Shown here one piece after another: positions 1 to 64,000 of a stretch of DNA of 64,000 nucleotides. The stretch spans positions 124,001 through 188,000 of the forward strand of contig NZ_JAEIJD010000001.1 of NCBI RefSeq assembly GCF_016307205.1, read 5' to 3'. The position numbers were made by a program, and so were the translations under genes. Each line of letters begins with the position of its first letter. Positions within the stretch are counted from its first letter, which is position 1. This DNA comes from Pontibaca salina (GTDB taxonomy: Bacteria > Pseudomonadota > Alphaproteobacteria > Rhodobacterales > Rhodobacteraceae). The notes under the pieces are model-generated. The model made no database searches, was not told where the DNA came from, and saw nothing but the letters and a program-made list of their open reading frames with translations.

Positions 1-492
1 CTGCCCGCGCACGGTGATATCGGTTGAGCCGGCGCCGGTCAGGGTTTGGATCGGTCGCGCGAGGTCCTTTACTGCGGCAACCGCCCGATTCATGCCCTCG
101 GCGTCTCCGATGCGGACATGCAGGGTGCCCGGCGGCGACTTTTGCAGCCGAATCGTACCCACAGTATCGCGCAAGGGGCGCAGCGTATCGCGGATTTCAG
201 GCCACATCGCCTCCATCCGGCTTTCGTAAACGTCGCGAACCTGAACCTCGGCCAGAAGATGCGCTCCGCCCCGCAAATCGAGACCCAGATTGACTAGATC
301 CGACGGCAACCAATTTGGCCAAAGTTCGGCCAAACGCTGGTTCTCCGGCGTATCCGCGCCCTGCTCGATTGCGACGATCGCATCGTTATGCTGTTCGACA
401 CGTGTGTAGAACGCATTAGGAAGCGCCAGCGCGACGCCGGTCAGGCACAGCAGCCATATCAGGACGCGCCGCCATAAATTGATCTGAAACAT
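1..492 (-). CDS. secD: Protein translocase subunit SecD (N-terminal part, cut by window edge)
   Basis: The minus strand reads an uninterrupted 164-codon frame starting at the ATG at 490-492 and running off the left edge. SecD is an inner-membrane subunit of the SecDF-YajC complex, which uses the proton gradient to help pull exported proteins through SecYEG. The translation has one hydrophobic segment near residues 7-25 and then the family hallmark [16 protein letters not shown] near residues 68-83, followed by the start of the first periplasmic domain. yajC lies 34 bases upstream on the same strand, the usual partner and order. The catalytic transmembrane half lies outside the window. Confidence 0.93.
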
Positions 493-526
493 GCCCCAGC
501 CTTCCGATCGGGTTCAGCCGGCAGAA

Positions 527-811
527 TCAGTTTGCCGGTTCGGTCTTGCTGGTAACCGTAGCGATGGTGCTTTTAATCAATCGGATTTTGACGTTTTCGG
601 CAATCTCGACCTCGACCTCGTTATCGTCTTTGACCTTGACGATCTTGCCGACGATTCCCCCCTGAGTAATGACAATATCGCCCCGGCGCACCGCCGCAAC
701 CATGGCTGCATGCTCCTTGGCCTTTTTCTGTTGTGGCCGGATCAGCAGGAAGTACATGATCGCAAAGATCAGAACGAGCGGAAGAAACTGGGCGATTGTG
801 CCACTATCCAT
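527..811 (-). CDS. yajC: Sec translocase accessory protein YajC
   Basis: A 94-residue protein with one N-terminal membrane anchor (about residues 7-26) followed by [10 protein letters not shown], the typical YajC signature, and a small soluble domain with the [14 protein letters not shown] stretch. It belongs to the SecDF-YajC accessory complex of the inner membrane. I chose the ATG at 809-811, which gives MDSGTIAQF and has an AAGGA site 7 bases upstream; a start 10 codons earlier would add a non-conserved leader. It is followed by secD and is divergent from serS, so the 170 bases to position 982 should hold both promoters. Confidence 0.93.
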
Positions 812-982
812 GAGGAAATCCTTTTGTTGGGCGCGGGGCACATCTCGCCCGCGAATTCGCGCGAAACCTATTCGCAGAAGCTGATCAATGCAAGCCGCCG
901 ACTGCGCGAATACGAACCCTTACACAGCAGCGCGCGTTACGGCATAAGTACAATCAACGATTCAACGACCAAGGACAGCCCC

Positions 983-2275
983 ATGCATGATATCCGCGCC
1001 ATCCGAGAGGCCCCTGCTGAATTTGATGCCGCCTTGGCACGCCGTGGCGAAGCATCCGTCGCTGCCGATTTGCTGGAACTGGATGCGCAGCGCCGCGCCC
1101 GCATCTCGGCCGCCGAGTCCGCGCAGGCCGAACAGAACAAGGCCAGCAAAGATGCTGGTGCCGCCAAGGCCAAAGGCAACGAAACTGAATTTCAGCGTCT
1201 GCGTGCACTGGTATCCGATAAAAAGGCCGAAATCGCAGCCATGCAGGACGAGGCGCGTAAACTGGACGCTGAACTGAGCAAGCGGTTGGCGGGCATCCCC
1301 AACCTGCCCGCCGAGGATGTGCCCGACGGCAATGACGAGGCCGACAATGTCGAAGTGAACCGCTGGGGTAGTCCGCGCGATTTCGGTTTTACACCAAAAG
1401 AACATTTTGAGATTGCCGGTGTTGCCCCGTCGATGGACTTTGAGACTGCCGCGCAGCTTTCAGGATCGCGCTTTGTCCTCCTTTCGGGCGCAGTAGCGCG
1501 AATCCACCGGGCATTGGCACAGTTCATGCTGGATACCCATGTGGACGAGAATGGCCTGACCGAAGTCAACGGCCCGGTCTTGGTGCGACCAGAAGCCATG
1601 TTCGGCACCGGGCAATTGCCGAAATTCGGCGAAGACAGCTATGAAACCACAAATGGCTGGTGGTTGATCCCCACATCCGAGGTCACACTCACCAATATCG
1701 TGGGCGATGCCATCGTCGAGGAAAGCTATCTGCCGCGCCGCTACACCGCCCATTCGCTCTGTTTCCGCTCCGAGGCCGGATCAGCGGGCAAGGATACCCG
1801 CGGGATGTTGCGTCAGCACCAATTCGAGAAGGTCGAGATGGTCAGCATTACCCGCCCGGAAGACAGCGAGGCCGAGCACAAACGCATGTTGCGCTGCGGC
1901 GAGGATCTGTTGGAACGGCTGGAGATCCCTTATCGCACCGTGGTGCTGTGCACCGGCGATATGGGCTTTGGCGCGCGCCGCACCTACGATATCGAAGCAT
2001 GGCTGCCGGGACAGAATGCCTATCGCGAAATTTCCAGTGTTTCGTCGACCGGCGACTTCCAGGCACGTCGTATGAATGCGCGGTTCCGCCGTGAAGGCGG
2101 CGGCAAGCCGGAATTTGTCCATACTTTGAACGGTTCGGGGCTGGCAGTTGGACGTTGCCTGATCGCAGTTCTGGAGAACGGCCAGCAGGAAGACGGTTCG
2201 GTGACTTTACCCAGCGCCCTTTTGCCCTATCTCGGTGGTAAATCCACATTGAGCGCATCCGGAGAGTTGATCTGA
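983..2275 (+). CDS. serS: Seryl-tRNA synthetase
   Basis: A 430-residue class II aminoacyl-tRNA synthetase that charges tRNA-Ser (and tRNA-Sec) in the cytoplasm. The N-terminal ~110 residues are charged and heptad-like, matching the long antiparallel coiled-coil tRNA-binding arm. Class II motif 2 is seen as [15 protein letters not shown], and motif 3 in the stretch from [18 protein letters not shown] to the C terminus. The start at 983 ([11 protein letters not shown]) fits the family and has AAGGA at 971-975. The same frame is open back to 491, but that part overlaps yajC and is not conserved. The next gene begins 1 base after the stop. Confidence 0.96.
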
Positions 2276-2276
2276 C

Positions 2277-3020
2277 ATGGCCACCGACCGCCCGACGCCA
2301 TTGATGGCGGTGCTTGCCTTTCTGGCCACGCTGGCCTTTGTCGCGTCACCGCTGGTGGTGCCAGGGTTCGGTGGGTTTGATCCCTATCTGTTTACGGTGC
2401 CTCAAGTGAATGCCGCCGTGCAGCCGGCTGGCTGGGCATTCTCGATCTGGGGGCTGATCTATCTTTGGCTGCTGGTCAGCGCCGCCGCCGGATTGTTCCT
2501 GCGCGCCCGAGAGGTTGACTGGGAACCAATGCGGGCACCGCTGACACTGTCGCTGGCGGTGGGGGCAACCTGGTTGCCGATCGCTAAGATCAGCCCCGTT
2601 GCGGCGAGTGTGCTGATCTGGGTCATGCTGGCCGCCGCCCTGCCTGCGCTTTCGCGTGCGCCCGTGCTGGATCGCTGGCTGGCACGTGGTCCGGTCGCGC
2701 TTTATTCTGGCTGGCTGACTGCAGCCGCCTGTGTGTCTCTGGGTCTTTTGCTGGCGGGTTACGGATTGCTGGACAACATCCCCGCCGCAATCGTCGCGCT
2801 GCTGCTGGCCATGGTGCTTGGCTCTATCGTGCTGTGGCAATTGCGCGATATTGCGGAATACGGCATCGGCATCATCTGGGCGCTGTTCGGCGTAATCGGC
2901 CACGCGTGGGATCAATATCCGGCTGTCGTCGCCTTATCTGGCCTTGGTATCATCGTGATCAGCGCATTGTCGTTACGGTCTGGCCTGCGGCGCGAGGGAC
3001 CGCATCCGCAAGTTTCTTAG
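2277..3020 (+). CDS. TspO/MBR-related integral membrane protein
   Basis: A 247-residue, very hydrophobic protein with about six to seven predicted membrane spans and almost no soluble domain. The N-terminal PAGWAFSIWGLIYLWLL resembles the first conserved segment of TspO/MBR (tryptophan-rich sensory) proteins, which bind porphyrins or sterols. This protein is longer than classical TspO (about 160 residues) and less tryptophan-rich, so it belongs at best to a divergent branch. It starts 1 base after the serS stop and is probably translated from the same message. Its function is not known. It meets the desaturase gene tail to tail. Confidence 0.62.
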   Translation: MATDRPTPLMAVLAFLATLAFVASPLVVPGFGGFDPYLFTVPQVNAAVQPAGWAFSIWGLIYLWLLVSAAAGLFLRAREVDWEPMRAPLTLSLAVGATWLPIAKISPVAASVLIWVMLAAALPALSRAPVLDRWLARGPVALYSGWLTAAACVSLGLLLAGYGLLDNIPAAIVALLLAMVLGSIVLWQLRDIAEYGIGIIWALFGVIGHAWDQYPAVVALSGLGIIVISALSLRSGLRREGPHPQVS

Positions 3021-3054
3021 GCCGAAAAGCTTGCCTTCCCTTGCGCTGGGGCGC

Positions 3055-4050
3055 TTACCCGGCCTCGCCCGCCGGGCGGGACGAATCCCGCCCCGCGACC
3101 GACGGAAACGGCACCAACCGGCCCCGCTCTTCATCCCAGAGCTTCAGGTTCAGCGCCGCCACTGCCTCGTAGAACTTGATCCGGCGCGGTGCCCATTCCG
3201 GCGGCAGATTATAATGACAGGCCCGCAAGCGGTATGACGGGATACGCGCGTTCAGATGGTGGATGTCATGCAGCGTAATACAGGCCACCGCCATGTCGAA
3301 CCACCAGCCGAAATCCAGACAGCTTGATCCCTGAAGCGCAGCGAGCTGCGGGTCTAGATCGGGGCGGCGGTCCCAATAAGTATCTTCGAAATTGTGCTGA
3401 AGATAGACCAGGAACACACCCAGCATCCCGCCCAACATAGAGGCGCTGAAATAGATCCCCAGCCCCTGCCAGCCGGCCAGCGCATAGATCACCGTAACCC
3501 AGACAAAAACTGCAACATTGTGAACAACAACACCCTTCCAGCCGAATCGCATGGTGTTCTTGGGCCAGCGATAGCGGATGAAATAGGTAAAGAACGCGCC
3601 CACCGGCACCAGCAGGAACGGATTGCGATACAGCCGGTATTGCAGCCGCGCCCAGAACCCCGCCGCATTCCATTCCCGCAGTGTCATCGTGTGAATCTCG
3701 CCGGTGTCGCGATGTTCAAGATTGCCGACATTGGCGTGGTGTAGGTTGTGATTCTGTTTCATCACCTCGAACGGCGCAAAGGTGAAGGGCGAGAGCACAT
3801 GGCCCGCCAGTTCGTTCTGGGCGCGGGTTTGAAACAGCGAATGATGCCCGGTATCGTGTTGCAGCACGTAAAGACGCACGGCGGAAAACCCATGAACCAC
3901 CATCAAGGGCAGCATGAGCCACCAGTTTTCGACCTGCATGATGGCCAGCCACAACGAAGCGAAATAAACGGTAAAGGTCCCGAAAAAACTGAGCGCGGCG
4001 ATGCGCTTGTCTTTCTCGCAATACTGACGTGTATATTCCCGCAGATTCAT
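3055..4050 (-). CDS. Membrane fatty acid desaturase
   Basis: A 331-residue membrane di-iron desaturase. The three histidine boxes are readable: HDTGHHS, then HNLHHANVGNLEHRDTG, and near the C terminus HDIHHLNARIP. These ligate the di-iron centre that inserts a double bond into an acyl chain with O2 and reduced ferredoxin or cytochrome b5. Four membrane spans are arranged around the boxes. The third box in the form HDIHHLN is typical of the delta-12/acyl-lipid type, but regiospecificity cannot be set from sequence alone. The gene stands alone, convergent with the TspO-like gene. About 196 bases separate its start from der and contain no evident gene. Confidence 0.85.
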   Translation of the reverse strand: MNLREYTRQYCEKDKRIAALSFFGTFTVYFASLWLAIMQVENWWLMLPLMVVHGFSAVRLYVLQHDTGHHSLFQTRAQNELAGHVLSPFTFAPFEVMKQNHNLHHANVGNLEHRDTGEIHTMTLREWNAAGFWARLQYRLYRNPFLLVPVGAFFTYFIRYRWPKNTMRFGWKGVVVHNVAVFVWVTVIYALAGWQGLGIYFSASMLGGMLGVFLVYLQHNFEDTYWDRRPDLDPQLAALQGSSCLDFGWWFDMAVACITLHDIHHLNARIPSYRLRACHYNLPPEWAPRRIKFYEAVAALNLKLWDEERGRLVPFPSVAGRDSSRPAGEAG

Positions 4051-4246
4051 CGCCGTACTCCGCCGATTGATTTCGCGTCCATGCTATATCCACGGACGGG
4101 TCAAAACCAACTGGTTTGAGCGCAGCGCTGACATCACTCTTGGTCAGCAGCGGGCTGAGAACCAACACGCTGACCATCGTTCACAGAAAGGGCTGAAAGC
4201 TATCATCCCTTTGCCTTTTGCCGATCACACACGCAGTGCCATCCCG

Positions 4247-5716
4247 TTAACTGCGGCGGCCCTCAATATGTTTGCGTAGGTGCGATTTGCCGGGCTTCTT
4301 GCGCCCCTTGAACGGATTCTTGTCGCTTTGGCCGCGCAGATGCAGGCGAATGGGCGTGCCGGGCATATCAAAGTCCTCGCGCAGACCATTGACCAGATAC
4401 CTTGTATAGCTGGCCGGCATCTTGTCGGGATGGCTGCACATCACCACGAATCCTGGCGGGCGGGTCTTGACCTGCGTGATGTAACGCAGCTTGATCCGCC
4501 GACCTTGCGGCGCCGGGGGCGGGTGCTGTTCCAACATGCCATTCAGCCAGCGATTCAGCGCTGCCGTCGGCACCCGGCGGTTCCAGATATCATGGGCACG
4601 GCTGATCGCGGCTTGCAGGCGGTCCAGTCCCCTGCCGGTCTTGGCGCTGACGGTCACCAGCGGCGCGCCACGCAATTGCGGCAACAGGCGCTCGAACGCC
4701 TCGCGCAGGTCGCGCAGCTTTTGCTGCCGGTCTTCCTCAATGTCCCATTTGTTCACGGCAATCACCACCGCCCGGCCCTCACGTTCGGCCAGATCCGCGA
4801 TGCGCAGATCCTGTTGCTCAAATGGGATTGCAGCGTCCAGCAGGACCACGACCACTTCGGCAAACTTGACCGCGCGCAGGCCGTCGCTGACCGAAAGTTT
4901 CTCCAGTTTTTCCTGAACCTTGGCTTTGCGGCGCATACCAGCGGTATCAAACAGACGCATCGGCACGCCATCCCAGTTCACCTGTAGCGAGATCGCATCG
5001 CGGGTGATTCCCGCCTCAGGACCGGTCAATAAGCGCTCTTCGCCAATGATCTGGTTGATCAGCGTTGATTTGCCCGCATTGGGCCGACCGACAACGGCCA
5101 CCTGCAAAGGCCTTGCCTCGGTCGGGCGATGGGCGTTCTCGTCAATGGCCTCGTCGGCGTCGATGTCCTCATCAATTGTCACATCGGTTTCAGGGGCATC
5201 GGCGCGAGCCCGTTCGGCGAAATCATCCGCCAGCGGCATCAACTGTGCATACAGGTCGTTCAGCCCTTCGCCATGTTCCGCCGACATGCGAATCGGCTCG
5301 CCCAGCCCAAGACTATACGCTTCGAGTACGCCGGCATCAGCAGCGGCCCCTTCAGCCTTGTTCGCGGCCAGAATCACATGCGCGCTCCGCTTGCGCAGAA
5401 TATCTGCAAAGACCTGATCCGTCGCAGTAAGACCGGTGCGTGCATCGATCATGAACAGACAGATATCAGCCATATCCACCGCGCGCTCAGTCAAGCGGCG
5501 CATCCGGCCCTGCAGGCTGTCGTCGGTGACATTTTCCAGCCCGGCGGTATCAATCACCGTAAAACGCAGATCGCCCAGACGCGCGGCTCCCTCGCGCAGA
5601 TCGCGAGTCACCCCCGGTTGATTATCGACCAGCGCAAGACGCTGCCCGACAAGGCGGTTGAATAGGGTAGACTTTCCCACATTGGGACGGCCTACGATGG
5701 CAAGGGTAAACGACAT
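4247..5716 (-). CDS. der: Ribosome biogenesis GTPase Der (EngA)
   Basis: A 489-residue protein with two tandem GTPase domains, the defining feature of Der. The first P-loop is GRPNVGKST at residues 9-17 and the second is GRPNAGKST at about 210. Switch regions DTAGLE and DTAGMRRK and the specificity motif NKWD in the second domain are visible, and a KH-like domain closes the protein with basic [16 protein letters not shown]. Der binds the 50S subunit and is essential for its maturation. The linker between the G domains is acidic ([13 protein letters not shown]). bamB and the yfgM-like gene follow on the same strand upstream, the conserved YfgM-BamB-Der order. Confidence 0.96.
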
Positions 5717-5765
5717 GGCGCCTGCTTTTACAAAGGACAGATACGTCCCTTAGCGCATTCTCGCA

Positions 5766-7103
5766 TCAACGGAAAGCGAACAACGCGCCATTGGCGCCCA
5801 CAACATACAGCGTCTGGTTCGCAACCACCGGTGCGGTGGTGGCTCCACCTTGCACTTCGACCCGCGACACCAGCTCACCGCTTTCCGGCGAGAAGAAGCG
5901 CAACCAGCCATCGTTACTGGCGATCACGATCCGCCCTCCGGCCAGGATTGGCCCATAATGCGCCCAAGTCCGGCTCCGCTTGCGGGGTTTGTCCCTTACG
6001 AAACCGGGCAGATCGATGGCCCAGATCACGCTGCCGTTGCTTGCATCGAAACGGACCAGCTGGTTGATGTCAGTGACCGCGAAAATACTGTCACCGGCGG
6101 GCCAAACCGGACCCAACGCGCCCTGCCGTGCGACCCAAAGCTGTTCGCCCGTCTGGATGTCAAACGCAGCTAGCCGCCCGGAATGATTGCCTGCGTAAAC
6201 GGCATTGCCTGCAACTACCGGACTGCCGGTTACATCGCTGATGCGCGAGACCGCCCGCCCCAGACGCTGCCCTGCAACCGAGGCATTCCAGTTTCGCATG
6301 CCGCCCCGGCGGAACGCCGCGATCACATCGCCCGATCCGAAGCCAAAGATTGCCTGATCGCCGACCAGCGCAGGGGAAGGCGCGCCGAGAACATTGACCA
6401 CGCTCGGTGCAGCACTGAGTTGCCACAGAATTCGGCCGTTACTTGCATTAATCGCCCAGGCGGTTTCATCTCCGGCGACCAGATAGACGATCCCGTCGCG
6501 TACGGTTGGCGTACCGCTGCCGGTCGCATCGAGTTCTTGACGCCAGCGCACGGCACCGCTGCTTGCATCAAGTGCGGTCAAGATGCCAAAACCGGACGAA
6601 ATATAAAGCGTCCCGTTATCATAGGCGAGGCCCCCGCCGGTCGAATCTCCCGGACGTTCGCTCGACGGGGTGAGGTCGGTACTCCACGCCACGGCGCCCG
6701 CGGGTGTGACTCCGGAAACCCGCGCGCCAGAATCGAGCGTGTAAATCAGCCCGCCGCCGACAACCGGATCAGCGGTGATGCGCGCACGCTTGCCATCAGG
6801 GCTGCCGATCGAGGTCGACCAGAGCAGTCGGGGCGTCTCGCCCAGCGCAGCGTTTTGCACCCGCGTAACAGGCGAGCCGAGGCCCTGCGTCCAAGCCGAA
6901 TTGACGCTTTGCCCCGGAATGCGGATTGCGCGGGTGACATTATTGACCGCTTTCGGTTTTTCGTCGGGCAGGTTCAGATCGGCGCGAACATCCTCGCGTT
7001 CACCCGGCAGAATCACCGCTCTTTCCGCACATGCGCCAAGGAGCAGGGCTCCGCTTACGAGACAGACCAGCCCGAACCGGGAAGAAATGATCGCTGACTT
7101 CAT
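5766..7103 (-). CDS. bamB: Outer membrane assembly lipoprotein BamB-like (PQQ-type beta-propeller)
   Basis: A 445-residue lipoprotein. The start at 7101-7103 gives a signal peptide ending in the lipobox LGAC with Cys25 as the acylated residue. The rest is a repeated beta-propeller with PQQ-like blades such as GGGLIYTLDSGARV, NGTLYISSGFGILTALDASSG and GSVIWAIDLPG. In the BAM complex BamB helps BamA insert outer-membrane proteins. Position between yfgM and der supports this. A start 38 codons earlier is open but would bury the signal peptide. Confidence 0.9.
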   Translation of the reverse strand: MKSAIISSRFGLVCLVSGALLLGACAERAVILPGEREDVRADLNLPDEKPKAVNNVTRAIRIPGQSVNSAWTQGLGSPVTRVQNAALGETPRLLWSTSIGSPDGKRARITADPVVGGGLIYTLDSGARVSGVTPAGAVAWSTDLTPSSERPGDSTGGGLAYDNGTLYISSGFGILTALDASSGAVRWRQELDATGSGTPTVRDGIVYLVAGDETAWAINASNGRILWQLSAAPSVVNVLGAPSPALVGDQAIFGFGSGDVIAAFRRGGMRNWNASVAGQRLGRAVSRISDVTGSPVVAGNAVYAGNHSGRLAAFDIQTGEQLWVARQGALGPVWPAGDSIFAVTDINQLVRFDASNGSVIWAIDLPGFVRDKPRKRSRTWAHYGPILAGGRIVIASNDGWLRFFSPESGELVSRVEVQGGATTAPVVANQTLYVVGANGALFAFR

Positions 7104-7167
7104 AGTAATCGGCCTGTCCTGACTAGTCTTTGGTTCTGCTCGTTTGTGACACGACGAGGGCAAAACG

Positions 7168-7839
7168 TCACCCTTGGCCCTCCCGGGCGCTTGTCGGGGT
7201 GCCGCCCAAGGCCACAATCACCTGTGCCACACGTTGTTGCAAGCCCGCAGGTGCTTCGGCGTCGTCAAGGATCGCCTGCAGCCTGTCGATCGCTCCCTCA
7301 GGGTGGTTCTCGCCAATATCGATCAGGGCCAACTGTTCCTGCGCCAGAAGACGCAACGGCGCACCAGGTCGCGCCAGCGCCTCGAACTGCAAGCGGCGTT
7401 CAGATGCCGGCAGAGCATCCCCCTGCAATGTCAGCGCCTTGAATGCAGCAATCTGGCGATAGATCTCTGGCAGCGCGCCATCGGTCGAAATGGTGTTCAG
7501 ACGCTCGACAGCGGTTGCCGTTTCGTCCGTGTCCGCCAGTGCCGCCGCCGTCAAAAATGCGGCGACTGCCTGCCCGCCCGGTGTTTCGGCACCAACCCCC
7601 GCTAGGGCTTCAGCGCGGGCCGTCGCGGCGTCGTTTTCCAATGCGGCAAGAAGTGCATCCCCCAGATCTTCGGCCTGTGTGCGCATCTGCGCCTTTCGAA
7701 TCTCGTTGAACGCAGCACCGCCAACAACCAGCAGCACAAGCAGCACCGCGATCCAGCCATAGCGACGGAACAACCTAAATAGGCGGTCGCGGCGCACCTC
7801 TTCGGTGACTTCATCGATGAAACTATCGCTGTGGCTCAT
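7168..7839 (-). CDS. YfgM/TPR-like inner-membrane protein
   Basis: A 223-residue protein with a short charged cytoplasmic N terminus (FIDEVTEEVRRDRLFRLFRR), a single membrane span at about residues 28-45, and a helical Ala-rich periplasmic domain consistent with degenerate tetratricopeptide repeats (DUF2133/YfgM type). YfgM is an ancillary subunit of SecYEG that hands secreted proteins to periplasmic chaperones. It is the first gene of the yfgM-bamB-der operon, 64 bases before bamB. The link between SecYEG and BAM suggested by this order is family knowledge and was not shown here. Confidence 0.85.
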   Translation of the reverse strand: MSHSDSFIDEVTEEVRRDRLFRLFRRYGWIAVLLVLLVVGGAAFNEIRKAQMRTQAEDLGDALLAALENDAATARAEALAGVGAETPGGQAVAAFLTAAALADTDETATAVERLNTISTDGALPEIYRQIAAFKALTLQGDALPASERRLQFEALARPGAPLRLLAQEQLALIDIGENHPEGAIDRLQAILDDAEAPAGLQQRVAQVIVALGGTPTSAREGQG

Positions 7840-8318
7840 GCAGTGCCCCTTGTTCGCGTGTGACGGCGAGACGGTCTCTTCCGTGGGAAAAGTCCGGTTT
7901 TGCCTCTATTAGCCTGCCTTTACACTCAAGCCAAGTGGCGGTGGAGCAACACTATTGCGAAAACAGGCCCGTTGCTGTGTCGCGCTTTTGACCTCGCGCA
8001 GGGCCCAAAACCGTTTGGTGAAATATTTTCCCACTGCGCCCCTGCCCACTTTCTTTGAGGGCGCCCAAGCGCTATGTTGGCGCGCAAAATCCGCGTGGCG
8101 GGCCCGTCAGCACATCAATATTTGCGCATTGGAGCCTGGCCCATACAGAAACACCAATGGCATAGGCAAGGACACGCGATGACGCGACGTATCGGTTTTA
8201 ACGAAGCCTTCCTGCTTAACGGCGGTGTGATAGCGCGCAGTTTTCAGAAAACGGGTGAATGGTCCCGGGTTTCCCGCTACCTATCCCGTAACCGATTGAC
8301 AGGAGCCGAAAGAGCCCG
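7840..8318. other. 479-base intergenic region between yfgM-like and dacC
   Basis: The two flanking genes diverge, so both promoters should be here. I see no tRNA, no clear inverted repeat and no recognised protein. In related genomes dacC is often preceded by rlpA; no RlpA-like sequence is readable here. The only coding candidate is a 47-codon frame at 8179-8322, described separately. Confidence 0.6.
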
Positions 8319-8322
8319 ATGA
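8179..8322 (+). CDS. Possible 47-residue leader ORF overlapping the dacC start
   Basis: The frame begins with ATG at 8179 (MTRRIGFNEAFLL), with a weak AAGGA about 9 bases upstream, and its TGA overlaps the dacC ATG as ATGA at 8319-8322. Such an overlap is typical of translational coupling and was seen repeatedly in the downstream operon. The peptide is basic, has no signal peptide and no recognised family. It could equally be chance in a leader region, so I rate it low. Confidence 0.25.
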   Translation: MTRRIGFNEAFLLNGGVIARSFQKTGEWSRVSRYLSRNRLTGAERAR

Positions 8323-9482
8323 CCATCCTCCGACTTTCGCTGGCCGCCGTTTTTCTGGTCGCCACCACCCTGAGTGCTGTTGCCTTCGATACGCAGGCAC
8401 GGGCCGCATATGTGCTCGATCAAGGGACAGGCACAGTGCTGCTCTCGAAAAATGCCGACGAGCCCCTGCCCCCCGCTTCGATGTCCAAGCTGATGACCCT
8501 TTACGTCACCTTCGAGGCACTGCGTGACGGGCGGCTTACGCTGGACGAACGTCTGCCGGTTTCCAATCATGCCATGAGCTACGGTGGATCGACCATGTTC
8601 TTGGATACGCAAGACCGTGTGAGGGTGGAAGATCTGCTGCGCGGGATTGTGGTGATGTCAGGCAATGATGCCTGTGTTGTACTGGCTGAGGCGCTCAGCC
8701 CCGATGGAACCGAGGCCGGGTTCGCGCGGTTCATGACCCAGCGCGGCCAGAAAATGGGTTTGACCCAATCGACCTTTACCAATTCCAATGGCTGGCCGCA
8801 GGCCGGCCATCGAATGTCGGCCCACGATCTGGCCATTCTAGCCGATCGGCTGATCAGCGACTTCCCCGAATTCTACCCGCTATTTGCCGAAGAGGAATTC
8901 AAGTTCGACGGCCGCGCGCCCGCAAACACGCGCAATCGCAACCCGCTGTTGGGTCTGGGGGTCGGCGCTGACGGGTTGAAAACAGGGCATACCCGTGAAG
9001 CCGGCTATGGGTTGGTGGGGTCCGCGAAACAGGGAGATCGTCGGGTCATTTTCGTGATATCGGGCTACGAAAGTGCTGCACAGCGGGCCCGAGAAGCCGA
9101 AGCTCTTGTGAACTGGTCGTTTCGCCATTTCGACGAAAAAACCGTCGCCCGCGCCGGAGAGCCGGTCCTCAAGGCAGAGGTCTGGCGTGGGGACCAATCA
9201 ACCATAGGGCTGGTAACTGCCAAAGACCTGACGATCTTGATGCCGACGCTGGCCAGCAATGACATTGCCGCCGAGGTGGTCTATAATGGCCCCTTCAACG
9301 CGCCTATTTCTCGGGGCGAAAAACTAGCCGAACTGGTCATAAACCGCGCCGAACTGCCCGAGGTCCGCGTGCCTTTGGTCGCTGACCGCGACGTGCCGTT
9401 GGGCGGCTTCCGTGTCAAAATGGCAACCGCCGCACAACAAATGATCAAACGGCTCACTTCCGGCTCTGCGGAGGCCCAGTGA
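8319..9482 (+). CDS. D-alanyl-D-alanine carboxypeptidase (low-molecular-mass PBP)
   Basis: A 387-residue serine DD-peptidase of the S11 family, exported by a signal peptide (about residues 1-22, cleaved near AVAFD). All three active-site motifs are present: SMSK at residues 54-57 with the acylated serine, SGN near 111, and KTG in GADGLKTGHTREAG. A C-terminal PBP5-type beta domain follows. The enzyme trims the terminal D-Ala of peptidoglycan stem peptides in the periplasm. It heads the overlapping operon dacC-tmk-holB-tatD-MBL hydrolase; its last codons overlap the tmk GTG start. Confidence 0.93.
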   Translation: MTILRLSLAAVFLVATTLSAVAFDTQARAAYVLDQGTGTVLLSKNADEPLPPASMSKLMTLYVTFEALRDGRLTLDERLPVSNHAMSYGGSTMFLDTQDRVRVEDLLRGIVVMSGNDACVVLAEALSPDGTEAGFARFMTQRGQKMGLTQSTFTNSNGWPQAGHRMSAHDLAILADRLISDFPEFYPLFAEEEFKFDGRAPANTRNRNPLLGLGVGADGLKTGHTREAGYGLVGSAKQGDRRVIFVISGYESAAQRAREAEALVNWSFRHFDEKTVARAGEPVLKAEVWRGDQSTIGLVTAKDLTILMPTLASNDIAAEVVYNGPFNAPISRGEKLAELVINRAELPEVRVPLVADRDVPLGGFRVKMATAAQQMIKRLTSGSAEAQ

Positions 9483-10108
9483 GCGCGCTCAAAGGCCTGT
9501 TTATCAGCATCGAGGGGATCGATGGATCGGGCAAATCCACACAAGCGCGCCGACTGGCAGATCGCCTGCGGGCACAAGGCCACGATGTCGTTCTGACCCG
9601 CGAACCCGGCGGCAGCCCCGGCGCCGAGCAGATCCGCGCGTTGGTGCTAGAAGGCGACCCCGACCGCTGGTCGCCTCACACCGAGATCCTGCTGTTTACC
9701 GCCGCCAGACGCGACCACCTGGAGCGCACCATCGCCCCCGCCCTAGCCGCGGGCAAAGTGGTGATCTGCGACCGCTTCGCCGATAGCACGCGGATGTATC
9801 AGGGGCTGTCACGAGGCGATCTGCGGGCCTTGGTCGATCAGTTGCACGACCTGATGATCGGGCGCGAACCAGACCTGACGCTGCTGATCGACATGGACCC
9901 CGAAACCGGCCTGACCCGCGCGCTGTCGCGCAACGGCGCGGAAGAACGGTTTGAGGCCTTTGGTGCCGACCTCCAGCGCCGCATGCGCGCCGGGTTCCTG
10001 ACCTTGGCACAAGAGTTTCCCGACCGCATCCGGGTGATCGACGGCAACCGCTCGCCAGATGCCGTGGCCAGCGATGTTTTCGCCACCGTGAAAGGCGCAA
10101 CGTCATGA
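9479..10108 (+). CDS. tmk: Thymidylate kinase
   Basis: A 209-residue dTMP kinase that phosphorylates dTMP to dTDP with ATP. The P-loop is GIDGSGKST at residues 13-21, the DRx motif is seen as CDRFADSTRMYQG, and TREPGGSPGAEQIR is the dTMP-binding region. Start is GTG at 9479, overlapping the dacC stop as GTGA, which implies coupled translation; holB follows with an ATGA overlap at 10105-10108. Confidence 0.95.
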   Translation: MSALKGLFISIEGIDGSGKSTQARRLADRLRAQGHDVVLTREPGGSPGAEQIRALVLEGDPDRWSPHTEILLFTAARRDHLERTIAPALAAGKVVICDRFADSTRMYQGLSRGDLRALVDQLHDLMIGREPDLTLLIDMDPETGLTRALSRNGAEERFEAFGADLQRRMRAGFLTLAQEFPDRIRVIDGNRSPDAVASDVFATVKGATS

Positions 10109-11220
10109 GCGCCAGCGCCGACCTTCCGCCCCCCGATCAGATCGCCGGGGCACCGCACCCGCGCGATGCCGCGCGGCTTTTCGGACAAAATGCGGCACAG
10201 GCCGATTTCCTCGACGCTTTCGCATCGGGCCGCCTACACCATGCCTGGCTGTTGACCGGCCCGCCCGGTGTGGGCAAGGCGACCCTTGCCTGGCGCATCG
10301 CGCGCTTTTTGCTGGCCACCCCGCTGCCTGGCGATGGTGTGATCACCGATAGGCCCACAGCTCTCGATATTCCCGCCGATCACCCGGTCGCCCGCCGCGT
10401 TGCCGCCGGAAGCGAACCGCGCTTGGCTCATATCACGCGCAGCGCCAATGAAAAGACCGGCCGCATGCGCACCGAAATCGTTGTCGAAGACATCCGCAAG
10501 CTGCACCGTTTTCTCGCCCTGTCGGCCACCGACGGGGGCGCGCGTGTGGTCATTGTGGACGCCGCCGACGAAATGAATGCCAGCGCCGCCAATGCGCTGC
10601 TCAAGATGCTCGAAGAACCGCCGGCGCTGACCACATTGCTACTGGTTTCACATCAGCCTTCGGCGCTGCTGCCGACGATCCGCTCGCGCTGCCGTGTGCT
10701 GCGGCTCGCGCCATTAAGGGCGCAGGACATGCAGGCGGCGCTGGCACAGGCGGGCACAGAGCTGTCCGACAATCCCGACCAGCTTGCAGCACTGGCCGCC
10801 GGCTCGGTGGGCGGCGCGCTGCGGCTGCTCAATCTCGACGGGCTGCGGCTTTACCATGATCTGGTGGTAATCCTTGGCTCGCTGCCCCGCCTTGACCGCC
10901 AACGCGCGCTGGCACTGGCCGAGACAGCGGCGCAACGCAATGCAGCGGAACGTTTTGACCTGCTGCTGAACCTGATCGATATTGCCCTGTCTCGTCTGGC
11001 GCGCTGCGGTGCCACCGGCACCCCGCCCCTGCCCGAGGCCGCGCGCGACGAATCCGCGATCCTTAGCCGGCTAGCCGCAACGCCCGCGAAGGGCCGCGCC
11101 TGGGCTGATACCGCGGCCACAATCACCGCGCGCAACCAGCACGGGCAGGCGGTCAACCTTGACCCTGCCGCGCTTGTCCTAGATACGGTTTTCAGGATAC
11201 AAAAGACCGCGCAGTCGTGA
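10105..11220 (+). CDS. holB: DNA polymerase III subunit delta prime
   Basis: A 371-residue AAA+ clamp-loader subunit. Walker A is GPPGVGKAT at residues 52-60, the Walker B region is VVIVDAADEMN, and the SRC motif is visible in TIRSRCRVLRL. Delta prime stays at the end of the clamp-loader pentamer and helps open the beta sliding clamp for loading onto primed DNA. Translationally coupled to tmk. The partner hydrolase gene tatD follows, as in most alphaproteobacteria. Confidence 0.93.
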   Translation: MSASADLPPPDQIAGAPHPRDAARLFGQNAAQADFLDAFASGRLHHAWLLTGPPGVGKATLAWRIARFLLATPLPGDGVITDRPTALDIPADHPVARRVAAGSEPRLAHITRSANEKTGRMRTEIVVEDIRKLHRFLALSATDGGARVVIVDAADEMNASAANALLKMLEEPPALTTLLLVSHQPSALLPTIRSRCRVLRLAPLRAQDMQAALAQAGTELSDNPDQLAALAAGSVGGALRLLNLDGLRLYHDLVVILGSLPRLDRQRALALAETAAQRNAAERFDLLLNLIDIALSRLARCGATGTPPLPEAARDESAILSRLAATPAKGRAWADTAATITARNQHGQAVNLDPAALVLDTVFRIQKTAQS

Positions 11221-11255
11221 CAGGGCCGCCGCGCGGCGAGAAATACCGGGGCCGC

Positions 11256-12059
11256 ATGTCCGAAATACCAGAAATCACCGACAGCCATTGCCACCTCGAC
11301 TTTCCAGATTTCGAAGGCCAGCTTGACACCATCATCGCGAATGCCGCCGCCGCCGGCGTGACGCGGATGGTGACGATCTGCACGCGACTGTCACAGGAAC
11401 CGACAGTGCGCGCCATCGCCGATACACACGCGCCTGTGTTCTACGCCGCCGGAACCCACCCGATGAGTGTCGCCGACAGCCCGATGGCCAGCGCCGACCA
11501 ATTGATCGGCTTGGCGCGCCATCCCAAATTTGTCGGCATCGGTGAGACAGGGCTAGACTACCACTACACCGCCGAAAGCGCAGCAGCGCAGCAGGAATCG
11601 CTGCGCATCCATATCGCTGCCGCGCGCGAAACCATGCTGCCGCTGATCATCCACGCGCGCAACGCTGACGCCGACATGGCCCGGATCCTGACCGAGGAAT
11701 ATCGCATTGGCGCCTATTCCTGCGTCATGCACTGCTTTTCGTCGGGCGCAGACTTGGCGCGCGCGGCGCTTGATCTGGGCTTTTATCTGTCGATGTCGGG
11801 CATTGCCGCCTTCCCGCGAAGCACCGAATTGCGCGAGATCTTCGCCGCCGCCCCGCTTGATCGTATCCTGGTTGAAACCGACGCGCCCTATCTCGCGCCG
11901 CCGCCCCATCGCGGCAGACGCAACGAGCCCGCCTTTGCCAGCCATACGGCGCGGGTTGGCGCCGAGATATTCGATCTGGACTACGCCGAATTCGCGGCGC
12001 GTTCACAACAGAACTTTGAGCGGCTGTTCGCCAAGGCCGCCGCCTGGACGCCATCATGA
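11256..12059 (+). CDS. TatD family metal-dependent hydrolase
   Basis: A 267-residue TIM-barrel hydrolase of the TatD/YcfH DNase family. The metal-binding motif DSHCHLDF is at the N terminus, GIGETGLDYH supplies further ligands, and LVETDAPYLAPPPHRGRRNEP near the C terminus is characteristic. Members cleave DNA from the 3' end and act in DNA repair or D-Tyr-tRNA quality control; which role applies here is unknown. I chose the ATG at 11256; the frame is open back to a GTG at 11217 that would overlap holB. The stop overlaps the next start as ATGA. Confidence 0.9.
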   Translation: MSEIPEITDSHCHLDFPDFEGQLDTIIANAAAAGVTRMVTICTRLSQEPTVRAIADTHAPVFYAAGTHPMSVADSPMASADQLIGLARHPKFVGIGETGLDYHYTAESAAAQQESLRIHIAAARETMLPLIIHARNADADMARILTEEYRIGAYSCVMHCFSSGADLARAALDLGFYLSMSGIAAFPRSTELREIFAAAPLDRILVETDAPYLAPPPHRGRRNEPAFASHTARVGAEIFDLDYAEFAARSQQNFERLFAKAAAWTPS

Positions 12060-12856
12060 GCGAGACCTTGCGTGTCACCATCTTGGGCTGCGGCTCCTCT
12101 GGCGGTGTGCCTCGCCTTGGCGGCCATTGGGGCGATTGTGACCCGGAAAATCCGAAAAACCACCGCCGCCGCTGTTCGATCCTGGTGGAACGCGACGGAC
12201 CCGAAGGCACCACGACCGTGCTGATCGACACCTCGCCCGACATGCGCAGCCAGTTGCTCGACGCCAGCATTGGGCGGCTGGATGGGGTGGTTTACACCCA
12301 TAGCCATGCCGACCACGTGCACGGCATCGACGATCTGCGCATGATTGTCTTCAACATGCGCCAGCGCCTGCCGGTCTGGGCTGACTATCCGACCCAGAAC
12401 GCGCTCTATGCCCGGTTCGGATATGCCTTCGTGCAACCCGAGGGCTCGCACTATCCACCGATCCTCGACATGAACACCATCGAGGGACCGTTTCAGGTGA
12501 CTGGCCCCGGCGGCACGATAGAGCTGCGCCCCTTTCTGGTTAATCACGGTTCGATCGATTCGCTCGGCTTTCGGGTCGGCGGAATGGCCTATCTGCCCGA
12601 TGTCGCTGAAATTCCCGCTGCCGCTTGGCGCGAGCTCGATAATCTCGATTGCTGGATCCTTGACGCGCTGCGCCGCACGCCGCACCCGACCCACGCGCAT
12701 CTGGACAAATCGCTCGAATGGATCGCCCGCGCCCGGCCGCGCCGCGCGGTGCTGACCAATATGCACATCGATATGGATTACGATGCAGTCGACCGCGACA
12801 CGCCCGACCATGTCACACCGGCACATGATGGTATGGTGCTGCACGTCCCCCTCTGA
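12056..12856 (+). CDS. MBL-fold metallo-hydrolase (PhnP-like)
   Basis: A 266-residue metallo-beta-lactamase-fold hydrolase. The metal motif HSHADH is at residues 82-87, the N-terminal LGCGSSGGVPR is typical of PhnP-like phosphodiesterases, and C-terminal TNMHIDMDY supplies another histidine. PhnP cleaves cyclic ribose phosphates in phosphonate breakdown, but no phn genes are nearby, so a more general cyclic phosphodiesterase role is as likely. It is the last gene of the dacC operon. A copy of a 32-base dispersed repeat lies just downstream. Confidence 0.85.
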   Translation: MSETLRVTILGCGSSGGVPRLGGHWGDCDPENPKNHRRRCSILVERDGPEGTTTVLIDTSPDMRSQLLDASIGRLDGVVYTHSHADHVHGIDDLRMIVFNMRQRLPVWADYPTQNALYARFGYAFVQPEGSHYPPILDMNTIEGPFQVTGPGGTIELRPFLVNHGSIDSLGFRVGGMAYLPDVAEIPAAAWRELDNLDCWILDALRRTPHPTHAHLDKSLEWIARARPRRAVLTNMHIDMDYDAVDRDTPDHVTPAHDGMVLHVPL

Positions 12857-12868
12857 CCTCCACTCTGG

Positions 12869-12900
12869 CTTCTTCTTGCGGAAAATATCCCCGCCGGAGG
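12869..12900 (+). repeat. Dispersed intergenic repeat, copy 1
   Basis: A 32-base element beginning CTTCTTCTTGC, then AAATATCC and CGCCGGAGG. It matches the copy at 32896-32927 at about 28 of 32 positions. It lies 12 bases after the MBL hydrolase stop and before the AEC transporter. Confidence 0.6.
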
Positions 12901-12934
12901 CTCCCTGACGCTGCTATAAACGTAAGGATCGGCC

Positions 12935-13867
12935 ATGTTTCACACCCTGATCGACGTGATCCTGCCAGTCTTTATCGTTATCGGGGCGGGTTATAGCGCG
13001 GTCTGGGCGCGCTATTTCAGCGGTGATCTCACCGATGGGCTGATGCGCTTCACTCAGAACTTTGCCATTCCTTGCCTGCTGTTTCGCGCCATTGCCACCA
13101 TCGATCTCTCGGTGGGCTTTGACCCAAGGCTTCTCGCCAGCTTTTATCTTGGTGCGACATTATGTTTTGTCGCCGGCTTGTTCGGCGCGCGCGTAATTTT
13201 TAGCCGTCCATGGCAGGATAGTGTGGTGATCGGATTTTGCTGCCTGTTCTCGAACGGCGTGCTCCTGGGCCTGCCGATCACCGAACGGGCCTATGGGGCT
13301 GACAATCTGGTCGGCAATTTCGCAATCATCGCGTTTCACTCGCCCTTTTGCTACGCGCTGGGGATCACGGTGATGGAGTATTTCCGTAACCGTGGCGCGA
13401 CCGGGCGCGTCCTTGCCCGCGCCGTGTTCAACGCGATCTTCCGCAATCCGCTGATCATCGCCATCTTGATGGGGTTCATCGTCAACGTTTCCCGCCTGCC
13501 CATACCCACGGTCGTTGACGACGCGCTGGTGATGATCGCGCGCGCGGCCATTCCCTGCGCGCTCTTTGCTCTGGGCGGGGTGCTGGTGCAATATCGTACC
13601 GAGGGCGATGCTCGCGTGATTGCCTATATCTGCACGCTGTCACTGCTGATCCACCCGGCGCTGGTCTGGAGTTTCGGGACTACACTTGACGTCCCGACTG
13701 ACCTGTTCCGCTCTGGCGTGTTGATGGCGTCGATGGCGCCGGGAGTGAACGGCTATGTCTTTGCCAACATGTATGGCCACGCCAAGCGCGTGGCAGCGGC
13801 GTCGTTGCTGATTGCGACCGCGTTTTCGGTGCTGACGGTGTGGTTCTGGCTCGGCGTGTTGGGCTGA
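12935..13867 (+). CDS. AEC (auxin efflux carrier) family transporter
   Basis: A 310-residue integral membrane protein with about ten hydrophobic segments in two halves, as in the AEC family. Typical features are FTQNFAIPCLLFRAIA in the first half and SMAPGVNGYVFANMYG near the C terminus. Bacterial members export or exchange small carboxylic acids such as malate and malonate; the substrate here is not predictable. ATG at 12935 follows a GTAAGGATC site. The gene is convergent with the P450 gene, 7 bases apart. Confidence 0.85.
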   Translation: MFHTLIDVILPVFIVIGAGYSAVWARYFSGDLTDGLMRFTQNFAIPCLLFRAIATIDLSVGFDPRLLASFYLGATLCFVAGLFGARVIFSRPWQDSVVIGFCCLFSNGVLLGLPITERAYGADNLVGNFAIIAFHSPFCYALGITVMEYFRNRGATGRVLARAVFNAIFRNPLIIAILMGFIVNVSRLPIPTVVDDALVMIARAAIPCALFALGGVLVQYRTEGDARVIAYICTLSLLIHPALVWSFGTTLDVPTDLFRSGVLMASMAPGVNGYVFANMYGHAKRVAAASLLIATAFSVLTVWFWLGVLG

Positions 13868-13874
13868 GGCCGAC

Positions 13875-15224
13875 TCATCGCTCCTGCAACTCCAGCCAGA
13901 TTCCATCGCGCGAACGCACCGTCAGATGTGCCTCTGGAACCGGTTCGCGCCCGTTGACCGCTCGCACCCGGAATCGGCGCAGCAGCATCGATAAAAGCAG
14001 CGGCCCCTCAACCATGGCAAACCCGGCACCCGGGCAGACGCGCGGACCGGCGGAAAATGGGATAAAGGCCTCGCGTTGGCAGATCTGGCCGTTTTCGGTC
14101 TGCCAGCGGGCGGGGTCGAAACCGTCGGGATTATCCCAAAGCCGTGTATGCCGGTGCAGGTGCCAGGGACTCACCACCATCTGCGCGCCTGCTGGAACCT
14201 CGCGGTCGCGAAATCGCGCCGGACATCGTGCCTCGCGCACCAGCATCGGTACTGGCGGATAAAGGCGCAGGGTCTCGCGGAATACGTCGCGCGACAGGCG
14301 CAGTTTCGCCATTGCCGCGAAAGTCTCGTCTTCCAGCGCTGCAGCTTCGCTGGCCACGCGTTCCTGCCAATCGGGGTAGAGCGCCAGCAGATAAAGCGCC
14401 CATGCCAGCGCCGAGGCGCTGGTTTCATGGCCGGCCAGAAAAAAGATCGCGACTTGGTCGATCATTTCCTCAACGCTGAACCGTTCGCCGGTCTGTGGGT
14501 CGGTCGTGGTCATGATTTTGGTTGCCAGATCGTCGGGTGCCGTCCCGGCCTCGATCTCGCGCATCCGCGCATGGGTCAATGCCGCAATCAGTGCGCGGAT
14601 TCGCGCCGCGCTGGTCCGGGTGCTCGGTCCGAAGAACCGCGGCATCCAGTGCGGCAACGGGACAAGTGCGGCAACGTTCAGGATCGGTTGGCTGCGTTGG
14701 TAGGTGCGAAAGCGGGAAAAGACCTGCGCCGCGACTTCGTGTTCGATAGGGATCGAGAACAGCGTGCGAAAAATCACGTCCGCTGCGGCGTGGCTGGTCT
14801 CGGCCTCGATCTCGACGAGTTGCCCGCACCGTCGCTCGAGCCGCGTCACCATCGCCGCGCCGGCGGCGCGTATGGCGGGGAAGGTGTCACGCAGCCGCCC
14901 CCCCTCAAAGGCCGGATCAATGATACGACGTTGGCGTTTCCACGCCTTGGCATTCGTCACGAACACCGAATTTCCCAGCAAAGGCCGCAACCCTTCACTG
15001 ATCCGGTCGGATTTGGGGAAATCCTCGGGCCGATCGTTCAGTACCGCACGTATCAGATCAGGCTGGTTCAGCAGGAAGGAATGGAAAAACGGCGTGCGGA
15101 ATTCGGCCATCCAGGCACGATAAAGCCGCGCGGGCTGGGCCGACAGAATATCGGCCCGGAACAGGCGCAGATAGCGCCAGAACGACACCTTATCGGCGCG
15201 CGCGGCCGGTTTTGGCGGAATCAT
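13875..15224 (-). CDS. Cytochrome P450
   Basis: A 449-residue P450 monooxygenase. The oxygen-activation helix is AGHETSASALAWALY, the ExxR pair is in FRETLRLYPP, and the heme loop is FSAGPRVCPGAG with Cys397 as the thiolate ligand. There is no clear N-terminal anchor, so it is probably soluble and served by separate redox partners, none of which is adjacent. Its ATG overlaps the stop of the membrane hydrolase gene as ATGA (15221-15224), and that gene sits 1 base after ccdA. Substrate unknown; the tight coupling suggests the hydrolase and the P450 act on the same lipid or ester. Confidence 0.92.
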   Translation of the reverse strand: MIPPKPAARADKVSFWRYLRLFRADILSAQPARLYRAWMAEFRTPFFHSFLLNQPDLIRAVLNDRPEDFPKSDRISEGLRPLLGNSVFVTNAKAWKRQRRIIDPAFEGGRLRDTFPAIRAAGAAMVTRLERRCGQLVEIEAETSHAAADVIFRTLFSIPIEHEVAAQVFSRFRTYQRSQPILNVAALVPLPHWMPRFFGPSTRTSAARIRALIAALTHARMREIEAGTAPDDLATKIMTTTDPQTGERFSVEEMIDQVAIFFLAGHETSASALAWALYLLALYPDWQERVASEAAALEDETFAAMAKLRLSRDVFRETLRLYPPVPMLVREARCPARFRDREVPAGAQMVVSPWHLHRHTRLWDNPDGFDPARWQTENGQICQREAFIPFSAGPRVCPGAGFAMVEGPLLLSMLLRRFRVRAVNGREPVPEAHLTVRSRDGIWLELQER

Positions 15225-16459
15225 GCGGGCCGTACCGAGACATGGCGCGATACCGGCACGTCGATCCGCGAACGCGATGGCGCACGGCCCGCATAACGCG
15301 CGCCTAGCGTCAGTGGCCCGGCGGTGATGTGAAAATAATCATAATCGCCGGGACGGTCGAAGGCGCATAGGTACTGCAAATGCAGCCGGAAAAACCGCCA
15401 GCGCAGCGTTTTCCAGCGTTCTGGAGACAGAGTTTTCGTGAATGCCGCCGACAGGACCAGTGGCCATTTCTTGTCCTCGGGCGCGACCCCGCTGACCGCC
15501 ACCGGATCGCAAAGCGCGAACGAGCAGCCGTCGCTGGGGGCGGACACATCGCCCCAAGTTAGTTCATCCCGCGCCGAGAGATAGCGCAGATCGGTGCGCA
15601 GCCGGTCGGCATCGGGCAGGAACGACACCATCGGCACCACCTGCCCCAAGGTCAGAAACGACAGCGCCGGCCCATTGATCGGCATTCGCCCTGAGCGGAG
15701 CAGGTCCGCGAGCACCGACACCCCCAGATGCGCGCCCGAAGAATGCCCGACGACCAGCACCTCGTCGACTTCTGCGGCCAGCGCCTCGGCGATTCGCGCG
15801 GCGAAATCTGCGATCCGCTGCTCGATTTCTAGCGGGTTGGCACCGTTCTGGCGGGCAGAAAAAGCGTAATCATGCATCAGGTAGTGCGCATAGAATCGCC
15901 CGTCCTGTGCCCGGAACCATCGCAGCACACCCCAGACCACCAAACCCGTCGCAACCAGCGCTGCGCCCTGCCCGATTGTCCCAAGTGCCTGCAATCGCCC
16001 AAGCATTGGGAAGGCCAGCACCGCCGCCAACATTGCCAGCGCCAGTTGCGCCAGCAGCAATACGACAGGATAAAACGCCGCGATCACTGGCCCTTTGCGC
16101 AGTCGCATCAGCCGCCACAGTGCGCCACTGGCGATGTAGGTCCACGCCGTGCGCAGCAGTTGCAAATAGGTGGTGGCGATGCCGTTGGCCATACTGCTTT
16201 GAACGATATCCGACCAAACCAGAACCTCCACGTCGGTTTCGGTCGTGACCCCGTCGATCTGAGCCTCCACGTGCCATCCGTAGATGCCGCCCCGCGCCTC
16301 GCAGGTCACTGCGAGATCGTAGCCTGAAATCGCCGCCTGCGCCGCGCTCTCGCGACGGTAAAGTTCGCGGTAGCGGCGGGGAGGAAACGGATCATAGCCG
16401 GGGATGAAGAGCACCCTGCGCCGCCGTACCGGCATCGTGATGCTATCAGCTTGCCGCAA
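15221..16459 (-). CDS. Membrane-inserted alpha/beta-hydrolase-like protein
   Basis: A 412-residue protein I cannot assign to a named family. The N terminus VLFIPGYDPFPPRRYRELYR looks like the first strand and oxyanion region of an alpha/beta hydrolase. Residues about 124-152 and 160-179 form two membrane spans. A nucleophile elbow GHSSGA follows with Ser240. The C-terminal part contains DYDYFHITAG, which could supply the catalytic His. So a lipase/esterase fold appears to be split by a transmembrane hairpin. It is coupled at both ends: 1 base after ccdA, and ATGA overlap with the P450. An alternative start 8 codons later (MPVRRRRVLF) is equally possible. Confidence 0.6.
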   Translation of the reverse strand: MRQADSITMPVRRRRVLFIPGYDPFPPRRYRELYRRESAAQAAISGYDLAVTCEARGGIYGWHVEAQIDGVTTETDVEVLVWSDIVQSSMANGIATTYLQLLRTAWTYIASGALWRLMRLRKGPVIAAFYPVVLLLAQLALAMLAAVLAFPMLGRLQALGTIGQGAALVATGLVVWGVLRWFRAQDGRFYAHYLMHDYAFSARQNGANPLEIEQRIADFAARIAEALAAEVDEVLVVGHSSGAHLGVSVLADLLRSGRMPINGPALSFLTLGQVVPMVSFLPDADRLRTDLRYLSARDELTWGDVSAPSDGCSFALCDPVAVSGVAPEDKKWPLVLSAAFTKTLSPERWKTLRWRFFRLHLQYLCAFDRPGDYDYFHITAGPLTLGARYAGRAPSRSRIDVPVSRHVSVRPA

Positions 16460-16460
16460 G

Positions 16461-17213
16461 TCAGCCTAGACTGGCCAGCGCCGGGAAGGTTTCCAGCAGC
16501 CAGTAGGAAAAACTGGAAAAGCCGCCGGTCAGCATCAGCAGACCAATGGTCCACAGCAACAGGCCCATGACGCGTTCGATCTGCTCCATGTGCCGTTTCA
16601 TCCAGCCCATCAGCCCGCCCAGACGCGGCAAGAAGGCGGCGACCAGCAGGAACGGCACGCCCAGGCCGATTGCATAGACCGCCAGCAACGAAGTACCCCG
16701 CGTCACCGAGGCCTCGGAAGCAGCCAGCGACAGGATCGCGCCCAATTGCGGGCCGATACAGGGCGTCCAACCAAAGGCAAAGGCAAGCCCCAAGATATAA
16801 GCCCCGAAAGCGGACCCCCCGTGGTCACCGGCATCCAGCCGGGCTTCGCGGTCAAGGAAGCGAATGCGATAGACGCCAACGAAATGCGCACCAATCACCA
16901 TAACCAAAACGCCTGCGATGGTGTTGAACCAGTCCTGATATTGCAGGAACATGGTGCCGATTGCCGATGCGGTGAACCCGAGCAAAAGAAACACCGTTGA
17001 AAGTCCCAGCACGAAAAATAGCGCCGGTAACATTGCGCGATTGTGCCCTTGGGCGCCGGTGTTCAGATCCTGAACCGTAACTCCGCTCATATAAGCCAGA
17101 TAGGGCGGCACAATAGGCAGCACACAAGGCGAGAGAAAGCTGAGAACGCCCGCAAACAAGGCCACGAACATTGCCGGCAGAAGTGCGGCGTCAATTATTT
17201 CAATCCCAAACAT
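16461..17213 (-). CDS. ccdA: Cytochrome c biogenesis protein CcdA
   Basis: A 250-residue, six-span inner-membrane protein of the DsbD/CcdA family. The two redox cysteines are visible in SPCVLPIVPP (first span) and FGWTPCIGPQLG (fourth span). CcdA carries electrons from cytoplasmic thioredoxin to periplasmic thiol proteins, including those that keep apocytochrome c and CcmH reduced. It is the first gene of the minus-strand operon with the hydrolase and P450, an unusual pairing. The cytochrome c maturation genes ccmE, ccmF and ccmH are elsewhere in this window. Confidence 0.92.
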   Translation of the reverse strand: MFGIEIIDAALLPAMFVALFAGVLSFLSPCVLPIVPPYLAYMSGVTVQDLNTGAQGHNRAMLPALFFVLGLSTVFLLLGFTASAIGTMFLQYQDWFNTIAGVLVMVIGAHFVGVYRIRFLDREARLDAGDHGGSAFGAYILGLAFAFGWTPCIGPQLGAILSLAASEASVTRGTSLLAVYAIGLGVPFLLVAAFLPRLGGLMGWMKRHMEQIERVMGLLLWTIGLLMLTGGFSSFSYWLLETFPALASLG

Positions 17214-17345
17214 GACTCCCCTTTAGGCCATCATAGCTGCAAGGTCACGGCGCATTTGGTCACAAACCCGTGCCCGATGACAGCTGTTAGCTGAACAAGC
17301 ACCGGAAGATTTCCCTTTGCCTGCGAAATAGCCTATTTGAAAACC

Positions 17346-17582
17346 ATGATTGATGAAGACCACACTCTCGATGCCCGCGGCCTGCTTTGCCCGTTGCCGG
17401 TTCTCAAAGCACGCAAACAGCTGAGGTCGCTGCCTGATGGTGCGCTGCTCAAATTGATTGCGGACGATCCGGCGGCAGTGGTGGATGTGCCACATTTCTG
17501 CGCCGAAGCGCGCCATACTTTAGTGGCGCAAGAGGAAAGCGGCGGCGTGCAGACCTACCTGATCCGCAAGGGCGGCGGATAA
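17346..17582 (+). CDS. TusA-family sulfur carrier protein
   Basis: A small protein of 78 residues with the family signature LDARGLLCPLPVLKARK, where the first Cys of the CPxP motif carries the persulfide. TusA proteins relay sulfur for tRNA thiolation, molybdenum cofactor or sulfur oxidation. The C-terminal CAEARHTLVAQEE is also conserved. The ATG at 17346 was preferred over a TTG three codons earlier. It diverges from ccdA and converges on rne with a shared hairpin at 17614-17641. Confidence 0.88.
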   Translation: MIDEDHTLDARGLLCPLPVLKARKQLRSLPDGALLKLIADDPAAVVDVPHFCAEARHTLVAQEESGGVQTYLIRKGGG

Positions 17583-17613
17583 CGCCATTGCCTGATAATA
17601 AACGGAAATGTTG

Positions 17614-17641
17614 AAGGGCGGGCCTTTTCGGACCCGCCCTT
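17614..17641. terminator. Bidirectional hairpin between tusA and rne
   Basis: AAGGGCGGG (17614-17622) pairs perfectly with CCCGCCCTT (17633-17641), and AAACGG/CCGTTT can extend the stem outside. The two genes are convergent, so this fits a shared terminator. The T-rich tail is weak on both strands. Confidence 0.7.
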
Positions 17642-17653
17642 GCCGTTTCTGGC

Positions 17654-20332
17654 TTAACGGTTCAACGACCACCAGCCACGTCGTTTGGGTTTGGCCGCGT
17701 CTTCCGGCGCAGTATCGACCGCTTCTTCAACCGGTTTCGGCGTCCTTTCGGTGTCTGGCTTTGCCGTGGGCTCCGGTGCCGAGCTGGGCCGCTCCACGGC
17801 TGCGACCGGCTTGGGCGTTGGTTCCGGCTTGGTCTCAGCCGCCGGTCCATTGCTTTTGGCTGCCGCATCGTCGCTCGCTGGTGCAACCGTCGTCTTATCG
17901 GCCGCAGCCGCCACGGCTACGGCTGGTTTGTCGCTGGCCCTTGCAGCGGCCGGCGCGGAACGGCGCGACCGCGTGCGCACCACCGTTTTAGGTGTATCCT
18001 CGGGCGCATCACCAGCTGTCGGGGCGTCACCCGATTGCGTTTGCGTTACGTCGTCAGTCTGTGTCCGTCTGGGCTGCCTGGAGCGTGATCTGCGCGGTGC
18101 CCTAGACTGGGTCGCGGAGGGTTGAGCATCCTCTTTCTCGTCCTCGCCAGCGGTGGTGGCGGCGGCAGCAGCCGGTTCGGGGGATTTACTATCACCTTCA
18201 ACAGGTTCGGGCCCGGTTTCTCCCTGCTGGCTATCATCGGTGCCAGTTTGGTCAGGCCTGCCGTTTTTGCTGCGCCGTGGACGGCGGCGGCGGCGGCGTC
18301 TCGTTTTGCCGTCGCCATTTCCACCCTCTGCATTGGCCGGCGTCTCGTCATCGTCACCGTCACCGCCAATGTCGGTGCTGCTATCATCAGCCTTGGCATC
18401 GACCTGATCCATCAGCGATGTATCGACCGAGACGACTGGATCGGCTGCGACCTCCACATTGCGACTGGCGGTTTTAAGCTTCTCAAGAGAGAAGTCGGGG
18501 CTGACCAATTGCACGTCACCCTCGATGCGAACCGACAGACCATAGCGTGTTTCGATGCGGGCGATATGCTCGCGCTTCTGGTTCATCAGGAAGTTGGCGA
18601 CATTGACTGGCACGCGCACTACGATCTCGCGCGAGCGACCGCGAACGCCCTCTTCCTCGATCTGGCGCAAGATATTGAGCGCCATGTTATCGTCCGAGCG
18701 AATCAACCCAGTGCCATGACATGCCGGACATGGCTGGGTGGTCGCTTCAATCATACCGGGGCGCAGACGCTGGCGGCTCATTTCGAGCAGACCAAAGCCA
18801 CTAATCCGGCCCACCTGAATCCGTGCGCGGTCGGTTTTCAGCTTGTCTTTCAACCGTTTTTCCACTGCCGTGTTGTTCTTGCGGTCGTCCATGTCGATAA
18901 AATCGATGACAATCAAACCGGCCAGATCACGCAGACGCAATTGGCGCGCGATTTCCTCGGCGGCTTCAAGGTTGGTCTTGGTCGCCGTTTCCTCGATGCT
19001 GCCTTCTTTGGTCGCACGCCCCGAGTTGACGTCGATCGCCACCAGCGCCTCAGTCACCCCAATCACGATGTAGCCACCCGATTTCAACTGTACCGTCGGA
19101 TTGAACATCGAGCTGAGATAGCTTTCGACCTGATACCGCGCAAACAGCGGCATCGTATCCTGATAATGCTTCACGTTCTTGGCGTGCGACGGCATGATCA
19201 TCTTCATGAAGTCTTTGGCGATGCGATAGCCGCGCTCGCCCTCGACCAGAACCTCATCGATTTCGCGGCTGTAGAGATCGCGGATCGAACGCTTGATCAG
19301 ATCGCCTTCGGCATAGATACTTGCCGGTGCAACCGATTTCAGCGTCAGTTCGCGGATCTGCTCCCATAGGCGCTGAAGATATTCGTAATCGCGCTTGATT
19401 TCGGTTCGGGTGCGCTTCGCTCCGGCAGTCCGCACAATCAACCCGGCCCCTTTGGGCACGTCGATTTCAGCGGCGATATCCTTGAGCTTCTGCCGGTCGG
19501 CAGCGTTGGTGATCTTGCGAGAAATCCCGCCACCGCGCGCGCTGTTGGGCATCAGGACGCAATACCGACCCGCCAGCGAGAGATAAGTGGTCAGCGCCGC
19601 GCCTTTGTTACCGCGCTCTTCCTTTACGACCTGTACCAGAAGGATCTGGCGCACCTTCACAACTTCTTGGATCTTGTACTTACGCGGTCGCGGTTTACGG
19701 ATCGGGCGCAGATCTTCGGTGTCATCGTCATCCGCAACAGATTCGATTGTGTCATCCTTAGCGACAGGATCGCTGCCGTTGCCGTGCTCTGCACCGGACA
19801 CACTGTTCGCGTCGCCGTTCTGATCGCCCAGCGGCTCTTCGACCGGCGTTTCGGCAACCCGCTCCATCGGTGATGTACCTTCTGCGGCATCATCTTCGCT
19901 CGGATCAATGGTTTCCATGCCATTGATATCGGTCGATTCAACAGCATCATCAGATTTCGTCGCCTCGGCCACCGATTTTGTCCGAGACCCACGGCGCGCG
20001 CGCGAGGACTCAGCGGCGTTCTCTTCCGCTTCCAGCGCCTCGGCATAGGCGCGCTCTTCCTCCATCAACGCTTCGCGGTCGGCGACGGGAATCTGGTAAT
20101 AATCGGGATGGATCTCGGAAAACGCCAAAAATCCGTGCCGGTTTCCGCCATAATCCACGAACGCCGCCTGTAGCGACGGTTCGACGCGGGTTACCTTGGC
20201 AAGATAGATATTGCCGGCAAGCTGCCGCTTGTTTTCGGATTCGAAATCAAATTCTTCAACCTTGTTTCCATCAACCACCACGACGCGGATTTCCTCCGCG
20301 TGGGTGGCGTCGATAAGCATTTTATTGGCCAT
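17654..20332 (-). CDS. rne: Ribonuclease E
   Basis: An 892-residue endoribonuclease that starts mRNA decay and processes rRNA and tRNA. The S1 domain (residues about 36-250) is interrupted by an acidic insertion at about 88-218. Catalytic Asp434 (VAIDVNSG) and Asp477 (VIDFIDM) are in the DNase I-like domain, and the zinc-link is CPACHGTG with Cys535 and Cys538. From about 640 the protein is low-complexity: an Arg block (RRRRRRRPRRSKNGR), then Pro/Ala/Glu-rich sequence, the expected degradosome scaffold. ATG at 20330-20332 has AAGGTAAC upstream. The last ~60 residues form a P/E/T-rich tail ending RRGWWSLNR. Confidence 0.95.
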   Translation of the reverse strand: MANKMLIDATHAEEIRVVVVDGNKVEEFDFESENKRQLAGNIYLAKVTRVEPSLQAAFVDYGGNRHGFLAFSEIHPDYYQIPVADREALMEEERAYAEALEAEENAAESSRARRGSRTKSVAEATKSDDAVESTDINGMETIDPSEDDAAEGTSPMERVAETPVEEPLGDQNGDANSVSGAEHGNGSDPVAKDDTIESVADDDDTEDLRPIRKPRPRKYKIQEVVKVRQILLVQVVKEERGNKGAALTTYLSLAGRYCVLMPNSARGGGISRKITNAADRQKLKDIAAEIDVPKGAGLIVRTAGAKRTRTEIKRDYEYLQRLWEQIRELTLKSVAPASIYAEGDLIKRSIRDLYSREIDEVLVEGERGYRIAKDFMKMIMPSHAKNVKHYQDTMPLFARYQVESYLSSMFNPTVQLKSGGYIVIGVTEALVAIDVNSGRATKEGSIEETATKTNLEAAEEIARQLRLRDLAGLIVIDFIDMDDRKNNTAVEKRLKDKLKTDRARIQVGRISGFGLLEMSRQRLRPGMIEATTQPCPACHGTGLIRSDDNMALNILRQIEEEGVRGRSREIVVRVPVNVANFLMNQKREHIARIETRYGLSVRIEGDVQLVSPDFSLEKLKTASRNVEVAADPVVSVDTSLMDQVDAKADDSSTDIGGDGDDDETPANAEGGNGDGKTRRRRRRRPRRSKNGRPDQTGTDDSQQGETGPEPVEGDSKSPEPAAAAATTAGEDEKEDAQPSATQSRAPRRSRSRQPRRTQTDDVTQTQSGDAPTAGDAPEDTPKTVVRTRSRRSAPAAARASDKPAVAVAAAADKTTVAPASDDAAAKSNGPAAETKPEPTPKPVAAVERPSSAPEPTAKPDTERTPKPVEEAVDTAPEDAAKPKRRGWWSLNR

Positions 20333-20847
20333 GTTACCTTGGTGCACCACGGCAAAACTGCCCGCCCTGGCGGACGGGAGCGTTTGGGGTGATGTCTTGT
20401 CAGGGCGATGTCAGACGCAGCGCGGCATGCAGTCAGGCAGGGCATGGCCCATTGGCCCCCTGCTCTTGTGCTCAATCCTCGCGCACGCGTCATCGCGGTT
20501 CTTCTCCGACAGGTCGGGGCGGCCCCGACTCTGCCCATTATTCCCCTTGCCGACATATTAAACGGTCAAAGGCATTACGTTGATCCCGGATAGGATCACA
20601 TCGGTCTGAACGGTCCATGGGCGCGGCTTGCAGCCCAGTCCGACTCAGCGAAACTCTTAGCGGATCGCGGTTTATGTCGACGCGCTCCGTCATTTCACAA
20701 TATGGCCAAGCGTAGGGGGATGACAATGGGAAATTTCGCCCCCCTTGCCGGGCGCGGTGCCGGGCGAGCGTTATTATTCTGCCGAAACAACGCGCAGCGC
20801 CTTCGACACCTAATGTCAAAATCCTATCTGCCGCCAACCGGAATGCG
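20333..20847 (-). promoter_or_regulatory. Long leader and promoter region of rne
   Basis: 515 bases separate dctD from the rne start on the same strand and no protein frame is convincing. A perfect 7-bp hairpin, GTCGGGG/CCCCGAC, lies at 20513-20529. RNase E mRNAs in other bacteria have long structured leaders through which the enzyme controls its own synthesis; this region could serve that role, but I see only the length and one hairpin. Confidence 0.45.
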
Positions 20848-22182
20848 TCAAAGGTAATCTGATCGTTGCAGGCCGTATTTGGCCATTTTCTCGTTCAGTG
20901 TCCGGCGGGGAAGGCACAACTCCTCCATGACACTGGCGATGCTACCTTTGTGACGGCGCATGGTGTTGTCGATCAGCATGCGCTCGAACGCCTCGACATA
21001 TTCCTTGAGCGGTTTGCCCTCGGTGGTCATCACTGGCTGCATTTCTTCATGATCCGACATCAGCAACGATGCGATGGTGCCCGAACCGCGCCGCGATTGC
21101 AGCACTGCGCGTTCCGCGATGTTAATCAACTGGCGCACATTGCCGGGCCAAGGCGCCTGCAACAGTTGTGCCGCCTCCTGTGCGGATACTTGCGGCGCCT
21201 CGCAGCCATATTCGTCGGAGAACTGCTCGGACAGGCGCGTGAAGAGCATCAGGATATCCTCGCCACGCTGGCGCAGCGGCGGCACGGTGATCCGCAACGC
21301 AGCCAGACGGTAGAAAAGATCGGGCCGCAGGGCGTCCTCAAGGGTGCGCCCTGCCTCCTGCATGTTGGAAATCGCGACGATACGGGTTTCGGCGGGGGTG
21401 CCCTGCTCATTGATGACGCTCAGCAGTTTGGCCTGCAAAGTCTCGCTGAGCGCGTCGATATCTTCCAGCACCAACGTGCCGCCGCGCGCTTCCTCGATTG
21501 CCGGAAGTTGCGTGTCCTCGGGCTGCATGGGGCCGAACAGACGTTTGGAAAGTGCATCTTCCTCTAGCGCGGCGCAACTGATGAGGACGAATTTCTTGCC
21601 CGCACGGCTGCCCACCGCGTGCAGGGCATGGGCCACCAACGTCTTGCCGGTGCCGGTTTCGCCATCGATCAACACGTGACCGTCTGCCTGCCCCAGATCC
21701 AGAATATCATCTTTCAGGCGCTCCATCACCGGGCTCGACCCGATCAGCTTTTTCATCAACTGGGTGCCGTCGCTCAACTCGCGGCGCAAGGCGCGGTTGT
21801 CCAGCGTCAGCCGACGCGCGCCGGTGGCGCGTTTGGCCAATTCAGACATTCGGTCGGGATTGAACGGCTTTTCCAAGAAATCGAAGGCGCCCACGCGCAT
21901 CGCCTCGACCGCCATCGGCACGTCGCCATGCCCGGTGATCATGATGACCGGCAGCGCACTGTCGGCGCCCATCAGTTTCTTCAGAAACTGCATCCCGTCC
22001 ATGCCGGGCATACGAATGTCGGAAATGACGATTCCGGGATAATCAGGGCCAAGCTTTTTCAGCGCCTCTTCGGCGCTGGAAAAGGTTTCGGTGTCGTACC
22101 CCGACAGCGCCAGCCACTGGCTGATACTTTGCCGCATATCCTGTTCGTCGTCCACGATTGCAATTTTCATCGCCTGCGCCAT
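20848..22182 (-). CDS. dctD: DctD-type response regulator lacking the sigma-54 contact loop
   Basis: A 444-residue regulator with receiver domain (phospho-acceptor Asp55 in VISDIRMPG), AAA+ domain with Walker A GETGTGKT at 174-181, and a Fis-type helix-turn-helix at the end ([20 protein letters not shown]). In ordinary members the loop GAFTGA, which touches sigma-54, follows the LFG after Walker A. Here LFG (215-217) is followed by [19 protein letters not shown] and the loop is missing. Walker B reads LVLEDI instead of LFLDEI. It follows its kinase gene dctB. It may therefore act without sigma-54, as Rhodobacter NtrC does. Confidence 0.88.
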
Positions 22183-22198
22183 CGCTCGTCACCTTTTG

Positions 22199-23980
22199 CT
22201 ATTCTGCCGCTTCCATTCCATCTTCGTGAATTGGAAGCTGCATCTCAAACACCGCGCCGCCGTTCTGCGCATTGCGGGCCGTTAGCCGTCCGCCAAGGTC
22301 GCTGACGATCCCGGACGAGATGGCAAGCCCCAGTCCGACACCGTCGCCGGGGGTCTTGGTGGTATAGAACGGTTCGAACAGCGCATCCAGATCTTCGATT
22401 CCCCGACCGTTGTCACGCACCGTCAATGTCGCCGTTTCGCCGGCGGCAAGAATAATCTGAACTTCGGGATCAGCGACCGTCTTGGTAGCGTCCAGCGCAT
22501 TACGCAAAAGATTGACCATCACCTGCTCAATCCGCATCCGGTCGCCCATTACATAGACCGGCGTATCGGGCAGAATTTGCGCGATCTGCACCTGTCGATG
22601 GCGCAATTGGGGCTCCATCATCGACAGCGCCGAAGCAAGCGCATCGTTCATATTCAACGGTGAAAAGCTTTCACTTCCCTTACGGGCATAGGATTTTAGC
22701 TGTCGAGTAATCGCGCCCATACGTTCGATCAGGTCATCAATCCGCCCGAACGAGGCCAGCGCTTCTTCGGGACGGTGGCGGCGCAGCAGCAAGCGCGCGC
22801 CAGCCAGATAGGTTTTCATCGCCGCCAGCGGCTGGTTCAGTTCGTGGCTGACTGCGGCCGACATCTCACCCAACGCCGCCAGTTTACTGGATTGCGCCAA
22901 GGTCTGTTCGGCCACCGCAAGGTTTTCCTGAACTCGTTCGCGCTCGGCGATTTCCCGCTGCAGGCGGCTGTTCAATGCCCGCAACTCGGCAGATTCCCGC
23001 TGAAACAGCGCCATGCGCACCGCGGTCTTCCGGCTGAGCAGATAGAAAGCCGCCGCCAAAAGAATGGCGAATCCCATAATTTCGAGTGCCAGCACACCGT
23101 TCACCCGCTCACGGATTGATTCGTAAGTCGTGAAAGACGCCATCCGCCAGCCACGGAAGGGAATCCGGGCCTGGGTGCGCATCACTGCCTCGCCGCGCAA
23201 ATAAGCGTCGGCGGGCACTGCCGTCCAATCGGTGGTGGCCCGGATCGCGCGTTCGATGGCATTTTGCGGGGTCTGCAGCTGCACGGCCTGTTCTTCGGTC
23301 AAGCCGCGCCAGCGCGATTCTGTCGCCAGAATGATGGTCCCAGTGGAGTCCATCACCATCACCGCGTCGGAAATCCCGGCCCAGGCGCGCTCGAATTTTT
23401 GCAGATCAACCTCCGCCACGATCACGCCCAAAATCGAATTTCCGCTTTCCAGACGGCGGGAATAGGTGAAACGGTAACCGCCCGCTTCGCGCGGGATGAC
23501 AGAGAACACGGTAGAATTTGCCCGGACGGCATCTACGAAATAGGGTTCGCTACGATGCGATGAGCCAAGGCGGTTGCGATCCGTTGCCGCCACCGTGCGC
23601 CCGTTATTATCGAGCAGCATCAGCGATGCCGCGTCAATCTCGTCGACAAACGAAATCAGGCGCTGGGTGGACTGACTGAAATCTTTCGAATTGAGCGCGG
23701 CGATCAGGGTCGGGTCGCGCGCCAAAAGCTGAGGTACAATTGCGTTGCGGCGCAATTCGCTCAGCAAGTTGCCCCCGTATAACGCGAGTCGCACTTCGGC
23801 GCGGTTACGGGTGTCTTTGGTGAACCGCTCGGTCAGCAATCGATTGGTGACCCAGACGGTTGCCACCGCGGCCACCAACACAATCAAAAGCAGCACCCGC
23901 ACCCGCCAACCGACCGGCTGACTGCGACTTGCAGGGCCGGTCTCCGATGGAGGAGAATGTTTGCCCGACGTTGACATCAC
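22199..23980 (-). CDS. dctB: DctB-type sensor histidine kinase
   Basis: A 593-residue inner-membrane kinase. The first span is at about residues 25-46, a periplasmic PDC-type sensor domain follows to about 285, and a second span lies near 290-312. Then come a coiled region, the H-box SHELNQPLAAMKTYL and the ATP-binding N, G1 and G2 motifs (LLRNALDATK, VRDNGRGI, GVGLGLAI). DctB senses C4-dicarboxylates and phosphorylates DctD. No dctPQM transporter lies in this window, so the target operon is elsewhere. It precedes dctD by 16 bases. Confidence 0.9.
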   Translation of the reverse strand: MMSTSGKHSPPSETGPASRSQPVGWRVRVLLLIVLVAAVATVWVTNRLLTERFTKDTRNRAEVRLALYGGNLLSELRRNAIVPQLLARDPTLIAALNSKDFSQSTQRLISFVDEIDAASLMLLDNNGRTVAATDRNRLGSSHRSEPYFVDAVRANSTVFSVIPREAGGYRFTYSRRLESGNSILGVIVAEVDLQKFERAWAGISDAVMVMDSTGTIILATESRWRGLTEEQAVQLQTPQNAIERAIRATTDWTAVPADAYLRGEAVMRTQARIPFRGWRMASFTTYESIRERVNGVLALEIMGFAILLAAAFYLLSRKTAVRMALFQRESAELRALNSRLQREIAERERVQENLAVAEQTLAQSSKLAALGEMSAAVSHELNQPLAAMKTYLAGARLLLRRHRPEEALASFGRIDDLIERMGAITRQLKSYARKGSESFSPLNMNDALASALSMMEPQLRHRQVQIAQILPDTPVYVMGDRMRIEQVMVNLLRNALDATKTVADPEVQIILAAGETATLTVRDNGRGIEDLDALFEPFYTTKTPGDGVGLGLAISSGIVSDLGGRLTARNAQNGGAVFEMQLPIHEDGMEAAE

Positions 23981-24013
23981 ATCAAACTATGTGCTGCGCG
24001 CAGCCGACTCAAG

Positions 24014-24682
24014 TCACGCGGTGGCAAAGGTTCCCGCCAAAGCATGAAACATCGCCTTGCCGTCAGTGCCACCCAGCACCGGATCAGCGGCGCGCTCAGG
24101 GTGGGGCATCATGCCTAGAACCCGGCGATTTTCGGACAGGATGCCGGCAATATCTTGCACCGATCCGTTCGGATTGTCGAGATAGGTGAAGGCCACGCGA
24201 TCTTCACCATGCAGGCGCGCCAGCGTATCGTCATCGGCAAAGTAATTGCCGTCGTGATGCGCAATCGGAATCTCGACCGTGTCGCCGGCGCTGTAGTTTT
24301 CGGTGAAAGCACTGGCCGCAGTGGCGACTTGCAACCCAACAGTGCGGCAGACATATTTCAGTCCGCTATTGCGCAGCAATGCACCCGGTAGCAAACCCGT
24401 CTCGGTCAGTACCTGAAAGCCGTTGCAGACCCCCAGCACATATCCCCCCCGACCCGCATGGTCGGCCACCGCCCGACAGATCGGGGATTGCGCCGCGATG
24501 GCGCCGCAACGCAAATAGTCGCCATAGGAGAACCCGCCGGGGATACCGACGATATCTAGATTGTCCGGCAGCGAGCTATCCTTGTGCCAGACCATTTTGA
24601 CGTCAAACCCGGCAGCGCGAAACGCGACGGCCAGATCACGGTCGCCGTTCGAGCCAGGAAATACGAGAACACCCGCCCGCAT
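24014..24682 (-). CDS. purQ: Phosphoribosylformylglycinamidine synthase subunit PurQ
   Basis: A 222-residue class I glutamine amidotransferase. It supplies ammonia to PurL for step four of purine synthesis. The nucleophile is Cys86 in [10 protein letters not shown], the catalytic His/Glu pair is in [10 protein letters not shown], and FPGSNGDRD opens the protein as expected. It forms a complex with PurS and small PurL. purS lies immediately upstream with the start and stop overlapping, and purC precedes purS. purL is outside the window. Confidence 0.95.
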
Positions 24683-24912
24683 CAGCCCATTTCCACGCTG
24701 TAGGATTCGATCACCGTGTTGGCCAGAAGCTGTTCACACATGCGGGTCACATCCTCTTCGCTTACGCTGTCATCGAGATCAAGTTCGATCACCTTGCCCT
24801 GGCGCACACCATTCACCCCATCAAAGCCCATCGCTCCCAAGGCGTGGCGCACGGCCTCGCCCTGCGGATCGAGAACCCCTGTCTTCAGCATCACCTGAAT
24901 CCTTGCCTTCAT
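24682..24912 (-). CDS. purS: Phosphoribosylformylglycinamidine synthase subunit PurS
   Basis: A 76-residue protein with the PurS features: [20 protein letters not shown] near the N terminus and the alternating strand-helix-strand pattern of the small ferredoxin-like fold. It bridges PurQ and PurL in the three-part FGAM synthase. It sits between purC and purQ, sharing one base with purQ. Confidence 0.93.
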
Positions 24913-24936
24913 CGGTCTTTTCCCTTGGTCTTTTTT

Positions 24937-25692
24937 TCAGTTGATCAGAGTTGGCTTGACCACCGCTGTTTGGGGCAGCAGGCCCAGACGGCGCGCGACT
25001 TCTGAATAGGCGTCGGTCAAATCGCCCAGATCGCGCCGGAATACGTCCTTATCGAGCTTGCGGCCCGTTTCGATATCCCACAAGCGGCAGGAATCGGGGC
25101 TGATTTCGTCGGCAACGACAAGGCGCTGGAAATCTCCGTCAAAGACGCGCCCGATTTCGATCTTGAAATCCACCAGCTTGATGCCGACGCCATACATCAC
25201 GCCAGACAGGTAATCGTTGACCCGCAGCGCAAGGCTGAGAATATCGTCCATGTCCTGCTGACTGGCCCAACCGAACGCGGCGATATGTTCTTCGCTAACC
25301 AGCGGATCGCCGAGATCGTCGTCCTTGTAGCAAAATTCGACAATGGGACGGGGCAACTGTGTGCCCTCTTCGATACCCAGCCGCTCGGACAGGCTCCCGG
25401 CGGCAAAATTGCGCACGATGATCTCAAGCGGGATGATCTCACAACTGCGCACCAGCTGTTCGCGCATATTCAGGCGCCGGATGAAGTGAGTCGGCACGCC
25501 GATATTGATCAGCCCGGTCATGAAATATTCACTCAGGCGGTTGTTCAACACGCCCTTGCCATCCACCACATCTTTTTTCTGGGCATTGAACGCAGTGGCA
25601 TCATCCTTGAAATACTGCACAATTGTGCCGGGCTCGGGCCCTTCATACAAGATCTTGGCCTTGCCCTCATAAATTTTTTTGCGCCGCGCCAT
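24937..25692 (-). CDS. purC: Phosphoribosylaminoimidazole-succinocarboxamide synthase
   Basis: A 251-residue SAICAR synthetase, which joins aspartate to CAIR with ATP. The N-terminal [15 protein letters not shown], the central [15 protein letters not shown] and [10 protein letters not shown] are standard motifs. The ATG at 25690-25692 gives the family N terminus and has AAAGG upstream; the frame is open for 39 more codons of non-conserved sequence. First gene of purC-purS-purQ, divergent from the zeta inhibitor gene. Confidence 0.95.
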
Positions 25693-25848
25693 GCTTCGCC
25701 TTTCGAGATCGGGACAGTGGATCATCCACCATCTGGCGCCGCTATAATGCAAGGCCATGAGCGTCGCAAGCCGCGCGCGCCTCTTGCGCGCAGCGCTCCG
25801 GAGAGGCATATCTTTATCCTACTGCATTCAACTCAAGAGGCCGCCTCC

Positions 25849-26166
25849 ATGACAACCTTCGACGAACGCAAAAAAGCCTTTGAAAACAAATACGCCCATG
25901 ACGAGGAAATGTTGTTCAAGGCCACAGCCCGTCGCAACAAGCTGGTCGGTCTCTGGGCCGCCGAACTGTTGGGAAAGTCCGATGACGAAGCGGCAGAATA
26001 CGCCAAGGAGGTGGTTCGGTCCGATTTCGAAGAAGCCGGACACGAAGACGTAGTGCGCAAGGTCGCCGCCGATCTTGGCTCCAAGGCAGACGCTGATACG
26101 ATCCGCGCCAAGATGGACGAGCTGCTGCCGGTCGCCAAGGCACAGATCATGGAAGAACTAGACTGA
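25849..26166 (+). CDS. ATPase inhibitor subunit zeta (DUF1476)
   Basis: A 105-residue all-helical protein. The N terminus MTTFDERKKAFENKYAHDEE and ARRNKLVGLWAAELLG match the DUF1476 family, which in Paracoccus denitrificans is the zeta subunit that blocks reverse rotation of the F1-ATPase. The inhibitory segment is the extreme N terminus. It is not near an atp operon here, which is usual for the family. The ATG at 25849 was chosen because upstream sequence in the same frame lies antisense to purC. Confidence 0.9.
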   Translation: MTTFDERKKAFENKYAHDEEMLFKATARRNKLVGLWAAELLGKSDDEAAEYAKEVVRSDFEEAGHEDVVRKVAADLGSKADADTIRAKMDELLPVAKAQIMEELD

Positions 26167-26293
26167 CCGTGCATCGCCCGTTGCGTAATACGATGCCGCG
26201 CGCTTCCGGTTGTCACATATTCCTGCCCTTCGGGGCGTGATAACATCGGCGCGGCATTGCAAGCCTGAAACCTGCTAACACAGGACTGCCCCC

Positions 26294-27313
26294 ATGACTG
26301 ATCTGCTGACCCGCATGCTCGCTGACAACGACGTTCTGCTTGCCGATGGCGCGACCGGCACCAGCCTTTTCGGCATGGGACTGATGGCGGGCGACGCACC
26401 CGAACTTTGGAACACGGATGCGCCCGAAAAGATCCTTGCTTTATATCGCGGGGCAGTCGAGGCGGGCAGCGATCTGTTTCTTACCAACACCTTTGGCGGC
26501 AATGCGTCGCGGCTGAAACTGCATAGCGCGCAATCGCGGGTGCATGAACTGAACCGTGTAGGTGCCGAATTGGGCCGCGACATCGCCGACAAGGCCGAGC
26601 GGACGATCATCGTCGCTGGCTCCGTCGGCCCCACCGGTGAGATTATGGAACCCGTGGGGACGCTGTCGCATGCCTTGGCTGTAGAGATGTTTCACGAACA
26701 GGCCGATGGGCTGAAGGAAGGCGGAGCCGACATCGCCTGGCTTGAGACGATTTCATCCCCCGAAGAATTCCGCGCAGCAGCCGAAGCCTTCACCCTCGCC
26801 GGTCTGCCCTGGTGCGGGACGATGAGCTTCGACACTGCCGGGCGCACTATGATGGGCGTGACCTCGGCGGCGATGGTGCAGATGGTCGAAGCCCTGGACC
26901 ACCCGCCCATTGCTTTCGGTGCCAATTGCGGCACCGGTGCCTCAGACTTGCTGCGCACGGTGCTGGGTTTTGCCGCACAGGGCACCGAGCGGCCGATCAT
27001 TGCCAAGGGCAACGCCGGGATCCCGAAATATGTCGATGGGCACATCCACTATGACGGCACGCCCGATTTGATGGCCGAATACGCGGTCATGGCTCGGGAT
27101 TGTGGCGCACGCATTATCGGCGGTTGCTGTGGCACCATGCCGGAACACCTGCGCCGCATGCGCGCCGCGCTCGACGAACGCCCCCGCGGCGAGCGCCCGA
27201 CGCTCGACCTGATCACGCAGGTGCTGGGGCCACTCAGTTCCGCCAATGACGGCACTGGCGAGGATACAGCACCCGCGCGCCCGCCCCGGGGCAAACGGCG
27301 GCGCACCAACTGA
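26294..27313 (+). CDS. bmt: Homocysteine S-methyltransferase module (split methionine synthase)
   Basis: A 339-residue zinc-dependent methyltransferase of the BHMT/MetH N-terminal type. Ligands are Cys212 in GANCG and Cys278/Cys279 in GGCCG. The N-terminal LADGATGTSLFGMGL is the expected barrel entry. The gene is followed by a separate corrinoid protein gene and a DUF1638 gene on the same strand. That combination is the homocysteine and cobalamin parts of MetH as separate proteins; the folate-binding part must be elsewhere. Betaine or dimethylsulfoniopropionate as donor remains possible. The last 30 residues are a basic tail (PPRGKRRRTN). Confidence 0.88.
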   Translation: MTDLLTRMLADNDVLLADGATGTSLFGMGLMAGDAPELWNTDAPEKILALYRGAVEAGSDLFLTNTFGGNASRLKLHSAQSRVHELNRVGAELGRDIADKAERTIIVAGSVGPTGEIMEPVGTLSHALAVEMFHEQADGLKEGGADIAWLETISSPEEFRAAAEAFTLAGLPWCGTMSFDTAGRTMMGVTSAAMVQMVEALDHPPIAFGANCGTGASDLLRTVLGFAAQGTERPIIAKGNAGIPKYVDGHIHYDGTPDLMAEYAVMARDCGARIIGGCCGTMPEHLRRMRAALDERPRGERPTLDLITQVLGPLSSANDGTGEDTAPARPPRGKRRRTN

Positions 27314-27579
27314 ACAGCTTGGGCTGACAACAGGCGACTGTAGCTTCGGCTGCCCATGCAAGGGCCGAAAGTGGATGCTTGGCGTGAACACGCTCGGAGC
27401 CAGTTCGGTATGAAGATCGTCACGATCTCAACCGGAATCACCCGTTTCGGCGGCTGACAAGTCGGTTCCAAGTTGGGCGAGGTCGCAAACAACGCAGTTC
27501 AAAAACGCCGTCTGTCGCAGAAAGGAAGGGAGCAACCTGCCGATCCCTGCTAGGATCCGCATATCGAAAGGTGACCGCC
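27314..27579 (+). other. 266-base spacer between the methyltransferase and corrinoid genes
   Basis: No protein frame is convincing. The sequence just after the methyltransferase can fold as TGGGC/GCCCA around an inner GTAGC-TTCG-GCTGC hairpin, without a T-run, so a terminator or processing site is possible. A perfect 6-bp palindrome GATCGT-C-ACGATC is at 27415-27427. I compared the region with SAM-II, SAH and cobalamin riboswitch signatures from memory and saw no match. Confidence 0.4.
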
Positions 27580-28278
27580 ATGTCGCAAGAAGATGATATC
27601 ATCCTGTCGGAACTGGACGACGAGGAACTTGTCCAGCAAATGTTCGACGACCTTTACGATGGCCTCAGGGAAGAGATTGAGGAAGCCGTAGGTATCCTGC
27701 TCGAACGCGGCTGGGCCCCTTACGATGTTCTGACCAAGGCCCTTGTCGGCGGAATGACGATTGTCGGCGCTGATTTCCGTGACGGTATCCTGTTCGTTCC
27801 CGAAGTGCTTCTGGCGGCAAATGCCATGAAGGGCGGCATGGCGATCTTGAAGCCTCTGTTGGCGGAAACCGGCGCGCCCCGCGTTGGCAAGATGGTGATC
27901 GGAACGGTCAAGGGCGACATCCACGACATCGGCAAGAACCTCGTTGGCATGATGATGGAGGGAGCCGGCTTTGAAATCGTCGACCTGGGGATTAACAATC
28001 CGGTCGAGAATTACCTTGAGGCGCTGGAAACCGAAGAGCCAGACATTCTGGGCATGTCGGCGCTGCTAACCACCACCATGCCATATATGAAAGTGGTGAT
28101 CGACACATTGATCGAACAAGGTAAGCGTGACGATTACGTCGTGCTGGTCGGAGGGGCCCCCCTGAACGAGGAGTTCGGTCGCGCGATCGGGGCCGATGCC
28201 TATTGCCGCGATGCTGCGGTAGCCGTGGAAACCGCCAAAGACTTCATGCACCGCAAACACAACCGGGTGAGCGCCTAA
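27580..28278 (+). CDS. Corrinoid (B12)-binding methyltransferase protein
   Basis: A 232-residue protein with a four-helix cap (residues about 10-95) followed by a Rossmann B12-binding domain. The DxHxxG motif is D113-I-H115-D-I-G118 in GDIHDIGKNLV, where His115 is the lower cobalt ligand, and MSALLTTTMPYMK and LVGGAPLNEEF complete the cobalamin site. It would shuttle methyl groups to the methyltransferase upstream. Start ATG 27580 has AAAGGTG upstream; a GTG three codons earlier is the alternative. DUF1638 begins 3 bases after the stop. Confidence 0.92.
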   Translation: MSQEDDIILSELDDEELVQQMFDDLYDGLREEIEEAVGILLERGWAPYDVLTKALVGGMTIVGADFRDGILFVPEVLLAANAMKGGMAILKPLLAETGAPRVGKMVIGTVKGDIHDIGKNLVGMMMEGAGFEIVDLGINNPVENYLEALETEEPDILGMSALLTTTMPYMKVVIDTLIEQGKRDDYVVLVGGAPLNEEFGRAIGADAYCRDAAVAVETAKDFMHRKHNRVSA

Positions 28279-28281
28279 ACC

Positions 28282-29001
28282 ATGGCACGGCGCAGCCGCC
28301 CCGCCCGGCGAATGCCCACATTGCCGCCCGCCGCAACCCCTGCGAATCAAAGCGCCCTTGACGATGTCACGTTGAGCCAATCCGGCTTGTCCGCTCCGTC
28401 GGGCAAGCCGGGGCGGATCTTGCTGATTGCCTGCGGGGCGCTGGCGCGCGAGATCATGGCGCTGAAAAAGGGCAATGGCTGGGATCATATGGACCTGACC
28501 TGCCTGCCGGCGATCCTGCACAATCATCCCGAACGGATAACCGACGCGGTGCGTCAGGCGGTCGCCAGTCACCGCAAGGATTACGAGCGGATATTCGTTG
28601 TCTATGCCGATTGTGGCACTGGCGGCCATTTACAAGCCGCTTGCGCCGAAATGGGCGTTGAAATGATCGCCGGCCCGCATTGCTATAGCTTTTACGAGGG
28701 CAACGCGGCATTCGCCGAGCGGGACGAGGCCACGACCTTCTACCTGACCGATTTTCTTGTCCGCCAGTTCGATGCGTTCGTGTGGAAACCGCTCGGCCTC
28801 GACCGCCATCCAGAATTGCGCGAGATATATTTCGGCAATTATGAAAAACTGGTCTATCAGGCCCAGACCGATGATCCCGCCCTGACCGATCACGCCCGCC
28901 TCTGCGCCGAGCGCCTTGGTCTTGCGTTTGAACGCCGCCTAACCGGCTTTGGCGATCTTGAAACCACACTCACAGACTGGGCCAAGCACGGCCGCGAGTA
29001 A
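28282..29001 (+). CDS. DUF1638 protein linked to split methionine synthase
   Basis: A 239-residue protein of the DUF1638 family. The first ~40 residues are low-complexity, then the conserved core starts with GRILLIACGALAREI. Cys-containing motifs LTCLPAILHN and VVYADCGTGGHLQ follow, and a C-terminal ending with TTLTDWAKHG. The function is not established. Its position directly after the corrinoid gene, conserved in the group, suggests a role in corrinoid activation or methyl transfer. I recall published mutant-fitness data in a Roseobacter linking this neighbourhood to methionine synthesis, but could not check it. Confidence 0.8.
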   Translation: MARRSRPARRMPTLPPAATPANQSALDDVTLSQSGLSAPSGKPGRILLIACGALAREIMALKKGNGWDHMDLTCLPAILHNHPERITDAVRQAVASHRKDYERIFVVYADCGTGGHLQAACAEMGVEMIAGPHCYSFYEGNAAFAERDEATTFYLTDFLVRQFDAFVWKPLGLDRHPELREIYFGNYEKLVYQAQTDDPALTDHARLCAERLGLAFERRLTGFGDLETTLTDWAKHGRE

Positions 29002-29126
29002 TCCCTGCTTGGCTTGCCGCCCCAGCGCCCCGTAAGCCCGAACGTTATCTTCCGCTACGGCATAGAGCGGCGGCATAGCCCGTCCGGCGCATTTCACCGA
29101 GCATCTGTCGGAACAGACCAAAGCCG

Positions 29127-29618
29127 CTAGTCTTCGAGAATGCGGCGCACCCGTTCCTGTTCCTCATTCGTCAATACGGCATCGGCATTACCCGGGGCTT
29201 TCGCCCGCCCGCGCAGGTAACCAAAGCCAATCCCCCCCGCCAAAAGCAGCATCAACGGCCCAGCCGCCCAAAGCAGCCAGTTCGCGCCGCCCGTGGTCGG
29301 ACGCAGCAGCACATATTCGCCATAACGGTCAACGATGAAATCCACCGTTTCTTCGTTGCTATCGCCTTCGACCAAGCGTTCGCGCACCAGCAGGCGCAGG
29401 TCGCGCGCCAGATCGGCATTGCTTTCATCGATGCTCTCGTTCCGGCACACCAGACACCGTAAATCCTTGCTGATATGCCGCGCGCGGTGCTCCAACACCG
29501 GATCGTCCAGCACTTCGTCAGGCTCCACCGCCGCCACCGGCCCCGCCAGAAGAACCGCCATTAGGGCGGCAATATAGGGCGCAGTTTCACCCCGCCATCC
29601 GCGCCCGAAAACCCTCAT
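29127..29618 (-). CDS. ccmH: Cytochrome c maturation protein CcmH
   Basis: A 163-residue protein with a signal-type N terminus, a periplasmic thioredoxin-like domain containing LRCLVCRN (the redox Cys pair that reduces apocytochrome c), and a C-terminal membrane span (about 110-130). Its start overlaps the ccmF stop by 4 bases. The short C-terminal cytoplasmic tail is acidic. Last gene of the ccm block on this strand; the 125 bases after it hold no gene I recognise. Confidence 0.93.
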   Translation of the reverse strand: MRVFGRGWRGETAPYIAALMAVLLAGPVAAVEPDEVLDDPVLEHRARHISKDLRCLVCRNESIDESNADLARDLRLLVRERLVEGDSNEETVDFIVDRYGEYVLLRPTTGGANWLLWAAGPLMLLLAGGIGFGYLRGRAKAPGNADAVLTNEEQERVRRILED

Positions 29619-31582
29619 TCCGCTGGCACCGCTTCTTGGCGCGACTTGCGCGCCCCGGCTGCAACGCGAAAGCGGCGGTCGGACAGGCTCAGCGCGCCGC
29701 CCAGCGCCATCAGGATCGCACCCCCCCAGATCCAGTTCGCAAAGGGTTTGATATAGGTACGCATGGTCCAGCCACCGTCACCCTGCCGGTCGCCGATAAC
29801 GACATAGATATCGCGCAGGAAACCGTTGTCGATCGCCGCCTCGGTCGTGGGCATCCCCGCCACCGGGTAGTCCCGCTTTTCGGGATAGAGTTCGGTCACG
29901 AAGCGGCCATTTCGCTCCACGATCACATGACCCATGGTGGTGAAATAATTCGGCCCCTCGCCGCGCCGCACTTTATCCAGCGTCAACCTGTAGGCTCCGA
30001 CCTCGAAGGGTTCGTTCAGATAGGCGATACGAATGTCTTCTTCTTCCCATGCGGTCAGCCCGGCGATGGCAAACATGGTTATGCCCAGCCCGCCATGAGC
30101 AACTGCTTTGCCCCAATCGGCGCGCGGCAACCGCGTCAGCCGCGCCAACCGTCCGCCTCTGCGCCCGGTACGCGACCACAGATCGGCAATGGCACCAAAG
30201 ACCAGCCAGGAACCCAGAAACAGCCCCACCGGCCCCAATACGCTTTTCCCCGTCTGCGTCGCCCAGACCAGAAGCGCCACGGCCACTGCCAGAACGAAAG
30301 CATAGCGCAAAGACCACGCCACACGCCCGACCCGCCCGCGCTTCCATGGCAGCATCGCGCCAATCGGCAGAATCATCCCCAGCAACACCATGAAGGGGGT
30401 AAAAGCCATATCGAAGAACGGTGCGCCGACGCTCAGTTTGCGGTCAAAGAACATTTCGGCCAAAATCGGCCACATCGTGCCGATGAACACAACGAAACAG
30501 GCCACGGCCAGAAGCACGTTATTGGCCACCAGCGCGCTTTCGCGGCTAACGACGCCAAAGACGCCCCGCGCCTCCATTGCCCCTGCGCGCAGGGCATAAA
30601 GTGCCAGTGCGCCGCCGGTAAACACTGCAAGGATGATCAGTATGAAGAACCCCCGTTCTGGGTCATTGGCAAAGGCGTGCACGCTGGTCAAAAGCCCCGA
30701 GCGCACGATGAATGTCCCAATAAGTGAAAAGCCGAACGCCAATATCGCCAGCAAAATGGTCCAGCTTTTCAAGGATTCGCGTTTTTCCACCACAATTGCT
30801 GAATGCAGCAGAGCCGTAGCCAGCAACCAAGGCATGAAACTGGCGTTTTCCACCGGATCCCAGAACCAGAACCCGCCCCAGCCCAGTTCGTAATAGGCCC
30901 ACCACGACCCCAAGCCGATACCAATGGTGAGGAAAACCCACGCCGCCAAGGTCCATGGCCGTACCCAGCGCGCCCAAGCGGCATCAATCCGACCTTCGAT
31001 CAGGGCGGCAACGGCAAAGGAAAACGCCATGCTCAGCCCGACATATCCAAGATAAAGAAACGGCGGGTGAAAGGCCAAGCCGGGATCCTGCAACAACGGA
31101 TTCAAATCCTGCCCGTCAAAAGGTGGCACTTCCAGACGCAGGAACGGATTAGAAGTAAACAGGATAAATGCCAGAAACGCGACCCCGACCGCAGCCTGCA
31201 CCGACAGCACCCGCGCCCGCAATCCGGGGGGAAGATTGCCGCCAAACCAAACCGCCATCGCCCCGAACAAGGCCACAATCAGCACCCAAAGCAGCATCGA
31301 TCCTTCGTGATTCCCCCAGACGCCGCTGATCTTGTAGAGCATCGGCTTTGCCGAATGGCTGTTTTCCACCACCAGCAGCAGTGAGAAATCCGAGGTGACA
31401 AAGGCCCAGGTCAGCGCCGCGAAAGAAAACGCGATCAGAAAAAACTGCAAATTCGCGGCAGGTTCGGCCACGGCCATCCAGCCGGGCCAGCGCTTCTGCG
31501 CCCCTACCATGGGCACCACCGTCTGGACGATGGCGACGATGAAGGCGAGTATAAGGGTGAAATGGCCAAGCTCTGTAATCAT
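29615..31582 (-). CDS. ccmF: Heme lyase CcmF
   Basis: A 655-residue inner-membrane protein with about 14-15 spans. The heme-handling WWD motif is GWGGFWFWDPVENASFMPWL, and conserved histidines flank it. CcmF with CcmH and CcmI attaches heme delivered by CcmE to the CxxCH motif of apocytochromes c in the periplasm. ATG at 31580-31582 has GAGAGG upstream; an in-frame start 21 codons earlier is not conserved. It is separated from ccmE by the holin and endolysin genes. Confidence 0.95.
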   Translation of the reverse strand: MITELGHFTLILAFIVAIVQTVVPMVGAQKRWPGWMAVAEPAANLQFFLIAFSFAALTWAFVTSDFSLLLVVENSHSAKPMLYKISGVWGNHEGSMLLWVLIVALFGAMAVWFGGNLPPGLRARVLSVQAAVGVAFLAFILFTSNPFLRLEVPPFDGQDLNPLLQDPGLAFHPPFLYLGYVGLSMAFSFAVAALIEGRIDAAWARWVRPWTLAAWVFLTIGIGLGSWWAYYELGWGGFWFWDPVENASFMPWLLATALLHSAIVVEKRESLKSWTILLAILAFGFSLIGTFIVRSGLLTSVHAFANDPERGFFILIILAVFTGGALALYALRAGAMEARGVFGVVSRESALVANNVLLAVACFVVFIGTMWPILAEMFFDRKLSVGAPFFDMAFTPFMVLLGMILPIGAMLPWKRGRVGRVAWSLRYAFVLAVAVALLVWATQTGKSVLGPVGLFLGSWLVFGAIADLWSRTGRRGGRLARLTRLPRADWGKAVAHGGLGITMFAIAGLTAWEEEDIRIAYLNEPFEVGAYRLTLDKVRRGEGPNYFTTMGHVIVERNGRFVTELYPEKRDYPVAGMPTTEAAIDNGFLRDIYVVIGDRQGDGGWTMRTYIKPFANWIWGGAILMALGGALSLSDRRFRVAAGARKSRQEAVPAE

Positions 31583-31657
31583 GGCCTCTCTATACGCTGC
31601 GGACAGCATGGCTTCCAATGGTTTTCCACACCGCCCAAAGATCACATTGTCGCGGGG

Positions 31658-32203
31658 TCAACGCCCGCGCCGCGCCCGCCAGTCCTCCAGCGCCGGATTG
31701 TCCTGCATTGGCAGGTTTGCGGCAGCCGGTTCGACGGCACGCATATCTCGCAAGCGATCCAAATTGTTCATTACCTCGGGGGCACGCGCCATCGTTATCG
31801 CCATATCTCGGCGAAACTCCTGATTTTTGCGGTGATGCCGGGCACCGAAATAAAACGACACGACCACTCCCAACAGCCACCAAAGCGGCTCGGGCACCAA
31901 AGCGATGCCCTGCATCCGCTCGGCAAACCAAAGGGGGTCGACCATCGCTGCCACAAACAGCCCCAGTGTGCCCAGCGCCATCATTGGGCGGGGCAAGCGA
32001 TTCACGCCGTCGATAAAGCGGTCAAATCGCGACGGCTGCGATTGCGCGAATTCGGCCGCGAACTGAGCCATCGCTTGCGCCTGCGCTTCGGCTCCGCGCT
32101 GCGCGCCCGCTTCGGCGTTTTCCCGAAAGACCTCGACGGTGTCACGCACGACATTGCGGCCATTGCCCAGAACAAGCCGCAGAATTTGCCTGATCACTCC
32201 CAT
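31658..32203 (-). CDS. Holin of gene-transfer-agent type (3-TM holin family)
   Basis: A 181-residue protein. The first ~70 residues are amphipathic and Ala/Gln-rich. Hydrophobic segments lie at about residues 80-95 and 110-130, then comes a basic cytoplasmic tail (GARHHRKNQEFRRD). This matches the holin family used to release gene transfer agents in Rhodobacterales. Its start overlaps the endolysin gene end by 10 bases, a standard lysis pair. In Rhodobacter capsulatus such a pair lyses the GTA-producing subpopulation. No GTA structural genes lie in this window. Confidence 0.8.
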   Translation of the reverse strand: MGVIRQILRLVLGNGRNVVRDTVEVFRENAEAGAQRGAEAQAQAMAQFAAEFAQSQPSRFDRFIDGVNRLPRPMMALGTLGLFVAAMVDPLWFAERMQGIALVPEPLWWLLGVVVSFYFGARHHRKNQEFRRDMAITMARAPEVMNNLDRLRDMRAVEPAAANLPMQDNPALEDWRARRGR

Positions 32204-32805
32204 GCGGCAACTCTTTGTGAAAACTCCGCAGCGCTCAGGTGATATCGCGGCGACAAAAACTCTTCGGCCCGTTTGATCCACCCGCCCTTGCCGCCCGCCC
32301 GAGTACGGGCAAATTTGCGGCTGGCCGGGCGGCGGTCGGCAAGATCTAGATAGTAATTTCGCCGCGCCACCCCATAAGCGTCGCGCAGCAATGTCTCATC
32401 CGGCTCTGCCGCATCGCGCGCCGCCGCCAGCGTTTGGGGGCCGATCACTCCGTCCACTGCCACCCCATAGCCCATCTGGCTCAGCAGCCGCTGCAGGATC
32501 TTCACCGCCTGCACTCCGGCGTTCACATACATATCAAACATACTGGGCTGCAGCCCCGTCGGCATCGCGTCGATACCCGGGCGTTCGTAATAATGATTGA
32601 TGAAAATCTCGACCGCATGCGTGCGGTCAAGGGCGCGCACGTCCGCGACGTCAACCACACCGTCGCCATTCACATCCAACCCGAGGCGACGCAGGGTGTG
32701 GATAGTCACCCCATGATTGGTCGCCCCCCCTGGGTCATCCGGATCGTTCACGAAACCGCCTTCGCGGGCAACGATCGCTTCTGCAATCTCGCGTACGGTC
32801 TGCAT
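32194..32805 (-). CDS. Endolysin / GH108 N-acetylmuramidase with calcium-binding loop
   Basis: A 203-residue glycoside hydrolase family 108 protein. The catalytic Glu15 lies in AREGGFVNDPDDPGGATN. A perfect 12-residue EF-hand/dockerin-like loop occupies residues 44-55 (DVNGDGVVDVAD). The C-terminal PF09374-like peptidoglycan-binding region contains YGVAVDGVIGPQTLAAA. It cuts the glycan backbone so that GTA particles can be released. There is no signal peptide, so export depends on the adjacent holin. ccmE stops 140 bases upstream. Confidence 0.85.
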   Translation of the reverse strand: MQTVREIAEAIVAREGGFVNDPDDPGGATNHGVTIHTLRRLGLDVNGDGVVDVADVRALDRTHAVEIFINHYYERPGIDAMPTGLQPSMFDMYVNAGVQAVKILQRLLSQMGYGVAVDGVIGPQTLAAARDAAEPDETLLRDAYGVARRNYYLDLADRRPASRKFARTRAGGKGGWIKRAEEFLSPRYHLSAAEFSQRVAAWE

Positions 32806-32895
32806 ATTCGGGCTCCTTCACCTATGGCAAGGAAACCCTGATCCAGATTAGTTAAGCTAGATGAACCGGACCGGGCGTTGCTCCGCAGGCCCGCA

Positions 32896-32927
32896 CTTCT
32901 TCTTGCAACAAATATCCTCGCCGAAGG
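32896..32927 (+). repeat. Dispersed intergenic repeat, copy 2
   Basis: A 32-base element starting CTTCTTCTTGC with AAATATCC and CGCCGAAGG, about 28 of 32 identical to the copy at 12869-12900. It lies between ccmE and the endolysin gene. Confidence 0.6.
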
Positions 32928-32945
32928 AACGAAGCGCAGCGGCGT

Positions 32946-33392
32946 TCAGCTGCCCTCGGCGTCTTGATAAACGCCCTGCTCTTTCAGCGCGTCGATCACC
33001 TCTTTGGGCATATAGGTTTCATCATGTTTGGCCAGTATCTCGGTCGCGACGAAGACACCGTCGACATAGCTGCCGGTGCCGACCATGCCTTGGTTTTCCG
33101 AGAACAAATCGGGCAAGACACCTCTGAAACTGACCGGGACCGTGGCCCCACCGTCGGTCACCTCAAAGCGGATCACCTCGCCCTGCCCGCGCGTAATGCT
33201 GCCTTCAGCCACCAGCCCACCGATGCGGAATACTTCATTTGGGGCCGGAGGGTCGGCCAGAACCTGTGTTGGAGCCCGGAATAGGTTGATACCGTCGCGC
33301 ATGGCGTATCCAATGAGTCCGGTGGCCAGCACCAGCGCCACCGTAGCGACAAGGATAATCTGTATACGTCTTTGTTTCTTAAGGTTTTTCAT
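32946..33392 (-). CDS. ccmE: Heme chaperone CcmE
   Basis: A 148-residue protein with one N-terminal membrane anchor (about residues 10-29) and a periplasmic OB-fold. The heme-binding histidine lies in AKHDETYMP near the C terminus; the Tyr four residues on is also conserved. It carries heme from CcmC to CcmF. It follows argC by 7 bases, the usual Rhodobacterales arrangement. Confidence 0.94.
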   Translation of the reverse strand: MKNLKKQRRIQIILVATVALVLATGLIGYAMRDGINLFRAPTQVLADPPAPNEVFRIGGLVAEGSITRGQGEVIRFEVTDGGATVPVSFRGVLPDLFSENQGMVGTGSYVDGVFVATEILAKHDETYMPKEVIDALKEQGVYQDAEGS

Positions 33393-33399
33393 GTCGTCC

Positions 33400-34428
33400 T
33401 CACGGAAAAAGCGGAGGCATCATCAGCCCCTCGGTTTCGTCCTCTCCCAGCATCAGATTCGCGTTCTGCAATGCCTGCCCACTGCTGCCCTTGGTCAGAT
33501 TGTCGAGCGCTGCAATGACGATAGCCCGCCCCTCGATCCGGTCGGCAGTGACACCGATGTGGACATGGTTTGACCCCCGCACATGATGTGTGCTCGGCGC
33601 TTCGCCCAATGGCAGCAGCTGCACAAAGGGCTCGCCGCGATAGGCCGCCGCAAAGGTTTCGTGAATGACCTGCGCCTCCCCTTTCACATAGACTGTCGCC
33701 AGAATTCCACGATTCGCCGGAATCAGATGCGGCGTGAACTGCACCTGTACCGGGCGCCCTGCGAGCCGCGAAAACTCCTGATCGAATTCGCCCAGATGGC
33801 GGTGGGTGCCGCCAATCGCATAGGCGTTGTACCCTTCGCTCAACTCGGCATGTAGCAGGTTTTCCCGCAAGCTGCGCCCCGCCCCGCTGACGGCACATTT
33901 CAGATCAAGTATGATATCGTCCAGATCAATCACCCCCGCTGCAATCAGCGGGCGCAGTGCGTATTGCCCGGTGGCGGCATTGCAACCGGTCCCGGCCACC
34001 AGCCGCGCGCTACGGATCTCGTCGCGATAGAATTCCGTCAGCCCATAGACCGCCTCATCCTGCTGCTCTAGCGCGGCGTGTTGGTTGCCATACCATTTTT
34101 CGTAATCGCCCGGATCGCGCAGCCGGAAATCGGCAGACAGATCGACGATCTTCATATTGCGTGGCAGAGCGCGGATCACCTCTTGGCTGGTCTTGTGCGG
34201 CAAGGCGCAGAAGCACAGGTCAATCTCGGAAAAGTCGATCTCGTCGATACGGCACAGCGCCGGCAGTTCCAGATGGCGCAGATGCGGAAAGACCTCGGCC
34301 ATGGCCAATCCCGCCTTGCGCTCGCCCGACAGGGCCGCGATCTCCATATTGGGATGCAGGGCGATCAACCGGACCAGTTCCGCGCCAGTATAGCCACTTG
34401 CGCCTAGAATTGCGATTTTATGAGCCAT
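33400..34428 (-). CDS. argC: N-acetyl-gamma-glutamyl-phosphate reductase
   Basis: A 342-residue type 1 ArgC. The NADP fold starts with [18 protein letters not shown], and the catalytic Cys149 is in [13 protein letters not shown]. It reduces N-acetylglutamyl phosphate to the semialdehyde in arginine synthesis. The active-site histidine would be in the GGTHRHLGE region. It follows murI by 33 bases and precedes ccmE. Confidence 0.95.
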
Positions 34429-34461
34429 GTTCGAGTTCTTCCTTCAAATTCATCTGCCAGT

Positions 34462-35271
34462 TCATGCCGCTTCAAACTGGATGCCACGCCGCAGAAACTG
34501 GGTCGCGCGGTCGCTGACCCGGCGTGGATTGCCTGTCGTCAGATAGCCCCCTGCTCCGGTGCCCAACATGTTCGGATGGCGTGTGAGATAGTCGGCAAGG
34601 CTGGCGGCCACCAGATCCGCTTGACTGAAGACCCGCACATTCGGCCCCAGCGCATCCTGAAACGCTTGCGCCACCAAAGGATAGTGCGTGCATCCTAATA
34701 TTGCCGCTTCGGGGTTGGGCATCTTGCGCTTCAACGCGTCGACATGGCTGCGCACCAAAGCTTCCGCCAAAAGCAGATCGCCCTCTTCGATGGCATCGAC
34801 AACCCCGCCGCAGGCCTGTGCTTCGACATCGACACCAATAGCACGGAATGCCAATTCGCGCTGGAAGGCGCGGCTTGCCACTGTTGCCGGCGTTGCAAAC
34901 AGTGCGACGTGCTTGACCGCCACTTCACGCGGTGGGGAATTATCGCCCCATTGCCGTTCGGTCAGGGCCTCGATTAGCGGCACAAACACACCCAGCACCC
35001 GTTTTCCGGGCGGCAGCCCGCCCTCTTGCAACCGGCGCAGAGCCGCAGCGCTGGCGGTGTTACATGCCAATATCACCAGATCACAGCCACGATCCCACAA
35101 TGTGGTGACCGATTTCGCCGTCAGATCGAACAGATCATCGGCGCTGCGCACACCATAGGGCGCGTTCAGATTGTCGCCGAGATACAGGAACTCCACATCT
35201 GGCAGGCGCGCCTGCACCCTGTCCAGAATCGTGAGACCCCCCAGGCCCGAATCGAAAATACCTACAGCCAT
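34462..35271 (-). CDS. murI: Glutamate racemase
   Basis: A 269-residue cofactor-independent racemase making D-glutamate for peptidoglycan. The two catalytic cysteines are Cys70 in [11 protein letters not shown] and the one in [10 protein letters not shown] near residue 196. [11 protein letters not shown] and the [10 protein letters not shown] region, where most homologues read GDTARxPYG, are also visible. First gene of the minus-strand block murI-argC-ccmE. Confidence 0.93.
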
Positions 35272-35382
35272 ATGTGCGCCTGTTTCATTTGAGGTGCGTC
35301 CCCGTGGATTTGGCGATCAGTCGCGTCGCCCAGTGCACATAAGCAGCTTTCCTGCGGAAATCCATTGCCGCCTCTGCCACAG

Positions 35383-38300
35383 CTATTCGGCCACCTGCGC
35401 CATATCCGCGCCACCCTGCCGGAATACGGCCAGCAGCTCTTCGCGCCGCTTGGCCGCGCGCGCCTGATTGGCGGTCTTGACCGGGCCGAAGCCACGAATC
35501 TCCAACGGCAAGGCGGCGAGCGCAATTGCGATGTCGCGGGTCTGCGGCGTGACCTTCGGCAAAATCTCCCGCAGGTCGGCCTCATATTGCGTGATCAGGG
35601 CGCGCTCCATCCGCCGCTCGGCGCTATAACCAAACGGATCGAACGCGGTGCCACGCAGGAATTTCAGCCGTTTCAACGCCCGCAGCGGCATTTCCAGCCA
35701 TGCACCAAATCGCCGCTTTTTGGGCCGCCCGTCCGCCCCGGTGCCACCCAAGAACGGCGGCGCAAGATGGAAGGTTATACGGAAATCGCCGTCAAACTCG
35801 CCCCGCGCCTTTTCACGGCTCTCTAGCAACAGGCGCGCGACCTCGTATTCATCCTTATAGGATAACAGCTTGTGATAGCCCTTCGCGACGGCCTCCTTCA
35901 GCCGGTCATCCTCGATACCTTCCAGCATTGCGTGATAGCGTTCCGCCAGCCGCTTGCCCTGATAGGCCGTCAGATGAGCGCCGCGAAAGGCAACCTTCTC
36001 GTCCAGAGACTTCGGCGTTCTCACGTTCTTGGGCGTGGTTAACGCTGCCGCGTCATTCGGGTGCAACACCGCCCAGCGCCCGATCTCAAAGGCGCGCTGA
36101 TTGCGTTCGACCGCCGCGCCGTTCAATTCGATCGCCTGCATAATGGCACCGTGGCGCAGCGGGATCAGCCCGCGTTGCCACGCTGCGCCGAAAATCATCA
36201 TGTTGGAAAAGATCGAATCGCCCAGCGCCGCCCGCGCAAGTTCCGAGGCATCGAACAGGTTCAGGCGGTCTTTCATCCGTGCCTTTAACGCCAGTTCCAA
36301 ACGGTCATAGGGCAGAGCGAATTCGGTATCGCGGGTGAAATCTCCGGTGACAATCTGATGACTGTTGACCACGGCGCCGGTCTGCCCGCTCTGGCACAGG
36401 CCCAGCGTCTTGGCTCCCGCGCTGACCACCAGATCGCCGCCGATCAGCGCATGGGCCTCTCCCGTGGCCACACGAATCGCGCTGATATCCGACGGTTCCT
36501 CAGCAATGCGCACGTGGATATGCACCGCCCCGCCCTTCTGGGCGAGGCCCGCCATCTCGATCATTCCCGCGCCTTTGCCGTCGATCTGCGCCGCCTGCGC
36601 AAGCACTGCCCCGATCGTGACGACGCCGGTGCCGCCGACCCCGGTGATGACCACGTTATGGGTGCCGTCGATCTGTGGCAGGATTGGTGCGGGCAGATCG
36701 GGCAGGTCCAGTTCGGCGGTCGCCTCTTTTTTCGGCGTCGCCCCCTCCAGCGTCACGAAAGACGGGCAAAAGCCGTTCAAACAGGAGAAATCCTTGTTGC
36801 AGCTCGATTGGTCGATGGCCCGTTTGCGGCCCAGTTCGGTTTCCTTGGGCACGATCGCCACGCAGTTGCTCTGCACCCCGCAATCGCCGCAGCCTTCACA
36901 AATATCGGTATTGATGAAGACGCGCTTGTCGGGGTCCGGAAACAGCCCGCGCTTGCGACGGCGGCGCTTTTCGGCGGCGCAGGTCTGGATATAGACGATA
37001 GCCGACACACCTTCATGTTGTGCGAATGCGTTTTGCACCGCCATCAGGTCAGCGCGCTCATGAATTTCGACACCTTCGGGAAAGGCGTTCAGATCCACAT
37101 CTTCCTTCTGGTCATAGACTACGGCAAGGTGCTTGATGCCCATCGCCTTCAACTCGGCAGTAATGCGGGTTGCGTCCAGTTCGCCGTCATTTGACTGCCC
37201 GCCGGTCATGGCGACGGCGTCGTTATAAAGGATCTTGTAGGTCATCTTGGTGCCGGCAGCCACGGCCGCGCGAATCGCCTGAATCCCAGAATGATTGTAA
37301 GTGCCATCGCCAATATTCTGGAACACATGGCCGCGCGTCGAAAACGGCGCTTCGCCGATCCAGTTCGCACCCTCGCCGCCCATATGGGTGAAGCCCAATG
37401 TGTCGCGATCCATCCATTGCGCCATATAGTGGCAGCCGATCCCGGCATAGGCGTGACTGCCCTCGGGTATCTTTGTCGAGGTGCTATGCGGACAGCCCGC
37501 ACAGAAATAGGGCAGGCGCGCGGCGATATCTTCGGCATTATCCCCTGCCCGCGCCTCGGCCAATCTGGCCAGACCAGCGCGAATTGCCTCGCTGTCGCGC
37601 CCCTCGTCGATCAGGATCTTTCCCAGTTGCTCGGCAATCATGATCGGGTCCAGCGCGCCGCGCGTCGGGAACAGTTCCTCCCCGTGCATCACCCCCGCGC
37701 CGCCCCCCTTGTGCCAGCCCCAGACACGGCGGCCGCGCCGCTCATCAAAGATGGCCTCCTTGATCTGCACCTCGATCAGCTTGCGTTTCTCCTCGACCAC
37801 CACGATCAGGTCCAGATCTTCGGCCCAGTCCCTGACCCCGCGCACATCAAGCGGGAATACCTGCCCCACCTTATAGGTGGTGATGCCCAGCGCCTCGGCG
37901 CGGGCTTCATCGATGTTCAGCAGCTTCAGCGCATGCACCAGATCCAACCAGTTCTTGCCAGCCGCGACAAAGCCGATCTTCGCCCCCTTTCGCCCCCAGA
38001 CGCGCCGATCGATCCCGTTGGCGCGCGCGAACGCTTCGGCCGCATAGCGTTTGTGATCGATCACCCGCGCTTCCTGCGCGGCGGGCGTATCGACAAGGCG
38101 GATGTTCAGCCCGCCCGGTGGCATGGTGAAATCGGGTGTGACCAGCTGCATTCGCTCGGGGCGACCATCGACGACCGAGGTCGCCTCGACTGTGTCCTTC
38201 ATGGTTTTGAGCCCGACCCACAGCCCGGAAAACCGCGACAGTGCAAAGCCGTAAATGCCGTAATCCAGTATCTCCTGCACCCCCGCCGGGCTGACTATCG

Positions 38301-38805
38301 GCACATAGGCATCCAACAGCGCCCATTCGGACTGGTGCAGCACAGTGCTGCTTTCGCCGGTATGATCGTCCCCCATCGCCATCAGGACACCACCCAGCGC
38401 GCTGGTTCCCGCCATGTTCGCATGCCGGACCACATCGCCCGAGCGGTCAACGCCCGGCCCCTTGCCATACCAAAGGCCGAAGACGCCATCGAAACGCCCC
38501 TCGCCGCGCAGCTCTGCTTGCTGGCTGCCCCAAAGTGCGGTCGCGGCGAGATCTTCGTTCAACCCGGCCTGAAAGACGATATCATGCTCTGCCAATGGCT
38601 TAGCTGCGCGCTGCATCTGCATATCAACCGCGCCAAGAGGGCTGCCACGATAGCCCGTCACCAACCCGGCTGTGTTATGTCCCGCTGCACGGTCCCGCAC
38701 CTTTTGCATCAGCATCAGCCGCACCAGCGCTTGCGTCCCGTTCAGAAGCACCGGGCTGCGGTCCAAATCGAAACGGTCGTTCAATGAGATTCGTTGCGTG
38801 GACAT
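35383..38805 (-). CDS. Fused indolepyruvate ferredoxin oxidoreductase
   Basis: An 1140-residue fusion of the alpha (thiamine diphosphate) and beta parts. It decarboxylates aryl pyruvates from Trp, Phe and Tyr to aryl-acetyl-CoA, with ferredoxin as acceptor. The N-terminal domain contains GYRGSPLGAVD, the TPP site includes FQNIGDGTYNHSG, the iron-sulfur Cys sets are CEGCGDCGVQSNC and CNKDFSCLNGFC, and the gamma-like domain has GVGGTGVVTIG. The C-terminal ~200 residues are typical of the long proteobacterial form. It diverges from the LysR gene, whose product may control it. Confidence 0.93.
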   Translation of the reverse strand: MSTQRISLNDRFDLDRSPVLLNGTQALVRLMLMQKVRDRAAGHNTAGLVTGYRGSPLGAVDMQMQRAAKPLAEHDIVFQAGLNEDLAATALWGSQQAELRGEGRFDGVFGLWYGKGPGVDRSGDVVRHANMAGTSALGGVLMAMGDDHTGESSTVLHQSEWALLDAYVPIVSPAGVQEILDYGIYGFALSRFSGLWVGLKTMKDTVEATSVVDGRPERMQLVTPDFTMPPGGLNIRLVDTPAAQEARVIDHKRYAAEAFARANGIDRRVWGRKGAKIGFVAAGKNWLDLVHALKLLNIDEARAEALGITTYKVGQVFPLDVRGVRDWAEDLDLIVVVEEKRKLIEVQIKEAIFDERRGRRVWGWHKGGGAGVMHGEELFPTRGALDPIMIAEQLGKILIDEGRDSEAIRAGLARLAEARAGDNAEDIAARLPYFCAGCPHSTSTKIPEGSHAYAGIGCHYMAQWMDRDTLGFTHMGGEGANWIGEAPFSTRGHVFQNIGDGTYNHSGIQAIRAAVAAGTKMTYKILYNDAVAMTGGQSNDGELDATRITAELKAMGIKHLAVVYDQKEDVDLNAFPEGVEIHERADLMAVQNAFAQHEGVSAIVYIQTCAAEKRRRRKRGLFPDPDKRVFINTDICEGCGDCGVQSNCVAIVPKETELGRKRAIDQSSCNKDFSCLNGFCPSFVTLEGATPKKEATAELDLPDLPAPILPQIDGTHNVVITGVGGTGVVTIGAVLAQAAQIDGKGAGMIEMAGLAQKGGAVHIHVRIAEEPSDISAIRVATGEAHALIGGDLVVSAGAKTLGLCQSGQTGAVVNSHQIVTGDFTRDTEFALPYDRLELALKARMKDRLNLFDASELARAALGDSIFSNMMIFGAAWQRGLIPLRHGAIMQAIELNGAAVERNQRAFEIGRWAVLHPNDAAALTTPKNVRTPKSLDEKVAFRGAHLTAYQGKRLAERYHAMLEGIEDDRLKEAVAKGYHKLLSYKDEYEVARLLLESREKARGEFDGDFRITFHLAPPFLGGTGADGRPKKRRFGAWLEMPLRALKRLKFLRGTAFDPFGYSAERRMERALITQYEADLREILPKVTPQTRDIAIALAALPLEIRGFGPVKTANQARAAKRREELLAVFRQGGADMAQVAE

Positions 38806-38961
38806 CTCCCGCCTCTCTGTTGGGCATCAATATCAATGGCTGGACTCATAGGTCATACAGGCTGACCCGCATAGCCGAAACCGTCGAGATTCCTTGCCAA
38901 CCACTGATAGCGTACATAGATGGGTGTATCGCGTTATAAGTCATAAAGATTAGGACCGAAA

Positions 38962-39876
38962 GTGAGCGCATTGGACTGGGATAGGCTCAGGATTTTTCAT
39001 GCCGTTGCCGATGCGGGGAGTTTAACCCACGCAGGTGAGGTTCTGAACCTGTCGCAATCTGCGGTGAGCCGCCAGATTCGCGCCCTCGAAGAGGCTTTGA
39101 ACACGCCCTTATTCCATCGCCACGCGCGCGGCCTGATTCTGACTGAACCGGGCGAACTTCTGTTTGATGCGTCCAAGGCGATGGCAAAACGTCTGGATGC
39201 CGCGACCGCTCGTATTCGTGACAGCGAAGAAGAGGTGCTGGGCGAACTCCGCGTGACCACCACAATGGCATTTGGCACCATCTGGCTGGCGCCCCGTCTG
39301 CCCCGACTGTTTGCAAAATACCCCGACCTCAAGGTCGAGTTAATGCTGGATGAGCGCGTGATGGATCTGCCCATGCGCGAGGCCGACGTCGCCATCCGCA
39401 TGAAGGAACCAAGTCAGGCCGATCTGGTCCGCAGACGATTGATGTCGGTGCAGATTCGTCTGTTCGCTACCGATGAATACCTCGCCCAGAACGCACCCCT
39501 CACGCAGCTTGAAGACCTGGCTAAACACCGGCTTATTTGCCAGAATGCCGCCTCCCCCCAAGTATCTGCCGGAGCAGAACTGGTTAAGCAGTTGTTGACC
39601 TATAACCCCCGCTCACTGCTGACCGTAAACAATTATTTCGGAGTCCTGCAATCGGCGCTCAACAATCTGGGAATCGGCGTTTTACCCGATTACGTGACCG
39701 AGTACTTCCCCAGTCTTGAGCGTGTACTTCCAGAAATAGAGTCGTCGGTGGTGCCGGTCTACCTCGCCTATCCCGAGGAGCTGCGTCAATCTAAGCGGGT
39801 TTCCGCTTTCCGCGACTTCATCCAAGAAGAGATCATTGCCCAGCGTAAGCAATTGAAAGATCTAGCAAAAACCTAG
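38962..39876 (+). CDS. LysR-family transcriptional regulator
   Basis: A 304-residue regulator with the LysR winged helix-turn-helix at residues about 5-65 (ADAGSLTHAGEVLNLSQSAVSRQIRALEE) and a periplasmic-binding-type effector domain. In Rhodobacterales a close relative of this protein usually sits beside trxB; here the neighbour is the divergent indolepyruvate oxidoreductase, 156 bases away. Control of that gene is inference only. Its end is followed by a possible 3'-UTR-derived small RNA and a strong terminator. Confidence 0.92.
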   Translation: MSALDWDRLRIFHAVADAGSLTHAGEVLNLSQSAVSRQIRALEEALNTPLFHRHARGLILTEPGELLFDASKAMAKRLDAATARIRDSEEEVLGELRVTTTMAFGTIWLAPRLPRLFAKYPDLKVELMLDERVMDLPMREADVAIRMKEPSQADLVRRRLMSVQIRLFATDEYLAQNAPLTQLEDLAKHRLICQNAASPQVSAGAELVKQLLTYNPRSLLTVNNYFGVLQSALNNLGIGVLPDYVTEYFPSLERVLPEIESSVVPVYLAYPEELRQSKRVSAFRDFIQEEIIAQRKQLKDLAKT

Positions 39877-39954
39877 CCATGCAAAGCACGCATGCCCGGC
39901 ATGCTGCTGCGCCTGCAAAATGGCCTTGAATGGGCACTGGCAGGTGCCTATCTC

Positions 39955-40026
39955 TGCCTCATGAAGGTTGAGGCCTTCATACCTCCCTGTTGGACTTTGG
40001 CCGAGCGTAATGCTCGGCCTTTTTTT
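39955..40026 (+). ncRNA. Candidate small RNA with anti-Shine-Dalgarno motif
   Basis: Downstream of the LysR stop lies a compact structured stretch with no frame I recognise. ATGAAGG (39961-39967) pairs with CCTTCAT (39974-39980). An alternative, GCCTCA (39956-39961) with TGAGGC (39969-39974), excludes the first. A single-stranded ACCTCCC (39981-39987), complementary to a Shine-Dalgarno, lies between these and the terminator. The 5' end and promoter cannot be set; it may be processed from the LysR transcript. Confidence 0.45.
39999..40026 (+). terminator. Rho-independent terminator
   Basis: GGCCGAGC (39999-40006), loop GTAAT, GCTCGGCC (40012-40019), then seven T (40020-40026). Perfect 8-bp GC-rich stem with a T-run, one of the clearest terminators in the window. 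Confidence 0.93.
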
Positions 40027-40568
40027 ATTCGAGCACCAAAAAACGCTATTGGTCCAGTCAATAAGCGCATCGTGTCGATCGATAAAATCAAGCCTTTCCG
40101 ATTTTGGCTGAGCGATCACAGCGCATCAAGCACCAGCGATCGCGACGAATCGCATCTCGTCGAAAAATTCGGCAAGCTTACATACGACACCGCGCCTTGC
40201 CACCTGCACTGAACGACAGCGGATGGCCCGCGTCTCAGCCTTTAGCGGGATGACCGCGTCGGCAACAGCTTGCTCCGAGATCTCCGATTTTTGAACCTGT
40301 AGGACCTTTGCGCGGCAGCACCGTCGTTCGTGATTGGCGCTGGCGTTGGTGGCATACTTGTCGGCTCATTCTATGAACGCGAGATCGTCAAAAAACACGC
40401 CGTTTGCTGAAACGAAGTGTTCTTCTGACGTGAGAAATTGATGACAGAAATACTGTTATGTGCAATGTTTGGCAGGACAGATGGAACCGGATGCGAGACA
40501 AAACGGTTCCCCTTTAACGGGAACTATTGCCGGGCGCATGGTGCTTCGAACAACTGAAAGGATGAGCG
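40027..40568. other. Gene-poor, AT-richer region before the urease cluster
   Basis: No recognised gene. A minus-strand open stretch ending at the TCA at 40126 contains coding-like sequence (SEISEQAVADAVIPLKAET) without a clear start. On the plus strand a short frame ending at 40410 has a glycine-rich membrane-like segment (IGAGVGGILVGSFYE) and could be a fragment of a lost gene. A palindrome GTTCCC-N7-GGGAAC lies at 40507-40525, about 45 bases before ureA. Confidence 0.5.
40507..40525 (+). promoter_or_regulatory. Inverted repeat upstream of ureA
   Basis: GTTCCC (40507-40512) and GGGAAC (40520-40525) form a perfect 6-bp inverted repeat with a 7-base spacer, 44 bases before the ureA ATG. It could be an operator or a leader hairpin; no known site is recognised. 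Confidence 0.4.
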
Positions 40569-40871
40569 ATGTTACTCAGCATGCATGAGCAGGAACGACT
40601 CATGGTCTACACGGCGGGCAAGTTAGCGCTGGAACGTAAAGAGCGGGGCCTGAAGCTCAATCTTCCGGAAGCAACCGCGCTCCTGACCTCTTACCTTCTT
40701 GAAGGCGCCCGCGACGGCGAGACGGTGATCGACCTTATGGAATCCGGGCGCAATCTGCTCAGCCGCGATGACGTCATGGAAGGTGTCCCTGAAATGCTCG
40801 CGCAAGTCCAAGTCGAGGCGACATTCCCGGATGGCACCAAACTTGTCACTGTGACGGAGCCAATCCGATGA
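40569..40871 (+). CDS. ureA: Urease subunit gamma
   Basis: A 100-residue UreA. The motifs [26 protein letters not shown] and [10 protein letters not shown] are standard. It assembles with UreB and UreC into the nickel urease that splits urea to ammonia and carbamate. The ATG at 40569 follows GAAAGGATG; a start four codons later (MHEQER) is an alternative. Its TGA overlaps the ureB ATG. No ureD precedes it, unlike the usual Rhodobacterales cluster order. Confidence 0.95.
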
Positions 40872-41425
40872 CCCTGAAACCCAATCCCTTCGCAAAGCTT
40901 TTATCTAAGAAAGTCGACGATTCAGCCGCCGCCCACGAAACCGACGACCCCGGTCGCGAATACGACCAGTCCAGTTCCGATGCGCAAGAGCAAACTCGGT
41001 CGTCCGGCACCAGCGCCCCGAGCGAACCGCGCCGCCCTGGCGGAGGAACCCGACAAGCCCCGCGACGGCAATCGGAGGCACCTCTTGAGCCTGAGGCAGA
41101 CCCGATCATCCCCGGCGAAATCCTATATGCCGAGGACGATGTCGTCATCAACGAGGGGCTTGAGATCACCACGTTACGGGTGGCCAATACATCAGACCGC
41201 CCGATCCAGATCGGATCACATTATCATTTTGCCGAAGTGAATGCAGCGCTTGACTTTGACCGCGACGCCGCTTGGGGCAAGCGTCTTGCGGTGCTGTCGG
41301 GCGGGGCCGAACGGTTCGAGCCCGGCGCTGTCGCGGAAGTGGAACTGGTTCCAATCAGGGGCAGACGCATTGTTCTGGGTCTGCGCGGGCTGTGTAAAGG
41401 AGAGTTGGACAATGCAAAAGGTTGA
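40868..41425 (+). CDS. ureB: Urease subunit beta with long disordered N-terminal extension
   Basis: A 185-residue UreB. The true domain begins at about residue 80 with [17 protein letters not shown] and contains [15 protein letters not shown] and the closing [13 protein letters not shown]. The first ~80 residues are an addition rich in Ser, Gln, Asp, Glu, Arg and Pro, with no fold apparent. Ordinary UreB is about 100-110 residues. The extension is in frame from the ATG at 40868, which overlaps ureA. The IPGEILYA-type sequence resembles actinobacterial ureases more than the standard Rhodobacterales one. Confidence 0.92.
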
Positions 41426-43121
41426 TCGCCGCGAATATGTCGCCTCCTACGGACCAACCAAGGGCGACCGCATCCGGCTCGCCGATACCTGCCTGACCAT
41501 CGAGGTCGAGGAAGACCGCTCGGGGGGTGGCGACGAGTCGGTCTTTGGTGGCGGCAAGTCGATCCGCGAATCCATGGGCCAATCGGCGCACACGCGCGCG
41601 GAGGGAACGCCCGATCTGGTCATCACCGGCGCAATCATCTTGGATCATTGGGGGGTCATCAAGGCTGATATCGGTATCCGCGACGGGCGGATCACGGCGA
41701 TTGGCAAGTCCGGAAACCCCGACACGATGGACGGGATCCACCCCGATCTGGTGATTGGCCCTTCGACCGAGATAATGGCAGGCAACGGTTTGATTGCCAC
41801 CGCCGGTGCGATCGATACTCATGTCCACTTCGTCGGCCCGCAGATGTTGCAACTGGCGCTGGCTTCGGGCGTGACCACTGTGACCGGCGGCGGCACCGGC
41901 CCCACCGAAGGGTCAAAAGCCACGCTGGCCACCCCCGGCGCGTGGTGGATGGAACGAATGCTCGAAGGGTTCGACCCGTGGCCGGTGAATGTTCTGTTCC
42001 TCGGGCGCGGCAACACCATGTCGAAAGAGGCGATGTGGGAACAACTCCGCGGCGGTGTCGGCGGCTTTAAGGTGCATGAAGACTGGGGCGCGACGCCTGC
42101 AGCCATCGACGCCTGCCTGTCAGTGGCCGAAGAGTCCGGTGTTCAGGTGGCGATTCACTCGGACACATTGAACGAGGCCGGTTTCGTCGAGGATTTGCTG
42201 AAGGCGGTCAAGGGCCGCACCTTTCATGCCTTCCACACCGAAGGCGCGGGTGGCGGACATGCCCCCGACATCATCAGCATCGCCGGAGAGCGCAACGTTC
42301 TTCCCGCCTCGACCAATCCGACGCGGCCGTTCACCCGCAACACTGTGGCCGAGCATCTGGACATGGTCATGGTCGCCCATCACCTGAACCCACAGGTGCC
42401 CAATGATCTGGCCTTTGCCGAAAGCCGCGTGCGCGCCGGAACCATCGCCGCCGAGGACATTCTTCAGGATCTGGGAGCGATTTCCATCATGTCCTCGGAC
42501 GGACAGGCGATGGGGCGGATTGGCGAGACGGTGATGCGAACCTGGCAGACCGCGCATCAGATGAAAAAGCTGCGTGGCTCGGCTCCGGGCGATAACCGCG
42601 CCGACAACCACCGCGCGCGGCGCTATGTGGCGAAATACACGATCTGTCCGGCGATTACGCATGGGATGGAACGCGAGATCGGCTCGATCGAGGTTGGCAA
42701 GAAGGCCGACATCGTGATGTGGCAACCGGCGCTATTTGGGATTCGGCCGCATACGGTGTTCACGGGCGGCATGGTGGCTACAGCGGCGCTGGGTGATCCC
42801 AACGCCTCGATTCCGACACCGCAACCGGTGATGGAGCGCATCGGATTCAACGTTCACTCCCCTGCATCCGGTGCAACCAGTCTTGCCTTCGTGTCGCAGG
42901 CGGCGATGGAGGACGGGCTGCCGGATCGGATCAACACTAACCGCCGATTTGTCGCCATAGAAAACACCCGTGGCCGCACCAAGGAGGATATGCCCGAAAA
43001 CACCGCATTGCCGAAGATCGAGGTCGATCCCAACACCTATGCCGTCAGGATCGACGGCGAACTTGCCGATCACGAGCCGGCGGACGAGTTGCCAATGGCC
43101 CAACGATATTTCCTATTCTGA
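41412..43121 (+). CDS. ureC: Urease subunit alpha with Ala in place of the active-site flap Cys
   Basis: A 569-residue UreC, the catalytic subunit. Nickel ligands and catalytic residues are present: H137 and H139 (DTHVHF), the carbamylated Lys K220 ([10 protein letters not shown]), H222, H249 (AIHSDTLNE), H275, H323 in AHHLNPQ, and the SSDGQAMGR region. The flap Cys of the Klebsiella enzyme (Cys319) aligns with Ala322. The second Ser of SSDSQAMGR is Gly here. Residue numbers run 3 above Klebsiella. The ATG at 41412 overlaps ureB by 14 bases; ureF begins right after the stop. Confidence 0.96.
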
Positions 43122-43808
43122 ATGCAGGTTCACGAGATTGGGAAACAAGCGGCGCTTTTGCTGCTGGCAGATGGGCGGTTGCCTGCGGGCGGCTATGCCC
43201 ATTCAGGCGGGCTGGAACCTGCGATCACTGCTGGCCGTGTTACCGATGTGGCCGGGTTGGAACGGTTCCTGATCGGGCGCACCGAAACCGCCGGCTCGCT
43301 TGCTGCCAGTTTCGCGGCGGCGGCCTGCGCAGGTTCGCAGGGCGGCGATCTATCAGGACTGCCTATGCTGGAAGCCGAACTTGACGCCCGCATCCCGTCA
43401 CCGGAGCTGCGCAAGGTGTCGCGCGATCTGGGGCGGCAGTTGCGCCGCGCCATGAACAGCATCCACCCGCACTCGCACTTTGCAGCACTCGGCAGGGCAC
43501 CGCATCAACCCGTCGTAATGGGCGTCGCGGCGGCGGTGCTTGGGCTTGGCCCGCGTGAGGCCGCATTGGCCATTTTGCATGAAAACACGGCCGGAGCCGC
43601 GGCCGCGGCCGCAAAGCTCATGCGCATCGATCCCTTCGAGGTTCATGCAATTCTGGCCCGCATGACCGCTCGTCTGGACCGGCTGGCAGTAAAAGCGGCC
43701 GAATTTGTGAACCGTCCGTTTGCCGATCTGCCCGCGCCCGGATCGCCGCTGACCGACATCGCGGCCGAGCACCACAGGAGGAGCGATGTACGACTCTTCG
43801 CCTCGTAG
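43122..43808 (+). CDS. ureF: Urease accessory protein UreF
   Basis: A 228-residue all-helical protein. The N-terminal LLADGRLPAGGYAHSGGLEPAI and the central VMGVAAAVLGLGPREAALA match UreF. It forms a complex with UreD and UreG on apo-urease and controls GTP hydrolysis during nickel loading. The ATG directly follows the ureC stop; ureD begins 23 bases before its end. No ureE gene precedes it, although ureE is normal in this position. Confidence 0.92.
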   Translation: MQVHEIGKQAALLLLADGRLPAGGYAHSGGLEPAITAGRVTDVAGLERFLIGRTETAGSLAASFAAAACAGSQGGDLSGLPMLEAELDARIPSPELRKVSRDLGRQLRRAMNSIHPHSHFAALGRAPHQPVVMGVAAAVLGLGPREAALAILHENTAGAAAAAAKLMRIDPFEVHAILARMTARLDRLAVKAAEFVNRPFADLPAPGSPLTDIAAEHHRRSDVRLFAS

Positions 43809-44619
43809 ACCACCAAAACGCCTGGCCGGTGCGATGTCGGGCCGGGCGGTGCTCGCCAGCAAGCTTGCCGCCGACGGCCGCACCAGCCGGGTGGAAACCT
43901 TGCGCTCTGACGGCCCGCTCGTGCTGCGCCCGTGCCATCCGAAAGGGCCCGAACCGCTGACTCAGCGGCGGCACGACATTGCCCGCGTCGCGCTCGCAGC
44001 GGGTACGGCGGGACCGCTGGGCGGAGACCGCTATGCGCTGGACGTCCATGTCGGGGCCGGCAGCACACTGGTGCTGAGCGAAGTTTCGGCAATGCTGGTC
44101 CTGCCCGGCGCGGAAGGCGGTCATTCGCATATGTCGATCACCGTTTGCGTGGAAAACGGCGCGACATTCGTCTGGTGGCCCGAGCCGATCATCGCGGCCG
44201 CGAACTGCGACCATCGCCACGATGTACGCATCGCGCTTGCCCCAAACGCGCGGATGGTCCTGCGCGAGGAAATCCTGCTGGGCCGCCATGGCGAATCGCC
44301 CGGCGATTTTACCGGCCGGTTGCGCGTCACACGCGATGGCGCGGCGCTTTACGACCAGCAGTTAAGTTTCGGCCCGTCGGCGGACGGCTGGGACGGTGCC
44401 GCTGTGGTGGATCAGGGGCGCGCGGTCGGATCGATCATCGCGGTGGACCCTGATTGGACGGATATGCCCCCGCAAGCCACGCCTTTTCACAAAACCGCAG
44501 CCCTGACCCCTCTGGCCGGACCCGGCGTTGCCATTGGTGCAGTGGCGCCCGACAGCCTGGCATTGCGTCGCCTGCTGACTCAAGGATTGAACGAACTCGG
44601 GCCGCCTTGGGCGATCTGA
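43786..44619 (+). CDS. ureD: Urease accessory protein UreD
   Basis: A 277-residue beta-rich scaffold protein. RRHDIARVALAAGTAGPLGGDRYAL, SEVSAMLVLPG, WPEPIIAAANCDH and REEILLGRHGE are UreD-type stretches. It is the nickel tunnel component of the UreDFG complex. The start at 43786 has AGGAGGAG upstream. UreD is usually the first gene of the cluster in this order of bacteria, so its place between ureF and ureG is another sign of separate ancestry. Confidence 0.9.
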   Translation: MYDSSPRRPPKRLAGAMSGRAVLASKLAADGRTSRVETLRSDGPLVLRPCHPKGPEPLTQRRHDIARVALAAGTAGPLGGDRYALDVHVGAGSTLVLSEVSAMLVLPGAEGGHSHMSITVCVENGATFVWWPEPIIAAANCDHRHDVRIALAPNARMVLREEILLGRHGESPGDFTGRLRVTRDGAALYDQQLSFGPSADGWDGAAVVDQGRAVGSIIAVDPDWTDMPPQATPFHKTAALTPLAGPGVAIGAVAPDSLALRRLLTQGLNELGPPWAI

Positions 44620-44637
44620 CTTGAAGGAGAACCAGTG

Positions 44638-45372
44638 ATGACAGACGAGCATAAAACAGAAGAAACGCGCGCCCTGCGCCTTGGAATTGCCGGTCCCGTT
44701 GGTACCGGCAAAAGCTCAGTGATTGCCGCCCTGTGCCGCCATCTGCGCGATGAATTTGCCATTGGGGTGATCACCAATGACATCTACACCGACGAGGACG
44801 CGCGGTTCTTGAAATCAGAAGGCGTATTGCCCGAAGAGCGTATCCGCGCCGTCGAAACCGGTGCCTGCCCGCATACGGCGATCCGCGACGACGTGACGAT
44901 GAATCTGATGGCTGTCGAGGATATGGAGCGCGACTTTGCCCCGCTTGACATCGTGCTGGTGGAAAGCGGCGGCGACAATCTCACCGCGACTTTCTCGCCG
45001 GCGCTGGTCGATGCGCAGATCTTTGTGCTGGACGTGGCTGGCGGTGGCGATGTGGCGCGCAAAGGCGGGCCCGGAATCGGCCGGGCCGATCTGCTGGTCA
45101 TCAACAAGATCGATCTGGGCGAGCATGTGGATGTGGACGTCGTGCAAATGGTTACTGATGCTGAAAATGCGCGTGACGGTGCGCCGGTTCTACCCCTGTC
45201 GCGCAAGCGCCCAGAAACAGTGGAAAAACTGTGCGACTGGGTGCGGCAGATGCACAAGACCTACGCCGCCGGCGGACATATCCCCATTGATCCCGGCCCG
45301 ATGGCACCGCATCATCACCCGCACGCGGACAGCCATGAGCATGGACATCCCCACAGTCACAGCCACGACTGA
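44638..45372 (+). CDS. ureG: Urease accessory GTPase UreG with His-rich C-terminal tail
   Basis: A 244-residue SIMIBI GTPase. The P-loop is GPVGTGKSS at about residues 19-27, and ESGGDNL and NKIDLGEHV mark the GTP site; the CPH metal motif is in [11 protein letters not shown]. It delivers nickel to apo-urease. The last 20 residues hold ten His ([20 protein letters not shown]), a nickel store that may replace missing UreE. ATG at 44638 is preferred over GTG at 44635. The decayed nickel permease follows. Confidence 0.94.
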
Positions 45373-45419
45373 AGAAAGGCCAAGCGGAAAGGAAGCTCAT
45401 ATCTCAAGCCGATACCACC

Positions 45420-45860
45420 GCACAGCATCGCAAGACCGCTGATCGCTATCACCTTGGCCATCATTGGCCTTGTCGTCATCGGCTGGGGAGGGTTTTTCTG
45501 AGCGGTATTGCGCGGTAACTATCTTTTGCCGGGAGGCGGTGTATTCAGCACTGGCCTCGCCCTCACCGCATTTACGCTGGGATTGCGTCATGGGGTTGAC
45601 CCCGACCATATCGCCGCCATCGACAATGTGACGCGGCGAAACCCCTGATCATACATAAATCGCTGACGCGCTGGCCCGTCGCGGTTTGCTGGCGCGTATC
45701 CTCGCTCCGGTGGCTGCCGGGAGGACAAACCGTGGAAGATGTATCCCGTCGCCGCTCTCTTTGGTCTGGGTTTCGACACGGCGACAACGCTCGCGCTATT
45801 GGTGGTCGGCGCTAGTCTGCCGGATATTGGTTTAGAGCTTCCACATGTCCGGCGGACCTG
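45420..45860 (+). pseudogene. Frameshifted nickel/cobalt permease (NiCoT) remnant
   Basis: Pieces of a NiCoT protein are spread over at least two frames. TLAIIGLVVIGWGGFF ends in a stop near 45501. GLRHGVDPDHIAAIDNVTRR (about 45577-45640) matches the nickel-binding HxxxDH signature of transmembrane segment II and then meets TGA near 45648. Further on WKMYPVAALFGLGFDTATT (about 45733-45790) matches the conserved LFGLGFDTA signature. Several intervening parts are absent. So the gene is broken by frameshifts and deletions and cannot give a working transporter. It follows ureG. Confidence 0.8.
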
Positions 45861-46028
45861 CAAGGCCGCTTCGGCGGATGTGGATGCGCAAGGTTTTCCT
45901 TGGCTTTGTAGCCTACACTCGACCTACAAACGCTTCCTATTCAAAAACTTGCATCATGCGTTCGCATGATTTGTAGTTTCACACGCCCAGCGTGTGTTGG
46001 GATAAGTATCTGAATTTGTGGGGTTTTC

Positions 46029-46103
<75 letters not shown>

Positions 46104-46273
46104 GCCGTTGCAGCGGGTGACTAGACGCTATTTTAAGACCGTGCAAGCGCATTTTCACGATTCTGCTTCGGTTCCGCAATTAGCCCCCGAACGTGCGCGG
46201 TGCTTTCACCGCCATTGCAGAAACCGCGATGCAAAATCTGGACCGCAAGTGGCCAAGGCTGTAGGAGGGAACC

Positions 46274-46432
46274 ATGGCAGACAAACCCACACAGACCAGC
46301 CCGAACAAACCGGTGCAAAACCGGCAGGACAGACTCAAGGCAGCGTTGAAGGCCAACATGGCCAAGCGCAAAGCGCAGGCGCGTGCCCGGGCTGAAAACA
46401 CGGGTGATGAGTCAGGCAAGAGCGAGGACTAG
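46274..46432 (+). CDS. Conserved small basic protein upstream of murA
   Basis: A 52-residue, highly charged protein (MADKPTQTSPNKP at the start, NMAKRKAQARARAEN in the middle), with a perfect AGGAGGG site 7 bases before the ATG. I believe similar small Lys/Arg/Ala-rich proteins precede murA in related genomes. No known domain, no signal peptide. Stops 6 bases before murA and is probably co-transcribed. Function unknown. Confidence 0.7.
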   Translation: MADKPTQTSPNKPVQNRQDRLKAALKANMAKRKAQARARAENTGDESGKSED

Positions 46433-46438
46433 CAGCCC

Positions 46439-47707
46439 ATGGATTCAATTCTGGTAACAGGGAACGGGCCCCTTAATGGGCAGATCCCGATTGCGGGGGC
46501 CAAAAACGCCTGCCTGACGCTAATGCCCGCCACATTGCTGAGCGATGAACCGCTTACTTTGACCAATGCGCCACGGCTCAGCGACATTCGCACCATGACC
46601 GAACTGCTCGGGTCGCTTGGGGCCGAGGTTTGCAGCCTGCAGGACGGGCAGGTTCTGACCATGTCCAGCCACAATCTGAGCAACCACAAGGCCGACTATG
46701 AAATCGTGCGAAAAATGCGCGCGTCGATTCTGGTGCTGGGGCCGATGCTGGCCCGCGACGGTCATGCCATTGTCTCGCTGCCCGGCGGTTGCGCCATCGG
46801 CGCGCGACCTGTGGATTTGCACCTGCGTGCGCTAGAGGCGCTGGGAGCAGAACTGGATCTGCGGGACGGCTATGTCCATGCCAAGGCGCCGGGCGGCCTG
46901 AAAGGGGGGCACATCGACTTTCCCGTGGTCTCGGTGGGCGCGACCGAAAATGCCCTGATGGCGGCGACGCTGGCGCGCGGCACGACGGTGATCGAAAACG
47001 CCGCGCGCGAACCCGAAATCGTTGATTTGGCGGAATGCCTCGGGCGCATGGGGGCGCAGATCGAAGGCGCGGGAACCGGTACTATCACCGTTCAGGGGGT
47101 GGAGCGCCTGCACGGCGCGACCCACCCTGTTGTGACCGATCGGATCGAACTGGGCACCTATATGCTGGCTCCCGCGATCTGCGGCGGCGAGGTCGAACTA
47201 TTGGGCGGACGCTATGATCTGGTCGGGGCCTTTTGCGACAAGCTTGACGAGGCTGGGGTGGAAGTCACCGAAACCGCAAATGGCTTGCGCGTGAAACGGC
47301 GCAGCGATCATGTGCGAGCGGTGAATGTAACAACCGAGCCCTTCCCCGGCTTCCCCACCGATCTTCAGGCGCAGATGATGGCGCTGCTGGCCACTGCCGA
47401 CGGGGTCAGCGTTCTCGAAGAAACCATCTTTGAGAACCGCTTTATGCATGCGCCGGAGTTGATCCGCATGGGCGCAGATATTGACGTTCACGGCGGCACC
47501 GCTACGGTCACCGGTGTCGAGCGGCTGAAAGGTGCGCCGGTCATGGCGACGGATCTGCGCGCAAGCGTGTCGCTGATCTTGGCCGGGCTGGCGGCCGAAG
47601 GGGAAACCCTTGTCAGCCGGGTCTATCATCTGGATCGCGGCTATGAGCATGTGGTGCGCAAGCTGCAAGGTGTGGGCGCGAAAATAGAACGGATCAAGGG
47701 CAAGTGA
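46439..47707 (+). CDS. murA: UDP-N-acetylglucosamine 1-carboxyvinyltransferase
   Basis: A 422-residue MurA, which makes the first committed step of peptidoglycan synthesis by adding enolpyruvate to UDP-GlcNAc. The phosphate-binding [15 protein letters not shown] is at residues 20-34, and the fosfomycin-target Cys118 is in [16 protein letters not shown]. The protein therefore should be fosfomycin-sensitive. Its stop overlaps the GTG start of the DUF2948 gene (GTGA). Confidence 0.96.
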
Positions 47708-48174
47708 GCAGAGACGCAACATTTGAAGAGGGGCGCGAGGTTCCGTTGAACCTTGGCGCGCTGGAGGCAGAGGATCTACAAGTCATCTCCTCGTTGGCAC
47801 AGGATTCGGTGTTTCCCATGACTGAAATGTCGTGGACTCCGGCGCGGCACCGTTTCGCGATCCTGCTCAATCGCTTTCGTTGGGAAGACGAGGGCCGAAA
47901 CCGCCACGCTCCGCAGCGGGTGCGCTCACTTTTGGTGGTGGATAACGTACGACATGTTTCCAGCCAAGGGTTGGATCGCAGCGACAAGGATGTGATCCTT
48001 TCGCTTTTGTCGATCAGCTTTGAGCCGTCCGACGAGGTCAGCGGAACGGTCCTTCTCATCCTCGCGGGGGACGGTGCAATCCGTCTGGATGTTGAAACGC
48101 TGGAGATCTCGCTCAAGGACGTGACTCGGCCTTATGTCGCTCCGTCCGGCAAGACACCCGAACACAACGATTGA
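47704..48174 (+). CDS. DUF2948 family protein
   Basis: A 156-residue protein with the DUF2948 pattern: [38 protein letters not shown] and a beta-rich second half ending in the [14 protein letters not shown] segment. Function unknown. GTG start overlaps murA; it precedes hisD. This place between murA and hisD is conserved in alphaproteobacteria. Confidence 0.85.
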
Positions 48175-48257
48175 TCGCCACGACACCGATACATGTTCGC
48201 GCGCCTTGAGCCTGCCTCTGCGCATCTCTAAAAGAGCATCCTAACTGGAGCTTTGCC

Positions 48258-49559
48258 ATGCCTATAACGCTGACCACCACCCAGCCCGACTTTGACGCGC
48301 GTTTTACCGCTCTACTGGGCGCCAAACGCGAGGACAGTCCCGATGTTGACGCTGCCGTGGCCGAGATCATCGCCGATGTCCGGACGCGCGGTGATCAGGC
48401 GCTGATCGAACTGACCGCCCGCTTCGACAGATTGGAGCTGACAGCAGAGCGCCTGGCATTTTCGCCTGAAGAAATCGCTCAGGCCATTGCGCAGGTCTCG
48501 GACCCGGAGCGTGCCGCGCTGGAACTGGCCGCCGAGCGCATCCGCGCCTACCACGCCCGCCAGATGCCCGAAGATGCGCAATGGACTGACAAAACCGGTG
48601 CAACCCTTGGCTGGCGCTGGACGCCGGTTTCTGCGGCCGGGCTTTACGTGCCGGGTGGGTTGGCTTCGTATCCGTCATCAGTGTTGATGAACGCGATTCC
48701 GGCCAAGGTGGCAGGTGTTGAACGCCTTGCTGTGGCGGTGCCAACGCCCGATGGTGTGATCAATCCTCTGGTGCTTCTGGCCGCGCAGATCGCGGGCGTT
48801 GACGAGATCTATCGCGTCGGCGGCGCGCAGGCGGTGGCGGCGCTGGCTTATGGAACCGAAACCATCGCCCCCGTGGACAAAATCACCGGCCCCGGAAACG
48901 CTTATGTCGCGGCCGCCAAACGCCGGGTGTTCGGCAGGGTCGGGATCGACATGATTGCCGGTCCCTCGGAAATTCTGGTGATCGCGGATCGCAATAACGA
49001 TCCCGACTGGATCGCGCTGGATCTGCTCAGTCAGGCCGAGCACGACGAAAGCGCGCAGTCTTTGCTGATCACCGATGACGCCGATTTCGCGCAACTGGTG
49101 ATCAAGGCGGTGGACCGGCGGTTGGAAACGCTGGAACGGCGGGCAATCGCGGGGGCCAGTTGGCGCGATTATGGCGCGGTCATCGTGGTTCGCAATCTCG
49201 ACGAGGCGGCGGCACTGTCAAACCGGATCGCACCGGAGCATCTGGCCCTATGCGTCTCAGAACCGCAGCGGCTGGCCGACCAATGCATTCATGCCGGAGC
49301 GATTTTTCTCGGTCAGTGGACGCCCGAAGCGATCGGCGATTACGTCGCTGGACCGAATCACGTTCTGCCCACCGCGCGCTCGGCCCGGTTTTCATCGGGG
49401 TTGTCGGCGCTGGATTTCCTTAAGCGTACCACCCTGACCCGTATGAGTCCGGAAGCGCTGCACGCCACCGGCCCAGCCGCTGAGACGCTTGCGCAATCCG
49501 AGAGCCTTGAGGCGCACGGCCTGTCGGTGCGCGCCCGTCTCGATCATCTGAACAGGTAG
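48258..49559 (+). CDS. hisD: Histidinol dehydrogenase
   Basis: A 433-residue zinc enzyme that oxidises histidinol to histidine in two NAD-dependent steps. Landmarks are WRWTPVSAAGLYVPGGLASYPSS, the AGPSEILVIAD loop, QAEHDESAQS with zinc and catalytic residues, and VLPTARSARFSSGLS. The upstream gene is DUF2948, 83 bases away, leaving space for its own promoter. UPF0262 follows 7 bases after the stop. Confidence 0.96.
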   Translation: MPITLTTTQPDFDARFTALLGAKREDSPDVDAAVAEIIADVRTRGDQALIELTARFDRLELTAERLAFSPEEIAQAIAQVSDPERAALELAAERIRAYHARQMPEDAQWTDKTGATLGWRWTPVSAAGLYVPGGLASYPSSVLMNAIPAKVAGVERLAVAVPTPDGVINPLVLLAAQIAGVDEIYRVGGAQAVAALAYGTETIAPVDKITGPGNAYVAAAKRRVFGRVGIDMIAGPSEILVIADRNNDPDWIALDLLSQAEHDESAQSLLITDDADFAQLVIKAVDRRLETLERRAIAGASWRDYGAVIVVRNLDEAAALSNRIAPEHLALCVSEPQRLADQCIHAGAIFLGQWTPEAIGDYVAGPNHVLPTARSARFSSGLSALDFLKRTTLTRMSPEALHATGPAAETLAQSESLEAHGLSVRARLDHLNR

Positions 49560-49566
49560 GCTGCCC

Positions 49567-50046
49567 ATGTCGCATATCATTGATATCGTTCTTGATGACT
49601 CGGGATTGCCGACACCGACGCCGGAAATCGAACAAGAGCGCAAAGTCGCCATATTCGACATTCTCGAAGATAACAGCTTTGTGCTGCCGGGCAGTGACGA
49701 CCGCCCAGCGCCCGAGGGACCCTATCGGGTGAATCTGTCGATTCGGGACAAGCGGCTGGTGTTCAGCGTACAGACCGAGAGTGGCGACAGCGCCGCAGAA
49801 TTCCACCTGTCCCTGGGGCCGTTCCGGCAAGTTGTTAAAGATTACTTTCAGATTTGCCAAAGCTACTTCGAAGCAGTCAAAACCTTGCCGCCCAGCCAGA
49901 TCGAAACCATCGACATGGCCCGGCGCGGGATCCACGATGAAGGTAGCCGGGTGCTGCAGGAACGATTGAACGGCAAGGTCGAGATCGATAATCATACCGC
50001 TCGCCGCCTATTCACGCTGGTCTGCGTGCTGCATTTCGGGGGCTGA
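49567..50046 (+). CDS. UPF0262 family protein
   Basis: A 159-residue protein of the uncharacterised UPF0262 family, restricted mainly to alphaproteobacteria. Diagnostic stretches are MSHIIDIVLDD, RKVAIFDILEDNSFVL and SLGPFRQVVKDYFQICQSYF, and the end is FTLVCVLHFGG. No catalytic motif is apparent. It is directly joined to the LMW phosphatase gene: stop followed by ATG with no gap, so the two are made together. Confidence 0.9.
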   Translation: MSHIIDIVLDDSGLPTPTPEIEQERKVAIFDILEDNSFVLPGSDDRPAPEGPYRVNLSIRDKRLVFSVQTESGDSAAEFHLSLGPFRQVVKDYFQICQSYFEAVKTLPPSQIETIDMARRGIHDEGSRVLQERLNGKVEIDNHTARRLFTLVCVLHFGG

Positions 50047-50508
50047 ATGGCCGAGCCGCTTCCTCAGTCGGTGCTGTTTTGCTGCGATCATAACGCAATA
50101 CGGTCACCGATGGCCGAGGGCATTATGAAAAAGTTCTACGGCACCGGCACCTATGTGCAGTCAGCCGGCGTCAGCACCGATATGGAGGTCGACGGCTTTG
50201 CGGTCGCTGTCTGCGACGAGATCAATGTCGAGCTGTCACGTCACCGGTCACGGTCTTTCGACGAGATGGAGGAATGGGGCGATGATCTGGGGTCATTCGA
50301 TCTTGTCGTGGCGCTGTCCCCCGCAAGCCAGCGCCGCGCGCTGGAACTGACGCGATACTTTCACCTGGAGGTGGTTTATTGGCCTATTCTCGACCCCGCC
50401 GGATTGGGCGAGGCACGTGCAGAGAAGCTGGTACATTACCGACAGTCGCGCGATCAGATCATCACCCATCTGAAAAAAAAATGGGGCGAGCCGACAGAGG
50501 GTGCCTGA
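50047..50508 (+). CDS. Low-molecular-weight protein tyrosine phosphatase-like protein
   Basis: A 153-residue protein of the LMW-PTP/arsenate reductase fold. The P-loop C(X)5R is Cys13 to Arg19 in FCCDHNAIRSPMAEG, and a possible acid Asp lies in ILDPAGLGE. Whether it removes phosphate from proteins or reduces arsenate is unknown. It starts directly after UPF0262 and precedes infA. This pairing is conserved and suggests a shared control function. Confidence 0.85.
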   Translation: MAEPLPQSVLFCCDHNAIRSPMAEGIMKKFYGTGTYVQSAGVSTDMEVDGFAVAVCDEINVELSRHRSRSFDEMEEWGDDLGSFDLVVALSPASQRRALELTRYFHLEVVYWPILDPAGLGEARAEKLVHYRQSRDQIITHLKKKWGEPTEGA

Positions 50509-50668
50509 TCGGCCCCGGATGGCCGAGAATCACGCAGGAAAAACAGCAAAATCGCGCGACGGTGCGAAAACCTCCGGGCCTGTCAATTGCTCTCTTGAAA
50601 ATCAGGGCATTTAGGCCCATCTAAGCCAGCGAACCGCTTATCGCGGAGCAATTACATATGGAGACAAC

Positions 50669-50887
50669 ATGGCCAAGGAAGACACGCTTGAATTCCCCGG
50701 TGTCGTGAAAGAACTCCTGCCCAATGCGACATTTCGGGTCGAGCTTGAAAATGGCCATGAAATTATCGCACACACGGCAGGCAAGATGCGCAAAAACCGC
50801 ATCCGCGTTCTGGCAGGCGACAAGGTGCAGGTCGAAATGACCCCCTACGATCTGACCAAGGGTCGGATCAACTATCGTTTCAAGTAA
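50669..50887 (+). CDS. infA: Translation initiation factor IF-1
   Basis: A 72-residue S1-like OB-fold protein. The whole sequence from [11 protein letters not shown] through [23 protein letters not shown] matches IF-1. It binds the A-site of the 30S subunit in initiation. ATG at 50669 follows a GGAGAC site. maf starts 13 bases later. Confidence 0.97.
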
Positions 50888-50900
50888 ACGCCACCGACCC

Positions 50901-51479
50901 GTGACGTTTATTCTGGGATCCGCCAGTCCGAGACGACTCGACCTGCTGGCGCAGTTGAACGTCACGCCGGATGCGATTCGCCCCCCGGACATCAACGAAA
51001 CTCCTCAAAAGGGTGAGTTGCCCCGGCCTTATTGCATGCGCATGGCGCTGGAAAAGGTACGGGCAGTTCCATCGTACACAGAAGATCTGGTGCTCTGCGC
51101 TGATACTACTGTGGCGATGGGGCGGCGTATCCTGGGCAAACCCGCCGACGCCGAAGAGGCCGCGCGTTTTCTGCGCGCGCTGTCAGGACGGCGGCACCGG
51201 GTCGTGACCGCAATTGCCCTGCGCCGCGGGGAGCAAATCTGGCGGCGTGACGTTGTCAGCCAAGTCCGGATGAAACGCCTGAGCGAAGCTGAGCTCAACG
51301 ACTATCTTGCCACCGGCGATTGGCAGGGCAAAGCTGGCGGCTACGGCATTCAGGGTCCGGCCAGCGCATTCATTCCGTGGATCAGCGGATCGTTCACCGC
51401 AATTGTCGGCCTGCCGCTGGCCGAAACCGCCACCCTGTTGCAGACAGCGGGCTATCCCCTGTATCAGGGCCGTACATGA
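50901..51479 (+). CDS. Maf nucleoside triphosphate pyrophosphatase
   Basis: A 192-residue Maf protein that hydrolyses non-canonical or modified NTPs to NMP. Motifs are [12 protein letters not shown] at the N terminus, [31 protein letters not shown] and [21 protein letters not shown]. Start is GTG. Its stop overlaps the RNase G-like start as ATGA. Confidence 0.92.
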
Positions 51480-52498
51480 AGGGCCGGACCATCATACTCG
51501 ATCACTTGCAAGGGCGCGAAACCGCCGCCCTGATGGTCGATGGTCGCCTTGAGGATCTGCTGATCGCCAGTGACGCCCCTGCCCCCGGCACGATCTACCG
51601 TGCGCGTACCGACCGCCCCGTCAAGGGCCAGGGCGGCGTCTTTCTGACCACCAGCGATGGCCCCGCCTTTTTGCGCAAGGTTAAAGGCTTGGCGCCCGGC
51701 GACCGCTTATTGGTGCAGGTCAGTGGATATGCCGAACCCGGCAAGGCGATACCGGTCACACAGAAACTACTGCTCAAGAGCCGTTACGCCATCATCACAC
51801 CCGATGCGCCGGGCCTGAATATATCGCGCACGATTCGCGACGAAGAAGAACGCGTCCGCCTGCTGGAAATCGCTCATGACACCATGGCAGACTCGTCATT
51901 CGGGCTGATCTTGCGGTCGTCCTGTGCCGGAGCCGATGACGACGCCATCGCCGCCGATATCACGGCAATGAAAACATTGGCTGATCAGCTCCTGAATGAC
52001 GATTCGGATGCACTGGAAACATTGGTCGATGGTGACGGACCACATGCGCTGGCATGGCGCGAGTGGACCGATCCGGCCGAGATTGTCACTGATGCGGGTG
52101 CGCTGGAAACCCATGATGTCATAACCGCGATCGACACGGCGCTAGGTTCTCGCGAACCGCTTACCGGGGGTGCGGTGCTGTTCATCGAACCCACACGCGC
52201 CCTTGTCGCTGTAGACGTCAACACCGGCACTGACCTGTCGCCTGCGGCGGGGCTGAAAGCCAACCTGGCCTGCGCCCGTACCCTGCCCCGCGCCCTGCGC
52301 ATTCGCGGTCTTGGCGGCCAGATCACGTTGGATCTGGCTCCGATGCCCAAGAAAGAGCGGCGCCTGTTCGAAACCACGCTACGCGCTGCGTTGCGCGCCG
52401 ATGGCGAAGAAACGATACTGGCCGGCTGGACCCCGCTCGGCCATTACGAACTGCAACGCAAACGCGGCCGCGTGCCTCTGCGCGAGATTTCTCGATGA
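51476..52498 (+). CDS. Short ribonuclease E/G family protein
   Basis: A 340-residue member of the RNase E/G family, distinct from the full rne at 17654-20332. It has the catalytic domain with Asp in [11 protein letters not shown] and [11 protein letters not shown], but stops before the zinc-link and small domain. The N-terminal S1 region is reduced. So it may act on fewer substrates or need partners. Starts with the ATGA overlap after maf; yacG follows with the same overlap. The long frame open to 51320 is maf in another frame and was not used. Confidence 0.88.
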
Positions 52499-52680
52499 AG
52501 TGCCCTTTATGTCAGACGCCCACCGACCGTAACTGGCGGCCTTTCTGTTCTGCCAGCTGCGCCGATCTTGACCTTGTCAAATGGCTCCGCGGCTCATACG
52601 CGATCGCATCGCACGAGCCCGAAGATATTGAGCAGGCTCAACAGCAGCTATGCGAGCGCTTAGATAAACCGAATTTATAG
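52495..52680 (+). CDS. yacG: DNA gyrase inhibitor YacG
   Basis: A 61-residue zinc protein with the motif [10 protein letters not shown] then FCSASCADLDLVKWLRGSY, four Cys in the usual order. It binds GyrB and blocks DNA binding. It is the last gene of infA-maf-rng-like-yacG and overlaps the upstream gene as ATGA. Confidence 0.93.
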   Translation: MKCPLCQTPTDRNWRPFCSASCADLDLVKWLRGSYAIASHEPEDIEQAQQQLCERLDKPNL

Positions 52681-53100
52681 GCCTTAACTCACCGATTCCG
52701 CACCGAATCCCGAGATTTATCTGAGGTCATGCCTCAGAATTTCTATATATAACCGCGGAAAGCGCCGCCGATTTCTCCGGGATGGTTTAAAACCTGCCGA
52801 GATGGCACTGCGAACTATTTGCGGTTTTCGACGTCTCTGATTGTCCAAGGTCGTTTAGTTTTTTCTCAAGGCTCTGTGTCAAACCGCTTGGTCACTGACC
52901 CCGTTAAGAACGCGCGCCTGGCACACCTGTTTGGTCAATGGCTACAGAGAAGTTTAGCCTGCCTTCAGCGGCCAGTCCGGCAGTTTTCACTGAGCCAGCA
53001 AATTCAAACTCTTCGAGCGCGCCATTTATCAAAATCGCTCTGGACACTGCCTCCTGCAGCGCCTAGAACGCCTGCACCCAAAGGCCCAAGCCTTTCCCAT
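52681..53100. other. 420-base AT-richer spacer before tRNA-Phe
   Basis: No gene recognised. A hairpin CTGAGG-TCATG-CCTCAG at 52721-52737 may end the infA-yacG operon. The remaining sequence up to the tRNA-Phe has no open frame of note that looks coding, and is visibly richer in AT than the flanks. Confidence 0.5.
52721..52737 (+). terminator. Weak terminator-like hairpin after yacG
   Basis: CTGAGG (52721-52726), loop TCATG, CCTCAG (52732-52737), followed by AATTTCT. Short stem and poor T-run, so low confidence. Confidence 0.45.
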
Positions 53101-53175
53101 GCCCGGGTAGCTCAGGGGTAGAGCAGTGGATTGAAAATCCTCGTGTCGGTGGTTCGATTCCGCCCCCGGGCACCA
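53101..53175 (+). tRNA. tRNA-Phe (anticodon GAA)
   Basis: Acceptor GCCCGGG/CCCGGGC, D-arm AGCTCAGGGGTAGAGCA, anticodon loop TTGAAAA with anticodon GAA, T-arm with GTTCGATTC, and encoded CCA. One T-T mismatch is in the anticodon stem (GTGGA/TCCTC). An integrase gene begins 62 bases after it, the usual arrangement for elements inserted in tRNA genes. Confidence 0.95.
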
Positions 53176-53236
53176 CATCTTCAGCTAACTCATTGGTTTT
53201 ACTCCAACTTTTAACATTTGTTAGGAGCCGTAGACC

Positions 53237-53800
53237 ATGTCGGAGACCATTTCCCCCGCGTTTACCTTCGTCAAAGATGGTGTTTTCTACTTCAGCCGTC
53301 GCATCCCGAAAGAGCTGAAGCCTCACTACACGTCCCCTCGGATCACTTATTCGCTTCGCATAAGGTCCGCGAAGATCGCCGAAGCCAGAGCGAGAGGCGC
53401 TGCGGATCAGCTTGACGAGTACTGGTATCATCTGAGGTCTCGTGAGGTGACGTTGCCCGGGAAGCATATGCTGAGGCAGAGGAGAATCTCTGCTGGAGCG
53501 ACCTTTGCCGATCACACTCCCACTATCTCAGCGTCATCTGTTCTGCTGTCTGAAGCTGTCGGCATTTATCTGCATCACAAGGGCAAGGATCGCCCCGTGA
53601 CATTCCACAGAGCGGCTGAGAGGGCCTGTGGCTACGTGATAGATGCCCGCGGGGACAAACACCTCGACGCGTACACCAAGGCTGACGCCAACGCCTTTCG
53701 TGACGTCTTGATCGCTCGTGGCCTTGCAGGCAGCAGCATCACTAGGATCTTTGGCACCGTACGGGCCGTGACGAACTTTGCCGCGAGCGAAGCGCTGCCC
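53237..53800 (+). pseudogene. Truncated site-specific integrase
   Basis: About 188 residues are readable. The N terminus SPAFTFVKDGVFYFSRRIPKELK is the start of phage-type tyrosine integrases, and a core-binding SAM-like domain follows (SEAVGIYLHHKGKDRPVTFHRAAERACG, GLAGSSITRIFGTVRAV). The catalytic domain with the R-H-R-H-Y residues is missing. At about 53795 the frame passes into an IS5-like transposase tail. Position next to tRNA-Phe indicates that the intact element used the tRNA end as attachment site. Confidence 0.85.
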
Positions 53801-54048
53801 AGATCGGGCCATGGGTCATTCAGATTGTGAAGCGCTCCGACACGGCCAAAGGTTTCGGGGTGACCCCACGAAGCTGGGTTGTCGAACGCACCTTCGCCTG
53901 GCTTGCGTGTTGCCGCCGATTGGCCAAGGATTGGGAGAAAACCATCGAAAGCGCTGATGCATGGGCCCTCATCGCTCATATCCGGCGGCTGACGAGACAT
54001 CTCGCAAGGCCATGAATTACTTCATCCCATTTTGAATCGGACGCTCAG
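53801..54048 (+). pseudogene. IS5-family transposase C-terminal fragment
   Basis: The frame joins the integrase at about 53801. From PWVIQIVKRSD on it matches IS5-type transposases, including GFGVTPRSWVVERTFAWL and RRLAKDWEKTIESADAW, with its stop at 54013-54015. The sequence CATTTTGAATCGGACGCTC at about 54028-54046 fits the right terminal repeat. The 5' three quarters are missing, so the insertion and a deletion removed the integrase catalytic domain and most of the IS. Confidence 0.8.
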
Positions 54049-54278
54049 ACGAAATGAATATTTAAAATTCTGCTGATTGGCTTTCACAGAGCCTTGTAGG
54101 CAGTGTTGTTCGATATCGTGCGTCAAACGAAAAGGGAAAGGTTCTGCCCGGATGGGCGGAGAGTTGACCTTCGCCGCGGGCGGCCTGCGATCGCCCGCCA
54201 TCTCGGAAAGCTGGCCTTCGAGAAGTAAATTGTCACCTTGGTGTTTCTGTTATCACTGAAGCGGGGTGCCGGATTTTG
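54049..54278. other. Decayed spacer between IS remnant and transporter fragment
   Basis: About 230 bases without a recognised gene or repeat. It may hold the lost 5' half of the transporter. Confidence 0.4.
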
Positions 54279-54498
54279 GCGGGGCGCTTTAGGTGAGTTC
54301 TATGTCTGGGTAGCCTTATGGAGCATCCCGATTCTGGGCGCGCTCACCACTGCCTCAATATTGATTCTGGGGCAAATGATTGCGGCGCTGGCCGTCGATC
54401 ATTTAGGGCTGATCGGCCTGCCGGCACGCGACATCATCCTGCCCCGCCTTGCTGCGGCGGGGCTGGTCGCGGCTGGCCTGGCGCTGTCGCGCTTTTAG
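54279..54498 (+). pseudogene. DMT-family (YdcZ/DUF606-like) transporter, C-terminal half
   Basis: The readable part, ALGEFYVWVALWSIPILGA then TASILILGQMIAALAVDHLG and RLAAAGLVAAGLALSRF, fits the second half of the short YdcZ-type drug/metabolite transporters (about 140-150 residues). The first half is missing from the sequence to the left. I read it as a gene cut by the island event at tRNA-Phe. Confidence 0.65.
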
Positions 54499-54517
54499 CC
54501 ACCCGCTCTAAGGCTAA

Positions 54518-55123
54518 TTACATGCGCGCCTCGACAGCGGTGACCGCAGCCTTGACCGCCTCTGCAATCGTCATGGCGGAAGTGTCGATGGTCACCGCAT
54601 CATCAGCAGGTTTGAGCGGAGATTCGGATCGCGACATGTCGCGTTCGTCCCGTGCACGGACCTCGACCAGCACGGCATCACGGGTGGTGTCGACCCCCCG
54701 CTCTCTCAACTCGTCGAAACGGCGGCGGGCACGGACTTCTGGGGTAGCAGTGATGAACAGTTTGGCATCTGCGTCAGGACAGATCACTGTGCCGATGTCG
54801 CGCCCGTCCACGACCGCACCGCCCGAACGTCGCGCAAAGGCCCGCTGAAAATCAACCAGCGCAGCGCGCACTTCAGCGATCACCGCAACTTTGCTGGCTG
54901 CATCCGCCACGGCAGGACCGCGCAAATTGTCCGCGTTCAAATCCGCTGCCACCAGCGCCCGCGCGGCCTTAACTGGATCGGCACCCGTCAGCGTGCACGC
55001 GCCAACGGCACGATAAAGCAGCCCAGTGTCTAGATGCGCAAACCCGAAATGCTCTGCCACAGCACGGCTGATGGTGCCTTTTCCGGCCGCTGCCGGTCCG
55101 TCGATTGCGATGGTGAATGCCAT
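54518..55123 (-). CDS. cmk: Cytidylate kinase
   Basis: A 201-residue (d)CMP kinase. The P-loop is [14 protein letters not shown], the middle contains [11 protein letters not shown], and [20 protein letters not shown] is the NMP-binding region. It phosphorylates CMP and dCMP with ATP. The ATG at 55121-55123 has GGAGGG upstream. aroA stops 12 bases before. Confidence 0.95.
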
Positions 55124-55134
55124 TGTCCCTCCGT

Positions 55135-56487
55135 TTAGCAATCGCCGCGCCGGATCGTCGCGCCAAGACCCGCCATGAGCGTTTCAAAGCTTGGAAACGA
55201 GGTGGCGATCGGGCCGCCATCGTCGACGCTTACGGCCTGTTTCGCAGCCATGCCCAGCACTAGGAATGACATTGCGATGCGGTGATCCAGATGACTGGCG
55301 CAAACCCCCGCGCCTGCCACGCTGCCAGCACCATTGCCCTCAACCGCAAACCAATCCTCGCCCTCCTCCACGGTGACGCCACAGGCGCGCAGCCCAACCG
55401 CCATCGCGTCGATCCGGTCGCTTTCCTTGACCCGCAACTCCGCAACCCCCGCCATCATGGTCTGGCCCTGCGCGTTCGCCGCGACAACCGACAGGATCGG
55501 GTATTCGTCAATCATGCTGGCGGCACGCTCGGGCGGCACCACGATACCTTTCATATCGGGCGAAAACCGCGCCCGCAGATCGGCGACGGGTTCGCCACCC
55601 TCGTTTCGCATATTTTCATAGGTCAGATCCGCCCCCATCTCGCGCAGCGTATCGAACAGCCCGGCCCGCGTCGGGTTCAGCCCGATCCCCGGCACCAACA
55701 CGTCCGATCCGGGCACGATCAGTGCCGCACACACGGGAAAGGCGGCGCTTGATGGATCGCGCGGGACGGCGATGGTCTGCGGGCGCAGTTCAGGCTGGCC
55801 GGTTAGGGTAATGACGCGCCCCTCGTCGTTATCCTCGACGGCAATCTCGGCACCGAACGCCAAGAGCATCCGCTCGGTATGATCGCGGGTTGCTTCGCGT
55901 TCAATCACGACGGTTTGGCCGGGTGCGTTCAATCCCGCCAGCAACACCGCCGATTTCACCTGTGCCGATGGCATCGGCACCGTATAGCGCACCGGCAATG
56001 GATCCTGCGCTCCGAGCAGCGTCATTGGCAACCGTCCGCCAGCGCGCCCGAAGGTCTGGCAGCCAAACAGTGCCAGAGGATCGGTCACCCGCGCCATGGG
56101 TCGCGAATTGAGACTGGCATCCCCGGTAAAGGTCGCCGCGATCGGTGACGTCGCCATAGCCCCCATGATCAGCCGGACACCGGTGCCGGAGTTGCCGCAA
56201 TCGATGACCTGCTCGGGTTCGGCAAACCCGCCGACACCCACGCCCCGCACCGTCCAATCTCCGCTGCCATTGTCGATCACCTCGGCACCGAAGGCGCGCA
56301 TGGCCCGCGCCGTATCGACCACGTCCTCGCCTTCCAGCAAGCCGGTGATGCGGGTTTCACCCAGGGCCATCGCGCCAAGAATCAGCGCCCGATGCGAGAT
56401 CGATTTATCCCCCGGCGTTTCGGCCACGCCAGACAGCGGACCACATGGTGCGGATGTAAGTGGAATAGGAGCAACGCTTGCGGACAT
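55135..56487 (-). CDS. aroA: 3-phosphoshikimate 1-carboxyvinyltransferase (EPSP synthase)
   Basis: A 450-residue EPSP synthase of the shikimate pathway. The N-terminal [46 protein letters not shown] and [16 protein letters not shown] are standard. The DKSISHR plus SGTGVRL pattern together with the ALIVPGSDV stretch suggest the class II, glyphosate-tolerant branch seen in many alphaproteobacteria. cmk follows, a common pair. Confidence 0.95.
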
Positions 56488-56728
56488 TGTATATCCTTGT
56501 ATCTAGGTACCCCAGCGCTTAGCCAATTGGCACCCGCCGGTCCAGTCGCAAAACCAAACGCGGCGGCGCCTGATCGTTGCTTGGCGGGGACAGCAATTCA
56601 TACCGGACGGCAATATAGTGCAGTTTCCGCTGCGATGCTTTCGCCAATACGGCCCCTTTAAACACGTAGTCAATGGCGTTATAGGACCGCGACCGGTCAA
56701 ACGTATCGGAAATTATCAGGAGACTGAC

Positions 56729-57751
56729 ATGGGTTATCGCGTCGTCATCGTTGGGGCCACTGGCAATGTGGGCCACGAAATGCTGAATATTCTGGCCGAA
56801 CGCCAGTTCCCGGTGAAGGATATCGCCGTTCTCGCCAGCCGCAGGTCGCTTGGCACTGAGGTCAGCTTTGGCGACAAGACTTTGAAAACCGAGGATCTGG
56901 ACACATTCGACTTCGCCGGTTGGGATATGGCGCTGTTCGCAATCGGCTCGGAAGCGACCGAGAAATACGCGCCGCGCGCGGCCAAAGCCGGGTGCATCGT
57001 GATCGATAACTCGTCGCTCTATCGTTACGATCCCGACGTACCGCTGGTAGTGCCCGAGGTGAACCCCGAGGCGGTCGAAGATTACGCCAAGAAAAACATC
57101 ATCGCCAATCCGAACTGCTCAACTGCGCAAATGGTCGTGGCGCTAAAACCTCTCCATGACCGCGCCCGGATCAAGCGCGTCGTGGTCAGCACCTACCAGT
57201 CGGTTTCCGGCGCGGGCAAAGACGGCGTCGATGAGCTGTGGGACCAGACCAAGAGCATTTACAATCCGGTCGACAACAAACCCGCCGAGAAGTTCACCAA
57301 GCAGATCGCGTTCAACGTGATCCCGCATATCGATTCGTTCATGGAAGACGGCCAGACCAAGGAAGAATGGAAGATGGTCGTCGAAACGAAAAAGATCATC
57401 GACCCGTCGATCAAGGTGACCGCGACATGCGTACGGGTGCCGGTCTTTGTCGGGCATTCCGAGGCGATCAACATCGAGTTTGAAGACCATCTGGACGAGG
57501 ACGAGGCCCGCGACATCTTGCGCGAAGCCCCCGGCCTCATGGTGATCGATAAGCGGGAAGACGGCGGTTACGTCACCCCGGTGGAATGCGTCGGCGATTT
57601 CGCCACCTTCATCAGCCGTATCCGACAGGATTCGACCATCGAAAACGGTCTAAACTTGTGGTGTGTCAGCGACAATCTGCGCAAGGGCGCCGCGCTGAAT
57701 GCGGTCCAGATTGCCGAAACGCTGGGCAATCGAGTCCTAAAAAAGGGCTGA
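56729..57751 (+). CDS. asd: Aspartate-semialdehyde dehydrogenase
   Basis: A 340-residue enzyme that makes aspartate semialdehyde for lysine, threonine, methionine and diaminopimelate. The NADP loop is VVIVGATGNVGHEML, the catalytic Cys130 lies in ANPNCSTAQMVV, and VRVPVFVGHSEAINIEF carries the active-site His. The ATG at 56729 follows AGGAGA; the longer frame from 56618 is not conserved. A strong hairpin follows the stop. Confidence 0.95.
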   Translation: MGYRVVIVGATGNVGHEMLNILAERQFPVKDIAVLASRRSLGTEVSFGDKTLKTEDLDTFDFAGWDMALFAIGSEATEKYAPRAAKAGCIVIDNSSLYRYDPDVPLVVPEVNPEAVEDYAKKNIIANPNCSTAQMVVALKPLHDRARIKRVVVSTYQSVSGAGKDGVDELWDQTKSIYNPVDNKPAEKFTKQIAFNVIPHIDSFMEDGQTKEEWKMVVETKKIIDPSIKVTATCVRVPVFVGHSEAINIEFEDHLDEDEARDILREAPGLMVIDKREDGGYVTPVECVGDFATFISRIRQDSTIENGLNLWCVSDNLRKGAALNAVQIAETLGNRVLKKG

Positions 57752-57759
57752 ACGGCCCG

Positions 57760-57785
57760 CCCTCCGGTGTTACGGCACCGGAGGG
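57760..57785. terminator. Bidirectional hairpin between asd and carbonic anhydrase
   Basis: CCCTCCGGTG (57760-57769) pairs perfectly with CACCGGAGGG (57776-57785) across the loop TTACGG. The two genes converge, so it probably terminates both. No clear T-run. Confidence 0.75.
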
Positions 57786-57791
57786 TACATT

Positions 57792-58442
57792 TCAGACCTG
57801 ATGGAAACGGCCCTGCTTAGGATCGTAACATTCCAGACCCCCCTCGCCGATATTGGTCCAAAGGCCATGCAGGCTCAGCGAATTATCTTTCACCGCTGAG
57901 GCAACGAAGGGAAATGTCATCAGGTTTTCCAGCGACACGACCACGGTCTGCCTTTCCAACTCCCGCGCCTGTTCAGCACGATCCTTGATATTGGCGACCT
58001 GATCGTATTTTGGACGCAGAATATCCATCCAGCGGCCAATGAAGCTTTCTTTGGCTTCCAGTTCGGGCGCGAGGCCTTCGCACATGTCGATGCAGCCCTG
58101 CACGCCACCACATTGTGAATGCCCCAGCACGATCAGATGCGCGACCTTCAGCACATTGACCGCATAATCGATGGCTGCACTGGTTCCGTGTCGATTCCCG
58201 CTGTCCTCATAGGGTGGGATCAAATTGGCAATATTGCGATGGATGAAAAACTCGCCCTGATCTGCGCCGAAAATTGACGTTACATGGACGCGGCTATCGC
58301 AGCATGAGACCACCATTGCGCGCGGATGCTGCCCATCAGTCGCCAGCCGACGATACCAAACTTCATTTTCCTTATAGGATGTCGCTTTCCAGCCGTGATA
58401 GCGCTGCACAAGATAGCCCGGCAGAGGTTTGGCGTATTCCAT
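57792..58442 (-). CDS. can: Beta-class carbonic anhydrase
   Basis: A 216-residue zinc enzyme that interconverts CO2 and bicarbonate. Zinc ligands are Cys47 (SCCDSRV), His108 and Cys111 (LGHSQCGGV), with the Asp49/Arg51 dyad. The ATG at 58440-58442 gives the conserved MEYAKPLPGYLVQRYHGWKA start. Longer starts at 58469 and 58523 are open but not conserved. Confidence 0.92.
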   Translation of the reverse strand: MEYAKPLPGYLVQRYHGWKATSYKENEVWYRRLATDGQHPRAMVVSCCDSRVHVTSIFGADQGEFFIHRNIANLIPPYEDSGNRHGTSAAIDYAVNVLKVAHLIVLGHSQCGGVQGCIDMCEGLAPELEAKESFIGRWMDILRPKYDQVANIKDRAEQARELERQTVVVSLENLMTFPFVASAVKDNSLSLHGLWTNIGEGGLECYDPKQGRFHQV

Positions 58443-58741
58443 TCCCGTTGTCCTGTCTGTTGGTGTCATGGCGTTCGATCTGCGTGAATACTCTGGATAG
58501 GCACCAAATTCGAGAGATAACACGTATATTTCGCAACCTTTTGATAACCGATTGGGGCGTTTCTGGTCGCATGGCTGGATTAATTAAGCAGGAAGGGTGA
58601 TCCGTTCATGACTGATGCGGTGAGGCGGCCGGTCGCTGGCAGCGCTCAATGAGGCGCAAGAGGAAGCCATTTTGGCGGGGCTTGCGGCCACCGTGCGCTG
58701 CTTTAGGTTAGCCCACGATATCTCAAGATGGACCTCTGCCA
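58443..58741. other. Intergenic region between carbonic anhydrase and pepA
   Basis: About 300 bases with divergent promoters. At about 58640-58740 there is a short coding-like stretch (LAALNEAQEEAILAGLAATVRCFR) with no start and no recognised family; it may be the end of a lost gene. Confidence 0.4.
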
Positions 58742-60124
58742 ATGTCACACCGCCTGATTCCCGCCAATGATAATGCCCTGCCGTTGCATGTGATCGAATC
58801 GTCGGACCTGACTCACTGGCTGGGCACGCAACCGGATGACATCGCCAACTGGGTGCGCACCAACGGGTTCAAGGGCAATCTGGGCGAGGCACTCATGGTG
58901 CCGAGCACCGGGGGCAAGCCCCTGATGGCGCTGGCGGGTTATGGCTCTGCCCAAGCTCGCGCGCGGGGCCGATTTGCGCTGGCCGCAGCGGCCGGCAAAC
59001 TGCCCGAAGGCTGCTACCGCGTCGCCTCGGGCTTGCCCGAGGCTGCCCGCTCCCATGAAACGCTGGGCTGGCTGCTGGCAGGTTACCGTTTTGACCGCTA
59101 TCGAGACGGCAAGGCGCGCGACCGGCAACTGGTTGTCCCCGAAGGTGTGGACAAGACAGAGATTGAAACCATCGCCGCAGGCGAGGCGCTGACCCGCGAC
59201 CTGATCAATACCCCTGCCGCAGACATGGGGCCAGATCAACTGGAACAAGCAGCACGGGATCTGGCAGAACAGCACGGTGCCCAGATCGAAGTCATCACCG
59301 GCGACGACCTGTTAGAGCAGAACTTCCCCATGATCCACGCTGTCGGGCGCGCCGCCGCCGCCGCGCCCCGGCTGATTGACATGGAATGGGGCGACACCGG
59401 CCCGCATCTAACCCTTGTCGGCAAGGGCGTGTGTTTCGACACTGGCGGACTCAACATCAAGCCCGGCAACAGTATGGCGCTGATGAAAAAAGACATGGGC
59501 GGGGCCGCCACCGTTCTGGGCTTGGCCCAGATGATCATGACGCTGGGGCTCAAACTGCGTCTGCGGGTGCTGATTCCTGCGGTAGAGAACTCAATTTCCG
59601 GCAACGCCATGCGCCCCGGCGATATCCTGACCTCGCGTAAGGGGCTGACTGTCGAGATCAACAACACCGATGCCGAAGGGCGGCTGGTTCTGGCCGATGC
59701 GCTGGCACTCGCCGCTGAAGATGCCCCCGATCTGCTGGTGTCGATGGCCACGCTGACCGGCGCCGCCCGGGTGGCAGTGGGGCCGGACCTGGCCCCCTTC
59801 TTCACCGATGACGACGGTGCGGCGCTGGCGCTGGCCGCTGGCGCCGGTCGGGTCGCCGATCCGATCTGGCGCATGCCCTTCCATGCGCCCTATGAGGCCG
59901 ATATCGAACCCGACATTGCCGACCTGGACAATGCCCCCGGCGGCGGCTTTGCGGGCGCAATTACCGCCGCGCTGTTTCTGCGCCGCTTCGCCGGAGAGGG
60001 TCGCTATGTGCATTGGGATATCTACGGCTGGCAGCCCAAGGCCGCGCCGGGGCGTCCCAAGGGCGGGGTTGGTCAAGGGGCGCGCGCCTTGCTCGATGCC
60101 CTGCCCGCCCTGTTGAAGCTATGA
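58742..60124 (+). CDS. Leucyl aminopeptidase family protein (M17)
   Basis: A 460-residue M17 aminopeptidase with two metal ions. The signature NTDAEGRLVLADAL is present, and VGKGVCFDTGGLNIKPGNSMALMKKDMGGAA holds catalytic Lys and metal ligands. It removes N-terminal residues from peptides in the cytoplasm. The N-terminal domain of about 150 residues is short for PepA, so substrate range may differ. Its stop overlaps the next gene as ATGA. Confidence 0.9.
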   Translation: MSHRLIPANDNALPLHVIESSDLTHWLGTQPDDIANWVRTNGFKGNLGEALMVPSTGGKPLMALAGYGSAQARARGRFALAAAAGKLPEGCYRVASGLPEAARSHETLGWLLAGYRFDRYRDGKARDRQLVVPEGVDKTEIETIAAGEALTRDLINTPAADMGPDQLEQAARDLAEQHGAQIEVITGDDLLEQNFPMIHAVGRAAAAAPRLIDMEWGDTGPHLTLVGKGVCFDTGGLNIKPGNSMALMKKDMGGAATVLGLAQMIMTLGLKLRLRVLIPAVENSISGNAMRPGDILTSRKGLTVEINNTDAEGRLVLADALALAAEDAPDLLVSMATLTGAARVAVGPDLAPFFTDDDGAALALAAGAGRVADPIWRMPFHAPYEADIEPDIADLDNAPGGGFAGAITAALFLRRFAGEGRYVHWDIYGWQPKAAPGRPKGGVGQGARALLDALPALLKL

Positions 60125-60936
60125 GCGATCGCCGTCTCACCCCGGCCAACGCCCGCGTCGCTGCCGCGCATCTTGATAGCGTAGATCCGGGGCTGACGCG
60201 GGTGCAGGGCCAGCCACGTCAGATCATCGTTTCGCTAGTGGACCTCTTGCGCGCTCCCGACGGGCCGCGCGACCGTCAATTGCTGTTTGGTGATCCCGTT
60301 ACCGTGTATGAGAACCGCAATGGCTGGAGCTTTGTTCAGGCTGATAAGGACGGCTATGTCGGCTATTTGCCAAGCAGCGCACTTGGACCGATCACCGTGC
60401 CGACACATTGGGTCGCGGCCCCCGCGAGCCATGTTTATCGCGACGCTCACATCAAGTCGCCGGATCTTTTTGCGCTTTCTCTAGGGGCAAGGATCGCGGC
60501 ACAGGCCGAACATCGTGATTTCATCGAAACCGCCGAGGGTTTCATCCCCCGCACACATTTGCGCGAAATAGAAGACGACGCAACCGATCCGGTCGCGGTG
60601 GCCAAAACATTACTGCACACGCCCTATCTCTGGGGCGGCAACAGCCGCTGGGGAATCGACTGTTCCGGGCTCGTGCAGGCGGCGCTTCTGGCTTGCGCCC
60701 TGCCCTGTCCCGGTGACAGCGACCTGCAACAGACATTGGGCCAAGAGGCTGATGGTGCCCCCCGGCGCGGTGATTTGCTCTTTTGGAAGGGCCATGTCGG
60801 CCTGATCGCCGGCCCGGATCGGCTGCTCCATGCCAACGCCTACCACATGGCGGTGGTGCAGGAGTCTCTGAAAGATGCAATCCAGCGGATCGCAGCCCAG
60901 GATGGCGGTGGCGTGACCGCCCATCGAAGACTGTAA
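60121..60936 (+). CDS. NlpC/P60-family peptidase with SH3-like domain
   Basis: A 271-residue protein. Residues about 30-110 look like a bacterial SH3 domain (LLFGDPVTVYENRNGWSFVQ). The C-terminal NlpC/P60 domain has Cys in WGIDCSGLVQAALL, His in WKGHVGLIAG and a further His in LLHANAYH. Such enzymes cut the gamma-D-Glu to diaminopimelate bond of peptidoglycan. No signal peptide is visible, so it may act on recycled muropeptides. Overlaps pepA-like stop, and both could process peptides together. Confidence 0.87.
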   Translation: MSDRRLTPANARVAAAHLDSVDPGLTRVQGQPRQIIVSLVDLLRAPDGPRDRQLLFGDPVTVYENRNGWSFVQADKDGYVGYLPSSALGPITVPTHWVAAPASHVYRDAHIKSPDLFALSLGARIAAQAEHRDFIETAEGFIPRTHLREIEDDATDPVAVAKTLLHTPYLWGGNSRWGIDCSGLVQAALLACALPCPGDSDLQQTLGQEADGAPRRGDLLFWKGHVGLIAGPDRLLHANAYHMAVVQESLKDAIQRIAAQDGGGVTAHRRL

Positions 60937-60938
60937 AT

Positions 60939-61283
60939 CTAATCCACTGCGCGGATCAGCTTGCGTTCCAGAACTCGCAACACAGCCTTTAGGTTATGGC
61001 CGCGCCGCAAAATGCGGCCATCCATCGCCACAACCGCATATTGCCCTTGTTTGTTCCGCAATTTCGGGCGTTTTTCGATGCGATAAAGCGGGTGCTCTGC
61101 AGTGCGGCGAAAGACCGAGAACACCGCCAGATCACGCAGGCAGGAAATCCCATAATCACGCCATTCTCCGGCGGCGACCATGCGTCCGTAAAGCGGCATG
61201 ATGACGGCCAGTTCACTGCGATGAAAAGCAATCTGCCCTGAAACGGCGTTACGCGGAAAAGGATCAGGCGGCAAAAAGGTCAT
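60939..61283 (-). CDS. DUF2794 family protein
   Basis: A 114-residue protein. FHRSELAVIMPLYGRMVAAGEWRDYGI and FRRTAEHPLYRIEKRPKLRNKQGQYAVVAMDG match the DUF2794 family. No function is known. It lies convergent with the NlpC/P60 gene, 2 bases apart, and diverges from the formaldehyde dehydrogenase gene. Confidence 0.75.
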   Translation of the reverse strand: MTFLPPDPFPRNAVSGQIAFHRSELAVIMPLYGRMVAAGEWRDYGISCLRDLAVFSVFRRTAEHPLYRIEKRPKLRNKQGQYAVVAMDGRILRRGHNLKAVLRVLERKLIRAVD

Positions 61284-61581
61284 ATCTCAGACTTGGCCGT
61301 ATTGCGCCGCAAATCAAGCTATCATTTGCCAAGAGCGGTGATCAGCCTTCTTGGTCGGTCGCCTGTTTTTTTCGATCGACCGGTCAGAATCAGGTACCGA
61401 AGCTTCCTGTCGCTCAACAGGATGCATGGCCCAATACGATCATGCACAGCACTCCGCGAGCAATCGTCAGCCGTTCTCGACAGCCCGCCCGTGCGCCCTG
61501 TTTCCGCAAAAATTGTGTGGTTGAACCCCCCCAGCAATTGGCGCACAATCTTAGCCAAACTCATTCCCAAGGAGAATTCTA
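61284..61581 (+). promoter_or_regulatory. Promoter region of formaldehyde dehydrogenase gene
   Basis: About 300 bases between two divergent genes. AAGGAGAA at 61570-61577 is the ribosome site for the ATG at 61582. I see no coding sequence or clear operator. Confidence 0.5.
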
Positions 61582-62709
61582 ATGCGCACACGTGCAGCCG
61601 TGGCCCTTGAGCCCGGAAAACCATTGGAAATCATGGATGTAAACCTCGAAGGTCCCAAGGCGGGCGAGGTTTTGGTGGAACTCAAGGCCACCGGCATCTG
61701 CCATACTGATGAATTTACCCTGTCCGGCGACGATCCCGAGGGATTGTTCCCCGCCATTCTCGGCCACGAGGGTGCCGGGATCGTGCAGGAAGTGGGCGAA
61801 GGCGTTACCAGCCTGAAACCCGGCGATCATGTTATTCCGCTCTACACGCCAGAATGCCGCGAATGTGCCTCGTGCCTGTCGCAAAAGACCAACCTTTGCA
61901 CCGCGATCCGTGCGACCCAAGGTCAGGGCCTGATGCCCGATGGCACCACGCGGTTCAGCATGTTGGATGGCACGCCGATCTATCACTATATGGGCTGCTC
62001 GACATTCGCCAATCACACCGTGATGCCCGAGATCGCGCTGGCCAAGATCGATCCAAACGCACCGTTCGACAAAGTCTGTTATGTCGGTTGCGGCGTGACC
62101 ACCGGCATCGGCGCGGTGCTGAACAACGCCAAGGTCGAGCAGGGCGCAAAATGTGCGGTCTTCGGCCTCGGCGGTATCGGGCTGAACGTGATCCAAGGGC
62201 TGCGTATGGCTGGCGCCGACATGATCATTGGCGTCGACATCAACCCCGATCGCGAGGAATGGGGCAACCGCTTTGGGATGACGCATTTCGTCAACCCAAA
62301 TGATACCGACAATATCGTCGAGCATCTGGTCAATATGACCAAGACCCCATTCGACCAGATTGGCGGTTGCGATTACACGTTTGACTGCACCGGCAATGTC
62401 AACGTCATGCGTCAGGCGTTGGAAGCCTGCCATCGCGGTTGGGGCGAATCCATCGTCATCGGTGTGGCACCTGCAGGGGCCGAAATCTCTACCCGCCCAT
62501 TCCAGCTGGTCACCGGCCGGACGTGGAAAGGTTCGGCCTTTGGCGGTGCACGCGGACGCACGGATGTTCCCCAGATCGTCGACTGGTACATGCAGGGCAA
62601 GATCGAGATTGACCCAATGATCACCCACACCCTCAAGCTGGACGAGATCAACCACGGTTTCGAACTGCTGCGCAAGGGCGAGTCAATCCGCTCGGTCGTT
62701 CTTTACTAA
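61582..62709 (+). CDS. frmA: S-(hydroxymethyl)glutathione dehydrogenase / class III alcohol dehydrogenase
   Basis: A 375-residue zinc alcohol dehydrogenase. Catalytic zinc ligands are in [12 protein letters not shown] and [10 protein letters not shown]; the structural zinc Cys set is [15 protein letters not shown]; the NAD loop is [12 protein letters not shown]. It oxidises the glutathione adduct of formaldehyde and can reduce S-nitrosoglutathione. The glutathione-binding residues of class III fit. A NYN protein gene follows 0 bases after the stop. Confidence 0.95.
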
Positions 62710-63423
62710 ATGTCCACAAGCAGTACGCTTCTCGCCGTCCTCATCGACGCCGACAACACCTCGCCCCGGTACACCAAGGCGATCTTTGACGAGATCGCCA
62801 GCTTGGGTGAGGCGTCGGTGCGGCGCTGCTATGGCGATTTTTCCAGCCAGCAAATGGCTGGATGGTCGCGGGTCCAGGCCGAATTCGGTCTGGTCCCGCA
62901 TCACCAGCCGGCCAATACCGTCGGCAAGAATGCCAGCGATATCGCGCTGGTGATCGACGCCATGGACCTGATGCATACTGGCCGGTTCGATGGGTTCGTG
63001 CTGGTCAGTTCCGACAGCGACTTCACCCGCCTTTCCAGCCGCCTGCGCGAACAGGGGCTGGATGTTTTCGGCATGGGCATGCGCAAGACTCCAACAGCTT
63101 TCGTCAAGGCGTGCAAACGGTTCATCTATCTTGAAAACCTTGAAACCGCCGCGCCAGAGCAGCGCACCACGACTCCCCCGGCACCCACCGGCAAGTCGCT
63201 GAATGATGCGCGCGATCTTATCCTCAAGGCGATGGATGCGATTGATCAGGACGACGATTGGTATGCTCTGGGGCCGCTGGGCCAATTCATCACCGCTGCC
63301 AATCCCGATTTCGATACCCGCAGCTTTGGCAAGCGCAAGCTGAGCGATCTGGTCGCCGCACTCAAGGTCTTTGAAACCAAACGGGGCGACGGCAATCAAC
63401 TGCTCGTGCGCCGGATCGATTGA
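62710..63423 (+). CDS. NYN-domain (LabA-like) RNase with OST-HTH/LOTUS domain
   Basis: A 237-residue protein. The N-terminal NYN (PIN-like) nuclease fold has the conserved acids in LIDADNTSP and SSDSDFTRL; the C-terminal OST-HTH (LOTUS) RNA-binding domain covers about residues 160-237 (WYALGPLGQFITAANPDFDTRSFGKRKLSDLV). Such proteins are thought to cut or bind structured RNA. Its ATG follows the frmA stop directly, so the two are co-transcribed; no reason is known. Confidence 0.88.
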   Translation: MSTSSTLLAVLIDADNTSPRYTKAIFDEIASLGEASVRRCYGDFSSQQMAGWSRVQAEFGLVPHHQPANTVGKNASDIALVIDAMDLMHTGRFDGFVLVSSDSDFTRLSSRLREQGLDVFGMGMRKTPTAFVKACKRFIYLENLETAAPEQRTTTPPAPTGKSLNDARDLILKAMDAIDQDDDWYALGPLGQFITAANPDFDTRSFGKRKLSDLVAALKVFETKRGDGNQLLVRRID

Positions 63424-63453
63424 TTCTTGCGCGTCGGGTGCCCTCGCCGTAAG

Positions 63454-63468
63454 TTAGAATAGTTCTAA
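63454..63468. promoter_or_regulatory. Iron control element (Irr box) before mbfA
   Basis: TTAGAA-TAG-TTCTAA is a perfect palindrome 14-28 bases before the mbfA ATG. It matches the ICE motif (TTTAGAA-N3-TTCTAA type) bound by Irr in alphaproteobacteria, which represses mbfA under low iron. Confidence 0.85.
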
Positions 63469-63481
63469 TCTGCGGTGCGAT

Positions 63482-64000
63482 ATGCGCTTCCTTAGCCAAC
63501 GCAAACGGTTCAAGGATCTCAGCCAACAGGAGATCCTTGCACTGGCGATTTCCTCGGAAGAGGACGATGCGCGGATCTATCGCGGCTATGCGGAGAGCCT
63601 GCGTCCCGCCTATCCCGCCAGCGCTCGGACGTTCGATGCGATGGCCGCCGAAGAGGATGCCCACCGCGCGCAACTCATCGACCTTCACGAACAGCGCTTC
63701 GGCCCCACGATCCCGCTGATCCGGCGCGAACATGTGGCAGGATATTTCAACCGCCGCCCGGTCTGGCTGATCGAGAATCTGGGTCTTGAGCGCATCCGCG
63801 AAGAAGCCGCGTCGATGGAGCGCGATGCTGAACGCTTCTATCTCAACGCCACAAAACACATCACGGATTCAGCAACCCGTCGCCTGCTTGGAGACCTGGC
63901 CGCTGCCGAGGCAAGGCACGGGACGCTGGCCCGCGATCTGGCCGACTCGCACCTGAACAAATCTATCCGCACCGAAGAGAACGCTGCCGCACATCGTCAA
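63482..64000 (+). CDS. mbfA: Iron exporter MbfA (ferritin-like plus VIT1-type), N-terminal part
   Basis: The frame starts at ATG 63482 and runs off the right edge after 173 codons. The readable part is the cytoplasmic ferritin-like four-helix domain, with EEDDARIYRGYAE, AAEEDAHRAQLIDLHEQ and AEARHGTLARDLADSH providing the di-iron glutamates and histidines. In Agrobacterium and Bradyrhizobium MbfA exports iron through a C-terminal VIT1-like membrane domain, which would lie outside the window. The Irr box just upstream supports this identity. Confidence 0.92.
   Translation, partial: MRFLSQRKRFKDLSQQEILALAISSEEDDARIYRGYAESLRPAYPASARTFDAMAAEEDAHRAQLIDLHEQRFGPTIPLIRREHVAGYFNRRPVWLIENLGLERIREEAASMERDAERFYLNATKHITDSATRRLLGDLAAAEARHGTLARDLADSHLNKSIRTEENAAAHRQ

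Follow-up and report, generated by a model that had tools for sequence, protein, structure and literature searches.

A DctD-type response regulator without the sigma-54 contact loops in Pontibaca salina, with loop-less relatives across Rhodobacteraceae

Described loop-less regulators and the dctBD locus

In sigma-54 activators the loops L1 and L2 engage sigma-54 and couple ATP to it, as described in PMC2745333 and PMC7175178. Loop-less regulators of the NtrC family are already known in Rhodobacterales and elsewhere (PMC3162934, PMC10274813). For instance, the GAFTGA-bearing L1 is deleted in NtrC of Rhodobacter capsulatus, as in NtrC of other Rhodobacterales, and by the account in PMC10274813 this protein acts via sigma-70 and needs phosphorylation, as well as ATP binding rather than hydrolysis. 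The same source describes the loop-less NtrC of Caulobacter as both repressing and activating, with both of its Walker motifs needed for growth on ammonium, and the GAFTGA-less VpsR of Vibrio cholerae, which resembles the protein studied here in this respect, as a regulator of sigma-70 promoters (PMC10274813). The loop-less paralogues TyrR, DhaR, and HupR are reported to be sigma-70 dependent, and Jannaschia is noted as lacking sigma-54 (PMC3162934). In our searches of the open-licence literature we found no report of a loop-less DctD in Rhodobacteraceae, nor of a DctD conversion across a whole family in which one branch has a rhizobial-type operator and has lost the nucleotide-binding lysine.

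The stretch of 64,000 nucleotides analyzed here (the window) belongs to a 40-contig draft genome of 2,930,504 bases (2.93 Mb, listed as 100% complete) and encodes a loop-less regulator, hereafter DctD-1, with the following features.

20848..22182, minus strand: DctD-1, loop-less DctD-type response regulator, 444 aa (open reading frame and domain match)
21838..22164, minus strand: receiver domain, residues 7-115 (Pfam, 111.6 bits)
21274..21747, minus strand: AAA+ domain, residues 146-303 (Pfam and structure model)
21640..21663, minus strand: Walker A GETGTGKT, residues 174-181, kept (sequence)
21502..21531, minus strand: remnant of L1, residues 218-227, expected GAFTGA absent (sequence, alignment)
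21457..21474, minus strand: Walker B, residues 237-242, LVLEDI with Asp and Glu in swapped order (sequence)
21382..21411, minus strand: shortened pre-sensor-I loop L2, residues 258-267 (alignment)
21307..21327, minus strand: arginine-finger region R286...R292, kept (alignment)
20875..20997, minus strand: Fis-type helix-turn-helix (HTH), residues 396-436 (Pfam, alignment)

The coding strand of the DctD-1 open reading frame (22182-20848), left unstated in the preliminary description of this DNA, is the minus strand. Pfam places the sigma-54-activator AAA+ match at residues 146-298 (96.8 bits) and the AAA lid at residues 304-372. The name DctD is given by similarity only, since the 25 NCBIfam models listed, of 107 matching the protein, all lie far under their cut-offs (best 291 bits vs 650). 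The AlphaFold model was built on few aligned sequences; its overall quality is poor (mean pLDDT 59.1), and it is usable for the AAA+ core and the HTH only. The preliminary description had stated that the GAFTGA loop is missing after LFG, that Walker B reads LEDI instead of LDEI, and that the receiver, Walker A, arginine region, and Fis HTH are intact. All three statements were borne out: the 25 residues read after LFG (217) contain no GAFTGA, the swapped acidic pair is E240 D241, and the remaining parts are kept in the clade alignment described below. The shortening of L2 is a further change beyond that description.

Alignment with DctD of Rhizobium and of other Rhodobacterales had been proposed as a check; the alignment with Sinorhizobium DctD and family relatives found GAFTGA in Sinorhizobium and in 0 of the 157 sequences of the DctD-1 clade. 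DctD of Sinorhizobium meliloti (L195, on pSymB) has the same architecture, an adjacent sensor kinase, and 37.8% identity to DctD-1; unlike DctD-1, it has GAFTGA, L2, and LDEI and adjoins a dicarboxylate symporter gene, and the gap between dctA and dctB in Sinorhizobium holds the operator TGTGCGGATTTCCGCACA and the promoter TGGCACGCATGTTGCT. The analogy with R. capsulatus NtrC that had been drawn for DctD-1 is apt by the account of that protein in PMC10274813: compared by description, both have the loop deleted and the ATP-binding site kept. Unlike R. capsulatus NtrC, which is of a different family and has known targets, DctD-1 also has a short L2 and a swapped Walker B. Further loop-less enhancer-binding proteins of Alphaproteobacteria are Caulobacter NtrC and the NtrX encoded in the same genome as DctD-1 (L001), although this NtrX, unlike DctD-1, retains L2 and FDEV at Walker B. 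The Foldseek listing for DctD-1 includes 7v2b, noted here beside VpsR.

Upstream of dctD-1 lies the gene of the partner kinase, and the surroundings are as follows.

22199..23980, minus strand: DctB, partner histidine kinase (open reading frame, domain match); likely true start ATG 23977, inferred from the promoter pattern
23267..23770, minus strand: periplasmic double-Cache sensor of DctB, kinase residues 71-238 (resembles DctB sensors of known structure)
23984..24012, minus strand: sigma-70-type hexamers before dctB, TTGAGT 24012-24007, 17 bp, TAGTTT 23989-23984 (conserved pattern)
24014..24682, minus strand: purQ, conserved upstream neighbour (open reading frame, relatives)
17654..20350, minus strand: rne, downstream neighbour (open reading frame, relatives)

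The sensor matches the Vibrio and Sinorhizobium DctB structures 3by9 (2.5e-12) and 3e4o and 2zbb (about 7e-9), and dicarboxylate sensing by DctB is plausible from this resemblance to C4-dicarboxylate sensors. The gene order is stable: purQ lies upstream of dctB in 79 of the 80 named relatives, the one exception having a contig that stops within dctB, and rne lies within the fetched flank of dctBD in 69 of 80. Directly after the purQ stop codon, a C-TTGNNN-(16-19)-TANNN[TC] pair is found in 70 of 79 relatives, with a spacing of 17 bp in 63 and the first ATG or GTG 6 nt past the pair in 53; single-base shuffles match this pattern at 1.8%. In the window, TAGTTT ends 6 nt before the predicted dctB ATG (23977). 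A generic consensus promoter scan gave the hexamer pair no score. This conserved layout suggests that a sigma-70-class promoter drives dctB and yields a leaderless transcript. On reading the purQ-dctB gap of 34 relatives, no palindrome that could serve as an autoregulation site was seen, the hexamer pair being the only conserved element.

Loop loss, ATPase motifs and sigma-54 across the family

The DctD-1 clade set comprises 157 sequences, 154 of them full length, drawn from overlapping genome sets and so not 157 independent organisms; the fragments L042 and L053 are inside the 157 and outside the 154, and the fragment L061 fell under the score threshold and was counted among the comparison rows. 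A GAFTGA-like loop is present in none of the 157 sequences, so its absence is not due to chance or assembly error. L2 (columns 250-268) has 19 residues in 142 of 157 sequences (range 18-25), against 28 residues in 15 of 17 comparison rows (one further row has 32, and one, a fragment, has 0). Of the 154 full-length sequences, 150 have E at position 240; the residue at position 241 is D (132 sequences), G (11), N (7), E (3), or H (1). The receiver residues DD11-12, D55 (the phospho-acceptor), T83, and K105 are found in 154/154, while the Walker A pattern GxxGxGK, R286, and R292 are each kept in 151/154. In L055, L058, and L060 the Walker A lysine is replaced by arginine and the finger arginines are lost; the first two come from RpoN-carrying genomes and the third from a genome with no RpoN match. 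The 80 named records share 87-95% identity in DctD-1, with receiver, HTH, and Walker A near-invariant. In genome G049 (L053) the DctD-1 reading frame is broken into two overlapping parts that lie in different frames, through either a real lesion or a sequencing error. Two records titled Nocardioides marinus and a Poseidoniales archaeon (L098, L153) come from contigs carrying Roseobacter-type dctBD at 90-95% identity and are likely mislabelled or contaminated.

Models of the RpoN DNA-binding and core-binding domains (PF04552, PF04963) gave 0 matches each in the genome of DctD-1, an absence that rests on these two family models and a 40-contig draft; the same two models match in 4 of 14 control genomes. 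Five PF00158 matches were found in this genome, namely NtrX (2.0e-48), DctD-1 (4.0e-28), and three weak ones, and neither strong match has the GAFTGA loop. With no RpoN domain match and both coupling loops absent or shortened, the suggestion in the preliminary description that the pair works without sigma-54 is strongly supported for this genome. On the features compared (loop, L2, Walker B, and RpoN), DctD-1 by its sequence falls outside the sigma-54-dependent class.

Across the family, 92 of 295 genomes have an RpoN match above the cut-off, including one marginal match of 23.2 bits over 41 positions (G075) and a few others that are partial. DctD-1 is matched at E ≤ 1e-100 in 269 of the 295, of which, by hand count, 77 belong to the 92 with RpoN and the other 192 have no RpoN above the cut-off; DctD-1 is thus kept where sigma-54 seems absent. 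The DctD-1 sequences fetched from RpoN-carrying genomes (19 of the 20 loci of one fetched set, and several of another) are loop-less as well, from which it follows that loop loss does not need RpoN loss. The genomes G263, G015, G130, and G162, which branch early on the DctD-1 tree, carry RpoN, an NtrC with GAFTGA, and a loop-less DctD-1. The proposal that RpoN loss caused loop loss was rejected on these four genomes. Most simply, and assuming that their RpoN is inherited, loop loss would have preceded RpoN loss.

Trees were built by a quick method with SH-aLRT support only, with the loop columns left out and without L042, L053, and L061. The DctD-1 clade forms one group with SH-aLRT 100 in both trees (52 rows; 31 rows). 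L056 and L057, in which both loops are missing and LDEV is retained, branch first within it, and the sequences most simply suggest that the loops were lost first and the ATPase site was altered later. In the first tree DctD-1 joins alphaproteobacterial DctD (SH-aLRT 95 for the joint group). In the second, to which the DctD-3 regulators described below were added, the joint group (95) also includes DctD-2, and the loop-less regulators form separate groups: DctD-1 (31 rows, 100), DctD-2 (5 rows, 100), and DctD-3 (13 rows, 99). DctD-2 falls outside the DctD group in the first tree and beside DctD-1 in the second, which leaves the order of the lineages unsettled. DctD-3 falls outside the group holding Sinorhizobium DctD, although the two share the operator type. 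Judged from the trees, DctD-1 and DctD-2 might share one loss, which would give two or three loop losses overall.

Loop-less regulators beside dctP in relatives

The operator pattern TGCGGAWWTCCGCA was searched, with one mismatch allowed, in the genome of DctD-1 and in six relatives, giving 62 sites in total vs 9 for the reversed control. The matches in the relatives uncovered the third regulator, DctD-3 (L246-L275, L294-L315), next to dctP. DctD-2 is represented by L064, L065, L188, L196, and L229, together with L239 by sequence; nearly all rows of both groups come from the same family as the genome of DctD-1, L188 being from another. At E ≤ 1e-100, DctD-3 is matched in 127 of the 295 family genomes (hand count), the genome of DctD-1 not among them; the best match there (7.3e-64) was taken as DctD-1 itself.

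The 52 DctD-3 loci comprise the 30 best matches and 22 hand-picked ones, 20 of the latter with RpoN over the cut-off. GAFTGA was found in none of the 52. None of them keeps the Walker A lysine either: in the 30 best matches as in the 22 others, another residue, mostly I, T, or V, takes its place. The more distant loop-less members L276, L277, and L279 retain the lysine, so in DctD-3 too the loop was lost before the ATP site. VpsR reportedly needs neither ATP nor phosphorylation, and DctD-3, without the Walker A lysine, is closer to VpsR in this respect than DctD-1 is.

R. capsulatus NtrC uses tandem sites upstream of a sigma-70 promoter; tandem sites were found for DctD-3, and no sites were found for DctD-1. 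A dctP match lies at most 700 nt downstream of DctD-3 in 43 of 52 loci, and operator-like sites (at least 12 of 16 positions) number at least two in 40 loci and at least one in 45. The tandem TGTGCGGA-NN-TCCGCACA sites before dctP lie 33 bp apart in 21 loci and 32 bp apart in 19. Between the proximal operator and dctP, GG-N10-GC at 8/11 was found in none of 25 two-site loci. A wider scan for sigma-54 promoters gave weak 8-9/11 matches in 6 of 52 loci, some of them within coding sequence; for comparison, L292, the sole GAFTGA row among 20 more distant loci, has a 9/11 match. TTG(A/T)(G/C) and TTCAC stand 17 bp apart in 10 of 52 loci, mostly close relatives, with the proximal operator 96-99 nt upstream in every case; the exact pattern is missing in the other 42. 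This looks like a regulator acting at a distance on a sigma-70 promoter, a prediction from the arrangement of these sites. In L246-L275, the interval that separates the operators from the promoter holds a weakly conserved TTGAAA-like AT-rich block, starting from the proximal operator at a distance of about 45-70 nt downstream; as a guess, it could be an IHF-type bend site.

The loop is readable in 12 of the 20 more distant loci: 11 read GAFPGA, GAYPGA, or GAFAGA and one GAFTGA. The 11 rows (L280, L282, L284-L291, L293) carry a Thr-to-Pro/Ala change at the sigma-54 contact; 8 are from genomes with RpoN over the cut-off, and 4 have a dctP match downstream. Five GAFPGA/GAFAGA rows share a sigma-54-promoter match that can be read as codons and probably belongs to coding sequence.

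Sites of the TGCGGAWWTCCGCA type are common to DctD-2 and DctD-3, and in Ruegeria conchae and R. pomeroyi the gap from dctD-2 to dctP also holds the core of the Sinorhizobium operator. DctD-2 keeps L2 and LDEI, and in L196 and L229 it adjoins TRAP genes. The label "sigma-54 dependent", attached to the DctD-2 records of R. pomeroyi and R. conchae, is misleading for proteins without the loop and in genomes without RpoN.

Few examples bear on the mechanism by which a sigma-54 activator driven by ATP can become an ordinary regulator. The family offers a graded series, from GAFTGA through GAFPGA/GAFAGA and loop loss with ATPase motifs kept to a swapped Walker B and a lost Walker A, with operators and a candidate promoter mapped for DctD-3. 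We tentatively propose, at somewhat under even odds, that a sigma-54 activator family was converted in place: at least two, perhaps three, DctD-type lineages of Rhodobacteraceae would have lost the loops, DctD-3, which combines rhizobial-type operators and enhancer-like spacing with the loss of the Walker A lysine, may switch dctPQM without ATP, its tandem operators standing about 100 bp ahead of a sigma-70 promoter, and DctD-1 would be the widespread, transporter-unlinked branch with a regulon of its own.

Mechanism, targets and alternative readings

With a probability of roughly 0.7, we read the locus as a DctB-DctD-type pair whose regulator works without sigma-54, on sigma-70-class promoters. 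DctB would sense a C4-dicarboxylate-like ligand and phosphorylate D55 of DctD-1, and the phosphorylated regulator would oligomerise on DNA. ATP binding may then serve as a structural switch, with weak or no hydrolysis, because the acidic pair is swapped and D, G, or N stands at the catalytic position in 150 of 154 sequences. Finally, DctD-1 would recruit the housekeeping polymerase or make contact with it, in a way similar to that described for R. capsulatus NtrC. That DctD-1 works like this protein, phosphorylated, ATP-binding, with little hydrolysis, and on sigma-70, is our best inference and one drawn by analogy; in part of the clade ATP may be irrelevant, as the motif losses of L055, L058, and L060 suggest. 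In favour of the sigma-54-independent reading are the tandem rhizobial-type operators before dctP, with no clear sigma-54 promoter, in the parallel case of DctD-3. Against it, relatives that carry RpoN show the same loop loss and altered Walker B, so that neither is tied to the absence of RpoN.

The preliminary description had further suggested that the pair controls dicarboxylate transport, a claim that draws no support from gene position or from operators. In the flank of dctBD (up to 6 kb, shorter at contig ends) a TRAP gene is present in 1 of 80 named relatives, and no adjacent dctA or dctPQM with a DctD operator was found at the window's own dctBD locus. The genome has nine DctP-type binding-protein genes, and across the window and these nine TRAP regions the DctD-type operator is not enriched (11 matches vs a mean of 9.8 for 31 permuted palindromes). 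Genome-wide, the operator pattern has 0 exact and 4 one-mismatch sites (reversed control 0), all four inside long open reading frames. The dctP linked to DctD-3 is at best 35% identical to the nine regions. L175, the dctP of this genome with the best score, is matched at E ≤ 1e-100 in 2 of 31 genomes, its own and one of two other congeners; the region upstream of it showed no convincing palindrome, and its alignment with the sister species is poor beyond the last ~60 bases. Transport of C4-dicarboxylates in R. sphaeroides depends on a different regulator, DctR (PMC9430884). DctD-1 probably has targets other than an adjacent dct operon. Another of the nine binding-protein genes, L178, adjoins flagellar-looking genes, as judged from open reading frame sequences only.

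DctD-1 could still govern dicarboxylate uptake by acting in trans on at least one of the nine TRAP operons; the resemblance of the DctB sensor, the grouping with alphaproteobacterial DctD, and the presence of nine DctP-type genes favour this, but the rarity of TRAP genes near dctBD, the lack of operator enrichment with all four one-mismatch sites inside long open reading frames, the low identity of the nine regions to the DctD-3-linked dctP together with the narrow occurrence of L175, and the use of DctR in R. sphaeroides (PMC9430884) count against it, and we regard it as possible but doubtful. That DctD-1 is a TyrR- or HupR-like repressor, which occupies sigma-70 promoters and recruits no polymerase, we consider unlikely. 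TyrR, DhaR, and HupR are precedents for it as loop-less, sigma-70-dependent proteins (PMC3162934), as is Caulobacter NtrC, described as repressing as well as activating (PMC10274813), and ATPase motifs are lost in 3 of 154 members; yet Walker A and arginine fingers in 151 of 154 exceed the needs of a protein that simply occupies DNA, and no promoter-overlapping operator was found for DctD-1, although no operator of DctD-1 was found at all.

Use of a divergent sigma-54 that the family models miss, engaged via another surface, is very improbable: 77 of the 269 DctD-1 genomes do have RpoN over the cut-off, but both domain models find nothing in the genome itself, and L1 and L2 are described as the very parts that engage sigma-54 (PMC7175178, PMC2745333). 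A decaying, functionless remnant, to which the lost loops, the altered Walker B, and the split frames in G049 would fit, is scarcely credible either, given the 87-95% identity over 80 named records, the near-invariant receiver, HTH, and Walker A, and the promoter-like pair conserved before dctB in 70 of 79 relatives.

Within the sigma-54-independent reading, DctD-1 is a putative activator that may instead repress. For a loop-less DctD, small transposon fitness changes of R. pomeroyi in mixed cultures offer a hint of a positive role by their signs: the dctD-2 gene SPOA0237, equated here with the loop-less protein of L229 by gene order and name rather than by locus tag, is listed at -0.27/-0.25/-0.22, and its neighbours SPOA0238 (-0.18/-0.20/-0.18) and SPOA0240 (-0.14 each) have the same sign (PMC10041152).
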